From positions 62,001-126,000 of the forward strand of contig NZ_JADKRV010000010.1 of the NCBI RefSeq assembly GCF_015351025.1: DNA of 64,000 nucleotides, given 5' to 3'. The translations under genes were made by a program, and so were the position numbers. This DNA is from Curtobacterium sp. VKM Ac-1376 (lineage in GTDB: Bacteria; Actinomycetota; Actinomycetes; Actinomycetales; Microbacteriaceae). Shown piece by piece: positions 1 to 64,000 of the stretch; positions within the stretch are counted from its first letter, which is position 1; each line of letters begins with the position of its first letter. The notes beneath the pieces are model-generated. The model searched no databases and had not been told where the DNA came from. It saw only the letters and a list, made by a program, of their open reading frames with translations.

Positions 1-870
1 CCTGCACGACAGCACCTGCCCGAACCGGACGGTTGCCGGCTGCGGGTCAGGGTGATCGCCCAGGTCGGAGACGAGCTCGAGTGCGGACCGGGACATGCTG
101 GTGGCCTGCTCCGGTGCTTGGTTCCCCGCAGCTGCGAGGAGCGCGGCGAGGACGGTGTCGTGCAACAGCCCGTCCGTGTGCACGCGCTCCGCCTCCGTCG
201 CCACCTGCCGTTGGTGGTTCTCGAACAGCCGTTGCGCGTCGTGCTCCGCGGCGTCGGCCCTGTCCGCCCGCACCCGGACGATCCTCACCCCCGCGATCAG
301 GCCTGCCGCGAGCAGGGCGAGCGCGATGACCCTGACGACGCTGTGGCTGGCCGGGGACTGTTCGGCGAAGACGCAAGCGAGAGCAGCGTTGAGCCCTGCG
401 CAGATCACGGCGGCGCGTGCTGGGCTCGCCTCGGCCACCGCCGTGCAGCTGAAGGCGGTCAGGGACAGTCCGACGAGCCATGGAGTGGACCCGGTCGGCA
501 GGGGATCGTGGAGTGCGAACGGTTCCAGGACGAGGAGTCCGACGAAGGCGGCGACCGGTACCCACAGTCCTGCTCGCGCGGGTCGTCCGCGCCGGAGCAG
601 CGCGAGCGGGAGCGCTGTGACCATCGCCCCCGCCAGGCACAGTGACACGACCGGCAGCGGAGCCATGCCCGTCGGGTGGCCCGCGGCGAAGGCCGGCAGT
701 GAGAGCACGACCAGCGACGCGGTGACGACGGCCAGCATCGCCACCATGGCGCGCTCGGCTCCGAGGCGCAACGACACCAGGCCGAGGGACGTCGCGACCC
801 GCGCGGTCGCAGGCTCGGGTCGAACAGCGCCCTGCCGGGCCTGGACCGAGATGCCCGTCGGTGATGTCAC
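1..870 (-). CDS. Sensor histidine kinase, 5' part only (cut by window edge)
   Basis: Reading left from a GTG at 870, the frame stays open to base 1, giving 290 residues and no stop. Five or six hydrophobic segments (about 41-60, 70-92, 104-120, 150-168, 180-198) are followed by a charged helix and the motif LHDTVLAALL around His237. That is the phospho-acceptor box of LiaS/NarL-type (HisKA_3-like) membrane kinases. The ATP-binding domain would lie beyond the edge. The gene follows the RsbW-like ATPase at 958-1482 on the same strand with an 87 bp gap. The partner response regulator is not in view. Kinase identity rests on topology and the H-box only. Confidence 0.72.
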   Translation of the reverse strand, partial: MTSPTGISVQARQGAVRPEPATARVATSLGLVSLRLGAERAMVAMLAVVTASLVVLSLPAFAAGHPTGMAPLPVVSLCLAGAMVTALPLALLRRGRPARAGLWVPVAAFVGLLVLEPFALHDPLPTGSTPWLVGLSLTAFSCTAVAEASPARAAVICAGLNAALACVFAEQSPASHSVVRVIALALLAAGLIAGVRIVRVRADRADAAEHDAQRLFENHQRQVATEAERVHTDGLLHDTVLAALLAAAGNQAPEQATSMSRSALELVSDLGDHPDPQPATVRFGQVLSCR

Positions 871-957
871 CGTCCGAACGCTACGGCGAACTGCGCCGAC
901 GGGACACGCCCCAGAACGGGCGGACCACTCGCCGCTCGTCGGCGCTCGTCGGCGCGC

Positions 958-1482
958 TCAGGCCGGTGCGGGTCCCGGCTCGTCTCCGCCTCGGCTGTCG
1001 GCGACGTGGTGGTCGCGCTGGAGCGCCGCGGGGAGGCGCATCACGAGGCGCCACTTGTTCCCGTGGGAGTCCCGCTCGTAGGAGAAGTCGTCCATGAGGA
1101 GTTCGATCATCGCGATCCCCCGCCCGGACTCCGCCATCTCCTCCGGGTCCGGCATGACCGCACGGAACGGCACGTGCACCTCGGCACTGCTGTCGCTGAG
1201 CACCGCCTCCAGGGACGTGGACGTCCGTCGCAGCGTCAACTCGCAGAGCAGCCGCTCGTCTCCCTCGGCGTGGTCGATGACGTTCCCGGCGAGCTCGACC
1301 ATCGCGGTCTCGAACCGGATCCTCTCCCCGTCGCCCAGATCGGCGTTGAGGTGCCAGAGATCGTCGATCGACTCGTGCACCTCGTCGACGTCGTTCGGTG
1401 GCACCCGCAGGAGCACCGTGCGCTCCCAGGCGGGCCCGTGGATCCCGGAGATGTCGCCCGCGCCGTCAGTCTGCATGCGCAC
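958..1482 (-). CDS. RsbW-like ATP-binding protein (anti-sigma factor/serine kinase fold)
   Basis: This 174-residue protein carries a GHKL ATPase domain: an N-box (ETAMVELAGNVIDHA) in the middle and a G1-type motif (ESGRGIAMIELLMDDF) in the C-terminal third. Small stand-alone proteins of this kind (HATPase_c_2 family) include RsbW and SpoIIAB anti-sigma kinases of the general stress response. No sigma factor or anti-anti-sigma partner is adjacent, so the target is unknown. The downstream gene on the same strand is a membrane sensor kinase. The start at 1482 could equally be the ATG two codons later. Confidence 0.75.
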   Translation of the reverse strand: MRMQTDGAGDISGIHGPAWERTVLLRVPPNDVDEVHESIDDLWHLNADLGDGERIRFETAMVELAGNVIDHAEGDERLLCELTLRRTSTSLEAVLSDSSAEVHVPFRAVMPDPEEMAESGRGIAMIELLMDDFSYERDSHGNKWRLVMRLPAALQRDHHVADSRGGDEPGPAPA

Positions 1483-1556
1483 ATCCTCGCACCCGCCATC
1501 GGTCGTCGGCCGGAACCGCGACCACCGGGCAGTGTCGTCCGTGGCAAGGTCGACCC

Positions 1557-2414
1557 GTGCAGAACTCCACCACCGTCGTCATCGCCGGCTGCGGCGACCT
1601 CGGGACCGAGACCGGCCTCCGCTTCGCCGAGCAGGGCCACCGGGTGCTCGGCCTCCGCCGACGGGCCGAACTGGTCCCCTCCCCGATCACCGGCCGCAGC
1701 GTCGACCTCCGCCGCGAGGTCCCCGAGGTCCCCGCCGACACGAGCGTCGTCGTCGTGGCCTTCGCCGCCGGCAGCCGTGACGTCGACGAGTACCGCGCCA
1801 CCTACGTCGACGGCCTGCGCAACGTGCTCGACGGCATCGCCGCCTCGGCCGCCGATCCGCGCCTGCTCGTGGTGTCCTCGACCGCGGTCCACGACGTCGC
1901 CGACGGCAGCGAGGTCACCGAGGACACCCCGGCGCACGGTGCGACCCCGACCGCCGAGGTCCTGGTCGAGGCCGAGGTCCTGCTGCGCGAGCGGGCACCG
2001 GGCGCTGTGCTGCTCCGGCTGTCGGGCGTCTACGGCCCCGGCCGCGAGCGACTCATCGACCAGGTCCGGTCCGGCTCCGCACGACTGGCACCCGGCACCT
2101 CACCGCACACGAACCGCATCCACCGCGACGACGCCGCCGCCGCGCTCGTGCACCTGGCGTCCCTGCCCGACCCGGCACCGCTCTACCTCGGCACGGACGA
2201 CGAGCCGAGCCGGCTCGACGACGTGCTGCGGTTCCTGGCGGACGAGCTCGGCGTTCCCCATCCGGTGACGGGTGAGGGCGACGCGCGGCAGGCCGGTGGC
2301 GACAAACGCCTGTCCAACGCGCTGCTGCGGTCGACGGGGTGGACCCCGCAGTACCCGACGTTCCGCGAGGGCTACCGCGCCGTGCTGTCCGGCGAGGGCA
2401 CGCGCCACCCCTGA
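1557..2414 (+). CDS. NAD(P)-dependent epimerase/SDR-family protein (YeeZ-like)
   Basis: Residues 11-20 hold the glycine-rich nucleotide-binding turn GCGDLGTETG of an extended Rossmann fold. LVVSSTAVHD and LRLSGVYGPGR further on match the epimerase/dehydratase fold, and the 285-residue length fits. The canonical YxxxK pair is not evident, as in YeeZ-like members, so the catalytic activity is uncertain. GTG 1557 is chosen because the fold starts there and a weak -10-like CAAGGT lies six bases upstream. The gene is convergent with the sugar porter and ends at a shared hairpin. Confidence 0.78.
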   Translation: MQNSTTVVIAGCGDLGTETGLRFAEQGHRVLGLRRRAELVPSPITGRSVDLRREVPEVPADTSVVVVAFAAGSRDVDEYRATYVDGLRNVLDGIAASAADPRLLVVSSTAVHDVADGSEVTEDTPAHGATPTAEVLVEAEVLLRERAPGAVLLRLSGVYGPGRERLIDQVRSGSARLAPGTSPHTNRIHRDDAAAALVHLASLPDPAPLYLGTDDEPSRLDDVLRFLADELGVPHPVTGEGDARQAGGDKRLSNALLRSTGWTPQYPTFREGYRAVLSGEGTRHP

Positions 2415-2440
2415 CGCACGCCCGGACGGTGCTGCTGACG

Positions 2441-2480
2441 GCCGGGAGGCGCGTGACGGTGCCGCCACGCGCCTCCCGGC
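2441..2480. terminator. Bidirectional terminator hairpin
   Basis: A perfect 15 bp inverted repeat (arms 2441-2455 and 2466-2480, 10 nt loop) sits between two convergent genes. A further ctgacg/cgtcag pair with one bulged base extends the stem into the stop codon at 2484. There is no T-tract, as is usual in very G+C-rich actinobacteria. Confidence 0.7.
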
Positions 2481-2483
2481 CCG

Positions 2484-3977
2484 TCAGGCGGTCCGGTCGA
2501 CCGCGCGGTCCTCGTGACCGCGCCGGTGCGGCAGGAACGTCCCGTCCCGCAGGGACTGCTCGATCTGCTCGAGGGACTTGCCCTTCGTCTCCGGCACCCG
2601 CAGGAACACCAGGACCCAACCGAGCACGTTGAGCCCCGCGTAGAGCAGCATCGTGCCGCCGAGGCCGATCCACCCGGTCAGGGTCAGCGCGGTCGAGGTC
2701 ACGAGCAGGTTGGCGCCCCACAGCACCATGGCGTGCAGGCTCGTCGCGGCAGCGCGGATCCGCAGCGGGTACATCTCGGAGCCGACGAGCCACCCGACGA
2801 CCTGGATCCCACCGGCCTGGAAGAACATGAACGCCAGGATCAGGACGATCGTGACCACCGGCGACGGCTTGCCGCCCTGCACGAAGAAGAGCGCACCGAA
2901 GAGCCCGATGCTGACCGCGGCACCCGGCAGCATCACGAGGGTGAGCCGTCTGCGCCCGATCCGGTCGACCAACCGAGACCCGACGAAGGTCATCACCAGG
3001 TAGACGACGCCGACACCGACGTTCGCCCACAGGGAGTAGACGTGCGGGAACCCGGCGTCGGTCAGGATCGTGGGCGTGTAGTAGATCATCATCTCGAGCC
3101 CGGTCAGCTGCGTGAACGCGGCGACGATGAGCCCCGCGACCAGGGCGGGCCGGACCCACGGTTTCCGCAGCTGGGACCACTGCCCGGAACCGGCGTCCGG
3201 CTCGGCCTCGTCGAGCTTCCGGATGTCGTCGAGCTCGTCCTCGGCGGTGCGGTGGTCCGGCCGCAGCCAGCGCAGCACCCGGCGGGCGGGACCGATGCGG
3301 TCCTGTGAGACGAACCAGCGCGGGCTCTCCGGCAGCCGCAGCATCCCGAGCAGCAGCACGATGGCGGGTGCGGCCGCGACGCCGATCATGAAGCGCCAGG
3401 ACAGCACACCGTTCAGGGTGACCCCGACGATCGCGGCGGACAGGATGCCGACGCCGATCGCACAGTTGAACACGGTGACCAGGCTGCCGCGGCGGGGTCC
3501 GGGTGCGATCTCGGCGATGTAGGTCGGGATCGTCTGGGTCGACCCGCCGACGGCCAGGCCGAGGAACAGGCGGCTGAGGATGAGGAACACCGGACTCGGG
3601 GACACCGCGGCGAACAGCACGCCCAGGCCGAAGACCGCGGCGATGACCAGGATGGTGCGCCGCCGGCCGATCCGTGCCGAGATCGGCCCGGTGAAGAACG
3701 CCCCGAGGATCGCGCCGACCAGGATCGACGCGGTGATGAACTCCTTGACGCTGGAGCCGATCGAGAACTCCTTGCCGATCTCGATGAGCGTGCCCGAGAT
3801 GACGCCGGTGTCGTAGCCGTAGAGCAGTCCGCCGAGTGCGGCGACGAACGCCACCCGGGTGACGTGCCGCTTGGTCGTGCGGGCGGTCTCGGCCGGCCCG
3901 GTGTCGTCGGGGATCGCCCGGGGCACGCCGGGGACGTTCTCGTGCTCGTCCTCGTGCTCGTCGGTGGTGGTCGTCAT
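2484..3977 (-). CDS. MFS sugar porter (sugar:H+ symporter family)
   Basis: This 497-residue, 12-span transporter shows sugar-porter signatures: GYDTGVISG in the first membrane segment, RIGRRRT in the loop after segment 2, PESPRW after segment 6, RIGRRR again in the second half, and PETKGKSLEQIE at the C-terminus. It should sit in the cytoplasmic membrane and import a hexose, pentose or polyol with protons; the exact sugar cannot be read from the sequence. ATG 3977 is preferred over the in-frame upstream start because GGAGAGGA lies just before it. The soluble N-terminus is rich in Asp, Glu and His. Confidence 0.88.
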   Translation of the reverse strand: MTTTTDEHEDEHENVPGVPRAIPDDTGPAETARTTKRHVTRVAFVAALGGLLYGYDTGVISGTLIEIGKEFSIGSSVKEFITASILVGAILGAFFTGPISARIGRRRTILVIAAVFGLGVLFAAVSPSPVFLILSRLFLGLAVGGSTQTIPTYIAEIAPGPRRGSLVTVFNCAIGVGILSAAIVGVTLNGVLSWRFMIGVAAAPAIVLLLGMLRLPESPRWFVSQDRIGPARRVLRWLRPDHRTAEDELDDIRKLDEAEPDAGSGQWSQLRKPWVRPALVAGLIVAAFTQLTGLEMMIYYTPTILTDAGFPHVYSLWANVGVGVVYLVMTFVGSRLVDRIGRRRLTLVMLPGAAVSIGLFGALFFVQGGKPSPVVTIVLILAFMFFQAGGIQVVGWLVGSEMYPLRIRAAATSLHAMVLWGANLLVTSTALTLTGWIGLGGTMLLYAGLNVLGWVLVFLRVPETKGKSLEQIEQSLRDGTFLPHRRGHEDRAVDRTA

Positions 3978-4061
3978 CGCGTCCTCTCCGTGCCGGGCGC
4001 ACCCCGGACCGGGCGTCACGGTAGACGGCGGCAGACGAACGGCCGTTGAGGAAGGCGAGGC

Positions 4062-5066
4062 TCAGTGGTGCCGGTGGTCCTGGATGGTGATGCGCGGCCC
4101 GAACGCCGGCTTCCGGAACCCCGAGCCGCCGATCAACCGCACGACCCGCTCCCGGTGCCCGCGCCACGGCTCCAGCAGCTCGAGCATCCCGTCGTCGTCA
4201 ACGGGAGCACCGGTCAGCGCCCACCCGACGAGCGCCGGCACGTGGAAGTCCCCCACGCTCGGTGCGTCCGGGTCGCCGTGGGAGCGCTGCGCGGTCTCGG
4301 CGGCGGTCCACCGGCCGACCCCGGGGATCGACTGCAGCTTCGCGGACACCTCGGCTCCCCCACGCCCGTGCGCAAGGGTCCGTTCGAGCGCCGGCGCCAG
4401 CTTCACGGCACGCATCACGGTGGCGGAGCGACCGGGCTCGATGCCGGCGCGGTGCCACTCCCAGCTCGGGATCCTCGCCCACGTCGCGGCGTCGGGCGGG
4501 ACCATCATCCCCGCGGGTGCGGGCCCGGGTGCCGGGGTCCCGTGCCGGCGGAGCAGGTACCGCCACGCGCCCCACGCCTGCCGCGAGGTCACCTTCTGCT
4601 CCATGATCGCGGGCACGAGCATCGCGACGACGGTGTTCGTGCGGAGCAGCCGGAGCCCGGGCTGCCGGTGCCGGGCGGCCGCCAGGAACTCGTGGCCGGA
4701 GACGTCGAACGCCGACCAGTCGTCGCCGCGGCCGAGCAGATCGGGTGCGTGCTCGACCGCCCACGACGCACCACTCCCCCACGCCGAGACCACGATCGCG
4801 TCGCCGGCCCGCCGGATCGCGACGGTGGCAGGACCCGTGGGTGTGCGCAACGCGAGCCACACGACGCCGTCGACCACCCGGTAGGCGGGGTCGCCGGAGC
4901 CGCGCTGCAGGGGCCGCAGGGTCGACGCGACGTCCACCGCGCCTCCAGGCCGGTACACCGTGTCGACGCGAGCCGCGTCCTCGGACGCACCCGCAGCAGC
5001 AGACGCGCCAGTGGGCGTCGGGGCGGAAGCGAGCGGGGGCACACCGGGATGGTAATGCGGAACCAC
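4062..5066 (-). CDS. DNA-3-methyladenine glycosylase family (AlkA-like)
   Basis: The 334-residue protein carries the helix-hairpin-helix GPD signature: LQSIPGVGRWTAAET followed about 20 residues later by VGDFHVP, whose Asp is the expected catalytic residue. Upstream, VPAIMEQKVTSRQA matches the core of AlkA/HhH-GPD glycosylases that remove alkylated bases from DNA. No Ada or methyltransferase domain is attached. The first 30 residues are low-complexity Ala/Ser/Thr, so the true start may be internal. The gene diverges from pfkA with about 60 bp between starts. Confidence 0.85.
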   Translation of the reverse strand: MVPHYHPGVPPLASAPTPTGASAAAGASEDAARVDTVYRPGGAVDVASTLRPLQRGSGDPAYRVVDGVVWLALRTPTGPATVAIRRAGDAIVVSAWGSGASWAVEHAPDLLGRGDDWSAFDVSGHEFLAAARHRQPGLRLLRTNTVVAMLVPAIMEQKVTSRQAWGAWRYLLRRHGTPAPGPAPAGMMVPPDAATWARIPSWEWHRAGIEPGRSATVMRAVKLAPALERTLAHGRGGAEVSAKLQSIPGVGRWTAAETAQRSHGDPDAPSVGDFHVPALVGWALTGAPVDDDGMLELLEPWRGHRERVVRLIGGSGFRKPAFGPRITIQDHRHH

Positions 5067-5127
5067 CGTCAGTCATGATGGGCACAGTCCCCCGCACAGT
5101 CCCCACCACCCGACGACGGAGCTCCCC

Positions 5128-6156
5128 ATGCGCATCGGCATCCTCACCTCCGGAGGCGACTGCCCCGGCCTGAACGCGGTCATCCGCGCGATCGTCCTCA
5201 AGGGCATCGCCATCTACGGACACGACTTCGTCGGCTTCCGCGACGGGTGGCGTGGCGTCGTCGACGGCGACATCGTCCCGCTCGGCCGCAAGGACATCCA
5301 GGGGATCGCGAAGCAGGGCGGCACGATCCTCGGCACCAGCCGCACCAACCCGTTCGAGGGGCCGAACGGCGGCGCCGAGGCCATCGAGCGGATGCTCGAG
5401 AAGCACGGCATCGACGCCATCGTCGCGATCGGCGGCGAGGGCACCCTGGCCGCCGCGAAGCGCCTGACCGACGCCGGCCTGAAGATCGTGGGCGTGCCGA
5501 AGACGGTCGACAACGACCTCGGCGCGACGGACTACACGTTCGGGTTCGACACCGCAGTCGCGATCGCGACCGAGGCGATGGACCGCCTCCGCACCACCGG
5601 CGAGTCGCACTCGCGCTGCATGGTCGCCGAGGTGATGGGCAGGCACGTGGGCTGGATCGCCCTGCACTCGGGGATGGCAGCGGGCGCGCACGCGATCCTC
5701 ATCCCGGAGCAGAAGACGAGCATGGAGCAGATCGCGAAGTGGGTGCGCGCCGCCTACGACCGCGGTCGCGCGCCGCTCGTGGTGGTGGCCGAGGGCTTCG
5801 TGCCGGACCACGAGGACACCGCACACACCGAGCGCGGACTCGACGCCTTCGGGCGCCCGCGCCTGGGTGGCATCGGCGAGCGCCTCGCGCCGCTGATCGA
5901 GGAGATGACGGGCATCGAGACCCGTGCGACGACCCTCGGGCACATCCAGCGGGGTGGCACACCGACCGCGTACGACCGGGTGCTGTCGACGCGGCTCGGG
6001 CTGGCGGCCATCGACGCGGTGGTCGAGGAGCGCTGGGGTCGGATGGTCGCGCTGAAGGGCACGGACATCGTGCACGTCTCGTTCGACGAGGCGCTGGGCG
6101 CGCTGAAGACGGTGCCACAGGCGCGCTTCGACGAGGCCGCGATCATGTTCGGGTGA
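5128..6156 (+). CDS. pfkA: 6-phosphofructokinase, actinobacterial group III
   Basis: This cytoplasmic enzyme phosphorylates fructose 6-phosphate to the 1,6-bisphosphate in glycolysis. The 342-residue length and motifs LTSGGDCPGLNAVIR (residues 7-21), GGEGT (102-106), PKTVDND (124-130) and MGRHVGW define the family. The donor is informative: Gly105 is typical of ATP enzymes whereas Lys125 is typical of pyrophosphate enzymes. This mixed pair is known from actinobacterial ATP-dependent PFKs such as those of Streptomyces. A purine-rich CGGAG precedes the ATG. Confidence 0.95.
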   Translation: MRIGILTSGGDCPGLNAVIRAIVLKGIAIYGHDFVGFRDGWRGVVDGDIVPLGRKDIQGIAKQGGTILGTSRTNPFEGPNGGAEAIERMLEKHGIDAIVAIGGEGTLAAAKRLTDAGLKIVGVPKTVDNDLGATDYTFGFDTAVAIATEAMDRLRTTGESHSRCMVAEVMGRHVGWIALHSGMAAGAHAILIPEQKTSMEQIAKWVRAAYDRGRAPLVVVAEGFVPDHEDTAHTERGLDAFGRPRLGGIGERLAPLIEEMTGIETRATTLGHIQRGGTPTAYDRVLSTRLGLAAIDAVVEERWGRMVALKGTDIVHVSFDEALGALKTVPQARFDEAAIMFG

Positions 6157-6197
6157 TCGGGCTGGCGGGACTGGGCGGCGCGGGGCGGCTGGCTGTT

Positions 6198-6257
6198 TCG
6201 GGCGCACCTGGTCGAATCGGGCGTACCTGGTCGGTTCTTCTGACCCGGTACGCCCGA
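6198..6257. repeat. Triple intergenic repeat: two direct copies and one inverted copy
   Basis: TCGGGCGCACCTGGTCG (6198-6214) and TCGGGCGTACCTGGTCG (6217-6233) differ at one base and lie 19 bp apart. GGTACGCCCGA (6247-6257) is the exact inverted match of the start of the second copy, so 6217-6227 and 6247-6257 can form an 11 bp stem. The element lies between pfkA and the AcuI-like gene. It may be a terminator for pfkA or a regulator-binding array. Confidence 0.5.
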
Positions 6258-6377
6258 ACCCACCAGGCATCGCACGCGTTCTGGGAAAGAACGGGCAGGC
6301 CGCCGGGCGCGACCGGCTCGGTGATGACGCGCCAGCGGCATGCCGGGCGCGCCGACCGAGCCTGCGAGGGAGGGGGG

Positions 6378-6383
6378 TAGCGT
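6378..6383 (+). promoter_or_regulatory. -10 box of a leaderless promoter
   Basis: TAGCGT ends seven bases before the GTG at 6391, the spacing expected when transcription begins at the start codon. No convincing -35 box is visible. Confidence 0.45.
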
Positions 6384-6390
6384 CCGGCGT

Positions 6391-7365
6391 GTGACCCGCG
6401 CCGTCCTCGTCTCCAGTTCCGCCCCGCCCACCGTCACCGACGTCGACCTGCCGGATCCGGCCGAGGGCGAAGCCCTCGTCGACGTCACGTACTCGAGCGT
6501 CAACTACAAGGACGGCCTCGCGCTCGCCCGGAACCCCGGGGTCGCCCGGCTCGACCCGCTCGTGCCGGGCATCGACGTCGTCGGCACCGTCTCGGGTCTC
6601 GGCCCGGGGGTGCACGACGTCGCGATCGGTGACCGCGTCGTGCTGAACGGCGCCGGCCTGGGCGAGACCCGCCACGGTGGATGGGCGACCCAGGCGGTCG
6701 TGCCGTCGGGGTCGCTCGTGGTCCTGCCCGAGGCGATCGACGACTCGTTCGCGGCCGCCATCGGCACCGCGGGGTTCACGGCGATGCTCAGCGTCCTGGC
6801 GCTCGAGCGCTTCGTCACGCCCGACGCCGGTCCGGTGCTGGTCACGGGTGCCTCCGGGGGCGTCGGCACGGTGGCGATCGCGCTGCTCGCGGCCCGCGGC
6901 TACCGGGTGACGGCGTCGACGGGTCGGACGGCCAACGCTGACTCGCTCCGGCGTCTCGGTGCCCGCGACGTCGTCGACCGCGGTGCCCTGGCCGAGCTGG
7001 GTCGTCCGATGCAGCGGGCCACCTGGGCCGGTGCCGTGGACAGCGTCGGCGGTGCCACCCTGGCGAACGCGCTGTCGTCCACGCGCTGGGGAGGAGCGGT
7101 GACGGCCTGCGGGCTGGCGCAAGACTCAGCGCTGCCGACGACCGTCCTGCCGTTCATCCTGCGCTCGGTGTCCCTGCTCGGCATCAACTCGGTCGACGCC
7201 CCGGTGGAGCTCCGCCGTCGGGCGTGGGACCGGCTGGCGACCGACCTGGACGCGGCCCTGCTCGCGGACGTCACCCGGACCGTGCCACCCGAGCAGGCCA
7301 TCGCGATCGGGGCCGAGGTGGTGGCGGGGCGCGTGCACGGCCGGACGGTGGTCGCGATCAGGTGA
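6391..7365 (+). CDS. AcuI/YhdH-type quinone oxidoreductase (MDR family)
   Basis: A 324-residue zinc-independent medium-chain reductase. YSSVNYKDGLALARNPG at the N-terminus and VTGASGGVGTVAIALL in the Rossmann domain are typical of the YhdH/AcuI group, which reduces acrylyl-CoA or related enones with NADPH. LCGINSVD-like wording in the C-terminal half (LLGINSVD) is also characteristic. Substrate assignment is by family only. GTG 6391 is chosen over an upstream in-frame ATG because it opens the conserved domain and has a -10 box at leaderless spacing. Confidence 0.85.
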   Translation: MTRAVLVSSSAPPTVTDVDLPDPAEGEALVDVTYSSVNYKDGLALARNPGVARLDPLVPGIDVVGTVSGLGPGVHDVAIGDRVVLNGAGLGETRHGGWATQAVVPSGSLVVLPEAIDDSFAAAIGTAGFTAMLSVLALERFVTPDAGPVLVTGASGGVGTVAIALLAARGYRVTASTGRTANADSLRRLGARDVVDRGALAELGRPMQRATWAGAVDSVGGATLANALSSTRWGGAVTACGLAQDSALPTTVLPFILRSVSLLGINSVDAPVELRRRAWDRLATDLDAALLADVTRTVPPEQAIAIGAEVVAGRVHGRTVVAIR

Positions 7366-7419
7366 GCGTGCTGGCCAAGACTGCGTCTTCATTTCCCAAC
7401 CGTTTGCATATTGGCACGT

Positions 7420-7425
7420 TAGGAT
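7420..7425 (+). promoter_or_regulatory. Probable -10 box for the GntR operon
   Basis: TAGGAT lies in a locally A+T-rich 93 bp gap before the GntR gene; the -35 is weak. A strong GAGGAG ribosome site at 7449-7454 precedes ATG 7459, so this transcript would have a leader, unlike many neighbours. Confidence 0.4.
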
Positions 7426-7458
7426 TTCGAGTGTCGATTTCGTCCACGAGGAGATGAC

Positions 7459-8127
7459 ATGCCGGTCCCCAAGTCCACGGTGGAGAGCTCGCCCCGCAAG
7501 CTCCTGCGCGACGTCGTCTACGAGAAGATGCTCGCGGCGCTCCGCGACGGCACGCTCCAGCACGGCGAGCGCCTGAACGACGACGAGCTGGTGCAGTGGC
7601 TCGGTGTCAGTCGCACCCCCATCCGCGAGGCCATCGCGAAGCTCGTCGACATCGGCCTGGTCGAGATGGAGGCGAACCGGTACACCCGCGTCGCGACCCC
7701 GACCTTCGACGACTGGGTCACCGCGACCCGTGCGACCGCCGGGTTCTTCGAGCTCAGCCTGCGCTGGGGCGTCCCCGAGTACAGCGACGAGGACGTCGAG
7801 GCCCTCTCCGCCCTGCTCGACAAGGCGGACCGGATGCGGAAGGTCCGGGACTACGGCTTCAGCGGTGCCCTGACCGGCATCATCGAGTTCGCGGTCGAGC
7901 ACTCCGGCAACCCCCTGGTGCAGCACGCCGCGGTCGGGGCGATGGAACGCGTGCGCTTCACGCTCAACCCGACGCCGGCGTTCGAGCAGTACGGGTCCGA
8001 GGCGTTCTTCTCCATCCTGCGCGAGGCCCTGACCGACCGCGACGGCGAAGCGGCCGCCGAGGCCGGACGGGCCCTCACCCGCAACTTCGAGCAGCACATC
8101 GAGGCGGTCCGCGCCGACCGCGGCTGA
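7459..8127 (+). CDS. GntR-family transcriptional regulator
   Basis: Residues 13-75 form a winged helix of the GntR type: YEKMLAALRDGTLQHGERL, then ELVQWLGVSRTPIREAI, the classic recognition-helix wording. The remaining 150 residues are an all-helical, FCD-like effector module containing FAVEHSGNPL and MERVRF. Total length is 222 residues. Its effector is unknown. Two bases after its stop begins a second protein made of two similar modules, and an ABC ATPase overlaps that one, so all three are probably one operon. Ribosome site GAGGAG supports the start. Confidence 0.88.
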   Translation: MPVPKSTVESSPRKLLRDVVYEKMLAALRDGTLQHGERLNDDELVQWLGVSRTPIREAIAKLVDIGLVEMEANRYTRVATPTFDDWVTATRATAGFFELSLRWGVPEYSDEDVEALSALLDKADRMRKVRDYGFSGALTGIIEFAVEHSGNPLVQHAAVGAMERVRFTLNPTPAFEQYGSEAFFSILREALTDRDGEAAAEAGRALTRNFEQHIEAVRADRG

Positions 8128-8129
8128 CC

Positions 8130-9452
8130 GTGGACGACGGCGAGTGGGGCGACGCCGATCCGTGGACGGCGGCGAACGACGACGCGTACACGTCCCTGCT
8201 CGCCCACGTCCGCTCCGGCCCCAGCAGCACGACGGCCGTCGACCTCGACGCGCTCGGGTGGGAGTGGGGGACGTCCCGCGGCCGTGTCCGAGCGGCGGCC
8301 GCACGGCTCGAGGACCTCGGCATCCTGTCCCGGCGCCCGGACGGCACGTGGCAGTACGCCGAGCTGTCCGACGCCGAGCTGTCCGACGCGCTGGACTTCT
8401 GGGTCGCGCTGATGGGTCCGGCGATCCGCGCCACGATCCCGGTGCTGACCGCCGAGCTGCGCCGAGAGCTCGACGACCTGGTCGCGCGGGCCAGCACGTC
8501 GGCGTCGCTGCGGCTCCCGGAGTACCCGACCGCGTTCTCGGCCTCGGTGCAGTTCTGGTTCGAGCACTGCCCCAACGCACTCGTCCGTGGCCTCGGCCTG
8601 CGGGCGTTCGAGCGGGTCCGGTGGGCTCGGTTCCCGACGCAGCTCTGGTCGGTGCACGACATCGGGACGTGGTCGGCCACGATCACCCGGGCAGTGGACA
8701 CCGGTGACCCGGCCGTCGCGACGGCCGCCGCGGAGATCCTCGAGCGCCTGTTCGAGGTCCACCGCCGGAACGTCGGGATCCCACGGACGAGTCGACCGAG
8801 CGCCGAGGTCGCCGAACGGCTCCCGAGCGCCCTCGACCGCGCCCTGCTCCGCGACGTGCGTTCGGGCGCGCTGCCGGTCGGTTCGACGCAGTCCCTCTCG
8901 GGCCTCGTCACGCGGACGGGCGCTCCGCCCGTGGCGGTGCTCAAGGCGCTGCGGCGGCTGCACGACCTCGGCTTGGTCTCCGGCGACCGGGGCCGGTACC
9001 GCGTCGCGGAACCCTCCCTCACCAACTGGCAGGACGCGATGGGGCTGCTCGTCGGGGTCTTCGGCAGTGCCGTCGTCCACGTCCTGCCCGGCCTCGCGGG
9101 CACCGCACTCGACGAGCTCCGCCGGCTGCTCACACGAGCTCGTTCCGACGGCGAGGTCCGCGACCACCGGTACACGGAGAGCGCGTTCGCCGTCACCCGG
9201 TTCCTGGCCGAGCAGTCCGGCAACCGCTGGGAACGCCAGGCCCTGCGTCTCGCGATGGCGCGGCTCGCCTACGCGATCCCGGAGGCACCGGCCTTCCGGC
9301 AGTGGGAAGCGGACGCGCTGTGGATGTCCCTCGACGCGGCTGCCGGCAGTGGGGACGTCGGTACCGCTCGGACCGCGGCCCGGCTCTTCATCGGCATCGC
9401 CGGCGCGCACGTGGACGACGTCACGGCGCGGTACGGCACGATGGACTCGTGA
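8130..9452 (+). CDS. Tandem GntR-like protein (two HTH plus helical-module units)
   Basis: The 440-residue product looks like two fused copies of the preceding regulator. Unit 1 has a winged-helix-like segment (WGTSRGRVRAAAARLEDLG) and a helical part with FWFEHCPNAL and FERVRW. Unit 2 has ALLRDVRSGALPVG, then LKALRRLHDLGLVSG, and a helical part with FLAEQSGNRW. The recurring F-x-E-[HQ]-[SC]-x-N wording links both units to the upstream GntR protein. The recognition helices are less canonical than in that protein, so DNA binding may be altered. GTG 8130 follows the previous stop by two bases. Confidence 0.7.
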   Translation: MDDGEWGDADPWTAANDDAYTSLLAHVRSGPSSTTAVDLDALGWEWGTSRGRVRAAAARLEDLGILSRRPDGTWQYAELSDAELSDALDFWVALMGPAIRATIPVLTAELRRELDDLVARASTSASLRLPEYPTAFSASVQFWFEHCPNALVRGLGLRAFERVRWARFPTQLWSVHDIGTWSATITRAVDTGDPAVATAAAEILERLFEVHRRNVGIPRTSRPSAEVAERLPSALDRALLRDVRSGALPVGSTQSLSGLVTRTGAPPVAVLKALRRLHDLGLVSGDRGRYRVAEPSLTNWQDAMGLLVGVFGSAVVHVLPGLAGTALDELRRLLTRARSDGEVRDHRYTESAFAVTRFLAEQSGNRWERQALRLAMARLAYAIPEAPAFRQWEADALWMSLDAAAGSGDVGTARTAARLFIGIAGAHVDDVTARYGTMDS

Positions 9453-10234
9453 GCGACGTCCTGATCCACGCCGCCGGAGTCCGCGTCACGCGGTCCGGCC
9501 GCGACCTGCTGCACGACATCGACCTGACCGTCCGGCGCGGTGAGCACTGGGCGCTGCTCGGACCGAACGGCGCCGGCAAGTCGACCCTGCTCGCCGTCCT
9601 CGGCGCGACCGGGCACCCGACGGCGGGCACGGTCGAGATCCTCGGCCGTCGGCTCGGACGCACCGACGTGCGGGAACTCCGCGAACACATCGGGCACGTC
9701 GACCCGCGACACCGGATGCTCTCGCCGCTCACCGTGCTCGAGACGGTGCTCACCGGGCTGACCGGCACGACCGACCTCATGATGCGGTGGGAGCCGTCCG
9801 CCGGCCAGGTCGCGCTGGCCGAGCAGCACATCGCCGACGTCGGACTCACCGCGCGACGGCACGCCCGTTGGCCCGTGCTGTCCCAGGGCGAACGCGGCCG
9901 GGCCCTCATCGCCCGGGCACTGATTTCCGAGCCCCAGCTGCTGCTGCTCGACGAGCCGGCGACCGGACTCGACGTCGCCGCGCGGGAGCACCTGCTCGAG
10001 ACCGTCGACGCGCTGCGGCACCGGCACCCCGACCTCGGCAGCGTCATGGTGACCCACCACCTGGAGGACCTGCCGGCCTCGACGTCGCACGCGATGCTGC
10101 TGCGTGACGGGGTGGCCGTGGCCCAGGGCACCTCGGACGAGGTGATCACGTCATCGGCGGTCTCCCACGCGTTCGACTTCCCACTCGCGATCCTGCGCGC
10201 CGAGGGCCGGTGGGCCGCGCGCCGATCCGCTTGA
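9449..10234 (+). CDS. Stand-alone ABC ATPase
   Basis: A single 261-residue nucleotide-binding domain: Walker A GPNGAGKST (residues 38-46), signature LSQGERGR, Walker B LLLLDEP and a switch histidine in MVTHH. The shape is that of YlmA/ModF-like soluble ABC proteins. No membrane subunit or binding protein is near, so it either works with a permease elsewhere or is not a transporter component. GTG overlaps the upstream stop by four bases (GTGA), implying translational coupling to the tandem GntR-like gene. It converges on hemL with a 21 bp gap. Confidence 0.85.
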   Translation: MSDVLIHAAGVRVTRSGRDLLHDIDLTVRRGEHWALLGPNGAGKSTLLAVLGATGHPTAGTVEILGRRLGRTDVRELREHIGHVDPRHRMLSPLTVLETVLTGLTGTTDLMMRWEPSAGQVALAEQHIADVGLTARRHARWPVLSQGERGRALIARALISEPQLLLLDEPATGLDVAAREHLLETVDALRHRHPDLGSVMVTHHLEDLPASTSHAMLLRDGVAVAQGTSDEVITSSAVSHAFDFPLAILRAEGRWAARRSA

Positions 10235-10255
10235 CGCGTGCTTGCTCCGCGACCG

Positions 10256-11587
10256 TCAGGCTGTCGCGGCGGCAGCTGCCTTCGCGGCCGCGGGCAGGGC
10301 GTCGAGGATCCGCCCGACGGCGCGGTCGTCGTGGGCGGCCGTGACGAACCAGGCCTCGAACACGCTCGGCGGCAGGGTGACCCCGCCATCGAGCATCGCG
10401 TGGAAGAACGGCGCGTAGCGGAACACGTCCTGGGCCCGCACGTCGTCGTAGTTCCGCGGCGCCTGGTCGGTGAACGCGAACGAGAACAGGTTGCCCGCGT
10501 GCTGCACGGAGTGCGCCACGCCCTCGGCCGACAGCGCCTCGCTCGTCGCGGTCGCGATCACGGCGGCGGTGCGGTCGAGGTGCTCGTACACCTCGGGCGT
10601 CGCGGCGCGCAGCGTGGCGGTACCGGCCGCGACCGCGAGCGGGTTGCCGGACAGCGTGCCCGCCTGGTACACGGGACCGAGCGGGGCGAGGAAGTCCATG
10701 ACCTCGCGCCGACCGCCGAGCGCGGCGAGGGGCATGCCTCCACCGATGACCTTGCCGAACGTGATGAGGTCGGGCTTCCACCCGGCGCCGTCGGGGACGA
10801 CCTTGGACGCCTCGAGGCCCCACCAACCGGCGGCACCCACGCGGAACCCGGTCAGGACCTCGTCGACGATGAGCAGCGCGCCGTGCGACTGCACGATCTG
10901 CGCGAGCGCCCGGTTGAAGCCGCGCTCCGGGGCGAGCACGCCCATGTTGGCGGCGGCGGACTCCACGATGACGCCGGCGATGCGCTCGGAGTGCTCGTCG
11001 AAGGCGCGGCGGACCGCGTCGAGGTCGTTGTAGGGCAGCACGAGGGTCTGCGCGGCGGTCTCGGCGGTGATGCCCGCGCTGCCCGGCATGGCCAGGGTCG
11101 CGACGCCCGAACCGGCCTCGGCCAGCAGCGAGTCCGAGTGCCCGTGGTAGTGCCCGGCGAACTTCACGAGCAGGTCGCGGCCGGTGTAGCCGCGGGCCAG
11201 CCGGATCGCGGTCATCGTCGCCTCGGTGCCGGTGGACACCATCCGGAGCTTCTCGATCGGCCCGTCGCCGTCGACCGACACCCGCTGCTTCACGAGTTCG
11301 GCCAGCTCGGTCTCGCCCGGGGTGGACGCCCCGAACGACAGCCCGTGCGCTGCGGCCTGCTGCACGGCCTCGACGGTGCCGGGGTGCGCGTGCCCGAGGA
11401 TCGCGGGGCCCCACGACGCGACGAGGTCGACGTACTCGCGACCCTCGGCGTCGGTGACGTAGGCGCCCTTCGCGGAGACCAAGAAGCGCGGCGTGCCGCC
11501 GACCGAGCCGTAGGCGCGGACCGGCGAGTTCACGCCACCGGGGATGGCGTTCTTCGCACGCCCGAAGAGCTGGTCGTTCGTGGTCAT
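10256..11587 (-). CDS. hemL: Glutamate-1-semialdehyde 2,1-aminomutase
   Basis: This PLP enzyme converts glutamate-1-semialdehyde to 5-aminolevulinate, the second step of the C5 heme route started by HemA. The 443-residue length is normal. [15 protein letters not shown], the PLP-binding [13 protein letters not shown], and [11 protein letters not shown] with the Schiff-base Lys at 279 are all present. ATG overlaps the hemB stop (ATGA). It is the last gene of the leftward heme operon. The C-terminal Ala-rich tail is variable in the family. Confidence 0.96.
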
Positions 11588-12639
11588 TCGGGGGCCTTCC
11601 CGGTCGAGGCGATGCCGGCGACGTCCGCGGTGCTGCCCGAGGTGCGGAGGCCCGCTTCCTCGTTGAGCTTCCGCGCGATGTCCACGGCGAAGTAGGTCAG
11701 GATCGCGTCGGCACCCGCGCGCTTGATGCCGACGAGCGACTCCATCGCCGCGGCGTCGCGGTCGATCCAGCCGTTCTGCGCCGCTGCCGTGATCATCGCG
11801 TACTCGCCGGAGATCTGGTACGCCCAGACCGGCACGGGCGACGTGGCCGCCGTCTCGGCGAGCACGTCGAGGTAGCTCATCGCGGGCTTCACCATGACGA
11901 TGTCCGCGCCCTCGTCGACGTCGAGCGCGACCTCGCGGAGCCCCTGTCGGCCGTTCGCGGCGTCGATCTGGTACGTCCGGCGGTCACCGACGAGCGACGA
12001 GGACACCGCCTCGCGGAAGGGCCCGTAGAACGCCGAGGCGTACTTGGCGGCGTAGGCGAGCAGCGCGGTGCCGCTGTGGCCGGCACCGTCGAGGGCGTCA
12101 CGCGCGGCGGCGATCTGGCCGTCCATCATCCCGCTCATGCAGACCAGCTCGGCGCCTGCCTCGGCCTGGGCGACCGCCATGTCGCGGTAGCGCAGCAGCG
12201 TCGCGTCGTTGTCGACCGAGCCGTCCGCCGCCAGGACACCGCAGTGCCCGTGGTCGGTGAACTCGTCGAGGCACAGGTCGGACTGCACGACGAGCGCGTC
12301 ACCGACCTCTTCCCTCGCCACCCGGATGGCCACGTTGAGGATGCCGTCCGGGTCGGTCGCGCCGGAGCCGGTGGCGTCCTTCGTGGTCGGGACACCGAAC
12401 AGGTTCACGCCGCCGACCCCGACCTCCGCAGCCGACACGAGCGCGCGGCGGAACGAGTCGAGGGAGTGCTGCTGCACGCCCGGCATGCTCGAGATGTCGA
12501 CGGCGTCGGTCGCGCCCTCGCGGATGAACATCGGCAGCACGAGCTCGGCGGGGTGGAGCCGGGTCTCGGCCACGAGGCGTCGCATCGCGGGGGTGGCGCG
12601 CAGCCGACGGGGGCGGACCTGGGGGAAGCGTCCAGTCAC
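11584..12639 (-). CDS. hemB: Delta-aminolevulinate dehydratase (porphobilinogen synthase)
   Basis: The enzyme condenses two 5-aminolevulinates into porphobilinogen. The 351 residues include the two Schiff-base lysine regions ([15 protein letters not shown] and [11 protein letters not shown]) and a metal-site region [14 protein letters not shown], with Asp, His and one Cys. The cysteine-rich zinc site of animal enzymes is not present, suggesting the Mg/Asp-type site. GTG 12639 overlaps the hemD stop by four bases. It shares the operon with hemC, hemD and hemL. Confidence 0.95.
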
Positions 12640-13472
12640 GGGTGACCTTCCTGATGGGGGGTGATCGGGTTCAGTGCCTCGACGACGGCGTCGAGCAGGG
12701 CTTCTGCGGACCGGGACCGTCCGACGGCGTGGACGGGCAGTCCGGCCGCGCGCGCATCGGCTGCGGTTCCGGGGCCGATGCAGGCCACGAGGGTGCTGGG
12801 GTCGAGCGGGGTCATCCGGCGGGCGATCTCGCGGGCGACGCTGCCGCTCGTCACGAGCACCGCGTCGGGTGCCGCTTCGAGGGTGATCGGCTCGTCGCCG
12901 GTCCCCACGGTACGGTACGCCACCACGTCGTCCACGTCGATGCCGCGGGCGCGGAGCCCGTCGACGAGCGTCGGTGCGGCGATCTCGGACCGGGCTGACA
13001 GGACGGTGCCGTCGGTGTGCGGGAACGCCTCGACCAGGCCGGCCGCGGACGTCTCGTCCGGCACCAGGTCGACGACCCAGTCCGCCGCCCGCGCAGCACG
13101 GGCGGTCGGCTCGCCGACTGCGGCGACGCGCACCCCGGCCGGGAGGCGCGCCATGCGTCCGGCGAGGACCGTCACGGCCGTCGCACTGGTCACCACCACC
13201 CACGCGTACCCGGCCACGGGTGCACGGTCACCGACAGGAGCGGGTGATCCGTTCCTCCCGGCCGCGTCCTGCACGACCAGGCGGCAGACCGCAGCGTCGA
13301 GCGCGGACGGGTCGGACGGCGGGGCGTCCGTGATGAGGGGTACGACGACGGGGCTGAGCCCGCGTGCACGCGCCTCGCGAGCGACCCGGTCGCCCCACGC
13401 GCCGCCGCGCGGGACGAGGACGACCGGGGGTCGCGCCTCGTCCGCGTCGGTGGCGGTGGGGTCCGTGGTGAC
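12636..13472 (-). CDS. hemD: Uroporphyrinogen-III synthase with no canonical start codon
   Basis: HemD cyclises hydroxymethylbilane with inversion of ring D. Homology-like sequence begins directly after the hemC stop: [15 protein letters not shown], then the C-terminal half with [17 protein letters not shown] and [11 protein letters not shown]. However, in this frame no ATG, GTG or TTG occurs between the hemC TAG (13476-13478) and codon 13274, which would remove about 66 residues of the first domain. The placed start is GTC at 13472, followed by ACC ACG GAC. Sister genes here start GTGAC, so a GTG-to-GTC change is plausible. hemC and hemD are in the same frame, so TAG readthrough would give a fusion. 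Confidence 0.75.
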
Positions 13473-13475
13473 CGC

Positions 13476-14528
13476 CTACTCCGCCGGGGTCGCGAGGCCA
13501 GGGCCCGCGGTGTGCGGACCGTCCGTGGTGTCCTCGGCGACGGTGCTCGCCAGGGCCGCCAGGTCGGCCGCACCGTTCTCGAGCAGCTCGGTCGCGACAC
13601 GGCCGCCGACCGCGAGCGCCTCGTCGAGACGGTCCTGTGCCGAGCCCTCGAGCACGGCAGCGTGCGACGCGGTGCGGTACTCGGTGCCGTCGGGGCGGTA
13701 GACCGTCGCGGAGACGAGCAGGAGCTCGGCGTCCACCACGGCCGTCGCACCGATCGGCGCAGAGCAACCGGCCTCGAGCTTGGCGAGGACCTCGCGCTCG
13801 GCCGCCACCGTCAGGCGGGTCGGGGCGTGCTCGATCTTGCGGAGTGCGGCGAGCAGCCCACGGTCGGTCTCGTCCGAGCGGATCTCGACCGCGAGCGCAC
13901 CCTGACCGGGAGCACTCGGCCAGAAGCCGAGGTCGAGCAGCTCGGTGGCGGCGGACAGGCGGTCGATGCGCCCGAGACCGGCGGCGGCGAGCACCACGGC
14001 GTCGAGGTCGTCGTCCACCCGGCCGAGGCGGGTGTCGATGTTGCCGCGGATGTCGACCACGTCGAGGTCCGGACGCGTCGCACGGAGCTGCGCGGCACGG
14101 CGGGGTGAGCCGGTGCCGACCTTGGCGTGCTCGGGCAGGGTCTCGACCGTCGCGCCGTTCCGGGCGACCAGGACGTCACGGGCGTCCGCGCGCTTCGGCA
14201 CGGCACCGATCGTCAGGCCCGGGTACGGCGCGGTCGGCAGGTCCTTGAGCGAGTGCACGAGCACGTCGACCTCGCCCGCGACCAGGGCCTCGCGCAGGGC
14301 GCTCGCGAAGACACCGGTGCCGCCGAGCGACGCCAGGGAGGCACGGTTCGTGTCACCCTCGCTCGTGACGGTGACGAGCTCGACGGGGCGCCCGGCGGCC
14401 TTCGCCAGGCGGTCGGCGACGTCCTGGGACTGCGCGACCGCGAGCCGGCTGGCACGGGTGCCGAGTCGGATCGGGGTCGGACCGTCGGGCGCCGTGACGC
14501 TGGGGTCGTTCACGGTCGCGTCGGTCAC
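13476..14528 (-). CDS. hemC: Porphobilinogen deaminase (hydroxymethylbilane synthase)
   Basis: HemC polymerises four porphobilinogens into hydroxymethylbilane. The 350-residue product has LGTRASRLAVAQSQ at the N-terminus, the catalytic Asp96 in VHSLKDLPT, and Cys255 in LEAGCSAPIGA, the attachment site of the dipyrromethane cofactor. GTG overlaps the cpfC stop (GTGA). It ends with TAG, the only amber stop I noted in the operon, and hemD continues in the same frame three bases later. A roughly 20-residue N-terminal extension precedes the fold. Confidence 0.96.
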   Translation of the reverse strand: MTDATVNDPSVTAPDGPTPIRLGTRASRLAVAQSQDVADRLAKAAGRPVELVTVTSEGDTNRASLASLGGTGVFASALREALVAGEVDVLVHSLKDLPTAPYPGLTIGAVPKRADARDVLVARNGATVETLPEHAKVGTGSPRRAAQLRATRPDLDVVDIRGNIDTRLGRVDDDLDAVVLAAAGLGRIDRLSAATELLDLGFWPSAPGQGALAVEIRSDETDRGLLAALRKIEHAPTRLTVAAEREVLAKLEAGCSAPIGATAVVDAELLLVSATVYRPDGTEYRTASHAAVLEGSAQDRLDEALAVGGRVATELLENGAADLAALASTVAEDTTDGPHTAGPGLATPAE

Positions 14529-15757
14529 GGGGCGACGCCGGCGGCGGCGGGCTTGAACCCCGCTCGTACGTTCTCGCAGCACCCCGGACGGCACACGTCG
14601 TACCAGGGGCCGATGTCGGTCATGTGCGGCCGCTCGGCCTTCGGCAAGCCGTTGACGCGCTCGAGCACCAGGTCGACGAGCCCGGACACGTACGCCGGGT
14701 CGATGCCGGGGGTCTGCGTGCGGAGCGACCAGAAGCCGAGCTCACCGGCGGTCTCGGTGGCTTCCTCGTCGAGGTCCCACATGACCTCCATGTGGTCGCT
14801 GACGAAGCCGAGCGGGACGATCAGCACGGCACGCGTCGGGCCGCCCGTGAGGTCCTCGTTCATGTAGTCGTTGATGTCGGGCTCGAGCCACGGCTGCGTC
14901 GGAGGGCCGGAGCGCGACTGGTAGACGAGCTTCCAGGCGGGCTTCGACGTGCCCCGCAGGTGGGCGTGCTCCGGCTGCTCGACGAGCTCGGACCAGGCCT
15001 GGTCGAGGACGACCTGGGCGACAGCCTGGTGCTGGGCGGCGTACGCACCGCCCGCACCGAAGCCGCGGTAGTCCGGACCGGACTTGGCCGCGTCGGTCGA
15101 GGGGATCGAGTGCGTCGAGAACAACACGTGCAGCTCGGTCGCGACGTCGAGGCCGTCGTTCTCGGCGATCGCCCGGGCCATGCCGTCACGGACGCCGTCG
15201 ATGAAGGGGCGGACGAAGCCCGGGTGGTCGAAGAACTGTCGGATCTTGTCGATCTGGATCGTGTCGATCAGACCGGTCTCGTCGAGGACGCGAGCGTAGT
15301 CCTCGCGGTACTGCCGGCAACTGGAGAACGACGAGTACGCGCTCGTGGCGATGGCGACGAGCTTGTTGTAGCCCTTGTCGGCCGCCTCGGTGAAGGCTTC
15401 TTCGAGGTAGGGCTCCCAGTTCCGGTTGCCCCAGAGGACCGGCATGTCGATGCCGCGCGACGCCAGCTCGGCCTCGAGCGCGGCCTTGAGCGCACGGTTC
15501 TGAGCGTTGATCGGGCTCACGCCGCCGAAGTGGCGGTAGTGGTGCGCCACTTCTTCGAGACGCTCGTCCGGGATCCCGCGACCACGGGTGACGTTGCGGA
15601 GGAAGGGGATGACGTCGTCCTGGCCCTCGGGGCCACCGAACCCGGCGAGCAGGATCGCGTCGTAGGCGGTCGGCACCTCGACGTGCTCGGGACCGGACGC
15701 CGCCGCGGGGGTGGCGGCGAGGACCTGGCCGTTCGTGATCATGCTGGTGTCGGTCAT
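14525..15757 (-). CDS. cpfC: Coproporphyrin III ferrochelatase, [2Fe-2S] type
   Basis: In the coproporphyrin-dependent pathway this enzyme inserts Fe(II) into coproporphyrin III. The 410-residue protein has the N-terminal AILLAGFGGPEG, VLFSTHSIP with the conserved His, and WDLDEEA near the C-terminal helix. Cys147 and Cys389, 393 and 394 (CRPGCC) are candidate ligands of the [2Fe-2S] cluster found in actinobacterial ferrochelatases. ATG overlaps the chdC stop. An extension of about 30 residues precedes the domain. Confidence 0.94.
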   Translation of the reverse strand: MTDTSMITNGQVLAATPAAASGPEHVEVPTAYDAILLAGFGGPEGQDDVIPFLRNVTRGRGIPDERLEEVAHHYRHFGGVSPINAQNRALKAALEAELASRGIDMPVLWGNRNWEPYLEEAFTEAADKGYNKLVAIATSAYSSFSSCRQYREDYARVLDETGLIDTIQIDKIRQFFDHPGFVRPFIDGVRDGMARAIAENDGLDVATELHVLFSTHSIPSTDAAKSGPDYRGFGAGGAYAAQHQAVAQVVLDQAWSELVEQPEHAHLRGTSKPAWKLVYQSRSGPPTQPWLEPDINDYMNEDLTGGPTRAVLIVPLGFVSDHMEVMWDLDEEATETAGELGFWSLRTQTPGIDPAYVSGLVDLVLERVNGLPKAERPHMTDIGPWYDVCRPGCCENVRAGFKPAAAGVAP

Positions 15758-16512
15758 GACAGCACCTCCGGGAGTTCGGCGGTCGTCACACGACGACCCG
15801 TGAAGAAGGGGACCTCTTCGCGCACGTGCATCCGCGCCTCGGTGTACCGGAGGTCGCGCATCAGGTCGACGAGGTCGACGAGGTCCGGGCTCTCGAGCGG
15901 CAGGATCCACTCGTAGTCGCTCAGGGCGAAGGTCGCGATGGTGTTCGTGAGCACGCGGCGGTACTTCGCGCCGGCCATGCCGTGGTCGCGGAGCATCTTC
16001 GAGCGCTCCTCTTCCGGCAGCAGGTACCACTCGTAGGAGCGGACGAACGGGTACACCGTGATCCACGCCTCGGGGTCCTTGCCGCGCAGGAACGCCGGGG
16101 TGTGCCGCTTGTTGAACTCGGCCTCGCGGTGCATCGCCATGACGTGCCAGACGGGCTCGGCGTCCTGGAACAGCCCCGTGCGACGGACCTGTCGCAGCAC
16201 GGCCTGGATCGCCTGGGCGTCGTCGCCGTGCAGCCAGACCATGACGTCGGCGTCGGCACGGAAGCCGGAGACGTCGTAGAACCCGCGGATCGTGACCCCG
16301 CGCTCAGCTGCGCCGGTGATCACGGCGTCGAGCTCCGCGACGGCGTCGTCACCGACGCGGTGCACCGGGCCGAGCGGCCGACGGAACACTGCCCAGAGGG
16401 CGTACGCCGTCAGCATGTTCGGGTCGACCCCCGTCGCGGGGTCGCTCTCATGGGGAGAATCGTGCGTGGGCGCAGGCCCGGATTCGGCGGGCGCGGGCGC
16501 GTCGGAGCTCAT
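15754..16512 (-). CDS. chdC: Coproheme decarboxylase (HemQ, chlorite-dismutase family)
   Basis: ChdC oxidatively decarboxylates two propionates of coproheme to give heme b, the last step of the pathway. The 252 residues comprise an Ala/Pro/Asp-rich disordered head of about 35 residues and the dimeric alpha-beta barrel: VRGFYDVSGFRADADVMVWL-type wording, then PFVRSYEWYLL, whose Tyr residues suit the catalytic tyrosine, and MRDLRYTEARMHVREE near the end. It is first in the chdC-cpfC-hemC-hemD-hemB-hemL run. A TAGGAC -10-like box lies nine bases upstream of the ATG. Confidence 0.94.
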   Translation of the reverse strand: MSSDAPAPAESGPAPTHDSPHESDPATGVDPNMLTAYALWAVFRRPLGPVHRVGDDAVAELDAVITGAAERGVTIRGFYDVSGFRADADVMVWLHGDDAQAIQAVLRQVRRTGLFQDAEPVWHVMAMHREAEFNKRHTPAFLRGKDPEAWITVYPFVRSYEWYLLPEEERSKMLRDHGMAGAKYRRVLTNTIATFALSDYEWILPLESPDLVDLVDLMRDLRYTEARMHVREEVPFFTGRRVTTAELPEVLS

Positions 16513-16581
16513 GGATCCATTGTCCTATCGGTTGCCAGGGGTGTTGGCCGCCCCGCATCCGGTGGACCGCGCTCGGGCGGT

Positions 16582-16812
16582 CTACCGCCGTCGGAGCACC
16601 ATCACGACGATACCCCCGACCACCACCACACCGGCTGCGAGACCAGCCAGGTACGGCACCGGCTTCTCGTCGATCCCGCGCTTGAGCTTCGACGCGGCGA
16701 TCCCGATCTGCCTGGGGACGTTGAGCTTGTCCTCGATCGCATCGAGTGTGTCGAACAACTGGGCGCGGGTCGCGGCGACGCGGGCAGCGAGATCGTCGTG
16801 CGGATCGGTCAC
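16582..16812 (-). CDS. DUF3618 small membrane-anchored protein
   Basis: A 76-residue protein: a charged coiled-coil-like N-terminal part (DDLAARVAATRAQLFDTLDAIEDKLNVPRQ) and one C-terminal membrane span ending in basic LRRR. This matches DUF3618, a small actinobacterial family of unknown role usually encoded beside a holin-like and a YtxH-like gene, as here. Start is GTG 16812. It is last of a three-gene leftward operon that lies inside the heme cluster. Confidence 0.8.
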   Translation of the reverse strand: MTDPHDDLAARVAATRAQLFDTLDAIEDKLNVPRQIGIAASKLKRGIDEKPVPYLAGLAAGVVVVGGIVVMVLRRR

Positions 16813-16844
16813 GGTTCCTCCGTCGATGGTGCGGCTGTCGGGGC

Positions 16845-17303
16845 TCAGGATCGGCCGTCGACGTCCGGCTTGCGGCTGCCGTACTGCGTCGGCGGGGTCG
16901 GCTTCTTGCCGAGGCCCTTGACCGCGTTGATGTCGTTCTTCACACTGTCGATCGTGCGCTTCGGCGTGATCGGCAGGCCCTTCTTCAGGCGCTTCCAGCC
17001 GATCCACCCCAGGATCGCGGCGACGATGAGCATCACCACGGCGATCACGAGTGCGGCCAGCCATGCGGGCATCACGGTCGCGAGGCCCATCACGGCAGCC
17101 GTCAGCAACACGCCGATCGCGTAGAGCACGATGACGAGCGCACCGACGAGCAGACCGGCTGCCAGCCCGAAGATCTTCGCCTTCGTGAGCATCTCGGCCT
17201 TGAGCAGGTCGATCTCGCCCTTGACCAGGCCCTTGACGAGCTTCGGGACGTCACCGACCAGGCCGAACAGCGAACGCGACTTGCGATCGCGGGTGTCCGT
17301 CAT
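16845..17303 (-). CDS. Phage-holin-superfamily 3,6 type membrane protein
   Basis: The 152 residues contain an amphipathic N-terminal stretch (VKGEIDLLKAEMLTKAK), two long hydrophobic segments at about 45-75 and 78-105, and a basic tail. This is the pattern of the actinobacterial holin-like family (PF07332). Such proteins are chromosomal membrane proteins and not evidence of a prophage. The ATG overlaps the stop of the upstream YtxH-like gene (ATGA). Confidence 0.8.
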   Translation of the reverse strand: MTDTRDRKSRSLFGLVGDVPKLVKGLVKGEIDLLKAEMLTKAKIFGLAAGLLVGALVIVLYAIGVLLTAAVMGLATVMPAWLAALVIAVVMLIVAAILGWIGWKRLKKGLPITPKRTIDSVKNDINAVKGLGKKPTPPTQYGSRKPDVDGRS

Positions 17304-17554
17304 GAGGTGGTGGTGTCCTTCTTCTGGCCGACCTTGCGGACGGCCTTCTTGGTCGTCTCACCGATGAAGTCAGCGACGTCCGGCGTCTTGTCGGCGATGA
17401 AGTCCTCGGCGACGTGCACGCCCTTCTGGACGCCGTCGCTGTTCCAGACCTTGCCGCTGACGGTCTTGATCTGCTCGTACCGCGCCCGTCCGGCTCGCGA
17501 TCCCAGGACGTACCCGAGTGCGGCGCCGGCGACGAACAGGAGCTTTCCGCGCAT
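17300..17554 (-). CDS. YtxH-like small envelope protein
   Basis: An 84-residue protein opening with a glycine-rich membrane span, LLFVAGAALGYVLGSRAGRARYEQI, followed by a charged helical tail ending KKDTTTS. The GYVLGSRAGR motif is typical of YtxH-like and related small actinobacterial proteins linked to envelope stress; function is not established. A good ribosome site (GGAGGAA) precedes the ATG. It heads the operon with the holin-like and DUF3618 genes. Confidence 0.78.
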   Translation of the reverse strand: MRGKLLFVAGAALGYVLGSRAGRARYEQIKTVSGKVWNSDGVQKGVHVAEDFIADKTPDVADFIGETTKKAVRKVGQKKDTTTS

Positions 17555-17654
17555 GTGCGATTCCTCCGTGCATTAGGTGTGCGGTGGTCATGCACCGAAC
17601 GGAATACGTCCGGCGGTCTCACCAACAGTAGCCCTCGGACGCTGCGCGGTCCGC

Positions 17655-18971
17655 TCAGGATCCGAGGATCTGCCCGGCGGCGGTCCTGGCGGCACCGATC
17701 ACACCCGCCAGGCCCCGTCCGGTTGAGGACTCACCGATCCCGACGACGCCCTCGGCCAACCCCGCAGCGGCGAGGTCCGGTCCGTACCACCCGACGCGGG
17801 CGGCGCCGTCGACGCGGTCTGCCGTGATCGGCACGCCGAGCAGCGTGGACGCGTCCTGCAGGGCACGGGTACCGACGGGGTCGGCCGGGTCGACCGGGAG
17901 GCTCGTGGCGACGTCCGCAGGGTCCGTCGCGGTGGTCGCGTAGCTGAGTCGCAGGACGTGGCGCCCGGCGGCCGCCTCGGCCAGCCACGTCCACTTCACC
18001 GTTGCGTGGGTGAGGGCCTTCGCCGTCACGGCCCGGGCATCGGGGTGCACGAGCATGCCCGTGCCGCGGGGGGCGGCGCCGAGCTCCGGCTGGTCGACCA
18101 CGAGCGTGACGAGCTCGATGCCCGTCCGGTCCGGCGAGACGGTGCGCTCGGGGTCCGGCACCGACGACAGCGTGTGCTCGGCCGGCATGCGCTCGCTCGT
18201 ACCGTCGGCCGTGACGATCTCGACGGCGTGCGCCTCGATCCGGGTCGCCCGGGTGTGCAACCGGACGTCCACGCCGTAGGTCTCCATGTCCGCGACGAGC
18301 TCGTCCACCAGGCGGACGATGCCGCCGCGGAGGCCCTGCACCGGCGTCCCCGCGGCGGCACGGGCGCGCAGGGACAGGACGGCACGGGCGAGCGAGCCCT
18401 CACGCAGCAGTGCCGCACGCAGGCCGGGAGCGACTCGGTCGGGGTCGAGCTGGTCGGGGTGCGTGGAGTGCACGCCGCCGGCGATCGGCACCACCAGGTC
18501 GTCGAGCACCCGCTCGCCCATGCGCCGACGGACGAGTTCACCGAGCGACGCGGCCTCGGCGCCGACCGGAGCGGGCAGCAGCGAGTCCATCTGGGCGCGG
18601 AGACCGCCCCGCTGCCCGACGACGGCGAGGACGTCGGCGGCCATCGGGGTGCTCGGGATGCCGAGGAGCCCGGTCGCCGGGATCGGGGAGGTCCGGCCGT
18701 CGCGGGTCATCAGCCAGGCGCCCCGGGGGTCCGGCGCCACGACGTCGTTGCCGAGGCCGAGCTCGATCGCCAGTCGACCGACGGCGTCCGTGCGGGTGGC
18801 GAACGAGTCCGCCGCCATGTCGAGCTCGAGACCGCCGACGGTGTGCCGGCGGATCATGCCGCCGAGGACCCCGGAGGCTTCGACGAGCACCACGTTCGCG
18901 CCGCCCTTGGCGAGGTCGCGGGCGCTGACGAGCCCGGCGACCCCGCCGCCGACCACGACGACGTCGGTCAC
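17655..18971 (-). CDS. cgoX: Coproporphyrinogen III oxidase (HemY/HemG-type flavoprotein)
   Basis: CgoX oxidises coproporphyrinogen III to coproporphyrin III with FAD and O2, the step before CpfC. The 438-residue protein begins with the dinucleotide-binding motif VVVGGGVAGLVSARDL, followed by GGMIRRHTVGGLELDMAADSF, and ends with GVVGIGESSTGRGLAGVIGAA, the FAD-contacting region of this family. GTG overlaps the hemE stop by four bases. The presence of CpfC and ChdC in the same cluster argues for coproporphyrinogen over protoporphyrinogen as substrate. Confidence 0.93.
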   Translation of the reverse strand: MTDVVVVGGGVAGLVSARDLAKGGANVVLVEASGVLGGMIRRHTVGGLELDMAADSFATRTDAVGRLAIELGLGNDVVAPDPRGAWLMTRDGRTSPIPATGLLGIPSTPMAADVLAVVGQRGGLRAQMDSLLPAPVGAEAASLGELVRRRMGERVLDDLVVPIAGGVHSTHPDQLDPDRVAPGLRAALLREGSLARAVLSLRARAAAGTPVQGLRGGIVRLVDELVADMETYGVDVRLHTRATRIEAHAVEIVTADGTSERMPAEHTLSSVPDPERTVSPDRTGIELVTLVVDQPELGAAPRGTGMLVHPDARAVTAKALTHATVKWTWLAEAAAGRHVLRLSYATTATDPADVATSLPVDPADPVGTRALQDASTLLGVPITADRVDGAARVGWYGPDLAAAGLAEGVVGIGESSTGRGLAGVIGAARTAAGQILGS

Positions 18972-20119
18972 GCGCCGGCTCCGTCCTGCGCAGCGCCGTC
19001 CTGCGCAGCGCCGTCGTCCGCGCTCCCGTCGCCGAGCGAGTGGACCAGCTCGACCACGCGCGTCAGGACGTCCGGGTCGGTCTCCGGCGGGACACCGTGG
19101 CCGAGGTTCACGACGTGCGCCCGGGCCGCGCCACCCCGACGGACGACGTCGCGGACGTGCGTTTCCAGGACATCCCACGGTGCCGAGAGCATCGCCGGGT
19201 CGATGTTGCCCTGCACGCTGACCCCGGTACCGACGCGACGCACGGCCTCGTCGAGCGGCAGACGCCAGTCGACGCCGACCGCGTCGACGTCGACGGTGTC
19301 CGTGCCGAAGGTCGTCATGTCGGCCAGGACCTCGCCGCTGCCGACGCCGAAGTGGATGCGCGGGACCCCGAGGTCGGCGACGTGCGCCATCGCCCGAGCG
19401 GAGTGCGGTGCGACGGACCGGACGTAGTCGGCGCGCGAGAGCGACCCGACCCACGAGTCGAAGAGCTGCACGGCCGAGGCCCCGGCGAGCACCTGCGCCC
19501 GGAGGAAGGCGCCGGACACCTCGGCAGCCCAGGCGAGCAGCCGTGACCAGGTCTCCGGGTCGGCGTGCATGAGGGTGCGGGCGCGGATGTGGTCCTTCGA
19601 CGGGCCGCCCTCGACCAGGTAGGCGGCGAGGGTGAACGGCGCCCCCGCGAACCCGATCAACGGGGTGTCGCCGAGCTGCTCCACCGTGCGCTGGACCGCC
19701 TGCTGGATCGGGGCGAGGGCCGCCGGGTCGAGCTGCTCGAGCTCGTCGACGTCGGCGGGGGTGCGGATCGGGGAACCGAGCACGGGCCCGCGGCCGGGGA
19801 CGATCTCGACGTCCACGCCCGCGAGCTTGATCGGCACGACGATGTCGCTGAAGAAGATGCCCGCGTCGACCCTGTGCCGGCGCACCGGCTGCAGGGTGAT
19901 CTCCGACGCCATCTCCGGGTCGAGGCACGCGTCGAGCATGGCCGTGCCGATCCGGAGCTCCCGGTACTCGGGAAGCGACCGTCCGGCCTGCCGCATGAAC
20001 CACACGGGGAGCGTCTCGGGGCGGTCACCCCGCAGGGCCCGGACCAGGCGGGAACCACTCGTCCGCCCTGATGCCAGGGGGTGGGAATCGGGGAGGGATG
20101 TGGTCGTCGCGTCGGTCAC
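18968..20119 (-). CDS. hemE: Uroporphyrinogen decarboxylase
   Basis: HemE decarboxylates the four acetates of uroporphyrinogen III to coproporphyrinogen III. The 383-residue protein has PVWFMRQAGRSLPEYR at the N-terminus, FFSDIVVPIKLAG with the catalytic Asp, LIGFAGAPFTLAAYLVEG, and HFGVGSGE near the His of the active site. The C-terminus carries an unusual acidic tail with the repeat DGAAQ twice. GTG 20119 has a GAGAAT -10-like box six bases upstream, so the transcript may be leaderless. Confidence 0.95.
   Translation of the reverse strand: MTDATTTSLPDSHPLASGRTSGSRLVRALRGDRPETLPVWFMRQAGRSLPEYRELRIGTAMLDACLDPEMASEITLQPVRRHRVDAGIFFSDIVVPIKLAGVDVEIVPGRGPVLGSPIRTPADVDELEQLDPAALAPIQQAVQRTVEQLGDTPLIGFAGAPFTLAAYLVEGGPSKDHIRARTLMHADPETWSRLLAWAAEVSGAFLRAQVLAGASAVQLFDSWVGSLSRADYVRSVAPHSARAMAHVADLGVPRIHFGVGSGEVLADMTTFGTDTVDVDAVGVDWRLPLDEAVRRVGTGVSVQGNIDPAMLSAPWDVLETHVRDVVRRGGAARAHVVNLGHGVPPETDPDVLTRVVELVHSLGDGSADDGAAQDGAAQDGAGA
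18981..19010. repeat. 15 bp tandem duplication in the hemE 3' end
   Basis: CCGTCCTGCGCAGCG occurs twice head to tail (18981-18995 and 18996-19010), with a partial third copy after it. It encodes the DGAAQ repeats in the C-terminal tail of HemE, outside the catalytic fold. Confidence 0.75.
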
Positions 20120-20157
20120 CGGATGATTCTCCCATCGAGCGCGTTACCATTGACTAC
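20120..20157. promoter_or_regulatory. 38 bp divergent hemE/hemA promoter region
   Basis: Only 38 bp separate the two GTG start codons. On the plus strand TACCAT (20145-20150) ends seven bases before the hemA GTG. On the minus strand GAGAAT (complement of 20126-20131) ends six bases before the hemE GTG. Both spacings predict leaderless transcripts, and the -35 regions would overlap the opposing -10, so the two promoters probably compete. Confidence 0.5.
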
Positions 20158-21480
20158 GTGCTCATCTGTCTCACGGCGTCGCATCGCAACGCCAGCTTCG
20201 ACCTCCTGGAGCGACTGAGCATCGGTGCACCCTCGGCGGCGAGCCGGCTCGTGACGGATGCCGGCGTCCTGGACGGCGCCGTGGTCCTCGCCACCTGCAA
20301 CCGCTTCGAGGCCTACCTCGACATCGCGGGTGACGACAGCGGCTCCGCCGTGGCCGCCACCGTGCAGGCCGTGGCCGCCGCGAGCGACCTGGACTCCACC
20401 GAAGTGCTCGACTCCGTCAACGTCCTGGGTGGCAAGGACGTCGTCCAGCACCTGTTCGCCGTGTCGAGTGGCCTCGAGTCCGTCGTCGTCGGCGAGACCG
20501 AGATCTCCGGCCAGGTGCGTCGTTCGCTGGAGGAAGCCCGGTCGAACGGCACCACGACCTCCGACCTCGAGCGTCTGTTCCAAGAGGCTGCGCACACCTC
20601 CCGCGGCGTGAAGACCCGCACCCGCATCGGTGCCGCCGGCCGGTCCCTCGTGCGCCTCGGCCTCGAGCTCGCGTCCTCCCGCGTCACCGACTGGGCGCAC
20701 ACCCGCGTGCTGCTCGTCGGCACCGGCAGCTACGCGGCCACCACCATCGCCGCCCTGCGCGACCGCGGCGCCACGAACATCCAGGTGTTCTCGCCCTCCG
20801 GCCGGGCACCGTGGTTCGCCGCCAAGCACGACCTCGTCGCCGCCCGTGACCTGCGTCAGGCCATCGGCGAGAGCGACGTCCTGATCACCTGCACGTCGAG
20901 CGAGGTCCCGGTCGTCGCACCCGCCGACCTCGACGACGGCGTCCGCCGGATCGTCATCGACCTCGGGCTCCCCCGCAACGTGGACCCCGCGGCCGCCGGA
21001 GTCGACGGCGTCGAGCTGCTCGACCTCGAGACCATCAGCATCCACGCGCCGATCTCCGAGCTGAACGCCGAGTCCGAGGCCCGCGCGATGGTCGACGACG
21101 CCGTGTCCCGGTTCCGCGCGCAGGCGATGGAGCAGTCGACGACCCCCGCGCTCGTGGCGTTCCGCAAGCACGTGTTCGACATCCTCGACGACGAGATCGA
21201 GCGGGCCAAGCGCCGCGCGGACGCCGACGGCGAGTCCGTCGAGCACACCGAGCGGGCGCTCCGGCACCTGGTCGGCGTCCTGCTGCACCGTCCCTCGGTG
21301 CGCGCTCGCGAGCTCGGTCGCGCCGGACGCGGCGAGGAGTTCGTCGCGGCGATCGACTCCCTGTACGGCGTGCGCCCCGAGGCGGCGGCCGAGTTGCCGA
21401 CACCGGTCGTCCCGTTGGCCGACCGCACGGCCCTGGACCCGACCGTCTCGGATCGCGACGACCAGGCGGACGCGAGCTGA
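20158..21480 (+). CDS. hemA: Glutamyl-tRNA reductase
   Basis: HemA reduces glutamyl-tRNA to glutamate-1-semialdehyde, the first and usually controlled step of C5 heme synthesis. The 440 residues show LICLTASHRNASFDLLERLS at the start, the catalytic Cys47 in VLATCNRFEAY, GETEISGQVR, and the NADPH domain VLLVGTGSYAATTI. GTG 20158 opens the conserved sequence and suits leaderless initiation. It faces away from the rest of the heme genes. Confidence 0.95.
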   Translation: MLICLTASHRNASFDLLERLSIGAPSAASRLVTDAGVLDGAVVLATCNRFEAYLDIAGDDSGSAVAATVQAVAAASDLDSTEVLDSVNVLGGKDVVQHLFAVSSGLESVVVGETEISGQVRRSLEEARSNGTTTSDLERLFQEAAHTSRGVKTRTRIGAAGRSLVRLGLELASSRVTDWAHTRVLLVGTGSYAATTIAALRDRGATNIQVFSPSGRAPWFAAKHDLVAARDLRQAIGESDVLITCTSSEVPVVAPADLDDGVRRIVIDLGLPRNVDPAAAGVDGVELLDLETISIHAPISELNAESEARAMVDDAVSRFRAQAMEQSTTPALVAFRKHVFDILDDEIERAKRRADADGESVEHTERALRHLVGVLLHRPSVRARELGRAGRGEEFVAAIDSLYGVRPEAAAELPTPVVPLADRTALDPTVSDRDDQADAS

Positions 21481-21515
21481 GCCTCCCGGCCGACACGCAA
21501 CCACCCACGCTGCGC

Positions 21516-21914
21516 GTGAGTGCGCTCCTGCTGGTGCGTGAGCGACGCGTCCTGATGGTGCGCGCGCGGGCCCGCGACGTGCTCTACCTGCCCGGCGGCA
21601 AGGCCGAGCCGCACGAGACCGACGTCGAGGCCGCCGTTCGCGAGGCGTACGAGGAGACCGGCCTGCAGCTGACCGCCGACGAGGTCGACCCGTTCGGCGT
21701 CGTGCTCGAGCCCGCCCACGGGCAGGGTCCGGGGACGATGGTCGCGATGACGCTGTTCCTGGTCCGGCCTGGAGGCGCGCTGGACTCCGCCACGCCCGTC
21801 GCCTCGGCAGAGGTGGACGAGGTCGAGTGGGTCACCTCGGCAGACGCGGGTCGCTGCCCGCCAGCTGGTGTGGAGACGCTCCGCCGCCTGGTGGCGGCGG
21901 AGCTCATCGACTGA
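21516..21914 (+). CDS. Nudix hydrolase
   Basis: The 132-residue protein is a single Nudix domain with a perfect box: G, five residues, E, seven residues, then REAYEETGL (residues about 28-50). Members hydrolyse nucleoside diphosphates linked to another moiety; the substrate cannot be told here. It follows hemA by 35 bp on the same strand and may be cotranscribed. It ends before a long palindrome shared with a convergent gene. Confidence 0.87.
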   Translation: MSALLLVRERRVLMVRARARDVLYLPGGKAEPHETDVEAAVREAYEETGLQLTADEVDPFGVVLEPAHGQGPGTMVAMTLFLVRPGGALDSATPVASAEVDEVEWVTSADAGRCPPAGVETLRRLVAAELID

Positions 21915-21945
21915 CCGTCATGCGCAGAGCGACGACGCAGAGGAA

Positions 21946-21983
21946 CCCATGCTCAAGGATGAGTACTCATCCTTGAGCATGGG
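21946..21983. terminator. 38 bp perfect palindrome between convergent genes
   Basis: The arms 21946-21964 and 21965-21983 are exact reverse complements with no loop, centred on GAGTACTC. Placed between the Nudix gene and the repeat protein gene, which converge, it is most simply a bidirectional terminator. The perfect symmetry could also serve a dimeric DNA-binding protein. Confidence 0.6.
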
Positions 21984-22003
21984 CTCGCTTCCGCTCGGGT
22001 TCG

Positions 22004-22279
22004 TCAGGCCTTGTCGGTGTCGGTGTACTCCCCGACCTCGCCGTTCTGCGCCGGGTCGGCCTCGCCGGGGATGTCCGAGTCGACGTACTCGCCGTCGGGT
22101 CCGGCTCCGTCCGGACGAGTCTCGCCGGGGATGTCGCTCGAGACGAACTCGCCGACCGGCTCCGTCGACTCGACGTGCTCCTCGCCCGGGATCTCGCTGT
22201 CCGTGAAGGCTCCGGCGCGGGGTTCGACCCCGTCCGCGCGACCCTCGTCGCCTCGTGCCTGTTCGTGCTTGCCCGTCAT
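22004..22279 (-). CDS. Small acidic repeat protein (IPGE repeats)
   Basis: I do not recognise a family. The 91-residue product is hydrophilic and acidic, with three clear and one degenerate copies of a motif of the form G-[EA]-[FY]-x-[DS]-S-[DE]-IPGE, spaced about 20 residues apart, each followed by a Pro/Glu/Gly linker. There is no signal peptide or membrane span, and it is probably unstructured. A strong ribosome site (GGAGGT) before ATG 22279 supports a real gene. It diverges from the lipoprotein gene. Confidence 0.7.
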   Translation of the reverse strand: MTGKHEQARGDEGRADGVEPRAGAFTDSEIPGEEHVESTEPVGEFVSSDIPGETRPDGAGPDGEYVDSDIPGEADPAQNGEVGEYTDTDKA

Positions 22280-22378
22280 GTCCGACCTCCGCTGCTCGGG
22301 TTGCTTGCCTCGGAGTGTGCCCGCGGTCCCTGGACGCCGACCGAACCGGATGCGGCGTTCGGTGGTTGCCTGTGCACC

Positions 22379-23050
22379 ATGCAACGCAGCAGCCGATCGA
22401 AGTTCCTGCTCGTCGTGACCGGGCTCGTCGCCGTCGGGACGCTGGCGGGGTGCGCCTCGGACGGGCAGCCCGCCGCCACCGAGACCGTCACCGCGCCTGC
22501 GCCGTCCGCGTCCGCGCCGCAGTCGTCGGAGGAGTCCACTTCGGCCGCGCCGTCGGCCGGTTCCGGGTCGTCCGCCGGTTCCGGTGCTTCCGGGGGCGAC
22601 ACCGCCGGTGACCGGTGCGTGGTGTCGTCGCTGGCCGGACGCATCGAGGCCGGCAGCGGTGGTGCCGCCGGCAGCGTCCTCGTGCACCTGGTGCTCGAGA
22701 ACACCGGCTCGACGACGTGCACGGTGCAGGGGTGGCCGGGCGTCTCGTTCGTCGGGGGTGGCACCGGCAAGCAGATCGGCGCCGCAGCCACGCAGGAGAA
22801 GAGTTCATCGCACCCGACCGTGACGCTCGCACCCGGCAAGACCGCCGTGGCCCCGCTCAAGATCGTCCGGGCCGAGAACTACTCGGCGGGCGACTGCTCG
22901 CCGCAGACCCCGGACGGCTTCCGCGTGTACCCGCCCGGGTCGAAGCAGTCCCTGTTCGTGAAGGACACGGACTTCCAGGCGTGTGCGTCCGCTGACGCCT
23001 CGCTGCTGGCCGTGCAGGCGTTCGTGCCGGAGGGGCAGGCGACCTCGTAG
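22379..23050 (+). CDS. DUF4232 secreted lipoprotein
   Basis: The first 24 residues form a lipoprotein signal (basic start, hydrophobic core, lipobox LAGC), so the mature protein should be anchored to the outer face of the membrane. A 50-residue Ser/Ala/Thr/Gly linker leads to a DUF4232 domain: LVHLVLENTGSTTCTVQGWPGVSFV is its usual opening, and four Cys suggest disulfides. DUF4232 proteins are common actinobacterial exported proteins without assigned function. ATG 22379 gives the signal peptide. Confidence 0.85.
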   Translation: MQRSSRSKFLLVVTGLVAVGTLAGCASDGQPAATETVTAPAPSASAPQSSEESTSAAPSAGSGSSAGSGASGGDTAGDRCVVSSLAGRIEAGSGGAAGSVLVHLVLENTGSTTCTVQGWPGVSFVGGGTGKQIGAAATQEKSSSHPTVTLAPGKTAVAPLKIVRAENYSAGDCSPQTPDGFRVYPPGSKQSLFVKDTDFQACASADASLLAVQAFVPEGQATS

Positions 23051-23062
23051 CGGTCGGGCACG

Positions 23063-23491
23063 ATGGTCACCGTGACCACCACGATCAGGGACGAACGCCC
23101 GGACACCGATGAGCTGGTGGTGCTGTACGACGCCGTCGGGTGGACCGCCTACACGCAGGACCCCGCGGCCCTCACCGCGGCGATCGTCGGCTCCCACAGG
23201 GTGCTGACCGCGCGCGATGACGCCGGACACCTGCTCGGCCTGGTCCGCACCGTCTCCGACGGCGTGACGATCGTGTACGTGCAGGACCTGCTCGTCGTGC
23301 CGTCCGCGCACCGGTCGGGCGTGGGCAGTGCGTTGCTCGGCGCCGTGCTGGATCGCTACGCCGGCGTTCGCCAGACAGTCCTGCTCACCGACGACGAGCC
23401 GGGGCAGCGCGCGTTCTACGAGTCACGTGGCTTCGTCGAGGCCCACGACGTCGAACCGCAGCCGCTGCGCTCCTTCGTGCTCCTGCGCTGA
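23063..23491 (+). CDS. GNAT-family N-acetyltransferase
   Basis: The 142-residue single-domain protein has the acetyl-CoA-binding motif DLLVVPSAHRSGVGSALLGAV (R-x-x-G-x-G) and a C-terminal AFYESRGFVEA strand-helix typical of GNAT enzymes. The acceptor is unknown. It starts 12 bp after the lipoprotein gene and is probably cotranscribed. A later in-frame GTG could also be the start. Confidence 0.85.
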   Translation: MVTVTTTIRDERPDTDELVVLYDAVGWTAYTQDPAALTAAIVGSHRVLTARDDAGHLLGLVRTVSDGVTIVYVQDLLVVPSAHRSGVGSALLGAVLDRYAGVRQTVLLTDDEPGQRAFYESRGFVEAHDVEPQPLRSFVLLR

Positions 23492-23506
23492 GCGGCGGCG
23501 GCACGG

Positions 23507-24445
23507 TCAGCGACGAGCGGGGGCGTGTACGGCCTCGAGCACCTCGGTGCCCATGGTCCGCAGCGCCTCGACCACGGCCAGGCGTCGCTGCAGCGAGGCG
23601 TCGTCGAACGTGATGGTCACGGCGTAGCTGACCGACGACCCGGGCCCCCGCAGGATCCCCGCCTCGGCCCGCACCCCCGTGCTCGAACCCGTCACCGCGA
23701 CGGCCTGCAACCCGTGGTCCAGCGCCCGGTGCGCCAGCGGGTCGAGCCCGAAGGCCCCGGCGACCAGGGTGAGGTCACTGGCAAGGGACAACCAGCCGAG
23801 CACCCGGTTCGACACCGCTTCGTCGACGACCTCGCCGAGCGCCAGCCCGCGCATCACCCACGACAGCTCGCCGGTGGGTGCCACGGAGGCGTCGGGGGCG
23901 TCGTCCGGCCCACGGCGGTCACGGACGCGGTCGATCAGCGCCGTGCGCTCGATGCCGAGGGACTCGGCGCGCTCACGGACGGCGTCGATGCCGACGGTCG
24001 ACAGCAGGGCGTTCATGGCCCAGGCGTCGGCCGTGGCCCCGACCAGGGTCGCCAGATCCGGCACCTGCATGGTCGGCTCCTGCAGGAACTGCCACAGCCC
24101 GGCGCCGGTCGCGGTGTCACGGGCCATGCGCTGCAGCCGATCACCGTGCAGGCGGCCGTCCTCGAGCTGGGCGGCGACCTCGATGAGCAGCAGGACGCGG
24201 CCCAGGCTCGCGACCGGCTGCACCAGGGTGTCGTCGATCGCGAGCAGGGCCTTGCCGCTGGAGGTGTCGATCACCGAGGCGCTGACCCCGGCGCCCTCGA
24301 GCGCGAGCGCGCCGAGGGCCTCGGTCGTGGCCGTGAAGCGGTCGTCGGGCCGCCCGCTGTGCCGCCCGCGACCCCGGCCGCGACCTGCTGCACGGTCGTC
24401 CGGTCGCCGGCGGCGCGACGACCGAGCCGCGTCCGGCTCCGACAT
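23507..24445 (-). CDS. Class A beta-lactamase-fold serine hydrolase, atypical active site
   Basis: From residue 40 the 312-residue protein follows the class A beta-lactamase/D-Ala-D-Ala transpeptidase-like fold: SVIDTSSGKALLAIDDTLVQPVAS, then a helix of hydrophobic residues. At the nucleophile position the SxxK motif reads S80-L-G-R83, so the general-base lysine is replaced by arginine. A KTG-like triad appears as TGSSTG. It may be inactive or specialised. The N-terminal 35 residues are Arg-rich and disordered, with no signal peptide. Its ATG overlaps the stop of the M13 peptidase gene. Confidence 0.68.
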   Translation of the reverse strand: MSEPDAARSSRRRRPDDRAAGRGRGRGRHSGRPDDRFTATTEALGALALEGAGVSASVIDTSSGKALLAIDDTLVQPVASLGRVLLLIEVAAQLEDGRLHGDRLQRMARDTATGAGLWQFLQEPTMQVPDLATLVGATADAWAMNALLSTVGIDAVRERAESLGIERTALIDRVRDRRGPDDAPDASVAPTGELSWVMRGLALGEVVDEAVSNRVLGWLSLASDLTLVAGAFGLDPLAHRALDHGLQAVAVTGSSTGVRAEAGILRGPGSSVSYAVTITFDDASLQRRLAVVEALRTMGTEVLEAVHAPARR

Positions 24446-26409
24446 CACCAGATGGCGACGCGCTCGGCGGGGTCCAGGTACATCGCGTCCTGCTCGGTCA
24501 CGCCGAAGGTGTCGTAGTAGACGTCGATGTTCCGCACGACCTGGTTGCACCGGAACTCGGTCGGCGAGTGCGGGTCGATGCTCAGCAGGCGGGCGGCCTC
24601 TTCCGGACGGATCGCCATGCGCCAGGCCTGGGCCCAGCTCAGGAAGAACCGCTCGGCGCCGGTGAGCCCGTCGATGACCGGGGGCTCCTGGCCGTCGAGG
24701 GACAGCAGGTACGCCTTCCACGCGATCGACAGGCCACCGAGGTCGCCGATGTTCTCACCGATCGTCAGGGCACCGTTGACGTGGCCGTCGGGCACCTCGG
24801 ACGGCACCAGGGCGTCGTACTGGGCGATGAGGGCCTTCGTGCGCTGCTCGAACGCCGTGCGGTCGGCTTCGGTCCACCAGTTCTCGAGCTTGCCGTCGCC
24901 GTCGTACTGCGAGCCCTGGTCGTCGAAGCCGTGGCCGATCTCGTGGCCGATGACCGCACCGATCGCACCGTAGTTCGCCGCGGCGTCGCGGCCGGCCTCG
25001 AAGAACGGGAACTGCAGGATGGCGGCCGGGAACACGATCTCGTTGAAGCCCGGGTTGTAGTACGCGTTGATCGTCTGCGGGGTCATGAACCACTCGTCCC
25101 GGTCGATCGGCTTGCCGATCTTGCCGAGCTCGCGGTCGACCTGGAACGAGGCGACGGCGCGGACGTTGGCGAGCAGGTCGTCGGCGCGCACGGGCAGCGC
25201 CGAGTAGTCGCGCCACTTCACCGGGTAGCCGATCTTCGGCGTGAACTTGTCGAGCTTGTCGAGCGCGCGGGCACGGGTCTCGTCGGTCATCCAGTCGAGC
25301 GCCGTGATGCTGTGCCGGTACGCCTCGACCAGGTTGGCGACGAGGTCGTCCATCTTGGCCTTCGAGGTCTCGTCGAAGTGCTCCTGCACGTAGATGCGGC
25401 CGACGGCCTCGCCCATCGCGCCCTCGACCAGGGAGACACCACGCTTCCAACGCTCGCGCTGCTTGGGCGCACCCGTCAGTGCGGTGCCGTAGAACGAGAA
25501 GTTCGTGGCCGAGAACGCGCTCGTCAGGTACGCGGCGGAGCCACGGATGACCTGCCAGCGCAGCCAGTCCTTCCAGACCTCGAGCGGCTGGTCGTTCAGC
25601 AGGTCGGCCAGGCCGGTGATGAACGAGGGCTCGCGGACCACGACGGTCTCGAAGGCGCCGGCGGGGGCTTCGATGGCCTGCCACCAGATCTGCAGGTCGA
25701 CGCCCTTCGCGAGCGCCGCGACCTCGGCCCACGGCAGCTTGTTGTAGGTCTTCTGGCTGTCACGCGTGGTGACGTTGTCCCAGTGCTTCGATGCCAGCGC
25801 CGTCTCGAGCGCGATGACGTGCTCGGTGCGGGCACCGCCGTCGTCCAGGCCGGCGAGCGGGAACATCGCCGCGACGAACTCGCGGTACTTCTCGCGGATG
25901 TCGGCGAAGCGCTCTTCGCGGTAGTACGACTCGTCGGGCAGCCCCAGGCCGGACTGCTCGAGGAACACCACGTAGGACTCGGGGTCGCCCGGGTCGTTGT
26001 CGACGAAGAGCTGCAGGAAGCTCGGCAGGCCCAGGCGCTCGAAGCGACCGACGGCGGCGATGACCTCTCGCGTGGACTCGATCGCGGTGATCTCGGCGAG
26101 CAGGTGCTCGATCGGGGCGGTGCCGAGCTCCTCGAGCCGCGCTTCGTCGGTGAACGAGGTGAAGAGGTCACCGACCTTGCGCTCCTCGGTGCCGGGGGCG
26201 GCCTGCTGCGAGCGCTCGATGATGTCGCGCACGGCGATCTCGGCAGCCTCGGCCAGCACCGTGAAGGAGCCGTACCGGGCCTTGTCGTCGGGGATCGGCG
26301 TCGCCGCGATCCAGGTCCCGTTCACGTGGCGGTACAGGTCGTCCTGGGGGCGCACCGCGGGGTCGAGTTCGTCAGTGTGGATGCCGGAGGCACGTGCGAC
26401 GTCGGTCAT
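24445..26409 (-). CDS. M13 family metallopeptidase (PepO/neprilysin-like)
   Basis: A 654-residue zinc endopeptidase. The zinc site VIGHEIGHGFDDQGSQYD (HExxH), the third ligand region ENIGDLGG and the substrate-binding INAYYNP are all present, as is the N-terminal DLYRHVNGTWI of the family. No signal peptide or membrane anchor is visible, so it resembles cytoplasmic oligopeptidases such as lactococcal PepO. ATG 26409 is chosen because TATCGT lies seven bases upstream and the domain starts soon after. The downstream beta-lactamase-fold gene overlaps it. Confidence 0.92.
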   Translation of the reverse strand: MTDVARASGIHTDELDPAVRPQDDLYRHVNGTWIAATPIPDDKARYGSFTVLAEAAEIAVRDIIERSQQAAPGTEERKVGDLFTSFTDEARLEELGTAPIEHLLAEITAIESTREVIAAVGRFERLGLPSFLQLFVDNDPGDPESYVVFLEQSGLGLPDESYYREERFADIREKYREFVAAMFPLAGLDDGGARTEHVIALETALASKHWDNVTTRDSQKTYNKLPWAEVAALAKGVDLQIWWQAIEAPAGAFETVVVREPSFITGLADLLNDQPLEVWKDWLRWQVIRGSAAYLTSAFSATNFSFYGTALTGAPKQRERWKRGVSLVEGAMGEAVGRIYVQEHFDETSKAKMDDLVANLVEAYRHSITALDWMTDETRARALDKLDKFTPKIGYPVKWRDYSALPVRADDLLANVRAVASFQVDRELGKIGKPIDRDEWFMTPQTINAYYNPGFNEIVFPAAILQFPFFEAGRDAAANYGAIGAVIGHEIGHGFDDQGSQYDGDGKLENWWTEADRTAFEQRTKALIAQYDALVPSEVPDGHVNGALTIGENIGDLGGLSIAWKAYLLSLDGQEPPVIDGLTGAERFFLSWAQAWRMAIRPEEAARLLSIDPHSPTEFRCNQVVRNIDVYYDTFGVTEQDAMYLDPAERVAIW

Positions 26410-26490
26410 GCGGTCCACGATAGCCACCGTCCCCATGGGGCCGGTCGATCCGGGTCGTCACCTGTGGACGGCGGCCGGTACGGTCATCGC
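26410..26490. promoter_or_regulatory. Divergent leaderless promoters (M13 peptidase / permease)
   Basis: TATCGT (complement of 26417-26422) ends seven bases before the peptidase ATG, and TACGGT (26479-26484) ends six bases before the permease ATG. Neither ATG has a ribosome site, in keeping with leaderless mRNAs in both directions. Confidence 0.45.
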
Positions 26491-27828
26491 ATGGGACTTC
26501 CGTGGAAGCTACACGGCGACGGCAAGACCGTCTCCGCGACGACGATCGTGACACCGGACGAACGCCTGACCTGGCCCCGGACGATCGGCCTCGGCGTGCA
26601 GCACGTGGTCGCGATGTTCGGTGCCACGTTCCTGGTGCCGCTGCTCACCGGGTTCCCGCCGTCGACGACGCTGCTGTTCAGCGGCATCGGCACGATCCTG
26701 TTCCTGCTCATCACGGGCAACCGCCTGCCGAGCTACCTCGGCTCGTCCTTCGCGTTCATCGCCCCGATCGGTGCCGCCACCAAGATCGGCGGCATCCCGC
26801 TCGCCCTGTCCGGCATCATCGTCGTCGGCGCGCTGCTCGCGATCGTCGGGCTCGTCGTGCACCTGGCCGGTGCCGGCTGGATCGACCGGCTGATGCCACC
26901 CGTGGTGTCCGGTGCGATCGTCGCCCTGATCGGCTTCAACCTCGCTCCGGCGGCCCGCGACAACTTCACGGCGGCCCCGGTCATCGCGCTCATCACCCTG
27001 GCGGCGATCATCCTGGTCACCGTCCTGTTCAAGGGCCTGATCGGCCGCCTGTCGATCGTCATCGGCGTGCTGGTCGGCTACGTCGCCGCGCTCATCGGCG
27101 GCCAGGTCGACTTCTCGAAGGTCGACGCCGCCCCGTGGATCGGTCTGCCGGAGTTCACCGCCCCCGCGTTCGACCCGTCGCAGCTCGCCATCTACCTGGC
27201 GTTCGTGCCGGTCGTGCTGGCGCTCGTCGCCGAGAACGTCGGTCACGTGAAGGGCGTCGGGCAGCTCACCGGCCGCGACCTCACGCCCCTCACCGGGCGC
27301 GCGCTCTTCGCCGACAGCATCTCGACCGTCCTGGCGGGCGTCGGCGGCGGCTCCGCCACCACCACCTACGGCGAGAACATCGGCGTGATGGCCGCCACCC
27401 GCGTCTTCTCCACCGCCGCCTACTGGGTCGCCGCCATCGCGGCCGTCCTGCTCGGCCTGTCGCCGAAGATCGGTGTCGTCATCTCCTCGGTGCCGGCCGG
27501 CGTGCTCGGCGGCGCCACCACCGCGCTCTACGGCCTGATCGGGGTCATCGGCATCCGGATCTGGGTCGAGAACCGCGTCGACTTCTCGAAGCCGAAGAAC
27601 CAGTTGACGGCCGGCATCGCCCTGATCATCGGCATCGCGGACTTCACGTTCCGCTTCGGCCAGGCGAGCTTCGGCGGCATCATCGTCGGCACGATCGCCG
27701 CCATCGTCGTCTACCACCTGATGGACCTGATCGGCCGGGCGCGCGGCACCGACGAACCCTCGACCGAGGTCGCCGACCCCGCCCACTCCGCCACCGGCGC
27801 CGCCCCCGCACGGCCGCGCGCCGACTGA
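26491..27828 (+). CDS. NCS2 nucleobase:cation symporter (uracil/xanthine permease)
   Basis: The 445-residue membrane protein has about 14 hydrophobic segments. VVAMFGATFLVPLLTGFPPS near the N-terminus, LVAENVGHVKGVG in the substrate-site helix (the Glu binds the base in UraA) and GGGSATTTYGENIGVMAATRVFS are hallmark NCS2 motifs. TTTYGEN wording leans toward the uracil-permease branch over the xanthine branch, but I would not fix the substrate. A terminator hairpin follows 50 bp after the stop. Confidence 0.9.
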   Translation: MGLPWKLHGDGKTVSATTIVTPDERLTWPRTIGLGVQHVVAMFGATFLVPLLTGFPPSTTLLFSGIGTILFLLITGNRLPSYLGSSFAFIAPIGAATKIGGIPLALSGIIVVGALLAIVGLVVHLAGAGWIDRLMPPVVSGAIVALIGFNLAPAARDNFTAAPVIALITLAAIILVTVLFKGLIGRLSIVIGVLVGYVAALIGGQVDFSKVDAAPWIGLPEFTAPAFDPSQLAIYLAFVPVVLALVAENVGHVKGVGQLTGRDLTPLTGRALFADSISTVLAGVGGGSATTTYGENIGVMAATRVFSTAAYWVAAIAAVLLGLSPKIGVVISSVPAGVLGGATTALYGLIGVIGIRIWVENRVDFSKPKNQLTAGIALIIGIADFTFRFGQASFGGIIVGTIAAIVVYHLMDLIGRARGTDEPSTEVADPAHSATGAAPARPRAD

Positions 27829-27878
27829 CGCGGGTGGTCGGCCGGACGGCGCCCCGCGCCTGACGACGTGGGAACACC

Positions 27879-27920
27879 GGACGGGAGGCCCGTGGCGGCG
27901 TCGCCACGGGCCTCCCGTCC
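27879..27920. terminator. Strong intrinsic terminator hairpin
   Basis: A perfect 19 bp stem (27879-27897 with 27902-27920) and a 4 nt loop follow the permease gene. The sequence GGGAGGCCCGTGGCG in its arm also forms the arm of the hairpin at 56131-56166. Confidence 0.8.
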
Positions 27921-27973
27921 GTCCTGGCGTCGCGCGCACCCGTCTGGTGACCACGACTGGTCGGCATCGCCGA

Positions 27974-27979
27974 CAGAAT
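27974..27979 (+). promoter_or_regulatory. -10 box of a leaderless promoter for the MATE gene
   Basis: CAGAAT ends six bases before GTG 27986, which favours that start over the upstream in-frame ATG at 27947. Confidence 0.4.
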
Positions 27980-27985
27980 GGGTCG

Positions 27986-29320
27986 GTGCACCGACCGACG
28001 CGACCCGCTGTGACCGCTGAGCGGCGCGCGGTCGACCGCGACATCGTGCGGCTGGCGGTGCCGGCGCTCGGCGCGCTCGTGGTCGAGCCGCTGTTCCTGC
28101 TGACCGACACCGCGCTCGTCGGGCACCTGGGGGCGACGCCGCTGGCGGCCGTGGGATTGGCGAGTGCCGTGCTGTCGACGGTGACCGGGCTGCTGGTGTT
28201 CCTGGCGTACTCGACGACGCCGGCCGTGGCGCGGGCGCTCGGCGGTGGCGATCGTCGCGGAGCCGTGCACGCGGGCATCGACGGGATGTGGCTCGCGCTC
28301 GTGCTGGGGGTGGTGCTGGCCCTGTTCGGGTGGCCGCTCGCCGGGCCGCTCGTCGACCTGTTCGGCGCGTCGACCGAGGTGTCCGCGGCGGCGACCACGT
28401 ACCTGACCATCTCGCTGATCGGGCTGCCCGGCATCCTGCTCGTGACGGCCTCGACCGGGCTGCTGCGCGGACTGCAGGACACGAAGACCCCGCTCGTCGT
28501 CGCGACCGTCGGGTTCGTCGCGAACGGGCTGCTCAACGCCGTCCTGATCTACGGCGCCGGCTGGGGCGTCGAGGGATCCGCCGCCGGCACCGTCATCGTG
28601 CAGTGGGCGATGGCCGTCGTCTACGTCCGCATCGCGGTGCGGGCAGCCCGGTCGTCGGGGGCGCCGCTGCGACCCGGCGCCTCCGGCGTCGCACGGGCCC
28701 TGCGGTCGGGAGCCTGGCTGTTCCTGCGGACCGCGTCGCTGCGGATCGCGATGCTCGCGACCGTCGGGGCCGCTGCCGGGCTGGGGACCACCGGGCTGGC
28801 GACGACCCAGGTCGGGCTGACCGTCTTCTCGACGCTGGCGTTCGCGCTCGACGCCCTGGCGATCGCCGGGCAGGCGCTCGTCGGACACGGGCTCGGGGCG
28901 CGCGATCCCTCGCGGGTGCGGTTGGTCACGCGGCGGCTCGTGCTGCTCGGGATCGCCGGTGGTGTGCTGCTCGGGGTGCTGACCCTGGCGGTGAGCGGAG
29001 TGCTCGGGCCGGTGTTCTCGGACTCGCGGGCGGTGCGGGACGCCCTGCCCGTCGTGCTGGTGCTCATCGCCGTCGGGATGCCCGTCGCCGGGTACGTCTT
29101 CGTGCTCGACGGGGTGTTAATCGGTGCCGGGGATGCGCGGTACCTGGCCATCGCCGGAGGCGTGAACCTCGTCGTGTACCTGCCGTTGCTGTGGTGGGCC
29201 GGTGGGACGCTCGCGGGGTTGTGGGCGGCGTTCGCCCTCGGATACATCGGGGTCCGGGCGGTGACGCTCGGGGTGCGGGCGCACCGGCGCGGATGGGTGG
29301 AACAGGCGTTGGCGCGGTGA
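27986..29320 (+). CDS. MATE family efflux transporter (DinF-like)
   Basis: The 444-residue protein has 12 predicted spans and the MATE hallmarks: PLFLLTDTALVGHLGATPLAAVGLAS in spans 1-2, GLLRGLQDTKTPL after span 5, and ALAIAGQALVGHGLGA in the second half. The wording is closest to the DinF subgroup, which exports cationic or bile-salt-like toxic compounds by Na+ or H+ antiport. It overlaps the next transporter gene by four bases, so the pair is translationally coupled. Confidence 0.88.
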   Translation: MHRPTRPAVTAERRAVDRDIVRLAVPALGALVVEPLFLLTDTALVGHLGATPLAAVGLASAVLSTVTGLLVFLAYSTTPAVARALGGGDRRGAVHAGIDGMWLALVLGVVLALFGWPLAGPLVDLFGASTEVSAAATTYLTISLIGLPGILLVTASTGLLRGLQDTKTPLVVATVGFVANGLLNAVLIYGAGWGVEGSAAGTVIVQWAMAVVYVRIAVRAARSSGAPLRPGASGVARALRSGAWLFLRTASLRIAMLATVGAAAGLGTTGLATTQVGLTVFSTLAFALDALAIAGQALVGHGLGARDPSRVRLVTRRLVLLGIAGGVLLGVLTLAVSGVLGPVFSDSRAVRDALPVVLVLIAVGMPVAGYVFVLDGVLIGAGDARYLAIAGGVNLVVYLPLLWWAGGTLAGLWAAFALGYIGVRAVTLGVRAHRRGWVEQALAR

Positions 29321-30594
29321 GCGGGCCTGGTTCTTCTGCTGAACCTTCGTCGGCTGGGCCTGCTTCGTCTGCTGGACCTGATTCTCCTGCGGCACCGTCG
29401 TCGTCGGTGGCTTCGTCGGCCGTGCTCGCCACAGTCGGCATCGGGGTGCAGGGTGTCACGAAGCTGCTCGTGACCGTCGTCGTCGGGCGGGTGTTCGGCA
29501 CCGAGACCCTCGGACAGACCACCGCCCTGCTGTCGCTCTCGGTGTTCGTCGCCCTGCTCTGGCCGAACGCCGCGGGCAACACCGCGTCGCGGTTCCTGGC
29601 GATCGCGCTGCGGCGTCGGCACTCCGATGCCGCAGTGAACCGGCTGCTCGGGGTCTCGATGCTGGTGTCGAGCGTGGTGCTCGCGGCGGTCACCGTGCCG
29701 GTCGCGCTGGCCTGGGGCAACGGCCCCGGCATGGTGCTCGGCGGCGCTGCGGTCGTCGTCGGCTACGGCCTCTACTGCTACGCCCGCGGCGCGCAGCTCG
29801 GCTACGACCGGGCGCCGCGCGTCGCACTGTGGGACTCGGTGACGAGCGTGCTGGCGCTCGGGTTGCTCGTGGTGGCGTGCGTCGCGCGGCTCGAGCCGTT
29901 CGTGCTGCTTCCCCTGGCCACCGGGTACACGGTGTTCGCCATCGCGTGCTGGCCGCGGGGCAACGGCTTCGCACCTGCTTCTCGCGAACCCGCCGCCGGG
30001 GTGCTCGGATTCGCGGCGTGGAACGTGCTGGCCGTGGTGACCTCGAACGGGTTGCTGCAGTTGACGATGATCTCGGCGCAGGTGACGTCGTCGGCGCACG
30101 ACGCCGGTGTCTACGCCGCCGCGTTCACCCTGGCGACGCCGGCGTCGATGCTCGGGCAGGCGTTGGGGCAGGTGCTCGTGCCGGCGTTCGCGCACCGGAC
30201 CGATGGTGGCTCGTTGCGCTCGCGTGGGGCGCTGCTGCTCGTCGTCGGGTTCGCTGCTGCTTCCGCCGTCGTGCTCGGCCTGGTCGCACTGCTCGCCGGG
30301 TGGTTCCTGCCGATCGTCTACCCCTCCGAGGGTGCCGCTGCCGTCGCCGACCTGCGGTACCTGATGGTCGCGGTGTGGGTGTTCACCGTCGGGCTCGTGC
30401 CGGCGGCATTGCTGCTCGCCGCTGGACGCTCACGGCAGGTCGCCCTGGCTTCGGTCGCGGGGTTCGTCGTCGGCGCTGGGCTCATGGCTGCGCTTGGGCC
30501 GACCGCAGGTGTTGCGGGTGGGACGACGGGGTTCCTGGTGGGGAGTGCGGTGAACCTGGTTGCGGTGGTCGGGCTCGGAGTGCGGCGGGGCTGA
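29317..30594 (+). CDS. MOP-superfamily flippase-like membrane protein (Wzx/polysaccharide exporter type)
   Basis: The 425-residue product begins with a 30-residue Ser/Ala/Pro-rich head containing repeats of SSAGP, then about 12-14 hydrophobic spans. VVVGRVFGTETLGQTTALLSLSVFVALLWPNAAGN resembles the first helices of O-antigen flippases and related lipid-linked-sugar exporters. No glycosyltransferase or polymerase is nearby, so its cargo is unclear. GTG overlaps the MATE stop (GTGA). Both are members of the same MOP superfamily. Confidence 0.72.
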   Translation: MSGPGSSAEPSSAGPASSAGPDSPAAPSSSVASSAVLATVGIGVQGVTKLLVTVVVGRVFGTETLGQTTALLSLSVFVALLWPNAAGNTASRFLAIALRRRHSDAAVNRLLGVSMLVSSVVLAAVTVPVALAWGNGPGMVLGGAAVVVGYGLYCYARGAQLGYDRAPRVALWDSVTSVLALGLLVVACVARLEPFVLLPLATGYTVFAIACWPRGNGFAPASREPAAGVLGFAAWNVLAVVTSNGLLQLTMISAQVTSSAHDAGVYAAAFTLATPASMLGQALGQVLVPAFAHRTDGGSLRSRGALLLVVGFAAASAVVLGLVALLAGWFLPIVYPSEGAAAVADLRYLMVAVWVFTVGLVPAALLLAAGRSRQVALASVAGFVVGAGLMAALGPTAGVAGGTTGFLVGSAVNLVAVVGLGVRRG

Positions 30595-30600
30595 CCGCCC

Positions 30601-30635
30601 GCGAGCAGCGTTGCCGCACCCGGCTGGCTGCTCGC
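30601..30635. terminator. Weak hairpin between convergent genes
   Basis: GCGAGCAGC (30601-30609) pairs with GCTGCTCGC (30627-30635) across a 17 nt loop, in the gap between the flippase-like gene and the convergent DUF1177 gene. Confidence 0.35.
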
Positions 30636-30704
30636 CGCAGGAACGCCCGACCCGACGCCGCTCCCGTACGCGGAGCCGGTGCTCCCTCGCGGCAGCTGGC
30701 CGTT

Positions 30705-31655
30705 CTAAGCGGATTGAGACGATGCGGTTCGAAGCTGTGACATGGAACCGTACTGGCTGAGGAGGCTGACGAACTCGGCCTCGTCGTGGAACGAGACAAT
30801 GCCGCGGCCGTGGTCCTTGGCGGCTTCGATGACGAATCGCACGGCACTCTCGACGACGCGAAGGTCGGTGGCTCCGGTGGCCGATCCGGCGACGGCAGTC
30901 TCGGTCGTGATCGCGACACCGACCACGGGGGCGTCGGTGGCGGTCGCTGGCTGCATGATCGAGTTCACGTGGAACACCCCGTTGCCGTAGGGGGTGATGT
31001 CCTGGGTTGTGATCGGCAGGACAGCCGGCGCCACACCGGTGGTCCGGGCGACCACGTCGAGCAGTGTTTCGGACACGCGGAGGATCCAACCGTCTTTGAC
31101 CGTGGGAGTGATCGCGAAGCCGCGGTGATTGAGGACGCGGTTTCCCTTGGTGGTGTCGACGGAGAGGATTGCGTCCATCTCGGGCCGGACCTCGAGGTCG
31201 TTCGCGACGGCCATGTCGACGGCCGAGTCCATGAACGGCACCGGGTCGTGGGGCTGCGTCGGAGCGTCCGGGTCGACGTGCGTGGCGATGATGACGTCCC
31301 CGTCCAGCACGTCACCACGCCGGGCCATGTCGAGCAGCTTCGCGGCCGCGGCGATCACGGTGAGGGCGCCGTCGCCATCCGAGACGAATCCGATCTGTTC
31401 GGGTCGGGCACCGAGTCCGCCCAAGCGTCCGAGCAGCCCGAGTGTCGGGGCGTCGCCACCGGCGGTCTTGCCGCGCCGGCCCGGGATCGTGATGCGGACG
31501 AAGTCGGTGGCGCCCTTCTCACCGGTCACGGTCTCGACCTCGGCGGTCGGGCCGCCGTCAGCGGTGTACCCAGCGAGGAATGCGGCGACCGCGGCTCCGG
31601 ACGTGTTCGGGTCGTCGAGCAGGTCGTAGGCGGCGAGGGTGTGGGTCCAGGACAT
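30705..31655 (-). CDS. DUF1177 domain protein
   Basis: The 316-residue protein is DUF1177 throughout. Conserved stretches include IIATHVDPDAPTQPHDPVPFMDS, LSVDTTKGNRVLNHRGFAITPTVKDGWIL and VLPITTQDITPYGNG. The His/Asp-rich segment around HVDPDAPTQPHD could bind a metal, but no activity is established. It is soluble, with no signal. It lies downstream of the OPT transporter and aroM on the same strand with a 144 bp gap and has its own ribosome site (AAGGAG). The gene set suggests a role in handling the transported compound. Confidence 0.85.
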   Translation of the reverse strand: MSWTHTLAAYDLLDDPNTSGAAVAAFLAGYTADGGPTAEVETVTGEKGATDFVRITIPGRRGKTAGGDAPTLGLLGRLGGLGARPEQIGFVSDGDGALTVIAAAAKLLDMARRGDVLDGDVIIATHVDPDAPTQPHDPVPFMDSAVDMAVANDLEVRPEMDAILSVDTTKGNRVLNHRGFAITPTVKDGWILRVSETLLDVVARTTGVAPAVLPITTQDITPYGNGVFHVNSIMQPATATDAPVVGVAITTETAVAGSATGATDLRVVESAVRFVIEAAKDHGRGIVSFHDEAEFVSLLSQYGSMSQLRTASSQSA

Positions 31656-31799
31656 GGTGCTCCTTGCGTGGTTCGTGGGGATGATGGTCGTTCGTTCAGC
31701 TGTTGGCGCCGCGGGCGGCCGTACCGGCGGCCAAGACCGCGTCGATGACCGGACGTCGATGTCGGTCGTGAGCCGGTCGGACCAGGCTGACCGTCCCGA

Positions 31800-32519
31800 T
31801 CACCGGGCGATCGCCGTGGCGGTCCGCAATCCGTCGAGGACCTCCGCCGCCAGGCGGGCGGCGACCGAACGCGCCAGGACGACCGGGAGGCCCGTGGCAG
31901 CTGCGACCACCCGCCGCATGTGCTCGGTGTAGCCGATGCAGTCGAGCGCGATGAGCTCCGCCCCGCCTTCCAGCAGGCAGCGCGCCGCATCTGCCAGGGT
32001 CGCGTCCGTCCCGGTGTACGGAGAGCTCGGCGCGGTCAGGACATGCTGCCCGGCAAGGCGCCGGGCGAACTTCGCGACGGTGAAGTCCTGCTGCGCCGGG
32101 AGTGGACAGACCACGCCGACCCGCGCACTGCCGGCACCACCGACCGCGGTCGCGAGCGCTGCCGTCCCGAGGGCGATGAGCGCATCCGGAACGAACAACG
32201 GTTTCGTGTGCGGGAGCGCATCGAACGGACCGGTGCACGCGAGGAACACGGCGTCGACCTCGGCCTCGAGCGCTGCGAGGACGCCGGGCAGCCGCTCCTG
32301 GACCTGTCGTTCGCCGATCTCGATGGATCCACCGTCCGCCAGTCTCGTCGTGAGTACGTGGTCGTCGTCGGCTGGCCCCATCGTGGCGAGTGCTTCGGCG
32401 CTCATGGCGTCGAGGACACCGCGTTCGACGAGTTCCACGCCGGGGAGCCAGCGCGACAGCTCGGGGGTGAGGTCGATGCGGGGGGCCTGGCCGATGGTGA
32501 CGACGCCGAGGCGGGTCAC
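31800..32519 (-). CDS. aroM: AroM family protein
   Basis: The 239-residue protein matches the AroM family: LGVVTIGQAPRIDLTPEL at the N-terminus, then VFLACTGPF, VGVVCPLPAQQ and LIALDCIGYTEHMR. The two Cys-centred motifs resemble those of Asp/Glu/hydantoin racemase-fold enzymes. Escherichia coli AroM is regulated with aromatic genes but has no proven reaction. GTG 32519 overlaps the OPT transporter stop by four bases, so the two are coupled. In this setting AroM may act on the imported substrate rather than in shikimate metabolism. Confidence 0.85.
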   Translation of the reverse strand: MTRLGVVTIGQAPRIDLTPELSRWLPGVELVERGVLDAMSAEALATMGPADDDHVLTTRLADGGSIEIGERQVQERLPGVLAALEAEVDAVFLACTGPFDALPHTKPLFVPDALIALGTAALATAVGGAGSARVGVVCPLPAQQDFTVAKFARRLAGQHVLTAPSSPYTGTDATLADAARCLLEGGAELIALDCIGYTEHMRRVVAAATGLPVVLARSVAARLAAEVLDGLRTATAIAR

Positions 32520-34150
32520 AGGATCTTCCCGAGGGAGAAGACGGAGTCGCCGGCGATGAGCCCGGCGCCCGTCAGGGAAACCTCACGCTCGCCCTTCTCA
32601 CCACGGGCCTTCTTCCAGATGCCACGGAGCACCAGGGCGCCGAGGACCATCCAGCCAGCGTTGGCGGTGCTGATGAGGAGGCCGGTGGCCAGCAGGACGC
32701 CCATCTGGCGCTTCGGACCGCCGAGGATCTGCACGACGGCGCCGGGGATCGCCCAGAGGAGCAGGTTGCCGATCGCGTGGCCGTCACCGAGACCGGCGCG
32801 GATGGTGTCGGCGTAGACGATGGCGGTCGGCGGGATGGCTCCGTCGGCGAAGAGCCCTCGCCAGAGCAACGCCACCATGCCGATCGAGACGGCGAATCCG
32901 ATCATGCTCGCGATCATTTGCTGGCGGCGGCCGTCCATCTCGTAGGCGGTGTACGGACGACGGTCGCGACGGAGGATCCACCCGGCCTTGAAGTCGTAGC
33001 CCATGTCGGCGAACGCGGGGCCGGTGGCGGCGCAGTAGCCGACGACCAGCGCGAGCGGGACGGCGGGGATCTGCAGGAGGAGCCCGACGACCAAGAAGAT
33101 GAGCGTCACGGCGAACGCCGGGAACCACCCTGCGTGCATGGCAGCCAGGCCGACGATGAGCTCGTGGACCAGCGCGGCGACCCCGGCGAACAGCACCCAT
33201 GCGATCACCGCAGCGACGGGCATGTCTGCCCAGACGCCGCCCAGCGTGGCGAGGACCAGCGCACCGATGACGTACGCGACGTAGCCCGAACCGAGCACGC
33301 GTCGGAGCTGCCGGGGCTGGACCGTCGGAGCCAGCGAGGGGTCGGCGGCGACGACATCGCGCGCTGCCTCGGCCTCTGCTCGCTCGCGCTTGCTGACCCG
33401 TCCAGCAAGGATCATGCCGACCTGCACGAGGGCGACGACGCCCGCCCCGATCATCACGCCGTGCGGGATGTACAGCTCGGCGAGGTTCACGTCCAGCAGC
33501 ACCGGGGCGTACTGGTTCACGAGCAGGCCGACGCCGAACATCATCAGCGCCCAGACGTTCCCGATCATCGCGATGCCGGCGGCGGACATCGGCAGTCCGA
33601 GGAAGGACGCCCCGATACCGACCGCGGTACCCCCGACGAGCCAGAGCGCCTGCTTGCCGCCGCGGTCGCCCGCCTTGATCGTCTCGGCGGCTGCGACCCC
33701 GGGAGGCCACGCGGCGTCGGCCGGCAAGAACTTCGAGCCGAACGCCTTGTACAGGACCAACGCGTCGATGACGAGTCCGAGCGACGCGCCCAGCAGCATC
33801 GGCCAGACCAGGTCGGCGCGGCCGAACGCGAACGGCACGGCGATGGGCGTGATGAGCGAGTTCGCCGCGGCGAAGGTGGATCCGGAGATCGCGCTCTGGG
33901 CGAGGTTCTGCCGGTTCACGTCGCGCATCTTCCGGAGCCCGAAGAACCCGATACGTCCGATGAGCATCGCGATCACGGCACCGATGACGCTGGTGTTCGG
34001 CGAGACGCCGAGGGTCGTGATCATGTGGATGCCGATCAACGCACCGAGGATGCTCACCAGGATCGTGATGACGAGCATCAGCGGTTGCAGGGCGCTCGGG
34101 TGGCGCTCCGACCGCGCTGCGGTCGGAGGTGTGACGGTCTGCTGGGCCAT
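32516..34150 (-). CDS. OPT family oligopeptide/metallophore transporter
   Basis: The 544-residue protein has about 14-16 hydrophobic segments and OPT signatures: ISGSTFAAANSLITPIAVPFAFG, AWPPGVAAAETIKAGDRGGKQALWL, and GYDFKAGWILRRDRRPYTAYEMDGRRQQMIASMIGF-type wording (spread over residues 400-435). OPT proteins import peptides or peptide-like chelates with protons. It is transcribed away from an IclR regulator, with aromatic-family gene aroM and DUF1177 downstream. The peptidase E gene on the other strand supports a peptide substrate. Confidence 0.88.
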   Translation of the reverse strand: MAQQTVTPPTAARSERHPSALQPLMLVITILVSILGALIGIHMITTLGVSPNTSVIGAVIAMLIGRIGFFGLRKMRDVNRQNLAQSAISGSTFAAANSLITPIAVPFAFGRADLVWPMLLGASLGLVIDALVLYKAFGSKFLPADAAWPPGVAAAETIKAGDRGGKQALWLVGGTAVGIGASFLGLPMSAAGIAMIGNVWALMMFGVGLLVNQYAPVLLDVNLAELYIPHGVMIGAGVVALVQVGMILAGRVSKRERAEAEAARDVVAADPSLAPTVQPRQLRRVLGSGYVAYVIGALVLATLGGVWADMPVAAVIAWVLFAGVAALVHELIVGLAAMHAGWFPAFAVTLIFLVVGLLLQIPAVPLALVVGYCAATGPAFADMGYDFKAGWILRRDRRPYTAYEMDGRRQQMIASMIGFAVSIGMVALLWRGLFADGAIPPTAIVYADTIRAGLGDGHAIGNLLLWAIPGAVVQILGGPKRQMGVLLATGLLISTANAGWMVLGALVLRGIWKKARGEKGEREVSLTGAGLIAGDSVFSLGKIL

Positions 34151-34192
34151 GGCAGGTACTGTGCCGTCTCGATCGAGGAGAGCGGAAGCAAA

Positions 34193-34243
34193 TCCCACTA
34201 TCTGGGAGTTACAGTCACATTTCGGGCGAATCCTCCCTAGGCT
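34193..34243. promoter_or_regulatory. Divergent OPT/iclR control region with dyad and -10 box
   Basis: TCCCA (34193-34197) and TGGGA (34203-34207) form a short inverted repeat spaced by five bases, a size that suits an IclR-type dimer site. TAGGCT (34238-34243) ends six bases before the iclR GTG, indicating a leaderless promoter. The whole gap between the divergent genes is 99 bp. Confidence 0.4.
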
Positions 34244-34249
34244 GCCGGT

Positions 34250-35086
34250 GTGCCGACTCCCTCTCCGACACCGCTGCAGACCGTCGATCGAGCGCTCGAG
34301 GTCTTGCTGTCCTTCGACGAGTACCGCAAGGAGTGGGGCGTGCTGGAGCTCGCCGAGGAGTTCGGACTGACCCGCTCGACAGCACAGCGCCTGCTCGCCG
34401 CTCTCGCCGCCCGCGGGTTCCTGCACGCCGATCCGCACACCCGGCGCTACCGCCTCGGCCCGGCCATCTGGAAGACCGCGGCGATGTGGGAACGCGGTGG
34501 TGGACTCGCAGCCCTGAGCGAGCCGTTCCTCGCGGACCTCGCCCGCGAGACCGACCGGACGGCGCTGTTCTGCACGCCCGACGGCGCCTACGTTCGCTGC
34601 ATCACCGCAGTGGACGGTGTCGACGGCCCCCGGCGGGCGCACCCGTACATCGGCGACGTCTTCCCCGCCCACGCCGGGGCCACCTCGCGCGCGTACTTCG
34701 CGTTCCTGGTGCCGACCGAACGCTCAGCCCTGCTGCACGGACGCCCCTCGGCAAGGTACTCGGAGCTGACCGAAGTCGACGAGGACGCACTCCGTCAGCT
34801 CTTCGACGGCACGGTGCTGGGCGGGTACGCCGCCTCCGAGGGCGAGTTCGACGCCACATCACGCGCGATCGCCGTGCCGGTCTTCGCCGGTCGTCGGCCC
34901 GTCGGCTCGCTGTCACTGCTCGAGGACAAGACGACCGAGCACGACGACCTCTTGATCGACGCGCTCCCCACCCTCCGCACCACGGCCGACGCGCTGAGCG
35001 ACCTCCTCTCGAACCGGCCGCCCGCCGCTCCCCGACGGGACTGGCGGCGTGGCCGGGGCACCACATCGACGAACGGACCCCGATGA
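34250..35086 (+). CDS. IclR-family transcriptional regulator
   Basis: The 278-residue protein has an N-terminal winged helix (TVDRALEVLLSF, then LAEEFGLTRSTAQRLLAALAARGFL, residues 10-60) and the IclR effector domain with YVRCITAVDG, PAHAGATSRAYFAF and a C-terminal SRAIAVPVFAGRRPVGSLSL. The last 25 residues are Arg/Pro-rich and may be disordered. It overlaps the peptidase E gene by four bases (ATGA) and diverges from the OPT transporter, so it probably controls both arms of the cluster. Confidence 0.9.
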   Translation: MPTPSPTPLQTVDRALEVLLSFDEYRKEWGVLELAEEFGLTRSTAQRLLAALAARGFLHADPHTRRYRLGPAIWKTAAMWERGGGLAALSEPFLADLARETDRTALFCTPDGAYVRCITAVDGVDGPRRAHPYIGDVFPAHAGATSRAYFAFLVPTERSALLHGRPSARYSELTEVDEDALRQLFDGTVLGGYAASEGEFDATSRAIAVPVFAGRRPVGSLSLLEDKTTEHDDLLIDALPTLRTTADALSDLLSNRPPAAPRRDWRRGRGTTSTNGPR

Positions 35087-35844
35087 CCCAGGCCCTCCTC
35101 TTCTCCAACTCGACCAACCACGGCGGCGCGTACCTCGGGCACGCCCTGGACGTCCTCGCCGACCACTACGACGGCGTCGCAGAGGTCCTGTTCGCGCCGT
35201 GGGCCCTCGCCAATCACGACCAGTACGTGGAGCGGGTCGCACCGGCGTTCCGATCGATCGGCATCAGCGTTCGCGGACTCCACACCATCGATGACCCCGC
35301 CGCGGCCGTGAGGGATGCAGATGCCCTCTACGTCGGCGGCGGAAACACCTTTCGACTGACCGCCGCGCTGCACCGTCACGGCCTCATCGACGCCATCCGC
35401 ACAGCAGCGGTCAACGGCGGACTCCGCTACGGCGGAGCAAGTGCTGGCACAGTCGTCGCGGCTCCGACAATGCGCACCACGAACGACATGCCGATCGCTG
35501 AACCCACGTCATTCACGACGCTCGGCCTTGTGCCTTTCCAGATCAACCCGCACTACCTCGACGCTGACCCGACCTCGACCCACGCTGGTGAGACCCGCGA
35601 GCAACGACTCGCCGAGTTCCTCGAACAGAACGACGCCGCCGTCCTCGGCCTGCGAGAAGGCACCTGGCTCCAACTCAAACCAGAGAGCGACGGGCAGAAC
35701 TCCGCAACCATCGGCGGGCACCCGACCTTGCACAGCGCAGCAGGCCCAGCCGTGCTCCTGCAACGCGGACACCCCATACGCGAAGTCGCCGGCGACGTCT
35801 CCGAACTACTCCACCTCATCCCGCGATACGACACGGCCATCTAG
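35083..35844 (+). CDS. pepE: Peptidase E (alpha-aspartyl dipeptidase, S51)
   Basis: A 253-residue cytoplasmic serine peptidase expected to cleave N-terminal Asp from dipeptides. Ser120 in YGGASAGT, His157 in NPHY and Glu192 in LREGT fall at the same positions as the Ser120-His157-Glu192 triad of Salmonella peptidase E. YVGGGNTFRL is the conserved glycine loop before the nucleophile. It is coupled to the IclR gene and sits in a cluster with a peptide-type transporter. The final third uses slightly more A/T codons than neighbours. Confidence 0.92.
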   Translation: MTQALLFSNSTNHGGAYLGHALDVLADHYDGVAEVLFAPWALANHDQYVERVAPAFRSIGISVRGLHTIDDPAAAVRDADALYVGGGNTFRLTAALHRHGLIDAIRTAAVNGGLRYGGASAGTVVAAPTMRTTNDMPIAEPTSFTTLGLVPFQINPHYLDADPTSTHAGETREQRLAEFLEQNDAAVLGLREGTWLQLKPESDGQNSATIGGHPTLHSAAGPAVLLQRGHPIREVAGDVSELLHLIPRYDTAI

Positions 35845-35998
35845 CCCACGGCCACACCATCACGCGAGGCGGACAGCCCGACGTGAGGTTTGAGCCCGGC
35901 AGACCCCGCCACGTGCGACGCCGATAGCGGTCTCTTATGTCAGCACGATTGGCGAGGACGGCAGCCCTGCAGACAGGGACGTCGTCGCACCTGCCCTT

Positions 35999-38452
35999 TC
36001 AGTCAATTCCGAGATCATCTCCCAGATCCTCAGTTACACCATCGAGCGACGCCTCACCTGTTGTGAGCTGACGCACACGGCTTGCGAGGCGGCGCTGCAC
36101 CGCCTGGATCTGCGGGTCACCGTTTTCGCGCTCATATTGCGTGAGCAACTGGATTGCATCATCCACCGCACTGAAATCGTTGTACCGCTCAGCCAGAGAC
36201 AGCCCAATCTCCCCCAGGGTCTTATAACTGTACAGATCCGACCCGTACCTCGCAATACACGAATTGATCGTATTCAAGGCGTCTAGCAGGATTGCATGCC
36301 TATCCGAGTCTTCGACAAGCGTTATAACCTCCGACTTACGAAGCGCCACCTGTGCCTTATACCTTTGCAGGACCGCATCGGTACCATTCACGCGCTCGGC
36401 TACCGCAATCTCGTTGCTCGCTTCGGGCAGCATGTCTCGAGACAGGAACAGCTTTGCGAGTCGCCGTCGGGGTGTCCTATGGGCAGGGATGACATCGATA
36501 AGACGCCTGTACGCCGCGATCTGATCTCCAAAACTCGTCAAACGAGCTATGCCCAGGCCTTCGGTAGCAAGCGCGACCGCCGTTTCCATCTCGATGTCTA
36601 CACTTGGGTTCAAGCCGTTGATCAGGTCAAAAAATAGATTACGAATCTCGTCTTGATCAGCAAACTTAACACGCGCGATCACGGTAGCGATGACGTCATG
36701 TCTTGTCTCCCACCCGAATATGCCTCTTCCGCCATCGATGACATGCTCAAAGACTACGCCTTCAAGTTGCGCCAGGACCGCGTCGAGTGATGTTGCGTCT
36801 AGGCCTAAAAGGCGCAGAATAAGCTGCCTATGCACGTGGCCGCCAAGTGCTTGCACCGCGGCCACGTATCGGTATACCTCGCGTGCATCTTGACTGAGCG
36901 TGAAATACTCTTGCAAGAGAAGATCGTCGAGGTTATCGTTGGCGAAGATATTCTTTAGGCAAACGAACATCTCTGAACTGCACTTATTCTTCAAGCGCGA
37001 GAGGCGCGCGCCTCGACTGAGGTGAAGGAAGCTCTGCTCAACAAGTTGCTTGATCTCCGGACGGCGATCGAGCAACGCGACAAGTTCATCGAGGTCGCTG
37101 CGCTCGAGGACAGAAAGGCGAACATTGCTACCACGGGAGAAAAATCCCGGCGATTTTCGCGATACTTTCCATCGGGCGGCGTCCACAGTGACGACCACTC
37201 GCAAGCTCGGGCGGTCGAGCCCTGCGAGTGCATCAACGAGCTTGTTGACCTCCCTCAAATGGCGATAGCAGTCGTCGATCAGAAGCACGCCATCTTGACC
37301 TGCTTCACGGAGCCGCTTTTCGGCGTCCAACCATGAAGCTACATCGAGTGGAACGTCGGGACGGTGCTCCCAAGTGGGTACGCCACGTTGCGACAACTCC
37401 AGCATGAACGCGCGGGCGAGAGAAGTTTTACCAACTCCCCGCGCGCCTTCAACGACATGGAAATACCCCCGCGCACCCTTGAATGCGTCTCGCATTCGGT
37501 GCTGCGCCACCCGCGATATTGTCAGGCCCTGTTTGATATCGGCATAAGATGCCGGCGATCCGTTGAATAGCTTGGTAACGTTCGTCTCCAGCGCTGTTGC
37601 ATGAGTGACATCAATAGTGGTCACTACTAGGGAAGCTGATAGCAGTGAACTACCGCTGGACGTGGAGTACGCTCTCGTCTCTCGAGTCTTTCCGGCACCG
37701 ATGAGAGCCAAGAGAAAAGTGTCCAGGTCCGCGTGGACTACTTCCAAGCCGATGCGGGTATACAACTCAGCACGGTCAGCGTCGTATTGGTGCACCAGTA
37801 AGAAAACGCGCGTGTTGACGCCCTCGGCGCGAAGAGCGACAACTTGCTTAGCGAGCTCTTTCAGGTGCCGGTCCGCAAGTGACTGACCAATGATGACAGT
37901 GTCCCCTGTGAACATGTCCCCTTGCAGGGAATTGAAGAGTGTCTGTCGATATCGCTCAAAATCGTCGTAATCACTCTCGGTAATCAGCATTCGGCTTCTA
38001 TGCCCGTCTGCCGAATCCTGCGTGACGCAGCCGTGAATCTTGTAAAGGGAGGTAACTTCCTGCGTCCTTGGTTTCCCTATATCAAAGTTAGAGCGATAAA
38101 CGTCGATGGACCGTCCGAATTGTAGGTACGCCTGTTCCACCAAGGTGTCGAAATTGGTGGTGTAGATGGACAACCAGTCGAAGTTTGGGAGTGCAAGCAG
38201 ACCCGAAGTTGGGTGCAATCCTTTGAGCGCCGAGCGAACCTCGGCCACCAGCGCGGGCCGACCCTTGCGATTCTCTACGAGTTGAGCCACCTCTGCCAGC
38301 TCGGCTTCATCTGGATCGAGATGGATGAGCCGTCCAAGCCGCCGGGCAAGGACGGCACCACTCGGTGCTCCGGAAGGAATGGACGCACCTGCTCCGAAGA
38401 GCAGGGCGGTGCGAGTGGGCGTCAGGGTCTGCGCCAGCTCATGAACATCCAT
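35999..38452 (-). CDS. SIR2 - STAND NTPase protein, putative anti-phage sensor (Avs5-like)
   Basis: The 817-residue protein has three parts. Residues 10-250 are a SIR2 NAD-binding domain: GAGAS (20-24), TTNFD (98-102), KIHG with the catalytic-type His140, and IIGQS (187-191). Residues 320-560 hold a P-loop NTPase: Walker A GARGVGKTS (336-344), Walker B VLLIDD (389-394) and a winged-helix-like segment. The rest is helical and may form TPR-like repeats. The order SIR2, STAND, repeats is that of Avs5-type defence proteins, in which the repeats sense a phage protein and SIR2 depletes NAD+. Atypical codon use supports horizontal origin. No partner gene is adjacent. Confidence 0.8.
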   Translation of the reverse strand: MDVHELAQTLTPTRTALLFGAGASIPSGAPSGAVLARRLGRLIHLDPDEAELAEVAQLVENRKGRPALVAEVRSALKGLHPTSGLLALPNFDWLSIYTTNFDTLVEQAYLQFGRSIDVYRSNFDIGKPRTQEVTSLYKIHGCVTQDSADGHRSRMLITESDYDDFERYRQTLFNSLQGDMFTGDTVIIGQSLADRHLKELAKQVVALRAEGVNTRVFLLVHQYDADRAELYTRIGLEVVHADLDTFLLALIGAGKTRETRAYSTSSGSSLLSASLVVTTIDVTHATALETNVTKLFNGSPASYADIKQGLTISRVAQHRMRDAFKGARGYFHVVEGARGVGKTSLARAFMLELSQRGVPTWEHRPDVPLDVASWLDAEKRLREAGQDGVLLIDDCYRHLREVNKLVDALAGLDRPSLRVVVTVDAARWKVSRKSPGFFSRGSNVRLSVLERSDLDELVALLDRRPEIKQLVEQSFLHLSRGARLSRLKNKCSSEMFVCLKNIFANDNLDDLLLQEYFTLSQDAREVYRYVAAVQALGGHVHRQLILRLLGLDATSLDAVLAQLEGVVFEHVIDGGRGIFGWETRHDVIATVIARVKFADQDEIRNLFFDLINGLNPSVDIEMETAVALATEGLGIARLTSFGDQIAAYRRLIDVIPAHRTPRRRLAKLFLSRDMLPEASNEIAVAERVNGTDAVLQRYKAQVALRKSEVITLVEDSDRHAILLDALNTINSCIARYGSDLYSYKTLGEIGLSLAERYNDFSAVDDAIQLLTQYERENGDPQIQAVQRRLASRVRQLTTGEASLDGVTEDLGDDLGID

Positions 38453-38814
38453 AGTTACCTCAATGATCAGGGCTCGGGACCCCGCGATGGCGGCTACCGA
38501 CGTTGGCAGCCGGGGAAACTTTACCCGCCCCGACTACGATTTCGAGACTCGCTCATACTCGGCCGTCGTTTGGCGAGTAGGACGCCGAAGTCAAGAGCGC
38601 TGCAGTAGCACTGCATCCCTCGCCCCTCTATGCGCGACGGAATCGCCCCGCAACGTCCCAGGAGCTTGGTCGGCTCTGCCGCGTTGGGGTATGCCCCAAC
38701 GCCACAGCGGTTCCCCCGCGCAAAACGTGTTGTTCTGAGGTTGAGCTAGGACGTTCAACCACAGGAGTGCGCGCAGGTCTAGACCCCACGCCGCACCCTC
38801 ACCGAGCCGATGTG
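38453..38814. other. Gene-free 362 bp between SIR2-STAND and lacI-type genes
   Basis: I see no credible coding sequence here; short open frames lack ribosome sites and coding bias. It should hold the promoter of the SIR2-STAND gene (a GAGG-type ribosome site lies just upstream of ATG 38452) and the terminator of the lacI-type gene, plus one edge of the A+T-richer island. Confidence 0.6.
38682..38703 (-). terminator. Hairpin downstream of the lacI-type gene
   Basis: GCGTTGGGG (38682-38690) pairs perfectly with CCCCAACGC (38695-38703) around a TATG loop. It lies about 110 bp past the lacI-type stop codon in the direction of transcription. Confidence 0.5.
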
Positions 38815-39957
38815 TCAGTGGGTGCGAGTGTCCGGCGGCGGCCCCGTCGTGTCCCCCACCCGCAACTCCGAGGTGAACGATGCGGGCTGCGGCTCCGCCC
38901 CCTCGAGCATGGCCAGGGCGGCGCGGGCCGCGGCCTGGCCCTTCTGCACGAAGGGCTGCACCAGGGTGGTCAGGTGCCGGATCGGGGTGCGGTGGAGCAG
39001 GCTGTCGTCCACCGTGATCCCGTCGAACCCGACGACGCTGACGTCCTCGGGGACACGGAGTCCGGCGTCGAGTGCGGCCGAGATCACACCGACGGCGATC
39101 AGGTCACTCTGGGCGATGACGGCGGTGGGGCGGGGGCCATCAGGGGCGAAGAGGTCGGTGCCGGCAAGACGCCCCTCTTCCACCGAGCTGCCGGCGGTCT
39201 CGATCGCGACGGCGTCCGGGTAGACCCCCCGCACACCACGCAGTCGTTCGAGTGTGGTGAAGGCGATGCCCTCCGCCTGCCGGGCTGCGTCGATGGGGCC
39301 ACGGCGACGTGCGGCATCGAGGGGCAGGGTCACCACGGTCACGTCCTGGTGGCCGAGCTCCTGCAGGTACGCAGCGGCACGGCGTGAAGCGTCCCGGTTG
39401 TCGAGCTGGACGGGGACGGCGCCCTCGATCTCGTCCGCCTCGATCGCGACGACGGGGATCTGCCGACGGCGCAACACGGCGACGGCGGGGTCGATCCGGA
39501 CGTTGCACCCGACGAGCACGACGGCGTCCATCGGGGCATCGACCAACGGGCCGGCGCTCTGCTCGTCGTCGAGCGGACTCCGCACCAGAAGTAGGGACAC
39601 ACCCGCGGCACCCGCGACCTCGGCGATGCCGTCGAGCGTCAGGACGTTGACCGGATCGCGAAAGGCGTCGCTCAGGCGCTCGTCCATCACGACACCGATG
39701 ACGCCGGAGCGACCGCGGCGCAGGGAACGAGCGCGGGGATCGGGGCCGCCGTAACCGAGGTCGGCGGCGGCGGCGAGCACGCGGGCCTTGGCGTCCTCGG
39801 ACACCGGGCCGAGACCACTGAACGCGAGCGATGCCGTCGACGGCGCGACCCCGGCAGCACGGGCGACCGCGGCCAGCGTCGGGCGCGACGGACGTAGCGC
39901 GCCGTCGCGGGAGGGCTTCGTCCGCGACGCGCCGGGTGCTGTTGCCGCCTCGTCCAT
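38815..39957 (-). CDS. LacI-family transcriptional regulator
   Basis: The 380-residue protein has a LacI helix-turn-helix at residues 27-48 (TLAAVARAAGVAPSTASLAFSG) and hinge wording AAAADLGYGGPDPRARSLRRG, then a periplasmic-binding-like effector domain (IGVVMDERLS, PVVAIEADE, DVSVVGFDG). A 25-residue extension precedes the HTH. It diverges from an MFS transporter across 103 bp that contains a perfect palindromic operator, so it probably represses both genes. A TACGCT -10-like box lies eight bases before its ATG. Confidence 0.9.
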   Translation of the reverse strand: MDEAATAPGASRTKPSRDGALRPSRPTLAAVARAAGVAPSTASLAFSGLGPVSEDAKARVLAAAADLGYGGPDPRARSLRRGRSGVIGVVMDERLSDAFRDPVNVLTLDGIAEVAGAAGVSLLLVRSPLDDEQSAGPLVDAPMDAVVLVGCNVRIDPAVAVLRRRQIPVVAIEADEIEGAVPVQLDNRDASRRAAAYLQELGHQDVTVVTLPLDAARRRGPIDAARQAEGIAFTTLERLRGVRGVYPDAVAIETAGSSVEEGRLAGTDLFAPDGPRPTAVIAQSDLIAVGVISAALDAGLRVPEDVSVVGFDGITVDDSLLHRTPIRHLTTLVQPFVQKGQAAARAALAMLEGAEPQPASFTSELRVGDTTGPPPDTRTH

Positions 39958-39984
39958 CGCCCGTTAGCGTAACCGGAACGAGCA

Positions 39985-40000
39985 GTCGAATCGATTCGAC
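39985..40000. promoter_or_regulatory. Predicted LacI-family operator
   Basis: GTCGAATCGATTCGAC is a perfect 16 bp palindrome with the central CG step typical of LacI-family operators. It lies between the divergent lacI-type and MFS genes, 28 bp upstream of the regulator's own start and about 60-70 bp before the MFS start. Confidence 0.65.
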
Positions 40001-40060
40001 CATCGCAACACAAGCATCACCAGGCACCAGAACGCGCACCACCAGGCGCACCGCAGCACG

Positions 40061-41395
40061 ATGGGAACCACCATGACGACGCCGTCCACCCGCACCGTCC
40101 CGACCACCAAGGCCTGGATCATCGCGGTGTTCGTGGTGTTCACCCTGTCCGGGCTCGACATCGCGACCTGGCTGGGCCGGATCCCGAGCGTCCGCGACTC
40201 GCTCGGGGCGAGCACCTTCGAGATGGGGATCCTCGTGCTCGGCATGGCCGTCGGCTCGATCGGTGGCCTGACCTTCGCGGGGCACATCGTCGCCAAGCTC
40301 GGTGCCCGTCGGGGCGCGCAGGTGGCTGCGGCCTGCCTGGCGCTCGGCATGATCTTCGTCGGCGTCGCGGTCACCCTCGAGTGGGGCTTCGCGACCATCT
40401 GGATCGCGCTCATCGCCTTCGGGTTCGGCAACGGTCTGTGCGACGTGTCGATGAACGTCTCCGGCGCCGCCGCCGAGAAGGCCGGCGGGCGCACGATCAT
40501 GCCGCTGTTCCATGCCGCGTTCAGCCTCGGCACGCTTGCGGGCGCGGGCCTCGGTGCCCTGGCCGAGCGGTTCGAGATCCCGGTCTCCTGGCACTTCATC
40601 GTCCTGGTCGTCATCACGAGCGCCGCCATGCTCATCGCCGTCGCGAAGTTCCAGGACGAGCACCGCTTCGAGGACCCGGTCTCCACCGACACCAGCCCGA
40701 TCGCGGCACCACTCACCCGCTGGCAGGTCTGGGCGCAGCCCTCGACGCTCCTGATCGGCGTGATCGTGCTCGGCATGGCCCTGGCCGAGGGCTCTGCGAA
40801 CGACTGGCTGCCCCTCGCGATGATCGACGGGCACGGGCTCGACAACGCCGCGGGCGCCGGAGTGCTCACCGTGTTCCTCGCCGCGATGACCGTGGGCCGT
40901 GTCGCCGGCAGCCCGCTGATCGACAGATTCGGTCGCGTGCCGGTGCTTCGCGTCAGTGCCGCCGTCGCGGTCGTCGGCCTCGGCATGCTCATCTTCATCG
41001 ACAACGTGCCGCTCGCGATCGTCGGCGTCGTGCTCTGGGGCCTCGGCGCGAGCCTCGGCTTCCCGATGGGCATGTCCGCCGCGGCCGACGACCCCCGCAC
41101 CGCGGCCGCCAAGGTCAGCGCCGTTGCGACCATCGGGTACGTGGCGTTCCTGGCCGGACCGCCCCTGATCGGGTTCCTCGGCGAGCACATCGGACTGCTC
41201 GGGGCGCTGCTGATCGTCTTCGTGTTCATCATCGCGGCCGGCCTGGCATCGGGTGCCGCCCGTGAGACCGGCGCCGCCGCCCGCCCGACCCGCAAGGGCG
41301 GCGACGGACACGGCGGAGGCGAGCCGCGCCTCCAGGCCGACAGCACCGTCAACGCGACGAGCGCGCCGTCCGGGCAGCGACCCGACGCCGGTTAG
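40061..41395 (+). CDS. MFS transporter (YbjJ/FucP-like)
   Basis: The 444-residue protein has 12 predicted spans. LGRIPSVRDSLGASTFEMGILVLGMAVGSIGG and GNGLCDVSMNVSGAAAEKAGGRTIMPLFHAAFSLG match the YbjJ/fucose-permease-like MFS group, and VLWGLGASLGFPMGMSAAADDP occurs in span 10. The cargo is unknown, possibly a sugar given the LacI neighbour. A hydrophilic 45-residue tail rich in Gly, Ala and Arg follows the last span. The start may be ATG 40061 or ATG 40073. Confidence 0.82.
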   Translation: MGTTMTTPSTRTVPTTKAWIIAVFVVFTLSGLDIATWLGRIPSVRDSLGASTFEMGILVLGMAVGSIGGLTFAGHIVAKLGARRGAQVAAACLALGMIFVGVAVTLEWGFATIWIALIAFGFGNGLCDVSMNVSGAAAEKAGGRTIMPLFHAAFSLGTLAGAGLGALAERFEIPVSWHFIVLVVITSAAMLIAVAKFQDEHRFEDPVSTDTSPIAAPLTRWQVWAQPSTLLIGVIVLGMALAEGSANDWLPLAMIDGHGLDNAAGAGVLTVFLAAMTVGRVAGSPLIDRFGRVPVLRVSAAVAVVGLGMLIFIDNVPLAIVGVVLWGLGASLGFPMGMSAAADDPRTAAAKVSAVATIGYVAFLAGPPLIGFLGEHIGLLGALLIVFVFIIAAGLASGAARETGAAARPTRKGGDGHGGGEPRLQADSTVNATSAPSGQRPDAG

Positions 41396-41398
41396 GCT
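41393..41398 (+). promoter_or_regulatory. -10 box of a leaderless nucS promoter
   Basis: TAGGCT overlaps the MFS stop codon and ends six bases before the nucS GTG at 41405. The same hexamer and spacing precede the iclR gene at 34250. Confidence 0.45.
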
Positions 41399-41404
41399 TC
41401 CGGG

Positions 41405-42100
41405 GTGCGTCTCGTCATCGCCCGGTGCTCCGTCGACTACGCGGGCCGGCTCTCAGCCCACCTGCCGCTCGCGACCCGCCTGCTCATGCTCAAGGCGGAC
41501 GGCTCGCTGCTCGTGCACTCCGACGGCGGCAGCTACAAGCCGCTGAACTGGATGAGCCCGCCCTGCTCGATCGAGATCACCGAGCCGGACGACGAGCAGT
41601 CGAGCGCCGGCATCACGCAGTTGTGGACGGTCACGCAGAAGAAGACGCAGGACAAGATCATCGTGTCCCTGTACGAGGTCGTCGCGGACGAGACCCACGA
41701 CCTCGGCGTCGACCCGGGCCTGGTGAAGGACGGGGTCGAGGCGCACCTGCAGCAGCTGCTGGCCGAGCAGATCGAACTCCTCGGCGACGGCCACACCCTG
41801 GTCCGCCGCGAGTACATGACCGCGATCGGGCCCGTCGACATCCTGGCCCGTGACGACGCCGGGGCAAGCGTCGCGGTCGAGATGAAGCGCAACGCCAACA
41901 TCGACGCGGTCGAGCAGCTCACCCGGTACCTCGAGCTCATGAACCGCGACCCGCACCTGCGTCCGGTGCAGGGCGTGCTGGCGGCGCAGACGGTGGCACC
42001 GCAGGCGCGCACCCTCGCCGAGGACCGCGGCATCCGCGTCCTCGTGCTCGACTACGACGCCATGCGCGGCATCGAGGGCGGGCACACCCGCCTGTTCTGA
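41405..42100 (+). CDS. nucS: Mismatch-specific endonuclease NucS (EndoMS)
   Basis: NucS cuts both strands at mismatched bases and replaces MutS/MutL in many actinobacteria. The 231 residues include the N-terminal dimerisation domain ([16 protein letters not shown]) and a RecB-like nuclease core with Asp145 (GPVDILARD), Glu159 and Lys161 (VAVEMKR) and Gln171. The C-terminal GHTRLF matches the short tail that docks on the sliding clamp. It has no cotranscribed partner and a leaderless-type promoter. Confidence 0.96.
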
Positions 42101-42125
42101 GCGGACGACGTCACCGCCACGCCGG

Positions 42126-42189
42126 CGGAACCAGGTTCCGGACACCGCACCGCGCTTCTCCACGGTTCTGTGTCCGGAACCTGGTTCCG
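42126..42189. repeat. Perfect 20 bp inverted repeat with nested GGAACC-n-GGTTCC sites
   Basis: Bases 42126-42145 and 42170-42189 are exact reverse complements separated by 24 nt. Each arm itself contains the dyad GGAACC-A/T-GGTTCC. The element lies 25 bp after nucS and about 96 bp before the HAD gene, on the same strand. It could be a terminator, or two operator sites 44 bp apart. Confidence 0.65.
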
Positions 42190-42285
42190 GACGGACGGAC
42201 CGGTCTGGAGGCGCGGCACCCGCCCGCCCCACCGCCGACGGATCCCGGATGGTCGCCCCCGCGTCCCGGATAGGGTGGGCAGGAC

Positions 42286-42942
42286 ATGACCAGCCCGTTC
42301 TCCGCCATCCTGTTCGACCTCGACGGCACCATCAGCGACTCCGCGCCGGGCATCCTCGAGAGCCTGACGCACACCTTCCGCACCGTCGGCGTCCCGGTGC
42401 CCGACCACGACACCCTGATGTCGTTCGTGGGCCCGCCGATCATGGACACGTTCCGGGTCGCGATGGGCATGGACGACGAGCTCGCCGACCGCACCCTCGC
42501 CGTCTACCGCGAGCACTACTTCTCGCACGGGGCGCTCGACTCCGAGATGTTCCCGGACATCGACGTCGTGCTGCGCACCGTGCACCAGGCCGGGTTGCCG
42601 ATCTCGACGGCGACGAGCAAGCCGGAGACCCCGGCGACCTACATCCTCGAGCACTACGGCCTCACCGGGGACATCGACATCATCACCGGCGCCAGCGACG
42701 ACGAGGTCCGGTCGAGCAAGGCCGACGTCGTCGAAGAGGCACTGCGCCGACTCGAGGCCCACGGCTTCGACACCAGCCGCCCGGTGCTGATCGGCGACCG
42801 GAAGCACGACGTCGAGGGCGCGACCGTCCACGGGGTCCCGGTCGTCTTCGCCGAGTGGGGCTACGGCTCCCCCGACGAGGCCGAGGGCACCATCGCCCGC
42901 GCAGCGACCCCGCTCGACCTGCTGCCGATCCTGCTGCCGTGA
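42286..42942 (+). CDS. HAD-family phosphatase (phosphoglycolate phosphatase-like)
   Basis: The 218-residue protein has HAD motif I as ILFDLDGTISDSAPG (residues 8-22), motif II STATSKPE and motif IV VLIGDRKHDVEGA. The helical cap between motifs I and II puts it in the Gph/PgmB subclass. Phosphoglycolate or a nucleotide is the likeliest substrate, but this is by family only. A TAGGGT box lies nine bases before the ATG. The MFS gene after it overlaps by four bases. Confidence 0.85.
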   Translation: MTSPFSAILFDLDGTISDSAPGILESLTHTFRTVGVPVPDHDTLMSFVGPPIMDTFRVAMGMDDELADRTLAVYREHYFSHGALDSEMFPDIDVVLRTVHQAGLPISTATSKPETPATYILEHYGLTGDIDIITGASDDEVRSSKADVVEEALRRLEAHGFDTSRPVLIGDRKHDVEGATVHGVPVVFAEWGYGSPDEAEGTIARAATPLDLLPILLP

Positions 42943-44225
42943 CCAGCGCCACCACGAAGGGACTGCGCGCCGCCGCGTGGGTGCTGCCCGCCGCCATCGT
43001 CCTCATCGCGCTGAACTTCCGCGGCCCGATCGTCGCGACGGCCCCGGTCATCGGCGACGTCCGTGCCGACCTCGGCCTGACCGCGACGATCGCCGGGCTC
43101 CTGACGACGATCCCCGTCCTGTGCTTCGCCCTCGCGACGCCGTTCGCGAGCTGGGTGATCGCGAAGGCCGACCCCGAGCGCGCGGTGTCGCTGTCGCTCG
43201 TCATCGTCCTCGCCGGCACCGTCGTGCGCTCGATGCCCTCGTCGGCAGCGCTGCTGATCGGCACCGCGGTGATCGGCATCGGCATCACGATCGGCAACGT
43301 GGTGATCCCGGTCGTGATCCGGCGCGACACCTCGCCGGAGCGGGTCGGCCTGGTCACCGGCGTCTACACGTCGGCGCTCAACGTCGGGTCGATGATCACC
43401 TCGCTCGGCACCGCTCCCCTGGCCGCGCTCTGGGGCTGGCCGGTCGCCATCGCGATCTGGGCGGTCTTCGCGCTCATCGCCGCTGCGGCCTGGACGTACG
43501 CGGTCGGGGCTCGTGCCGCCTGGCGCCGCCCGCTGCCGTCCGAGCAGGACGAGCCGCTGCCCGTCACCGGTCCGATCGACCAGGTGCTCGACACCGGGGC
43601 GATCCGCACCGTCCGTGCGGAGCGCGCCGCCGAGGCCGCGCGGGTCGCCGCCGCCGAACCCATCCGACCGGCACGGCGGCTCATCACGTGGGGGCTGACG
43701 CTCGCGTTCGGCGGGCAGGCGTTCTCGTACTACGCGCTCACCGCCTGGATCCCGACGCTGCTGCACGACGAGATCGGGTTCTCGAAGGCGTCGTCGGGCG
43801 CGAGCTCGTCGGTGTTCCAGATCCTCGCGGTGGTCGGTGCGCTCGGCGTCCCGCTGCTCGCGACCCGGTGGCGTCCGGCCGCGATCATCGCGCTGGTGGG
43901 CACGCTGTGGCTGGCGATGCCGCTCGGGCTGCTGGTCGCGCCGCAGCTCTGGTTGCTCTGGTCGGTGCTCGGTGGTGCGGCCCAGGGCGGTGGCATCACC
44001 GTGATCTTCATCGTGATCGTGCGGATCGTGTCGAGCGACGCCGATGCCCGCCGGATGTCCGCGTTCGTGCAGGGCGGCGGGTACCTGCTCGGGTCGGCCG
44101 GTCCGCTCGTCGCCGGGGCGTTGCACGGTGCGACGGGCACCTGGACGGCCCCGCTGCTCGTCGTGCTGGTCGCGGTGCTGACGCTCGGCATCGTCGGGAC
44201 GTTCGCCGCACGGCGCGTGTCCTGA
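42939..44225 (+). CDS. MFS transporter, CynX/NimT type
   Basis: The 428-residue protein has 12 spans. ALNFRGPIVATAPVIGDVRADLGLTATIAGLLTTIPVLCFA in the first two spans is characteristic of the CynX/NimT group, which includes cyanate and 2-nitroimidazole transporters. A 60-residue charged central loop (about 180-245) is longer than usual. No cyanase gene is nearby. GTG overlaps the HAD stop (GTGA), so the two may serve one process. Confidence 0.85.
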   Translation: MTSATTKGLRAAAWVLPAAIVLIALNFRGPIVATAPVIGDVRADLGLTATIAGLLTTIPVLCFALATPFASWVIAKADPERAVSLSLVIVLAGTVVRSMPSSAALLIGTAVIGIGITIGNVVIPVVIRRDTSPERVGLVTGVYTSALNVGSMITSLGTAPLAALWGWPVAIAIWAVFALIAAAAWTYAVGARAAWRRPLPSEQDEPLPVTGPIDQVLDTGAIRTVRAERAAEAARVAAAEPIRPARRLITWGLTLAFGGQAFSYYALTAWIPTLLHDEIGFSKASSGASSSVFQILAVVGALGVPLLATRWRPAAIIALVGTLWLAMPLGLLVAPQLWLLWSVLGGAAQGGGITVIFIVIVRIVSSDADARRMSAFVQGGGYLLGSAGPLVAGALHGATGTWTAPLLVVLVAVLTLGIVGTFAARRVS

Positions 44226-44255
44226 CCCGTCGTCGTCTGCACACTCGATGCCGCG

Positions 44256-45089
44256 TCACCGCGCGGCGAGCACCTCGCGCAGGGACATCGGCGTGCGCCC
44301 GGTGATCCGTTCGACGTCACTCGACACGTGCTGCAACGCCCCCTCGGCGATCGCCGTGTAGGTGCTCACCCAGGCATCGGCCTGCCACGGCTCCGGGTTC
44401 CACTGCGCGCGTGATGCGTACGCCTCGTCCAGGGTCTCGGGGTGGTACGTGACCGTGCGCCGGCGCACCTCGGACACCACGGCCGCTGCCTCGGCGAGGG
44501 TGATCGCCTCGGGTCCGGTCAGCTCGTACGTGCGGTCACGGTGCGCCTCGGGGTCGCGCAGCACGGCGGTCGCGACCCGTGCCACGTCGGCGCGTGCGAC
44601 CGCCGCCATCGCGCCGTCACCCGCCGGGCCGCGGATCGCGCCGTCCTCGCCGACCAGGTCCTCGACGAAGTCCAGGTAGAAGCTGTCCCGGAGGAACGTG
44701 GAGGCCATCCCGGTGCCGCGGATCGCCTGTTCCGTCGCCCAGTGGTCGCGTCCCAGCGTGAAGGTCGCGTCGGGAGCCGCGCCGAGGAACGACGTGTAGA
44801 CCACGTGCTGCACACCAGCCGCCGCGGCCGCGCCGACGAACGCGCGGTGCTGGTCGAGGCGGTCCTCGGCCTCGGCCGCGGAGACCATGAGGAGCACGTC
44901 CACGCTCTCGAGCGCCGCCCGGCTCGCCTCGACGTCGGCGAACGTCGCGACCGCGACCTCGGTGCCGGGCAGCTCCGGCGCACGCGAGGCGTCGCGCACG
45001 AGCATCCGGAACGGCACGCCGTCCGCGGCGAGCGCCCGTGCCACGGCGCCTCCGATGTTGCCGGTCGCTCCGGTGATGGCGATGGTCAT
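44256..45089 (-). CDS. NmrA-like NAD(P)-binding protein (QOR2 type)
   Basis: The 277 residues form an atypical [11 protein letters not shown] at 7-14, a short dinucleotide fold, [10 protein letters not shown], and a C-terminal part with [15 protein letters not shown]. The wording is that of YtfG/quinone oxidoreductase 2-like proteins that sense or reduce with NADPH. The usual SDR tyrosine-lysine pair is not clear. A GAGGAG ribosome site precedes ATG 45089. It is convergent with the CynX-like gene. Confidence 0.82.
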
Positions 45090-45141
45090 CGTCGCTCCTC
45101 GTGTCGGTGTCGGTTCGTGGTCGTGTCGCGGTGGTCGGGAC

Positions 45142-45783
45142 TCACGTCCACACCGTCCTGGAGGCCCGCATCACCGTGCGCGCGACCCTCGCCGCGTTCA
45201 CGCCGTCGACCTCCACCGCCCAGGCGCGGGCGGCGTCGTGGTCGCGGCCGTGGCGCATGTGCCGCCCGACCAGGCGGTCGAGACGCACCCCGTCGTCGAC
45301 GGCGCAGAACCAGGTCTCCGTGAACAGCCCGGCGAGCGCCGACCACGGTGCCGTGTCGTCGAGCAGGTAGTTGCCCTCGGACACCACGAGCCGTGCTGCG
45401 CGGGGGACGGCGATGCTCCCCGCGACGGGCTCGTCGACGCGGCGGTCGAAGTCCGGTGCCCAGACGACGTCCTCGTCCGCTGCGACCAGGCGGCGGACCA
45501 GCGCGACGTAGCCGTCCGCGTCGAAGGTGTCGGCCGCACCCTTGCGGTCGTGCCGGCCGAGGGCGTCGAGTGCTGCGTTCGACAGGTGGAAGCCGTCCAT
45601 CGGGACCTGCACCGCCGTGCCCACGCCGAGCCGGCGGTCGACGGCGGTCACGACGCGACGGGCGAGCGTGGACTTGCCGGCACCTGGCGCCCCGGCGATC
45701 CCGAGCACGGTGCGCGTGCCGGAACCGGCCAGCTCGAGCGCACGCTCGACGGCCTGGTCGACGGTCATGCCGCAGTCGCTCAC
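45142..45783 (-). CDS. Nucleoside/phosphoribulokinase-family P-loop kinase
   Basis: The 213-residue protein has Walker [10 protein letters not shown] (residues 31-39), a lid or substrate segment [24 protein letters not shown], and [11 protein letters not shown], the Walker B-like strand of the uridine kinase/YggC/FrcK group. It phosphorylates a small sugar or nucleoside; the substrate is not known. The GTG at 45783 or the ATG five codons later could be the start. It faces a broken VOC gene. Confidence 0.82.
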
Positions 45784-45990
45784 GGCCTCATCCTCGCAGA
45801 GGCGTCCACGGTGCTGAACTTCCCCGTGCCGGACATCGACGCCGCGGTCGACGAACTCACCGCGAAGGGCGTCACGTTCCTGCGGAATGAGGGGATGACC
45901 GACGACAGGGGCGTGAGCCGGAAGGGTGGGCCGCTCATCGCCTGGTTCACCGATCCGTCGGGCAACGTCGTGAGCATCCTCGAGGAGTGA
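45784..45990 (+). pseudogene. Remnant of a VOC (glyoxalase-family) gene
   Basis: The frame encodes only the C-terminal half of a VOC domain: [20 protein letters not shown], then [17 protein letters not shown] and a stop. The first beta-alpha-beta module is absent and the frame runs straight into the start of the antisense kinase gene, so about 60 residues are missing. A GTG at 45811 could start a 59-residue peptide, but no ribosome site is visible. Confidence 0.7.
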
Positions 45991-46081
45991 ACGGCAGGCG
46001 CTCCGCGACCTCGGCTGGCGTGTTCAGCCTCCGGTGCCCGCCGACGTCCCGCCGCAGTTCGCCGTCCTGACCGCCGGGTGA
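45989..46081 (+). pseudogene. Coding-like 3' remnant
   Basis: In the frame starting one base into the VOC stop, 30 codons read ERQALRDLGWRVQPP and then VPADVPPQFAVLTAG before a stop, with coding-like composition but no start. It looks like the tail of a lost gene beside the VOC remnant. I do not recognise the family. Confidence 0.3.
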
Positions 46082-46086
46082 CGCGG

Positions 46087-46527
46087 TCAGCGGGGGAGCG
46101 CGCCCGCCCAACTGAGGGCGATGGGGACGAGCAGGCCGTGGCGGTGGTGCGGGAGTTCGGCGACGGGGATCCAGCGGGACTCGTCGGTGGAGCCGTCGAG
46201 TTCGTCACGCCGCTCGCCGCCGACGATCGTCGCCCGGAACACCACCTGCACGGCCTTCATCGGACGACCGTTGGTGTGCAGGCGACGCTCCGCGGGGATG
46301 ATGTGGTGCCGGACGCCGAGCAGGGCGCCGGCCTGGGCCTCGTACCCGGTCTCCTCGCGGATCTCGCGCACGACGGCCTGTTCGACGGTCTCGTCGAACT
46401 CGACCCCGCCGCCCGGCAGCGTCCACGTGCCCGCGTCGGGGCGGCGCAGCTTCGCCAGGAGCACGCGGTCACCATCCGTGATCACGCCGTAGGCGGCGAG
46501 CCGGGTGTCGTAGTCCGTGTACTCCAT
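46087..46527 (-). CDS. Nudix hydrolase
   Basis: The 146-residue protein is a single Nudix domain with the box GGGVEFDETVEQAVVREIREETG (read in two halves around residues 39-61: G-x5-E and REIREETG both intact). VRHHIIPAERR and a C-terminal WIPVAELPHH complete the fold. Substrate unknown. CATGGT lies six bases upstream of the ATG, so initiation may be leaderless. It follows the TetR gene on the same strand. Confidence 0.87.
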   Translation of the reverse strand: MEYTDYDTRLAAYGVITDGDRVLLAKLRRPDAGTWTLPGGGVEFDETVEQAVVREIREETGYEAQAGALLGVRHHIIPAERRLHTNGRPMKAVQVVFRATIVGGERRDELDGSTDESRWIPVAELPHHRHGLLVPIALSWAGALPR

Positions 46528-46610
46528 GGCCCGACCATGCCAGGTGCGTGCTCCGACGCACGCAAGCCGCGCCGCGCCTCCAGGCCGTGCCGTGACGGCG
46601 GACCGGAACG

Positions 46611-47201
46611 TCAGGCGCCGACGCGAGCCGCTGCCCAGCCGACCCGCATCCGCGAGACGGCGCGATCGAACCCGCTGAGCGGTTCGGCGTCGTCGCGGAC
46701 CATCGACTGCAGCTGGAGCCCCTCGTACAGCGCCATGAGCTGCTCCGCAGCGTGTCGGGGCGATGCGCCGCGGGGCTCACGACCGGCGACGACGTCACGG
46801 ACCAGACCGAAGGTGAGGTCCTCGAACGCCCGGGTGTACTGGGTCCGGAACCAGCCCGCTGCCGGGTGGCCGGGGTTGGAAGCGGCGCTGAGCACGGCGA
46901 TGCGGAGTCGCACGAGGCCGGGGTCCTCGATGCCGGCCTGCAGCCGCGCACGCAGGTAGGCAACGACCCCATCACGTTCGGCGACGGGCCAGAGCGAGCG
47001 ACGGCTGCCGTTGTTCCACCGGTCGATGACGGCGACGACGAGCAAGTCCCACGTCGGGAACGCTCGGTGCACGTCCGCGACGGGGACCTCGGCGTGCGCG
47101 GCGACCTCGTCCGGGCCGACCCGGTGGAAGTCCCCGGCGCGGTAGGCGTCGATCGCACCGGCCACGATGCGTGCGCGGAGGTCGGCGTCGGTCGTGGGCA
47201 T
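46611..47201 (-). CDS. TetR-family transcriptional regulator
   Basis: The 196-residue protein has an N-terminal TetR DNA-binding domain (RARIVAGAIDAYRAGDFHRVGPDEVAAHAEVP spread over residues 9-45, then DVHRAFPTWDLLVVAVIDRW) and a helical ligand domain. The recognition helix VPVADVHRAFPTWD departs from the usual LYYHFxSK wording. CACAAT lies seven bases before the ATG. The Nudix gene downstream is a candidate target or partner. Confidence 0.8.
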   Translation of the reverse strand: MPTTDADLRARIVAGAIDAYRAGDFHRVGPDEVAAHAEVPVADVHRAFPTWDLLVVAVIDRWNNGSRRSLWPVAERDGVVAYLRARLQAGIEDPGLVRLRIAVLSAASNPGHPAAGWFRTQYTRAFEDLTFGLVRDVVAGREPRGASPRHAAEQLMALYEGLQLQSMVRDDAEPLSGFDRAVSRMRVGWAAARVGA

Positions 47202-47308
47202 GCTGACGATTGTGGAGGGGCGGGTGGAAACCCCGCGACCGCCAGTTCAGGGGGTCCGGCGCGCACCCTGTCCGCCGGCACCCCCGGGTCCGCCGCGGTC
47301 AGCCGCGG

Positions 47309-48631
47309 TCAGCCGCGGTCGAACGTCAGGGTCTCGTCGTCGGGAGCCCTGACTCCACCGGTGCGCGCGAACTCCGCCCAGATCGCCCGGAAGGCCCGGC
47401 CGCGCCGCTCGACCTCGGGCCAGTCGCGCTCCGGCACGAAGCGGGTGCCGGCCCAGGCCTCGCGCCCGCCGAGCAACAGCGGCAGATCACTCATGTGCAC
47501 GGCCCCGGTCGGTGCAGTCGTCACGCCGCGGACCAGACGGTAGGACGTGGCCCGGCCGCCGGCTCGTCGGTGCCGCTCGGTGAAGCGTCGCACGTCGCGC
47601 CCGTAGATGACGTCGGAGAGGGGCCGCACGAGCCACCAGCGGAGCGCGGATCGGAGCACCCGCGACCGTGCTGTTCGTCGGAGCCCGGGTACGAGCGGCA
47701 CGTACATGCCGGCTTCGTCGGTGCCCGACCCGATGAGCACGTCGATGTCGGGGGCGACCCGACTCCAGGCTGCGTCGAGGTCGCGCTCCGCGGGGAGCGG
47801 CGGGAACCCGTACTGGGTGCCGAACGGCATGCCGCCGGCCAGCCCGTAGGGAGCGGCGGCGCGGGTGCCGAGCGCCTGCCGGTCGAGCAGGTCGTCGAGC
47901 GGGGTGTCGGGGTGGACGGCGCCGACCGCTCGGATCATGGCGCGGTTCATCCGGGCTCGACGGCGGGACAGCCCGAGCGGTGCGCTCTGGATGATCGCGC
48001 GGCGGAACAGTCCCTCGGCACCGGCGCTGATCATGAGGTGCGCGGCAGCGTCCCCACCGGCGGACTGGCCGAAGACCGTCACCAGGTCGGGGTCGCCGCC
48101 GAATGCCGCGATGTTCCCGCGGACCCAGCGCAGCGACTCGACCAGGTCGAGCAACCCGAGGTTCGCGGGGATCGTCCGGCCGTCACCGAGGAACCCGAGG
48201 ATCCCGAGCCGGAACGTGACCGAGACCACGACGACGCGCTGCTCGGTCACCAGGTCGCGGGCGTCGTAGATCGGCAGGTCTCCGCCGCCGATGACGTAGG
48301 AGCCGCCGTGGATCCACACCATCACGGGCAGGCGCTCGTCCGGCCGGAGGTCGGCGGGCAGGGTGATCGACAGGCGCTGGCAGTGCTCGTCGATCTCGAT
48401 CCCCTCGACGGGGTTGAGCAGCTGGTCGACGAACTGCGCGTGCGGCTGCGGTGCCACCGGCGAGGGGGTCGACGCGTGCAGTTCGGCCTCGAAGGGCGGC
48501 ATCGGCTCCGGCGGCGCGAAGCGCTCGGCCCGCGCGTACGGGATCCCGAGCACGCGCACCACAGCACCGTCGACCGTTCCGACGATGCGTCCGACCGGGG
48601 TGTCGAAGGGGGCTGGGGTGGCGTCGAGCAT
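47309..48631 (-). CDS. Type-B carboxylesterase/lipase family protein
   Basis: The 440-residue alpha/beta hydrolase has the oxyanion region VMVWIHGGSYVIGG, nucleophile elbow FGQSAGG, the acid in GTDEAGMY and the His in AVHMSDLPLLLG, matching the type-B carboxylesterase triad. The N-terminus VGRIVGTVDGAVVRVLGIPYA is also typical. No signal peptide is seen, so it is cytoplasmic. ATG 48631 follows a TAGCGT box by seven bases. A CCGCGGTCAG triplet repeat abuts the stop codon. Confidence 0.9.
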   Translation of the reverse strand: MLDATPAPFDTPVGRIVGTVDGAVVRVLGIPYARAERFAPPEPMPPFEAELHASTPSPVAPQPHAQFVDQLLNPVEGIEIDEHCQRLSITLPADLRPDERLPVMVWIHGGSYVIGGGDLPIYDARDLVTEQRVVVVSVTFRLGILGFLGDGRTIPANLGLLDLVESLRWVRGNIAAFGGDPDLVTVFGQSAGGDAAAHLMISAGAEGLFRRAIIQSAPLGLSRRRARMNRAMIRAVGAVHPDTPLDDLLDRQALGTRAAAPYGLAGGMPFGTQYGFPPLPAERDLDAAWSRVAPDIDVLIGSGTDEAGMYVPLVPGLRRTARSRVLRSALRWWLVRPLSDVIYGRDVRRFTERHRRAGGRATSYRLVRGVTTAPTGAVHMSDLPLLLGGREAWAGTRFVPERDWPEVERRGRAFRAIWAEFARTGGVRAPDDETLTFDRG

Positions 48632-48638
48632 GTGGTTC

Positions 48639-48644
48639 ACGCTA
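48639..48644 (-). promoter_or_regulatory. -10 box of a leaderless esterase promoter
   Basis: On the minus strand TAGCGT ends seven bases before the ATG at 48631, the same hexamer and spacing as for the gene at 6391. Confidence 0.4.
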
Positions 48645-48676
48645 TCGGTGCGGACACGACGAGCGGACATGCCGAA

Positions 48677-48703
48677 GGCCGCCCCGATGTGATCGGGACG
48701 GCC
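48677..48703 (-). terminator. Terminator hairpin
   Basis: A 12 bp stem with one G-T pair (48677-48688 and 48692-48703) and a three-base loop lies about 45 bp past the stop of the small membrane protein gene and before the esterase promoter. Confidence 0.6.
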
Positions 48704-48746
48704 CTGGTTCCGGCTCAGGGAGCCGGGTGCACGTGGTGCTCGGGGG

Positions 48747-49058
48747 TCAGTTCGAGCGCCCGTTGACGTCGCGTCGGTCGTCGTCGTTCCAGTCGGGCTT
48801 GCGCACGCCGGCCTTGGCGATGCCACGGCTGACGATGTAGGCAGCCGTCACGATCGCGACGTACAGCCAAGCCTGGTCAGCACCGAAGCCGGTGTGGCCC
48901 TCGTCGGCGTTGTCGACGACCGCCGAGGCGACGAGGATCGCGATCGACACGACCAGCCAGGCGTAGAACTCGGTGGTCTTGAGCGCGGACTTGGTCTCGT
49001 TCCAGGTGGCACGGACGACGGAGTCGTTCCGTGCGGGACGCCCTGCAGTGTTCGACAT
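48747..49058 (-). CDS. Small two-span membrane protein
   Basis: The 103-residue protein has a hydrophilic head (MSNTAGRPARNDSVVRATWNETK), two hydrophobic segments (WLVVSIAILVASAVV and WLYVAIVTAAYIVSRGIA) and an acidic/basic tail. It resembles small actinobacterial membrane proteins of unknown function; I cannot name the family. A good GAAGGAG ribosome site precedes the ATG. It diverges from a MarR-type gene. Confidence 0.78.
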   Translation of the reverse strand: MSNTAGRPARNDSVVRATWNETKSALKTTEFYAWLVVSIAILVASAVVDNADEGHTGFGADQAWLYVAIVTAAYIVSRGIAKAGVRKPDWNDDDRRDVNGRSN

Positions 49059-49169
49059 GGTCACTCCTTCTGATCTCCGCCACCGCACATCGGTGGCGCC
49101 ATGACGACGACACTTGTCTCACCCGGCTGATTACTTACCCAGTTTGCGTTCCCAGCTTCATGGCGGAAC

Positions 49170-49721
49170 ATGGCATCTATCCACCAAACGACGGGACGGG
49201 ACACGATGGGCACCGAGAACCACGCTCACAGCGAGTCCGACCTCTTCGCCCAGCAGCCCCGTACCGCCGAGGGTGCGGCTGCCATCGCGAGCCTGCAGGC
49301 ACTGAGCGACAGCATCCACGATGCTGACGAGCAGGCACTGCGCGCAATGGGGATGTTGCCCATCGACGCCCTGGCGCTCCGGCACCTCGTCCTCGCGCAC
49401 CGCGACGGACGGGCGATGCACCCGACGCAGCTCGCGCGGGCGCTGCGGCTCTCCACCGCCGGCGCCACGAAGCTCATCGACCGGCTCGTGCGCGACGGGC
49501 GGGCGGAACGACGCCCGAACCCGACGGACCGCCGCGGGATCATCGTCACCGCCACCGCCGGCGCTGAGCAGGACCTCGTCCGCGCCTACGGACACATCCG
49601 CGCCCCGCTCATCGAGACCATCGACGCGCTCAGCGACGACGAGGCGACCGCGGTGCAGCGGTTCGCCTCCCGTCTCGCCGAGGCACTCCGGCAGGAGTTC
49701 CCCGCGCCCGAGCCCGCTTGA
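49170..49721 (+). CDS. MarR-family transcriptional regulator
   Basis: A winged-helix regulator of 183 residues. MLPIDALALRHLVLAHRDG, then PTQLARALRLSTAGATKLIDRLVRDGRAERRPNPTDRRGIIV (split over the recognition helix and wing) is classic MarR wording, ending in the wing DRR. The start may be ATG 49170 or ATG 49206, the latter after a G-rich stretch. It shares a 111 bp divergent gap with the small membrane protein gene, a possible target. Confidence 0.87.
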   Translation: MASIHQTTGRDTMGTENHAHSESDLFAQQPRTAEGAAAIASLQALSDSIHDADEQALRAMGMLPIDALALRHLVLAHRDGRAMHPTQLARALRLSTAGATKLIDRLVRDGRAERRPNPTDRRGIIVTATAGAEQDLVRAYGHIRAPLIETIDALSDDEATAVQRFASRLAEALRQEFPAPEPA

Positions 49722-49897
49722 GACCCGGACGGGTCGGCGGGTGACGGGTGCTGTCGCACGTTGGCGGCGAGCTGGGCGAGCAGCCACGCGAGCGTCAGTT
49801 TGGTGACGTCGGGCGAGCTGACGGTCTGGGTGCTCGGGGCGGGATCCGGAGCCCGTCACAAGGGGCAGCAAAACTACACACCGGGTGGTTTTTGGGG

Positions 49898-49903
49898 TAG
49901 CGT
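49898..49903 (+). promoter_or_regulatory. Probable -10 box of the isomerase/oxidoreductase operon
   Basis: TAGCGT lies in the 257 bp gap before the isomerase gene, in a locally A+T-richer stretch. A start near 49911 would give a leader of about 68 nt ending in the ribosome site GAAGGAG (49964-49970). The rest of the gap shows no recognised element. Confidence 0.35.
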
Positions 49904-49978
49904 CGTCATCGATCTCGCCGCGGAGCATCGCTCCTCGACGGGCCGCGACACCCAGCCAGGATCGAAGGAGCCTCTGCA

Positions 49979-50779
49979 ATGCCCACCACTTCTGTGCAGC
50001 TGTACTCACTGCGCGACGCCGTCGCCGAAGACCTCGACAAAGCCATCGCCCGTGTCGCCGAGATCGGGTACGAGAACGTCGAGCCCTACGCGTTCGTCGA
50101 GCGCGCCGCCGACCTCGAGCGTGCGTTCGCGGCCACCGGCCTGAAGGCTCCGTCCGGCCACGTCGCCGTGATCGACGCCGAGGACACCGCGCCGATCTGG
50201 GACGCCGCGGAGCGTCTCGGCATCCACACCGTCATCGACCCCTTCATCCCGACGGACCGCTGGCAGACCGCCGATGACGTCGCGAAGATCGCCGAGCGCG
50301 TCAACGAGCTGACCGCCGAGGCCGCCGGCCGTGGCCTGCAGTTCGGCTACCACAACCACCAGTGGGAGTTCACGAACAAGGTCGACGGCCGCACCGTCTA
50401 CGACCTGTTCGTGTCGCAGCTGTCGCCCGAGACCGTGCTCGAGGTCGACACCTTCTGGGCGACCGTCGGTGGCGCCGATGCCCCCGCCGTCCTCAAGGGC
50501 CTCGGCGACCGGGTCGTCGCGATCCACGTGAAGGACGGCAAGGTCGACGGTGACATCCGCACCGCGCTGCCGTCGTCCGAGAGTGCTCTCATCGTGCCCG
50601 AGGCACTGCAGCGCGCCTTCGAGAACCAGACCCCGGCCGGTCAGGGCGACGTCGACGTCGCCGCGATCCTCGCCGCCGCACCACAGGCGATCCGCGTCGT
50701 CGAGTTCGACGCGTACAAGGGCGACGTCTTCGAGGGCATCACCGAGTCCCTCACCTGGCTGCGGGACAACGACAAGTGA
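49979..50779 (+). CDS. Sugar phosphate isomerase/epimerase (TIM barrel, IolE/YcjR type)
   Basis: The 266-residue xylose-isomerase-like barrel has QLYSLRDAVAEDLDKAIARVAEIGYENVE at the start (split family signature), FGYHNHQWEF with a metal-binding His, LEVDTFWATVGG and VAIHVKDG with the second His. These enzymes epimerise or dehydrate sugar derivatives with a divalent metal. The Gfo/Idh/MocA dehydrogenase next to it is a common partner, indicating oxidation and rearrangement of a sugar or inositol. A strong ribosome site supports the start. Confidence 0.88.
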   Translation: MPTTSVQLYSLRDAVAEDLDKAIARVAEIGYENVEPYAFVERAADLERAFAATGLKAPSGHVAVIDAEDTAPIWDAAERLGIHTVIDPFIPTDRWQTADDVAKIAERVNELTAEAAGRGLQFGYHNHQWEFTNKVDGRTVYDLFVSQLSPETVLEVDTFWATVGGADAPAVLKGLGDRVVAIHVKDGKVDGDIRTALPSSESALIVPEALQRAFENQTPAGQGDVDVAAILAAAPQAIRVVEFDAYKGDVFEGITESLTWLRDNDK

Positions 50780-51891
50780 GCCGTGTCGGGATCGGCATCA
50801 TCGGTGCCGGCAACATCTCCACGCAGTACCTCGAGAACCTGACGAAGTTCGCCGACGTCGAGGTCCGCTTCGTGGCCGACGTGCTGCTCGATCGGGCAGC
50901 GGAGCAGGCTGCTTCGTACGGCGTGGCCGCGTCGGGCACGGTCGAGGAACTCCTCGCCCGCGACGACGTCTCCATCGTGATCAACCTGACGATCCCGGCG
51001 GCCCACGCCGAGGTCGACCAGCAGATCATCGACGCCGGCAAGCACGTCTGGAGCGAGAAGCCGATCGCGACCGACCACGCCTCGGCCGCCGCGGTGCTCG
51101 AGTCGGCGAAGGCCAAGGGACTGCGGGTCGCGACCGCTCCGGACACCGTGCTCGGCGCGGGCATCCAGACGGCGCTCCGTGCCATCGCCCGCGGTGACAT
51201 CGGTGAGCCGCTCTCCGCGACGACGCTGTTCCACGTTCCCGGACCCGAGGCGTGGCACCCGAACCCGGACTTCCTGTTCGCCACCGGTGCCGGTCCCCTG
51301 TTCGACATGGGCCCGTACTACGTGACGACCCTGGTGCACGCCTTCGGCACGGCCTCGCGCGTGCAGGCCGTCTCGTCGAAGTCGCTCGACCGGCGCACGA
51401 TCGCGTCCGGCCCCCGCGCCGGCGAGACGTTCCCGGTCGAGGTCCCGACCCACCACGCGGCGCTCATCGAGTTCGCCGGTGGGCAGTCGGCCCAGTCGAC
51501 GTTCTCGTTCCAGCACGCCCTCCCGCGCATGGGCTTCGTCGAGATCAACGGCACGCTCGGCACGATCTCGCTGCCGGACCCGAACACGTTCGAGGGCTCG
51601 TCGCAGCTCTGGCGCTACGGGCAGGACGAGCCGGAGACGCTCGAGGCGGTCGGCTCCACCTGGGGCCGTGGCACCGGCGTCGTCGAGCTCGCCCGCGCCA
51701 TCGCCGAGGACCGCCCCGAGCGCGCCTCCGGCGCCGTCGCGATGCACGTGCTCGACGTCCTGCTCGGCATCCGTGACGCGGCCGAGTCGGGTTCCGCCGT
51801 CGACATCACGTCGACCGTGGACGCGATCCCGCCGCTGCCCGAGGACTTCGACCCCGCGGCGGCCGTGCTGACCGCTGGCGCGAACGCCTAG
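50776..51891 (+). CDS. Gfo/Idh/MocA-family oxidoreductase
   Basis: The 371-residue protein begins with the NAD(P) fold VGIGIIGAGNISTQYLENL, followed by NLTIPAAHAEVDQQIIDAGKHVWSEKPIA-type wording (the EKP motif, with the catalytic-region Lys). The C-terminal alpha/beta domain contains GPLFDMGPYYV. Such enzymes oxidise sugar or inositol hydroxyls. GTG overlaps the isomerase stop by four bases, so the two are made together. A strong hairpin follows after 22 bp. Confidence 0.92.
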   Translation: MSRVGIGIIGAGNISTQYLENLTKFADVEVRFVADVLLDRAAEQAASYGVAASGTVEELLARDDVSIVINLTIPAAHAEVDQQIIDAGKHVWSEKPIATDHASAAAVLESAKAKGLRVATAPDTVLGAGIQTALRAIARGDIGEPLSATTLFHVPGPEAWHPNPDFLFATGAGPLFDMGPYYVTTLVHAFGTASRVQAVSSKSLDRRTIASGPRAGETFPVEVPTHHAALIEFAGGQSAQSTFSFQHALPRMGFVEINGTLGTISLPDPNTFEGSSQLWRYGQDEPETLEAVGSTWGRGTGVVELARAIAEDRPERASGAVAMHVLDVLLGIRDAAESGSAVDITSTVDAIPPLPEDFDPAAAVLTAGANA

Positions 51892-51913
51892 GAGCGCCGC
51901 GAGCACCATCCGC

Positions 51914-51962
51914 TGAGCAGAAATGGTCGGGTCCCGTACGGGTACCCGACCATTTCTGCTCA
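51914..51962. terminator. Long perfect inverted repeat after the oxidoreductase gene
   Basis: A perfect 19 bp stem (51914-51932 with 51944-51962) closes an 11 nt loop that contains the small palindrome CCCGTACGGG. The arms are A+T-rich in part (AGAAATGG). It probably ends the isomerase/oxidoreductase transcript. Confidence 0.65.
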
Positions 51963-52094
51963 CCAAGTGGGGGGCGGGGCGCGGCGGCACGGGCGCGGCT
52001 CTGCGCTCCGCGGCCCGATCTGCGCGGTTCGGCCAGGACTTCCGCGCTCGTCGGCCATCTGGAACGGCCCGAAGTCGCACCCTCCTTCACTCGG

Positions 52095-53306
52095 GTGATG
52101 AGAACCATGGGTGTGGAAGAGGAACTGCTCCTCATCGACCGGTCGACGGGTGTACCCGTGCCGGTGGCCGACGGTGTGCTGGCCGGCGCGATGGCGACAC
52201 GGGTGCCCGATCGGGGTGGCGTCGTCGGTGAGATGCAGCGCGAGATGATCGAGGTGATCACCCGACCGCACAGTTCCCTGGCGGCGCTGGGCGGGCAGGT
52301 GCTCGACAACCGGGCCCTCGTCGAACAGGTCGCGAACGGCTTCGGCGCGCACGCCGCACCGCTCGCCGCCTCGCCCACGACGGTGACCCCGCACGTCAGC
52401 GACGGCGCGCGGTACCGCCGGATGATGCAGCGGTACGGCACCATCCCGCGGCACAGCCTGACGTGCGGCCTGCACGTCCACGTGTCGATCGACTCCCCCG
52501 CCGAGGGCGTCGCCGTGCTCGACCGCATCCGGACGTGGACGCCGATCCTCATCGCCCTGAGCGCCAACTCACCCTTCCACGCAGGGAATGACACCGGTCA
52601 TGCCAGTTTCCGCTCGATTGCCTGGAACCAGTGGCCGTCCGCCGGACCGATGGAGCGGTTCGGCTCCGAGGAGCGGTACCGCACCGTCACCGAGAGCATG
52701 CTCCGCACCGGAGCCCTGCTCGACGAGGGCATGCTCTACCTCGACGCACGGTTGTCGCGGAGCCACCCCACCGTCGAGGTGCGGGTAGCGGACGTCCCGC
52801 TCGACCCGGGCGTGACCGTGACGATCGCCGGGATCGTCCGCGCCCTCGTCGACACCGCGGCCGAGGAGTGGCGCTCGGGTTCACTGGAGCGCGACACCCC
52901 CGCGTGCACCGTCCGCCTGGCGAACTGGCGCGCCGCACTCGAGGGCCTCGAGGGCGAGCTGGTGGACCCGCTGACCGGCCACGCCGCCCCCGCCCGTGAG
53001 GTCGTCACCCTCCTGCTCGCCCACGTGCTGCCGGCACTGACGGCGAACGGTGACGACCAGCTCGTGGAACGGGGTCTGGCCGACCTCTTCGCCCGCGGCA
53101 CCGGGGCGGCACGGCAGCGTGCGGCCTACGCGGCGACGGCTGACCTCGGCCAGGTCGCGTTGGCCGCGGCGATGACGAACATGCGCGCCCGGACGGGCCG
53201 GGTCGCCCCCGGGCAGCGTCCGGGCACCGCGTCGGAGTGGGGTGCCGGCGCGGCCCCGGTCGGCACCGGGTCCGCTGGTCACGGCGTCACCGGAACGGAG
53301 CGCTGA
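52095..53306 (+). CDS. YbdK-type carboxylate-amine ligase (glutamate-cysteine ligase 2 family)
   Basis: The 403-residue protein opens with TMGVEEELLLID, the GCS2/YbdK signature, followed by GEMQREMIEVITRPH, SLTCGLHVHVSID and AANSPFHAG-type wording (LSANSPFHAGNDTG). Members have weak glutamate-cysteine ligase activity, with the physiological role often unknown. No other glutathione or mycothiol gene is near. The start could be GTG 52095, ATG 52098 or ATG 52107. It overlaps the convergent small gene by 20 bp. Confidence 0.88.
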   Translation: MMRTMGVEEELLLIDRSTGVPVPVADGVLAGAMATRVPDRGGVVGEMQREMIEVITRPHSSLAALGGQVLDNRALVEQVANGFGAHAAPLAASPTTVTPHVSDGARYRRMMQRYGTIPRHSLTCGLHVHVSIDSPAEGVAVLDRIRTWTPILIALSANSPFHAGNDTGHASFRSIAWNQWPSAGPMERFGSEERYRTVTESMLRTGALLDEGMLYLDARLSRSHPTVEVRVADVPLDPGVTVTIAGIVRALVDTAAEEWRSGSLERDTPACTVRLANWRAALEGLEGELVDPLTGHAAPAREVVTLLLAHVLPALTANGDDQLVERGLADLFARGTGAARQRAAYAATADLGQVALAAAMTNMRARTGRVAPGQRPGTASEWGAGAAPVGTGSAGHGVTGTER

Positions 53307-53577
53307 TGGGCTCCAGGCGGCACCCGCGGCCCCGGACGAACCGTCGGCAGCGGGGCGTCATCGCGCTCGTGAACTCGATCTCGAACGCCTCGGCCCAGCC
53401 GGTGTTCGACGATTCGACGTCGAGCAGGAACTCGACAGGGATCCACGCCGGGTCATCGCACCCGGCGGGCCGGACCGGCAGGACGCGGGTCGAGAAGCCG
53501 GCGATCCAGGCCCGCCGGAGCACCCCGGGGAGTTTCCTCGCCTGCACCTCTCGGGGCAACACCACGCGTATCCACAT
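53287..53577 (-). CDS. Small hypothetical protein
   Basis: I do not recognise a family. The 96 residues are a mix of basic and hydrophobic (MWIRVVLPREVQARKL, then IPVEFLLDVESS and a basic end), without a membrane span. A ribosome site GGAGG before ATG 53577 and codon bias like the neighbours support it. It lies between the YbdK-like gene, which it overlaps antisense by 20 bp, and ctaD. Confidence 0.6.
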   Translation of the reverse strand: MWIRVVLPREVQARKLPGVLRRAWIAGFSTRVLPVRPAGCDDPAWIPVEFLLDVESSNTGWAEAFEIEFTSAMTPRCRRFVRGRGCRLEPISAPFR

Positions 53578-53697
53578 CTCGCTGCCTCCGGCTCATTCCT
53601 TGGGACACTCTGCGCACCCGATGGACAGAATCAACCTGACCGGAGATGACGGCTCGATCAGCGTCGCGCTTTCCGAACGAACCGATGGGAGCAGCTC

Positions 53698-55461
53698 GTG
53701 ACCGACCTCAGGAACCCACCCGTCCTCGGCGAGGAGCCGTCCGAGATCGGGCCGAAGCACCCGGTCCGCCTGGGCGCCCGCTTCGTGCACTGGCACACCT
53801 CGACCGACCACAAGACGATCGGCAACCTGTACCTGGTGACGTCGTTCGGGTACTTCTGCCTCGCCGGGATCATGGCCGTGGTGATGCGGACCGAGCTGTT
53901 CACGCCCGGGCTCGATGTGCTCGAGACGCGCGAGGAGTACAACCAACTGCTGACCATGCACGGCACGGTCATGCTGCTGCTGTTCGCGACGCCGTTGTTC
54001 GCCGGCTTCGCCAACGCGATCATGCCCCTGCAGCTCGGGGCGCCGGACGTCGCGTTCCCCCGGCTGAACGCGTTCTCGTACTGGCTCTACGCGGTCGGGA
54101 GCCTGGTGGCGATGGGCGGGTTCCTGACACCGGGCGGGGCGGCCGCGTTCGGGTGGACGGCCTACGCGCCGTTGTCCGACACGACCTTCGAGCCGGGCGT
54201 CGGCGGGCACCTCTGGGTCGCCGGCCTGAGCATGACCGGGTTCAGCACCATCCTCGGCTCCGTGAACTTCATCACCACCGTGGTGACGATGCGCGCGCCG
54301 GGCATGACCATGTTCCGGATGCCGATCTTCACGTGGAACGTGCTCATCACGTCGATCCTCGTGCTGATGGCGTTCCCCGTCCTGGCGGTGGCGCTGTTCG
54401 GTCTGCTGCTCGACCGGGTCTTCGACGCGCAGATCTTCAACCCGGCCAACGGCGGTCCGCTGCTGTGGCAGCACCTGTTCTGGTTCTTCGGGCACCCGGA
54501 GGTCTACGTGATCGCCCTGCCCTTCTTCGGCATCGTCTCCGAGGTCTTCCCCGCGTTCAGCCGGAAGCCGATCTTCGGCTACAAGACCCTCGTCTACGCG
54601 ACCATCTCCATCGCGGCCCTGTCGATCACCGTCTGGGCGCACCACATGTTCGCGACGGGTGGTGTCCTGCTGCCGTGGTTCGCCCTGCTCACGATGCTCA
54701 TCGCGGTGCCGACGGGCGTGAAGATCTTCAACTGGGTCGGCACGATGTGGCGCGGTTCGGTGACGTTCGAGACGCCGATCCTGTGGGCGATCGGGTTCCT
54801 GGTGACCTTCACGTTCGGCGGGCTCACCGGCGTCATCCTGGCCTCTCCGCCGCTCGACTTCCACGTCCACGACTCGTACTTCGTGGTGGCGCACTTCCAC
54901 TACGTGGTCTTCGGCACCGTCGTCTTCGCGATGTTCTCCGGCTTCTACTTCTGGTGGCCGAAGTTCACCGGCAAGATGCTCGGCGAACGGCTCGGGAAGA
55001 TCCACTTCTGGATGCTCTTCATCGGGTTCCACATGACGTTCCTCATCCAGCACTGGCTCGGGGTGATCGGGATGCCCCGCCGGTACGCCAGTTACCTGGA
55101 GGAGGACAACTTCACCTGGCTGCACGAGGTCTCGACGGTGGGCGCGTTCCTGACGGCCGCCTCGATGATCCCGTTCTTCCTCAACGTCGTGCAGACGATG
55201 CGGAAGGGTCAGAAGGTGCTCGTCAACGACCCCTGGGGCTACGGTCGCTCGCTCGAGTGGGCGACGAGCTGCCCGCCGCCGCGGCACAACTTCACGTCCG
55301 TACCGCGCATCCGCTCGGAGTCGCCGGCGTTCGACCTGAACCACCCGGAGGCCGGCGTCCCGGTCGGCGTCGGCCCGGCGATGGACGCCCCCGATGCGGC
55401 GACCCACGACCAGGCGACGGGCAAGATCCGCAACCCGAAGCAGACCGACCAGAAGTTCTGA
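53698..55461 (+). CDS. ctaD: Cytochrome c oxidase subunit I (aa3 type)
   Basis: The membrane subunit that holds heme a and the heme a3-CuB centre. The 587 residues show [11 protein letters not shown] (heme a His), [14 protein letters not shown] with the His-Tyr pair of Cu[11 protein letters not shown] with the two CuB His, and [11 protein letters not shown] with the heme His pair. No ctaC, ctaE or bc1 gene is nearby, so this copy is separate from the usual cta-qcr locus. GTG 53698 follows a GGGAGCAG ribosome site. Confidence 0.95.
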
Positions 55462-55482
55462 GAACCGGCACGAGCACCGACG

Positions 55483-56100
55483 TCAGCGCCCGTCGCCGGG
55501 CACCAGGCGCTCGAGCAACCGCAGCACCCGCTCGCCGTCGACGGCCTCCGGGTCCAGCAGCCACTGGACCTGGAGGCCGTCCGACGCGGCGATGCTCAGG
55601 CTCGCCAGGTCGACGGGGTCGAGGTCGGCGCGGATGCGACCGCTCGCCTGGTCGGCCTCGATGAGCACGGACAATTCGGTGCGCAGCCGGGCGAAGCGCT
55701 CGCGCATGAACTCGCGGGTGGCCGGGTGGCCCTCCTGCACGGCGTCCGCCCCCAGGGTCGTGTAGAGCTGCACGAGCCCGGGCACCGCACGGTTGCGGGA
55801 CGCGCTCTCCCGCATGTCCCCGATCGCTGACTTCATCCGGTCGGGCGCCCCCTGCTCACGGACCTCGTGCTCGCGGTACACGGCGAGCAGCAGTTCGTCA
55901 CGACTCGGGAAGTAGTGCCGGAGCGCCGCGTGGGTGATCCCGAGGGCTTCGGCCACCGAGCGCAGCGACGACGCGTCGACGCCCTGCTCCGCCACCATGC
56001 GGATCATCTCGTCGAGGATCTGCGTCCGCCGCTCGGCGCCCTTGCGGTACCCGCCGCGACGCGGCTGGGCCGCGTCGTCATCGTCGGCGGGGTGCGTCAT
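55483..56100 (-). CDS. TetR-family transcriptional regulator
   Basis: The 205-residue protein has a TetR DNA-binding domain at residues 20-70: RRTQILDEMIRMVAEQGVDASSLRSVAEALGITHAALRHYFPSRDELL (read in parts), with the canonical HYFPSRDELL end. The ligand domain is all helical. It ends 21 bp from the convergent ctaD stop; a hairpin lies beyond its start. Confidence 0.9.
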   Translation of the reverse strand: MTHPADDDDAAQPRRGGYRKGAERRTQILDEMIRMVAEQGVDASSLRSVAEALGITHAALRHYFPSRDELLLAVYREHEVREQGAPDRMKSAIGDMRESASRNRAVPGLVQLYTTLGADAVQEGHPATREFMRERFARLRTELSVLIEADQASGRIRADLDPVDLASLSIAASDGLQVQWLLDPEAVDGERVLRLLERLVPGDGR

Positions 56101-56130
56101 GCACCCAACTTACCGCTGGAAGGTTTTTCT

Positions 56131-56166
56131 CGGGAGGCCCGTGGCGGACTCGCCACGGGCCTCCCG
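56131..56166. terminator. Terminator hairpin
   Basis: A perfect 16 bp stem (56131-56146 with 56151-56166) and a 4 nt loop follow the MarR gene on the minus strand. A TTTTTCT run (56124-56130) lies on its left, that is after the stem in the plus-to-minus direction as A residues, so it may also serve as a plain insulator. The arm matches that at 27879-27920. Confidence 0.65.
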
Positions 56167-56221
56167 TCCGCCGTGCGGTCGCGTCGCACCCGTCGACTCG
56201 CGTCCGCCGCGCGCGCTCGCG

Positions 56222-56758
56222 TCAGTCGTGATCGTCGACCGTGTACTCGTCGACGGGCGCAGGCGCACCCCCGGCGAGCGCGTCGACGATCTTGTTGAGT
56301 GAGTCCGCCAGGACGGCGTTGTCCGTGTCGGAGAGGCGCTCGAGGACATCGACGACCGCGGCGTGGAACTGCGCGTACGAGGCGTCGATCTTCTCGGCGG
56401 CCTGGTCCGTGGTGGCGAGCACCTGTGCTCGGCGGTCGGTGGGGTGTGCCGTGCGGGACAGCAGCCCCTTCTGCACGAGGCCGTCGACGATCTTCGTGAC
56501 CGAGGCATTGGAGACCGCGAGCATGACGGCGAGGTCCTTCGGGCCCATCGTCCGCCCGTCGCGGTGCGCCTGGAGCATGTACCGGACGGTCAGGAACTCG
56601 TTCTTCGACAGGCCGCTCTCGATGCGGGCGGACTCGATCTGCTGGTCCTCGGTGTGCTGCAGCCGCAGCAGGGCTTCGACCGCGGTCTTCGCGGCCGGCG
56701 AGCCGGGCTCGCGGGCGTAGAGGTGGACGTGCTCTCGGCGGACGACGGTCAACGGCAT
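56222..56758 (-). CDS. MarR-family transcriptional regulator
   Basis: The 178-residue winged-helix protein has LSKNEFLTVRYMLQAHRDGRTMGPKDLAVMLAVSN (in parts), recognition helix NASVTKIVDGLVQKGLLSR and wing AHPTDRRAQVL. It resembles the other MarR protein at 49170 in domain order. An AAGGAG ribosome site lies before ATG 56758. A 60-residue gene precedes it in the same direction, possibly in one operon. Confidence 0.87.
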   Translation of the reverse strand: MPLTVVRREHVHLYAREPGSPAAKTAVEALLRLQHTEDQQIESARIESGLSKNEFLTVRYMLQAHRDGRTMGPKDLAVMLAVSNASVTKIVDGLVQKGLLSRTAHPTDRRAQVLATTDQAAEKIDASYAQFHAAVVDVLERLSDTDNAVLADSLNKIVDALAGGAPAPVDEYTVDDHD

Positions 56759-56816
56759 GGGGTCATGCGCTCCTTGCTCTGCGGCTTGCCCTGCGGCGCT
56801 GTGCGGCCTGCGGGCG

Positions 56817-56999
56817 CTACGCGGCGGGGGTGGTGAAGAAGTCCGAGTAGGACGGTTCGGCCCGACGAGCGAGCAGCGAGGGGTCCTGGATACGGCGCTC
56901 GACGTAGGCGTCGATGATCGCCGGGTCGGTGAGGCCGACGCGCGTGTGGCTGCCGCCCGTCCGTGCAACCCGAGGCATCCCGGAGTACGTGCTGTGCAT
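56817..56999 (-). CDS. Small hypothetical protein (60 aa)
   Basis: No family recognised. The 60 residues are hydrophilic, with THTRVGLTDP-like and YVERRIQDPSLLARR segments and an SYSDFFTTP end. A purine-rich AGAAGGGCGGG stretch precedes ATG 56999. It lies 58 bp upstream of the MarR gene, and the divergent hsp20 control region is on its other side. Confidence 0.5.
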   Translation of the reverse strand: MHSTYSGMPRVARTGGSHTRVGLTDPAIIDAYVERRIQDPSLLARRAEPSYSDFFTTPAA

Positions 57000-57142
57000 G
57001 TCGTGTCCCGCCCTTCTTGCTTGCCGTGTGTCCCCTGCGGACGTCTGAACTATTTCACACCGTGAACGATCAGAGCAACGAACCATTTGGGATGTGTACG
57101 TTTTGCGCGCCGAAGGGTTCCCGGCGTCTTCTGAGCGTTCTT

Positions 57143-57169
57143 TTGGCACTCACAAGGGTCGAGTGCTAA
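57143..57169 (+). promoter_or_regulatory. CIRCE element (HrcA operator) over the hsp20 promoter
   Basis: TTGGCACTC (57143-57151), nine bases, GAGTGCTAA (57161-57169) matches the CIRCE consensus with one change in the left arm. A promoter TTGGCA-18 bp-TAAAAC (57143-57148, 57167-57172) lies exactly on it, so bound HrcA would block RNA polymerase. Confidence 0.85.
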
Positions 57170-57180
57170 AACAGTGGCAG

Positions 57181-57199
57181 TTGAGTCGAGGGGACTCAA
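57181..57199 (+). promoter_or_regulatory. HAIR element (HspR operator)
   Basis: TTGAGT (57181-57186), seven bases, ACTCAA (57194-57199) fits the HAIR consensus CTTGAGT-N7-ACTCAAG except for the outermost pair, which here is a complementary G/C. It lies 12 bp after the CIRCE element, around or just after the predicted transcription start. Confidence 0.75.
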
Positions 57200-57225
57200 C
57201 GAGAACCACGAAGGAGTTGATTTCG

Positions 57226-57669
57226 ATGACGATGAACTTCGACCCGTTCCGCGAGCTCGACCGACTCGCGGGTTCGCTCCTCGGCACCGCTGGCGGCCCG
57301 CGCTCGATGCCGATGGACCTGTACCGCACCGGGGACCACTACGTCCTCGACGTCGACCTGCCCGGCATCGACCCGGGCTCGGTCGACATCGACGTGGACG
57401 GCTCGGTCCTGACGATCCGCGCCGAGCGCACCCTCGGGGCGCCGGAGGGCTCGCAGTGGATCACGCGCGAGCGCCAGCCCGGCACGTTCGTCCGGCAGTT
57501 GACCCTGGGCGAGGGGCTCGACGCGGAGCGCATCACCGCCGGGTACGACAACGGTGTGCTGAGCGTCACGATCCCGGTCAAGGAGTCCGCGAAGCCGCGC
57601 AAGATCGCCGTCACCGTCGGCGGTGGGTCCGAGCAGCTCGCGGTCGGTTCCGGCACCGCCGCCGAGTGA
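57226..57669 (+). CDS. Hsp20/alpha-crystallin small heat shock protein
   Basis: An ATP-independent holdase of 147 residues. The N-terminal MNFDPFRELDRLAGSLLG, the alpha-crystallin core (PMDLYRTGDHYVLDVDLPGID to LTIRAERT) and the C-terminal GVLSVTIPV (the conserved A-x-x-x-n-GVL motif form) are present; the IxI tail is KIAV-like. A ribosome site AAGGAG precedes ATG 57226. Upstream CIRCE and HAIR sites indicate control by both HrcA and HspR. A small membrane protein gene follows by 11 bp. Confidence 0.93.
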   Translation: MTMNFDPFRELDRLAGSLLGTAGGPRSMPMDLYRTGDHYVLDVDLPGIDPGSVDIDVDGSVLTIRAERTLGAPEGSQWITRERQPGTFVRQLTLGEGLDAERITAGYDNGVLSVTIPVKESAKPRKIAVTVGGGSEQLAVGSGTAAE

Positions 57670-57680
57670 GGAGTTGACCG

Positions 57681-58007
57681 ATGACGTCCGTCCTGTTGAA
57701 CGCGGTGGTCGCGGTCCTCGCCGTCACCGCGGCGCTCGCGCTGACGAGCCTGGACCGGCGTACCGCCGTGCTCCTCGGAGCCACCGGCAGCCTGACCGGC
57801 ACCTTCCTCGCCTGGGTCGCCGCCCCGCGGGTCTGGGAGCAGTCACTCCTGGTCCCCTGGATCGCAGCGGTCCTGGGTACCGCCCTGCTGATCGCGGGGT
57901 GGAGCGCGGTCCGCGCGTACTCCGGGATCTTCGAGGCGCCCCGCCACGAAGAACCCGAGACGGGGGCGTTGATGACCGTGGGCGGGTCCACCCCGTCCCT
58001 GCGGTGA
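57681..58007 (+). CDS. Small membrane protein downstream of hsp20
   Basis: The 108 residues contain three hydrophobic segments (about 4-22, 28-48, 58-76) and a polar C-terminus. I do not recognise a family. A GAGGAG ribosome site lies before the ATG, and the 11 bp gap to hsp20 suggests cotranscription and therefore heat control. A strong terminator follows. Confidence 0.7.
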   Translation: MTSVLLNAVVAVLAVTAALALTSLDRRTAVLLGATGSLTGTFLAWVAAPRVWEQSLLVPWIAAVLGTALLIAGWSAVRAYSGIFEAPRHEEPETGALMTVGGSTPSLR

Positions 58008-58021
58008 CCCCCTGACGACAC

Positions 58022-58054
58022 GGAGGCCCGGCGCACGTCGTGCGCCGGGCCTCC
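58022..58054. terminator. Bidirectional terminator hairpin
   Basis: A perfect 15 bp stem (58022-58036 with 58040-58054) and a 3 nt loop separate the convergent hsp20 operon and the catalase gene. Confidence 0.8.
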
Positions 58055-58089
58055 CGTCGTTCCGTCGGTCGCCGGGGCGACCGTCGGGA

Positions 58090-58971
58090 CTACTCCTTGT
58101 TGAGCTTGTCCTGCACCAGACCGGCCGTCTTCTCGACGACGTTCGGGATCTCGGTCGTGCCGTAGAGCCGGACGTCGGGGTGCGTGGGCGGGGGGTACGC
58201 GGCCGAGGTGGTGGGGCCGTCGTGGTACGAGTACTCGCCCTTGCCGTCGAACGACGGGCCACTCGCCCACGGGCCGTTCTTCGCCTCGGCACCGTCGGAG
58301 AAGTTGAGGTACTGGTAGTTGACCTCCTGGTTCTCCTTCGACTGCGGGAAGTTGCTCGGCACCGGGAAGCCCTCGACGCCCTTCTCGCGCAGCTCGGCCG
58401 CAGCCGTCGCCCACATGTTCTGGTGCATCGTGTCGCGGGCGATGAGGAACGACAGCAGGTCCCGGACACCATGGTCGTCGGTCATGTGGTAGAGCCGCGC
58501 GGCCTGCACACGGCCCTGCATCTCGGCGTTCTCGTTCGCCGTGAAGTCGGCGAGCAGGTTGCCGCTGGCGGTGATGTACGAGCCCTGCCAGGGGTTGCCG
58601 TTGCTGTCCACCGGGCGGGCACCCGCGCCGGCGACGATGGCGTGCTGGACGTCGGTGCCACCGACGACCGCGGCGACCGTGGGGTCGTCCTGCAGCGCGT
58701 CCTCGGTGATGCCGAGCGGGGACTTCTCGAGCAGCTGCGCGATCATCGTCGCGAGCATCTCGACGTGGCCCATCTCCTCCGCACCGATGCCGAACACCAT
58801 GTCGCGGTACTTGCCGGGGATGTGCATGTTCCACGCCTGGAACTGGTACTGCAGCGCGACGGAGATCTCTCCGTACTGGCCGCCGAGCACCTCCTGCAGC
58901 TTGCGGGCGTAGATCGCATCGGGCTTGTCGGGCGTGGCCTTGAACTGGAGTTCCTGCTTGTGGAAGTACAA
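58090..58971 (-). CDS. Manganese catalase
   Basis: A di-manganese enzyme that removes hydrogen peroxide. The 293-residue protein has the family opening YFHKQELQFKATPDKPD, and ligands Glu35, Glu66 and His69 (AEEMGHVEML), a later Glu in ANENAE and His183 (DTMHQNMW). No ATG or GTG fits; a TTG at 58971 lies six bases after a perfect AAGGAG (58978-58983) and gives the usual first residue, so TTG is taken as start. It is cytoplasmic. Confidence 0.92.
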   Translation of the reverse strand: MYFHKQELQFKATPDKPDAIYARKLQEVLGGQYGEISVALQYQFQAWNMHIPGKYRDMVFGIGAEEMGHVEMLATMIAQLLEKSPLGITEDALQDDPTVAAVVGGTDVQHAIVAGAGARPVDSNGNPWQGSYITASGNLLADFTANENAEMQGRVQAARLYHMTDDHGVRDLLSFLIARDTMHQNMWATAAAELREKGVEGFPVPSNFPQSKENQEVNYQYLNFSDGAEAKNGPWASGPSFDGKGEYSYHDGPTTSAAYPPPTHPDVRLYGTTEIPNVVEKTAGLVQDKLNKE

Positions 58972-59194
58972 ATCGTGCTCCTTCGTCTCAGCGGGTGCTC
59001 GGCGACGCGGGTACTCATCGACCGAGCGCTTGCAGGGCCGATGCTCCGCCGGGTCTGCTGGGCGGCCATCCGGAGTGGCCGGATCACGCGGGCAAGCCGA
59101 CCGCCGTGAGCGGACCCGGCCTTCACCCGGCAGGACGAGACGCTTCCGCCCACCGCCCGATGCCGTCGACCGTCCGGTTCCGCAGGCTGGGACC

Positions 59195-59296
59195 ATGCAG
59201 ACCTCCACGAAGCACACGATCGCCACGCTGCTGCTCTGCGCGGCGATCGTGATCGCCACCGTCATCGCGCTCATGGCCATGACGCCGCCCGCGTGA
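59195..59296 (+). CDS. Very small single-span membrane peptide (33 aa)
   Basis: The frame encodes a polar start (MQTSTKH), one hydrophobic segment of about 22 residues and a short PPA tail. It ends 28 bp before the histidine kinase gene, on the same strand. No clear ribosome site is visible, and the frame could be chance, but a small membrane peptide beside a two-component system is plausible. Confidence 0.4.
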   Translation: MQTSTKHTIATLLLCAAIVIATVIALMAMTPPA

Positions 59297-59324
59297 CGCT
59301 GCTGCGGCATGGGAGGATCGCTCC

Positions 59325-60536
59325 GTGACCGAACGGGGCAGGTTCCTCCGGCCGCTCGCCACCCGGTCGATCATCATCGACGTGGCCTGGGCGGTCCTGG
59401 CGGCGTTCGTCTTCCTGCTGCCCATCGACCTCGAGCTCGAGCACGCGAGCCTCGCCGCGGTCCTGTCGGCGGCTGCGGCGATCGCCCTGCGGCGGATCGC
59501 ACCGTCCGCAGCGATGGCCATGGTCGTCGTCCTCGGTGTCGTCCAGGTCGGCGGCGGTGAGCGACCCTCCCTGGTCGACCTCGCGATGTTCGTCGTCATC
59601 GGCACCGCTGCTGTCGTGGGCAGCCGGACCGAGGTCGCCGTCTCCGGGGTGCTCGCGGTCGTGGCCGGCGCAGGTGCAACGGTCTACCTGGCGTCGACCG
59701 GCTTCCGGTTCCTCGTGCTCATCAACGGCCCGCGCGACCAGGCGTTCCTCGCGATGGCCGCGCCCGTCACGGCACTGCTCGGGGTGTGGGCGGGCGGGGT
59801 CGCCGTCCGCGCCTTCCGCTCCCGCGACCGTGAGTCCGAACGCCGCGCCGATGCCGAGGCCGCCGCGTCCCGGGCCGAGGCCGTGGCCACCGAGGCCGAG
59901 GCGACCGCCACCCGCGCCATCGACGTCGCCGAGTCCGAGCGGATCCGCGCCGACATCGCCCGCGACGTGCACGACGTCGTCGGCCACTCGCTCGCCGTGA
60001 TCATCGCGCAGGCCGACTCGGTGCCGTTCCTCGACGACGAGGCCCGCATCCGCGCCGTCAGCGCCACGATCGCGAGCACCGCCCGGAGCTCCCTGGTCGA
60101 GGTCCGGCAGGTCCTCGGACACGTCGACGGTTCCGCCGCCGCAACCGGTCCGGGTTCCCTCGAGGAGATCGTGCAGGGCATCCGCGACGCCGGGGTCGAC
60201 GTCGACCGCACGGTGCGCGGGGTCCCGCTGGCACTGCGCCCGGACACCGGCACGGCCGCACGCCGCGTGCTGCAGGAGATGCTCACGAACGCCCTCCGCC
60301 ACGGCGCCCCCGGCAATCCGGTCGGCGTGCGCGAGACCTGGCGGAGCGGCGACCTCGTGCTCGAGGTCGAGAACGTGGTCGGCGACGGCACCACCGCCGG
60401 GTCGGGCCGTGGGATCGACGGCATGGAGTCCCGCCTCGGCGCACTCGGCGGGTCGTTCGACGCCGCCGTGCTGGACGACGTGTTCACCGCACGCGCCCGC
60501 ATCCCGTTCGACGTCCAAGGGGGACCCGTCCGATGA
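59325..60536 (+). CDS. Sensor histidine kinase (HisKA_3, NarL/LiaS type)
   Basis: The 403-residue membrane kinase has five or six spans in the first 160 residues, a coiled coil rich in Glu and Ala, the H-box SERIRADIARDVHDVVGHSLAVI, and a GHKL domain with NALRHG and GSGRGIDGMESR. No extracytoplasmic sensor domain is seen, so it may sense the membrane. GTG 59325 follows GGGAGGA. The response regulator overlaps by four bases. Confidence 0.9.
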   Translation: MTERGRFLRPLATRSIIIDVAWAVLAAFVFLLPIDLELEHASLAAVLSAAAAIALRRIAPSAAMAMVVVLGVVQVGGGERPSLVDLAMFVVIGTAAVVGSRTEVAVSGVLAVVAGAGATVYLASTGFRFLVLINGPRDQAFLAMAAPVTALLGVWAGGVAVRAFRSRDRESERRADAEAAASRAEAVATEAEATATRAIDVAESERIRADIARDVHDVVGHSLAVIIAQADSVPFLDDEARIRAVSATIASTARSSLVEVRQVLGHVDGSAAATGPGSLEEIVQGIRDAGVDVDRTVRGVPLALRPDTGTAARRVLQEMLTNALRHGAPGNPVGVRETWRSGDLVLEVENVVGDGTTAGSGRGIDGMESRLGALGGSFDAAVLDDVFTARARIPFDVQGGPVR

Positions 60537-61204
60537 CCGAACCGATCAGGATCCTGCTCACCGACGACCAGGCGCTGTTCCGCGCCGGGCTGCGGGTCGT
60601 GCTCGACGCCCAGGACGACATGCTGGTGGTCGGCGAGGCCTCCGACGGCGCCGAGGCCCTCGCACGCATCCCCGAGGTCCGCCCCGACGTGGTGCTGCTC
60701 GACATGCGGATGGCGGGGATGGACGGCGTCGAGACCGTCCGGCAGCTCTACTCGGGGACCGTCGAAGGGCCGCTGCCCCGCGTCGTCGTCCTCACCACGT
60801 TCGGGCTCGACCCCGCTGCGGCGACCGCGATCCGGCTCGGCGCGAGCGGGTTCCTGCTCAAGGACACCACACCGCCGTTCCTGTTCGCGGCGGTGCGGGC
60901 GGTGCACGAGGGCAGCTCGGTCATCGCGCCGAACGACCTCGCGCAGCTGTTCGGCACGGACGTCGCCCGGGCACCGGCACCGCAGCCGCCGGAGTTCGCG
61001 AGCCTGACCGAGCGGGAACGGGTCGTGTTCGGCTGGGCCTCCCGAGGGCTGTCGAACGCCGAGATCGCGACGAAGGAGTACGTCACCGAGTCGACGGTGA
61101 AGACCCAGATCTCGAGCATCCTCGGCAAGTTGTCACTGCGAGACCGGGTGCAGCTCGTCGTCTACGCGCACGACCACGGGCTGGCGGGCACCCGCGGCGC
61201 TTGA
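60533..61204 (+). CDS. NarL/LuxR-type response regulator
   Basis: The 223-residue protein has a receiver domain with the phosphorylation site Asp57 in VVLLDMRMAGMDG, and a C-terminal LuxR-type HTH: FASLTERERVVFGWASRGLSNAEIATKEYV in two parts, then STVKTQISSILGKL. It forms a pair with the kinase directly upstream (ATGA overlap). Its last 72 bases overlap the convergent isomerase gene. Confidence 0.92.
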   Translation: MTEPIRILLTDDQALFRAGLRVVLDAQDDMLVVGEASDGAEALARIPEVRPDVVLLDMRMAGMDGVETVRQLYSGTVEGPLPRVVVLTTFGLDPAAATAIRLGASGFLLKDTTPPFLFAAVRAVHEGSSVIAPNDLAQLFGTDVARAPAPQPPEFASLTERERVVFGWASRGLSNAEIATKEYVTESTVKTQISSILGKLSLRDRVQLVVYAHDHGLAGTRGA

Positions 61205-61996
61205 GAGGTGTGCCTGTGCAAGGCTGCCGAGCTCGAGCGCCGCGACCTCGTCGAGGATCGCCCGGACCGCGGCGGGGTCGTGGGCGAACCGTCCGAGGAA
61301 CAGCCCGCCGATCCGCCCCCGCCCGCGGGTGAGCAGGCCGGGTCCGGCGCTGCCCCCGTAGAGGACGGTGCTGCCGCGCAGTTCGGGCCTGGTGGCGAGG
61401 TGCTGCTCGATCCCGTCGAGCACCGCCACGATGTGGTCGTCCGGAGCGGGCTGCGGTGCACCGATGGCCCACACCGGCTCGTAGGCGACGGTCAGGGGCC
61501 GGGCGAGACCGTCCGCGACGGCGGTCGAGACGGCCCGGTCGAGCTGCGCCGTCACCGCCGCCACCGCCTCCGTCCCACCCGGACTGGAGGACCGGTCCGA
61601 CTCCCCGACGCAGACCAGCGGCCGCAGGTGGTTGCGGAAGGCCGCGTGCACCTTGCCCGCGATCGTCGCGTCGTCCTCGTGGAACAGGGAGCGGCGTTCG
61701 GCGTGGCCGATCTCGACCAGGTCGACACCGATCTCTCGCAGTTCGGCGCCGGAGACCTCACCGGTGAAGGCGCCCTCGTCGGCCCACGCCAGGTCCTGCG
61801 CGGCGAGCTGGACGCCGGAGTCGGCGAGCAGCTCCCCCACCGGTACGAGGGCCGGGAACGTGGGCGCCACGAACAGCGACGCGGCGTCCGAGCGGACCGC
61901 GGGGTGTCGCCGGGCGATGTCCGCGACCTCGGCCGCCCACTCGAGCGTCCGGGCGTGCGAGAAGTACATCTTCAGCGACACCCCGATGGTGATCAC
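61133..61996 (-). CDS. Triose-phosphate isomerase family enzyme
   Basis: The 287-residue barrel has Lys9 in GVSLKMYFSHA, the catalytic His in LVEIGHAERR and Glu in VAYEPVWAIG, and the phosphate loop YGGSAGPG. The N-terminal NxK is GVSLK, as in the group that isomerises erythrulose phosphates in tetrose pathways, so a four-carbon substrate is possible. About 25 extra C-terminal residues overlap the response regulator gene. GTG overlaps the kinase gene stop. A housekeeping TpiA is expected elsewhere. Confidence 0.88.
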   Translation of the reverse strand: MITIGVSLKMYFSHARTLEWAAEVADIARRHPAVRSDAASLFVAPTFPALVPVGELLADSGVQLAAQDLAWADEGAFTGEVSGAELREIGVDLVEIGHAERRSLFHEDDATIAGKVHAAFRNHLRPLVCVGESDRSSSPGGTEAVAAVTAQLDRAVSTAVADGLARPLTVAYEPVWAIGAPQPAPDDHIVAVLDGIEQHLATRPELRGSTVLYGGSAGPGLLTRGRGRIGGLFLGRFAHDPAAVRAILDEVAALELGSLAQAHLSSAAGARQPVVVRVDDELHPVSQ

Positions 61997-63714
61997 GGCG
62001 CGACCGTCTCCACGATGAGCGCGAAGGACAGTGCGCCCGGGTCCGCGGTGCCGACCGCCTGGTCGGCGTGCGTCCGCGCCCGACCCATCTTCGGCACGAG
62101 GGACTCCGTGGCGTCGGCGGCTGCACGGGCGGCACGGACGGCGTCGCCCCAGGCGTCGGTGAGCGACGCACCGGCGTCGAGCCGGGCGCGGAGCTCCTGG
62201 TCGAACGGCACCAGGGCGTCCACCATCGTCTTGTCGCCGACGGTGGCGCCGAACGCGAGGACGGCCTCGGTGGCCGCGCGGACCCCCTGCGCGACGGTGG
62301 CGCCCGACGGACGCGCGTCGTCCCCGATGACGCGACCCAGTGCCTCCAGGGCGGCCCCCCAGATCGCGCCGGAGGTTCCCCCGGCCTTGTCGGACCACGC
62401 ATCCGCGGCGACCCGCAGGACGGTACCGACACCGGCGCCGCCGGTTACGGCCTTCGCCGCAGCAGTCTGGGCGGCGTGCGACCCCCGCTGCATCCCGATG
62501 CCGTGGTCGCCGTCACCGGCGACGGCGTCGATCCGGCCGAGCTCGTCGGCGTGCTCGTCGAGGGCGGCGCGCACCGCGGCGAACGCGGCGGCGACCCGCT
62601 CGGCGACCGCGCGTGAGTCATCACTCGCCGGGCCGATGCCCACGGCTTCGGCGTCCGCGGCGACGACGGAGGGGCCGACGCGTTCCTCGGCGACCGCACC
62701 ACCCTTCCGGTAGGCGGGGGTGTCGGCGGGCGCGGCCCAGAGCTCCTCGAGCTCGTCGTCGAGCCAGAGGAGCGTCAGGGAGACCCCGGCCATGTCGAAG
62801 CTCGTCACGAGCTCGCCGACCTCGGGCTCCACCAGGACCAGGCCGGCATCCGTCAGGCGCTGCTGCACCGAGCGGTAGACGACGAAGAGCTCCTCGTACT
62901 TGACCGACCCCAGGCCGTTCAGGATCGGGACCACCCGCTGGCCCTCCAGCACCGTGCCCTCGAGCACCATGCCGTCGGGCAGCTCGTCGAGCAGACGGGA
63001 CACCAGCAGCTCGGCCAGCCCGTCGGCCGTCGGGACGTCCGTCTCGTCGATCCCGCGTTCGCCGTGGATCCCCATGCCGATCGCCATCCGGCCCTCGGGC
63101 ACCGTGAAGAGCGGTTCCTCGGCACCCGGCAGCGAGCACCCGGAGAACGCGACGCCGAAGCTGCGCGTCCGGTCGTTCGCCCGATCGGCGACGGCCGTGA
63201 CCGCGTCGAGGTCGTCCCCGCGCTCGGCGGCGGCGCCGGCGATCTTGAAGACGCAGAGGTCCCCTGCGATGCCGCGGCGCTTGTGTGCTTCGTCCGCGGG
63301 GGCGCTCGTGACGTCGTCGGTGACGCGGACCGTCCGCACCGGGATTCCGTCGGACTCGAGCGCGCGGGCCGCGGCGTCGAAGTTCAGGACGTCGCCGGCG
63401 TAGTTGCCGTAGCTGAGCAGCACGCCGCCGCCGTGCTCCGCGGCCTTGGCGACCCCGGTGACCTGCTGGGCGCTGGGGCTGGCGAACAGGTTGCCCATCG
63501 CGGCACCCGCCGCCAGCCCGTGGCCGACCAGTCCGCCGAACGCCGGGTAGTGGCCGGAGCCGCCGCCGATCACGACCGCGACCGTGCCGTCGGGGCTCGT
63601 GGTGGAGCGGGCGACCCCGCCGTGCACCCTCCGCACCCACCGCTCGTTCGCGGCGACGAAGCCGTCGGTCGCCTCGTCGGCGAAGTCCGCCGGGTCGTTG
63701 AACAGTCTGGTCAT
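61993..63714 (-). CDS. DhaK-DhaL fused dihydroxyacetone/ketotetrose kinase
   Basis: The 573-residue ATP-dependent kinase joins a DhaK domain (residues 1-330: GGGSGHYPAFGG, and His217 in GMGIHGERGID, which binds the ketone covalently) and a DhaL nucleotide domain (about 370-573: DAVAGDGDHGIGMQRG with the Mg-binding Asp). This is the single-chain form known in eukaryotes and some bacteria, and includes L-erythrulose kinases. ATG overlaps the MFS stop; the isomerase follows. The DhaKL-isomerase pair suggests phosphorylation then isomerisation of a C3 or C4 ketose. Confidence 0.92.
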   Translation of the reverse strand: MTRLFNDPADFADEATDGFVAANERWVRRVHGGVARSTTSPDGTVAVVIGGGSGHYPAFGGLVGHGLAAGAAMGNLFASPSAQQVTGVAKAAEHGGGVLLSYGNYAGDVLNFDAAARALESDGIPVRTVRVTDDVTSAPADEAHKRRGIAGDLCVFKIAGAAAERGDDLDAVTAVADRANDRTRSFGVAFSGCSLPGAEEPLFTVPEGRMAIGMGIHGERGIDETDVPTADGLAELLVSRLLDELPDGMVLEGTVLEGQRVVPILNGLGSVKYEELFVVYRSVQQRLTDAGLVLVEPEVGELVTSFDMAGVSLTLLWLDDELEELWAAPADTPAYRKGGAVAEERVGPSVVAADAEAVGIGPASDDSRAVAERVAAAFAAVRAALDEHADELGRIDAVAGDGDHGIGMQRGSHAAQTAAAKAVTGGAGVGTVLRVAADAWSDKAGGTSGAIWGAALEALGRVIGDDARPSGATVAQGVRAATEAVLAFGATVGDKTMVDALVPFDQELRARLDAGASLTDAWGDAVRAARAAADATESLVPKMGRARTHADQAVGTADPGALSFALIVETVAP

Positions 63715-64000
63715 CGCTTGCTGCCCTTCGGGTCGGTGGTGCGGACGTGCGAGGTGTCGAGCAGTTCGTCGGCCTTGGCTCCGCGGAAGAACTTCGTGCA
63801 GAAGATCATCACCGCGGCGACGAACGCCAGGACCCCGAGCGAGACGATGCCGAACGCGCCACTGTCGGTCGGCACCAGCTCGTTGATCGCGGTGCGCATG
63901 ATCGGGGCGACGAAGCCGCCGAGGTTGCCGAGCGAGTTGATCAGGCCGATGCCCGCGGCTGCTGCTGCACCCGTCAGGAACGCCGTCGGGTAGGCCCACG
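63711..64000 (-). CDS. MFS permease, C-terminal part only (cut by window edge)
   Basis: The frame runs in from the right edge without a start. It encodes PTAFLTGAAAAAGIGLINSLGNLGGF, then VSLGVLAFVAAVMIFC and a hydrophilic tail. This matches the last two spans of anion:cation symporter (ACS) MFS permeases of the phthalate/tartrate/hexuronate kind. It is the first gene of the operon with the DhaKL kinase and the isomerase, so its cargo is likely the C3/C4 sugar or sugar acid they use. Confidence 0.78.
   Translation of the reverse strand, partial: WAYPTAFLTGAAAAAGIGLINSLGNLGGFVAPIMRTAINELVPTDSGAFGIVSLGVLAFVAAVMIFCTKFFRGAKADELLDTSHVRTTDPKGSKR

What the first reader, a model, noticed from the sequence alone, without database searches (positions are those of the whole stretch)
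35845..38760. Single-gene SIR2-STAND defence island in foreign-looking DNA
One 817-residue protein joins a SIR2 domain (GAGAS, TTNFD, KIHG), a P-loop STAND-type ATPase (GARGVGKTS, VLLIDD) and a helical C-terminus. Established knowledge: Avs5-type proteins use this order to sense a phage protein and degrade NAD+. Seen directly: base composition is far lower in G+C than both flanks and the insert sits between a metabolic cluster and a lacI-type gene. Inference: a horizontally gained anti-phage gene, possibly a divergent branch with a new trigger.
Basis: partly seen in the sequence, partly recalled or inferred. Interest (0 to 1): 0.8.

Follow-up and report, generated by a model that had tools for sequence, protein, structure and literature searches.

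The report
SIR2-STAND defence gene on swappable cassette
A bacterial gene predicted to sense a virus and destroy the cell's NAD+ sits between two short DNA signals, and related bacteria carry different, mostly antiviral-looking genes between the same two signals, which points to a gene-swapping system.

Summary
Observation confirmed: an intact 817-aa gene (35999-38452, minus strand) encodes a SIR2 domain, a STAND ATPase and a helical C-terminus in low-G+C DNA. The best PDB match of its model is EfAvs5, along the whole length. It belongs to a rare family with 14 further full-length members. Its STAND domain is nearest Pfam nSTAND5, not the nSTAND3 reported for Avs5, and PADLOC's Avs5 model does not match it: an Avs5-like sister branch, probably a phage-triggered NADase. 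No activity was tested.

The surprise is the borders. The gene lies between a dif-like site (35920-35943; dif arms, one extra spacer base) and an imperfect 28-bp palindrome (38678-38705). Five other same-genus genomes hold such a pair around different lower-G+C cargo: CBASS; TIR plus caspase; RelA/SpoT; Ppl-like; one unknown. In the pairs compared, homology breaks at these borders. Three copies adjoin a resolvase-like gene. This suggests a cassette system for defence genes; that Xer or the resolvase moves it is inference, and the genomes were not chosen at random.

The parts
35999..38452 (-). SIR2-nSTAND5 protein gene, 817 aa
   Evidence: family alignment A3; model
37688..38452 (-). SIR2 NADase-type domain, residues 1-255 (GAGAS, TTNFD with N100, KIHG with H140)
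   Evidence: PF13289 1.1e-21; PDB ThsA/KomC/DSR2 matches; VIA Z about 20
37148..37567 (-). STAND nucleotide-binding domain, residues 296-435 (Walker A with K342, Walker B with D393)
   Evidence: PF25199 33.3 bits, cut-off 34; 14 of 14 family members match PF25199 at E<=0.01
36653..37147 (-). helical and winged-helix-like region, residues 436-600 (MFVCLKNIF, VHRQL motifs)
   Evidence: naming of sub-domains is inference
36053..36652 (-). C-terminal helical region, residues 601-800, presumed sensor
   Evidence: model; lineage-split conservation; sensor role inferred from Avs5
35920..35943 (+). dif-like border site GCCGATA-N8-TTATGTCAG ('DIF8'); alignment with G011 ends at 35943
38678..38705 (.). 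imperfect 28-bp palindrome ('PAL', 3 of 28 off the consensus) at the lacI-side border of the low-G+C segment
38815..39957 (-). lacI-type regulator, stable flank of the variable site
   Evidence: 66 of 66 same-genus genomes
30705..35844 (.). accessory cluster DUF1177-AroM-transporter-IclR-pepE (transporter and pepE named by me), other neighbour of the cassette
   Evidence: pepE in 4 of 66 genomes; between two DIF8 sites in G011

Best explanation
The gene encodes a single-protein, Avs5-like antiviral NLR analogue: the C-terminal helical region and STAND ATPase hold the protein inactive, a phage product binds the C-terminal region, the protein oligomerises, and the SIR2 domain hydrolyses NAD+ so that infection stops. 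Shown here: intact ORF, domain order, invariant catalytic-motif and Walker residues, fold match to Avs5 along the whole length, rare patchy distribution, and a location that holds other defence-type genes in relatives. Inferred: NAD+ hydrolysis, trigger, oligomerisation. The gene is carried as a roughly 2.7-kb cassette between a dif-like site at its 3' side and a 28-bp palindrome at its 5' side; relatives carry other, mostly defence-type, cargo between such borders. Shown: the borders coincide with the composition change and, in the pairs compared, with the homology break-points. Inferred: movement by site-specific recombination (XerC/D at the dif-like site, a small serine recombinase at the palindrome).
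For: SIR2 and STAND domains; invariant G20, G22, N100, D102, K138, H140, G141, K342 in 14 members; AlphaFold model pLDDT 81.3, pTM 0.75 with Foldseek best hit 9jap EfAvs5 E 1.8e-21, then human SAMD9 and the AVAST5 filament 9nc9; VIA 715 residues aligned to 9jap, Z 17.2, rmsd 27.7. In PaAvs5, N110A in TTNxD abolishes defence and NAD+ falls on infection (PMC12931631 section 11). PADLOC matches beside lacI in at least 5 of 20 relatives fetched: SIR2 plus HerA, Tmn, Pycsar plus RT_UG33, PDC-S33, PDC-M28C. Cassette: DIF8 and PAL pairs at 6 loci; between them G+C 0.556-0.605, flanks 0.648-0.709; the window-G011 alignment ends at the last base of DIF8; G001-G013 homology ends at DIF8 and inside PAL with unrelated cargo between; pattern GATAN{6,9}TTATGTC 22 hits in 6 genomes, 0 for the reversed pattern.
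Against: No activity, trigger or recombination was measured. The window protein is 0.7 bits below the nSTAND5 cut-off. TM-scores to Avs5 are low (0.28), and STAND profiles without the main SIR2 part did not retrieve Avs5. I saw no recombinase gene beside the window copy. Of the six two-border genomes one is the window's own, four were picked because they carry PAL and one for pepE, so frequency in the genus is unknown. The copies are not identical: DIF8 has 2 mismatches in G001 and G029, PAL up to 7 of 28. One PAL locus (G089, L132) has no DIF8 in the 11 kb fetched, and of 20 lacI-site loci only L069 has PAL and DIF8 (L079 has one 3-mismatch DIF match). The last 74 bp of the window-G011 alignment are only 78% identical and include the motif itself. 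Family loci L025, L026, L027, L099 show no convincing DIF8 or PAL. Not all cargo is defence: a pectate lyase and a metabolic cluster. The sensor split is not unique: some 40-residue windows inside the core (near 181-241 and 421) have ratios of 0.55-0.60, as low as the C-terminus.
Confidence: 0.75

Rival explanations
1. It is simply a divergent clade of Avs5 already inside the published set of 335 sequences, so nothing about the protein is new.
For: Best PDB fold is EfAvs5; tested Avs5 clade representatives share only 18-21% identity (PMC12931631 section 9); their PSI-BLAST collection (section 31) could include this family.
Against: PADLOC Avs5 does not match the window protein and matches 7 of 14 members only weakly, in the SIR2 part in the members where positions are shown; nSTAND5 outranks nSTAND3. 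Their Table S1 could not be read.
Confidence: 0.35
2. The palindrome is an operator or promoter element of imported defence genes and the dif-like motif a passive boundary; the gene came by homologous recombination between shared flanks.
For: PAL lies on the 5' side of the cargo genes in 5 of 6 two-border loci, the start codon in G001 being uncertain; homologous flank exchange is a usual explanation for such variable sites (recalled).
Against: Homology between G001 and G013 breaks inside PAL and at DIF8; DIF8 carries dif arms and marks the break-point with G011; a resolvase or resolvase-like ORF adjoins PAL in three genomes.
Confidence: 0.25
3. The protein is a cellular sirtuin or a non-defence signalling ATPase.
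For: SIR2 fold is shared with deacetylases (recalled); several PDB hits are named deacetylase by their depositors.
Against: The SIR2 domain matches the defence NADases ThsA, KomC and DSR2; rare and patchy, low G+C.
Confidence: 0.04

Closest known systems
Avs5 (AVAST type 5; EfAvs5 9jap, AVAST5 9nc9, PaAvs5)
   Same: SIR2-STAND-helical repeat order, similar length, GAGxS/TTNxD motifs, fold match along the whole length
   Different: STAND domain nearest nSTAND5 rather than nSTAND3; PADLOC Avs5 model not met; HG invariant in 14 of 14 here, whereas about half of Avs5 have NG; C-terminus conserved within lineages
Longer SIR2-nSTAND5-TPR proteins (L104/L043 viral contig 1063 aa; L091 Psychrobacter plasmid 1047 aa)
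   Same: SIR2_2 plus strong PF25199 (1.8e-35, 6.7e-24)
   Different: about 230-250 residues longer, with TPR matches; 221 and 169 bits against the family profile, where complete members score above 900
DSR1/DSR2, ThsA, KomC
   Same: SIR2 NADase domain
   Different: no STAND ATPase of this type (recalled)
pdif modules of Acinetobacter plasmids
   Same: gene modules bordered by dif-like Xer sites (PMC13125923 passages)
   Different: here one base longer spacer, one dif-like site plus one palindrome per cassette, an actinobacterial chromosome as well as smaller contigs, mostly defence-type cargo
Integron gene cassettes
   Same: gene followed by a recombination-type site, entry-side site next to a recombinase (analogy, recalled)
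   Different: the 3' site is dif-like and the recombinase beside the other site is a small serine recombinase; no integron integrase was looked for

Membership tests
Avs5 (AVAST type 5) | N-terminal SIR2_2 (PF13289) with GAGxS and TTNxD | tested here: met
   motif definition from PMC12931631 section 11
Avs5 (AVAST type 5) | nSTAND3 (PF20720) NTPase, as reported for PaAvs5 (section 9) | tested here: not met
   window protein 17.4 bits, cut-off 27.2; PF25199 scores higher
Avs5 (AVAST type 5) | match to PADLOC Avs5 model PDLC02170 | tested here: not met
   window protein: no hit; 7 of 14 members, best 7.4e-9, profile positions about 115-222 of 771 where shown
Avs5 (AVAST type 5) | overall fold of solved Avs5 | tested here: met
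   9jap rank 1, E 1.8e-21, 884 alignment columns; Z 17.2, 715 residues, rmsd 27.7; rigid-body TM only 0.28
Avs5 (AVAST type 5) | phage-triggered NAD+ hydrolysis | not testable with these tools
   needs experiment
nSTAND_NTPase5 (PF25199) | score above curated cut-off 34 | tested here: inconclusive
   window 33.3 bits; siblings L003 53.9, L099 52.8, L030 44.5
pdif / Xer module | dif-type arms | tested here: met
   GCCGATA and TTATGTCA as in the chromosomal dif-type site of the genus and in the F. alni dif printed in PMC3025954 (passage)
pdif / Xer module | 6-bp central region as in dif | tested here: not met
   N8 instead of N7 between GATA and TTATGTC, i.e. one extra base
pdif / Xer module | cargo flanked by two dif-like sites | tested here: not met
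   window has one DIF8 and one PAL; two DIF8 flank the metabolic cluster in G011
pdif / Xer module | recombination by XerC/XerD | not testable with these tools
   needs experiment

The most novel reading that the evidence does not exclude
This actinobacterial genus has an integron-like cassette system for defence genes: cassettes of one or a few genes end in a dif-like site with a one-base-longer spacer and are entered at a 28-bp palindrome served by a small serine recombinase; the SIR2-nSTAND5 gene is one such cassette, parked without its recombinase at a lacI-side hotspot.
Probability: 0.4. Interest if true: 0.85.

Novelty: new variant of a known kind. Interest (0 to 1): 0.66.

Why it matters
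How single-gene immune systems travel without a recombinase of their own is poorly explained. A site pair that brackets a SIR2-STAND gene, CBASS, TIR-caspase and other cargo gives a direct, testable answer for one genus and a sequence handle for finding undescribed defence genes: read whatever lies between DIF8 and PAL. The protein adds a compact, widely scattered Avs5-like branch whose C-terminus is conserved within each lineage, which makes a search for a conserved trigger practical.

Tried and rejected
Close relatives with the single protein: genome-contig scan found none; phage records none. First profile A1 was too gappy. Avs5 references for a tree: PADLOC Avs5 rang in 0 of 274 genomes of the Halomonas class at E<=1e-30 and in 0 of 14 controls, so that search was uninformative; the EfAvs5 sequence could not be drawn out of the PDB search by STAND profiles; the Psychrobacter protein L091 was fetched as a possible Avs5, but PADLOC does not call it so. 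Sigma-70-type promoters: 0 found, terminators at chance level. tRNA-linked integration: no tRNA in the window. Direct repeats around the gene: only weak two-copy matches. The viral fold library's best rows were AAA-type ATPases and unnamed proteins. Border sites at 17 family loci: no convincing match (2-3-mismatch hits in L027, L030, L031, L035, L042 and L099, only L027 7387 close to the gene's end). A shared second palindrome for the L158/L163 resolvase-like loci was not found; L158 has only a half-site read by eye.

Literature: PMC12931631 abstract and sections 8, 9, 11 and 31 read; PMC3025954 and PMC13125923 passages only; PMC10482375 word search only, none of Curtobacterium, SIR2, Avs, hotspot, dif as whole words; all others search listings. 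Searches for print on dif-like defence modules in actinobacteria; I saw none in the listings, and most subscription papers and all preprints are not held.

Rows dropped: of the 16 loci, L026 (N run), L034 and L038 (frameshifts), L039 and L040 (partial matches) were left out of A3; of the 9 only L041 and L042 were used. In some searches only 10 ORFs from 5 of the 20 hotspot loci were scanned (two of the ten, in L067 and L069, had no PADLOC match), so 5 of 20 is a lower bound. Of 12 spacing-8 sites, cargo at G011 C1:102964 was not scanned, and at G001 C1:2827680 an ORF nearer the site than the pectate lyase was not scanned.
Full report
OBSERVATION. The ORF is real and intact: 35999-38452, minus strand, 817 aa. 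Pfam gives SIR2_2 (1.1e-21) and nSTAND_NTPase5 (33.3 bits, just under its cut-off of 34). G+C drops from about 0.70 to 0.52-0.59 and GC3 from 0.80-0.97 to 0.61.

FAMILY. Among 59 genomes (own and relatives) the only full-length match is the window's own; G028 has a SIR2-only hit. In samples of 398 family-level and 396 phylum-level genomes (own included) the hits outside the own genome cover SIR2 or another single stretch only. A plasmid copy in Pseudomonas sp. KBS0707 matches 99% of the protein at 33% identity but is broken by a frameshift and a stop. A two-row profile then found 16 loci in genome contigs and 9 in viral contigs. Fourteen proteins align end to end (A3): window; Brevibacterium and Arthrobacter (58-60% identical); and Sphingomonas, two Mesorhizobium, Qipengyuania, Fimbriimonadaceae, Nitrospira, Ectothiorhodospiraceae, Hyphomicrobiales, Halomonas and two viral-contig members (32-36%). 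A profile search of 374 class-level genomes added one more full-length member, L099, and one N-terminal match; 288 other genomes of the class of the Mesorhizobium genome gave none at E<=1e-30. The family is rare and patchy. Against the family profile 19 complete ORF records (redundant copies included) score above 900 bits; truncated or broken members follow (888 to 410), then proteins of other architecture at 221 bits (L043/L104) and 169 bits (L091) and SIR2-only proteins below.

RESIDUES AND FOLD. Invariant in the 14: G20, G22, N100, D102, K138, H140, G141, G336, G339, G341, K342, D393. The AlphaFold model from A3 has pLDDT 81.3 and pTM 0.75. Foldseek against PDB ranks EfAvs5 (9jap) first at 1.8e-21, followed by human SAMD9 and the AVAST5 filament, then DSR2 and ThsA. 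VIA-align places the SIR2 domain on DSR2, KomC and ThsA at Z about 20 and aligns 715 residues to EfAvs5 at Z 17.2; the rmsd is large (27.7), which I take to reflect different domain orientation. So the working analogy with Avs5 is strong.

IS IT AVS5? PaAvs5 proteins are described with PF13289 plus nSTAND3, clade representatives 18-21% identical (PMC12931631, sections 8, 9, 11 and 31 read). Here nSTAND5 is matched by 14 of 14 members at E<=0.01 and nSTAND3 by 12 of 14 with weaker best score. PADLOC's Avs5 model does not hit the window protein and hits 7 of 14 members weakly, in the SIR2 stretch where the position is shown. HG is invariant, while about half of Avs5 homologues carry NG. I therefore say 'works like Avs5, sister branch', not 'is an Avs5'. 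Longer SIR2-nSTAND5-TPR proteins exist (L104, L091).

SENSOR. Mean identities (15 proteins, 4 actinobacterial against 11): residues 1-600, within actinobacterial 0.55, within others 0.48, between 0.38, ratio 0.73 (bootstrap 0.70-0.77); residues 601-795, 0.48, 0.51, 0.27, ratio 0.55 (0.49-0.62). Two other splits (ratio between over within-others) gave 0.99 and 1.03 for the core and 0.90 and 1.12 for the C-terminus. In FastTree trees the branch to the actinobacterial group is 1.09 for the C-terminus and 0.60 for the core. The C-terminus is thus conserved inside each lineage but strongly diverged between them, unlike the poor C-terminal conservation reported across Avs5 (section 9). Against reading too much into it: single 40-residue windows within the core (near 181-241 and 421) have ratios as low, 0.55-0.60, and the sample is small. 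It fits lineage-specific recognition; it does not prove it.

SITE. lacI is in 66 of 66 same-genus genomes, pepE in 4 of 66. Of 20 relatives taken, 13 show the flippase-like gene within the stretch, 0.6 to 9.8 kb from lacI; in the other 7 (L070, L075, L076, L078, L082, L083, L085) it was not reached. Ten ORFs of lower G+C from five of these loci were scanned; each locus gave at least one PADLOC match: SIR2 plus HerA (L071), Tmn (L067), PycC plus PycTM with RT_UG33 (L070), PDC-S33 with a RelA_SpoT domain (L069), PDC-M28C (L072, 1e-9). The site is a defence hotspot.

BORDERS. A 20-mer from the lacI-side edge occurs, with up to one mismatch, in 6 of 66 genomes, 7 hits (two of them the two strands of one palindrome), none for the reversed pattern. 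It is part of a 28-bp palindrome, consensus GTGGCGTTGGGGTATACCCCAACGCCAC by eye. Beside it lie a resolvase in G029 (Pfam Resolvase 9.2e-37) and resolvase-like ORFs in G001 and G013 (by sequence). Comparing G001 with G013, homology covers the resolvase side up to L130 5705, inside the palindrome (5701-5728), and the other side up to L130 3141; the cargo between gave no alignment. The other border is the dif-like motif at L130 3117-3140 and L133 7640-7663. G001-G029 homology on that side ends at L130 3126, within the motif; G029-G013 ends 14 bp short of it. The window has the motif with no mismatch at 35920-35943; matches with up to 3 mismatches arise 0.05 times per 14 kb in shuffled sequence and once in 31 reversed loci. 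GATAATGCATATTATGTC, the presumed chromosomal dif, occurs exactly once in each of 6 genomes and resembles the F. alni dif printed in PMC3025954 (passage); the cassette sites have the same arms and one more spacer base. Window and G011 are homologous through the pepE cluster (96% over 4.1 kb) and on to window 35943, the last base of the motif, the last 74 bp at 78%; beyond it the window has the SIR2-STAND gene and G011 an AriA-like gene plus a second ORF. In G035 and G020, which have the pepE cluster, no such motif lies in the 16 kb fetched and the alignment ends near the pepE 3' end.

SIX TWO-BORDER CASSETTES. Window (SIR2-nSTAND5), G843 (RelA/SpoT and NA37), G029 (Ppl-like, 1.1e-22), G013 (CBASS cyclase 5.1e-112 and S_4TM), G011 (PDC-S59/S66-like ATPase, caspase PF00656, ThsB_TIR) and G001 (859 aa, no Pfam match, not scanned with PADLOC). 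Mismatches to the consensus: DIF8 0, 1, 2, 1, 0, 2 and PAL 3, 5, 1, 5, 7, 7 in that order. G+C between the borders 0.556-0.605, flanks 0.648-0.709. Of the 12 spacing-8 sites, 8 have a PADLOC match on the TTATGTCA side (several only candidate 'PDC' models, weakest 6e-9, and up to about 1.2 kb from the site); the other four are a pectate lyase, the pepE cluster, a 733-aa protein without match, and one not scanned. No genome-wide baseline was computed, and the genomes were chosen for PAL (four), for pepE (one) or as the window's own.

VERDICT. The protein is a new branch of a known kind; the cassette borders are the surprising part. Movement by Xer or resolvase is inference.

Noticed in passing
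L003 1263-3687 (Pseudomonas sp. KBS0707 plasmid): Full-length family member broken by a frameshift and an in-frame stop, between an IS3 transposase and a tyrosine recombinase; another Pseudomonas plasmid in the listing matches at the same identity.
   Followed up: partly
L104 4923-8114 and L043 4644-7835 (same viral contig): A virus-classed contig encodes a 1063-aa SIR2-nSTAND5-TPR protein, a longer sister of this family.
   Followed up: partly
L070 4395-4640: A second copy of the lacI 3' end (residues 297-378, 96% identical) beyond an insert carrying Pycsar and RT_UG33 genes; suggests duplication at insertion.
   Followed up: no
window 30705-35844; L163 7849-13666: The DUF1177-AroM-transporter-IclR-pepE cluster is accessory (pepE in 4 of 66 genomes) and in G011 lies between two dif-like sites, so it may itself be a module.
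   Followed up: partly
L026 1821-1846: The Micrococcaceae MAG member has its own 26-bp palindrome (11-bp arms, 4-bp centre at least) upstream of the gene, different in sequence from PAL; may be an analogous site or an operator.
   Followed up: no
L130, L131, L133, L158, L164: A DUF1016-like ORF (named from recall) lies on the outer side of the dif-like site, in several cases with a hairpin between.
   Followed up: no
L162 11489-16934: Cassette with an ATPase-like gene, a caspase-domain gene and a ThsB-type TIR gene; may be an undescribed TIR-caspase defence set.
   Followed up: partly
L159 7576-9777: 733-aa lower-G+C protein ending at a dif-like site, no PADLOC or Pfam match; candidate unknown defence gene.
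   Followed up: no
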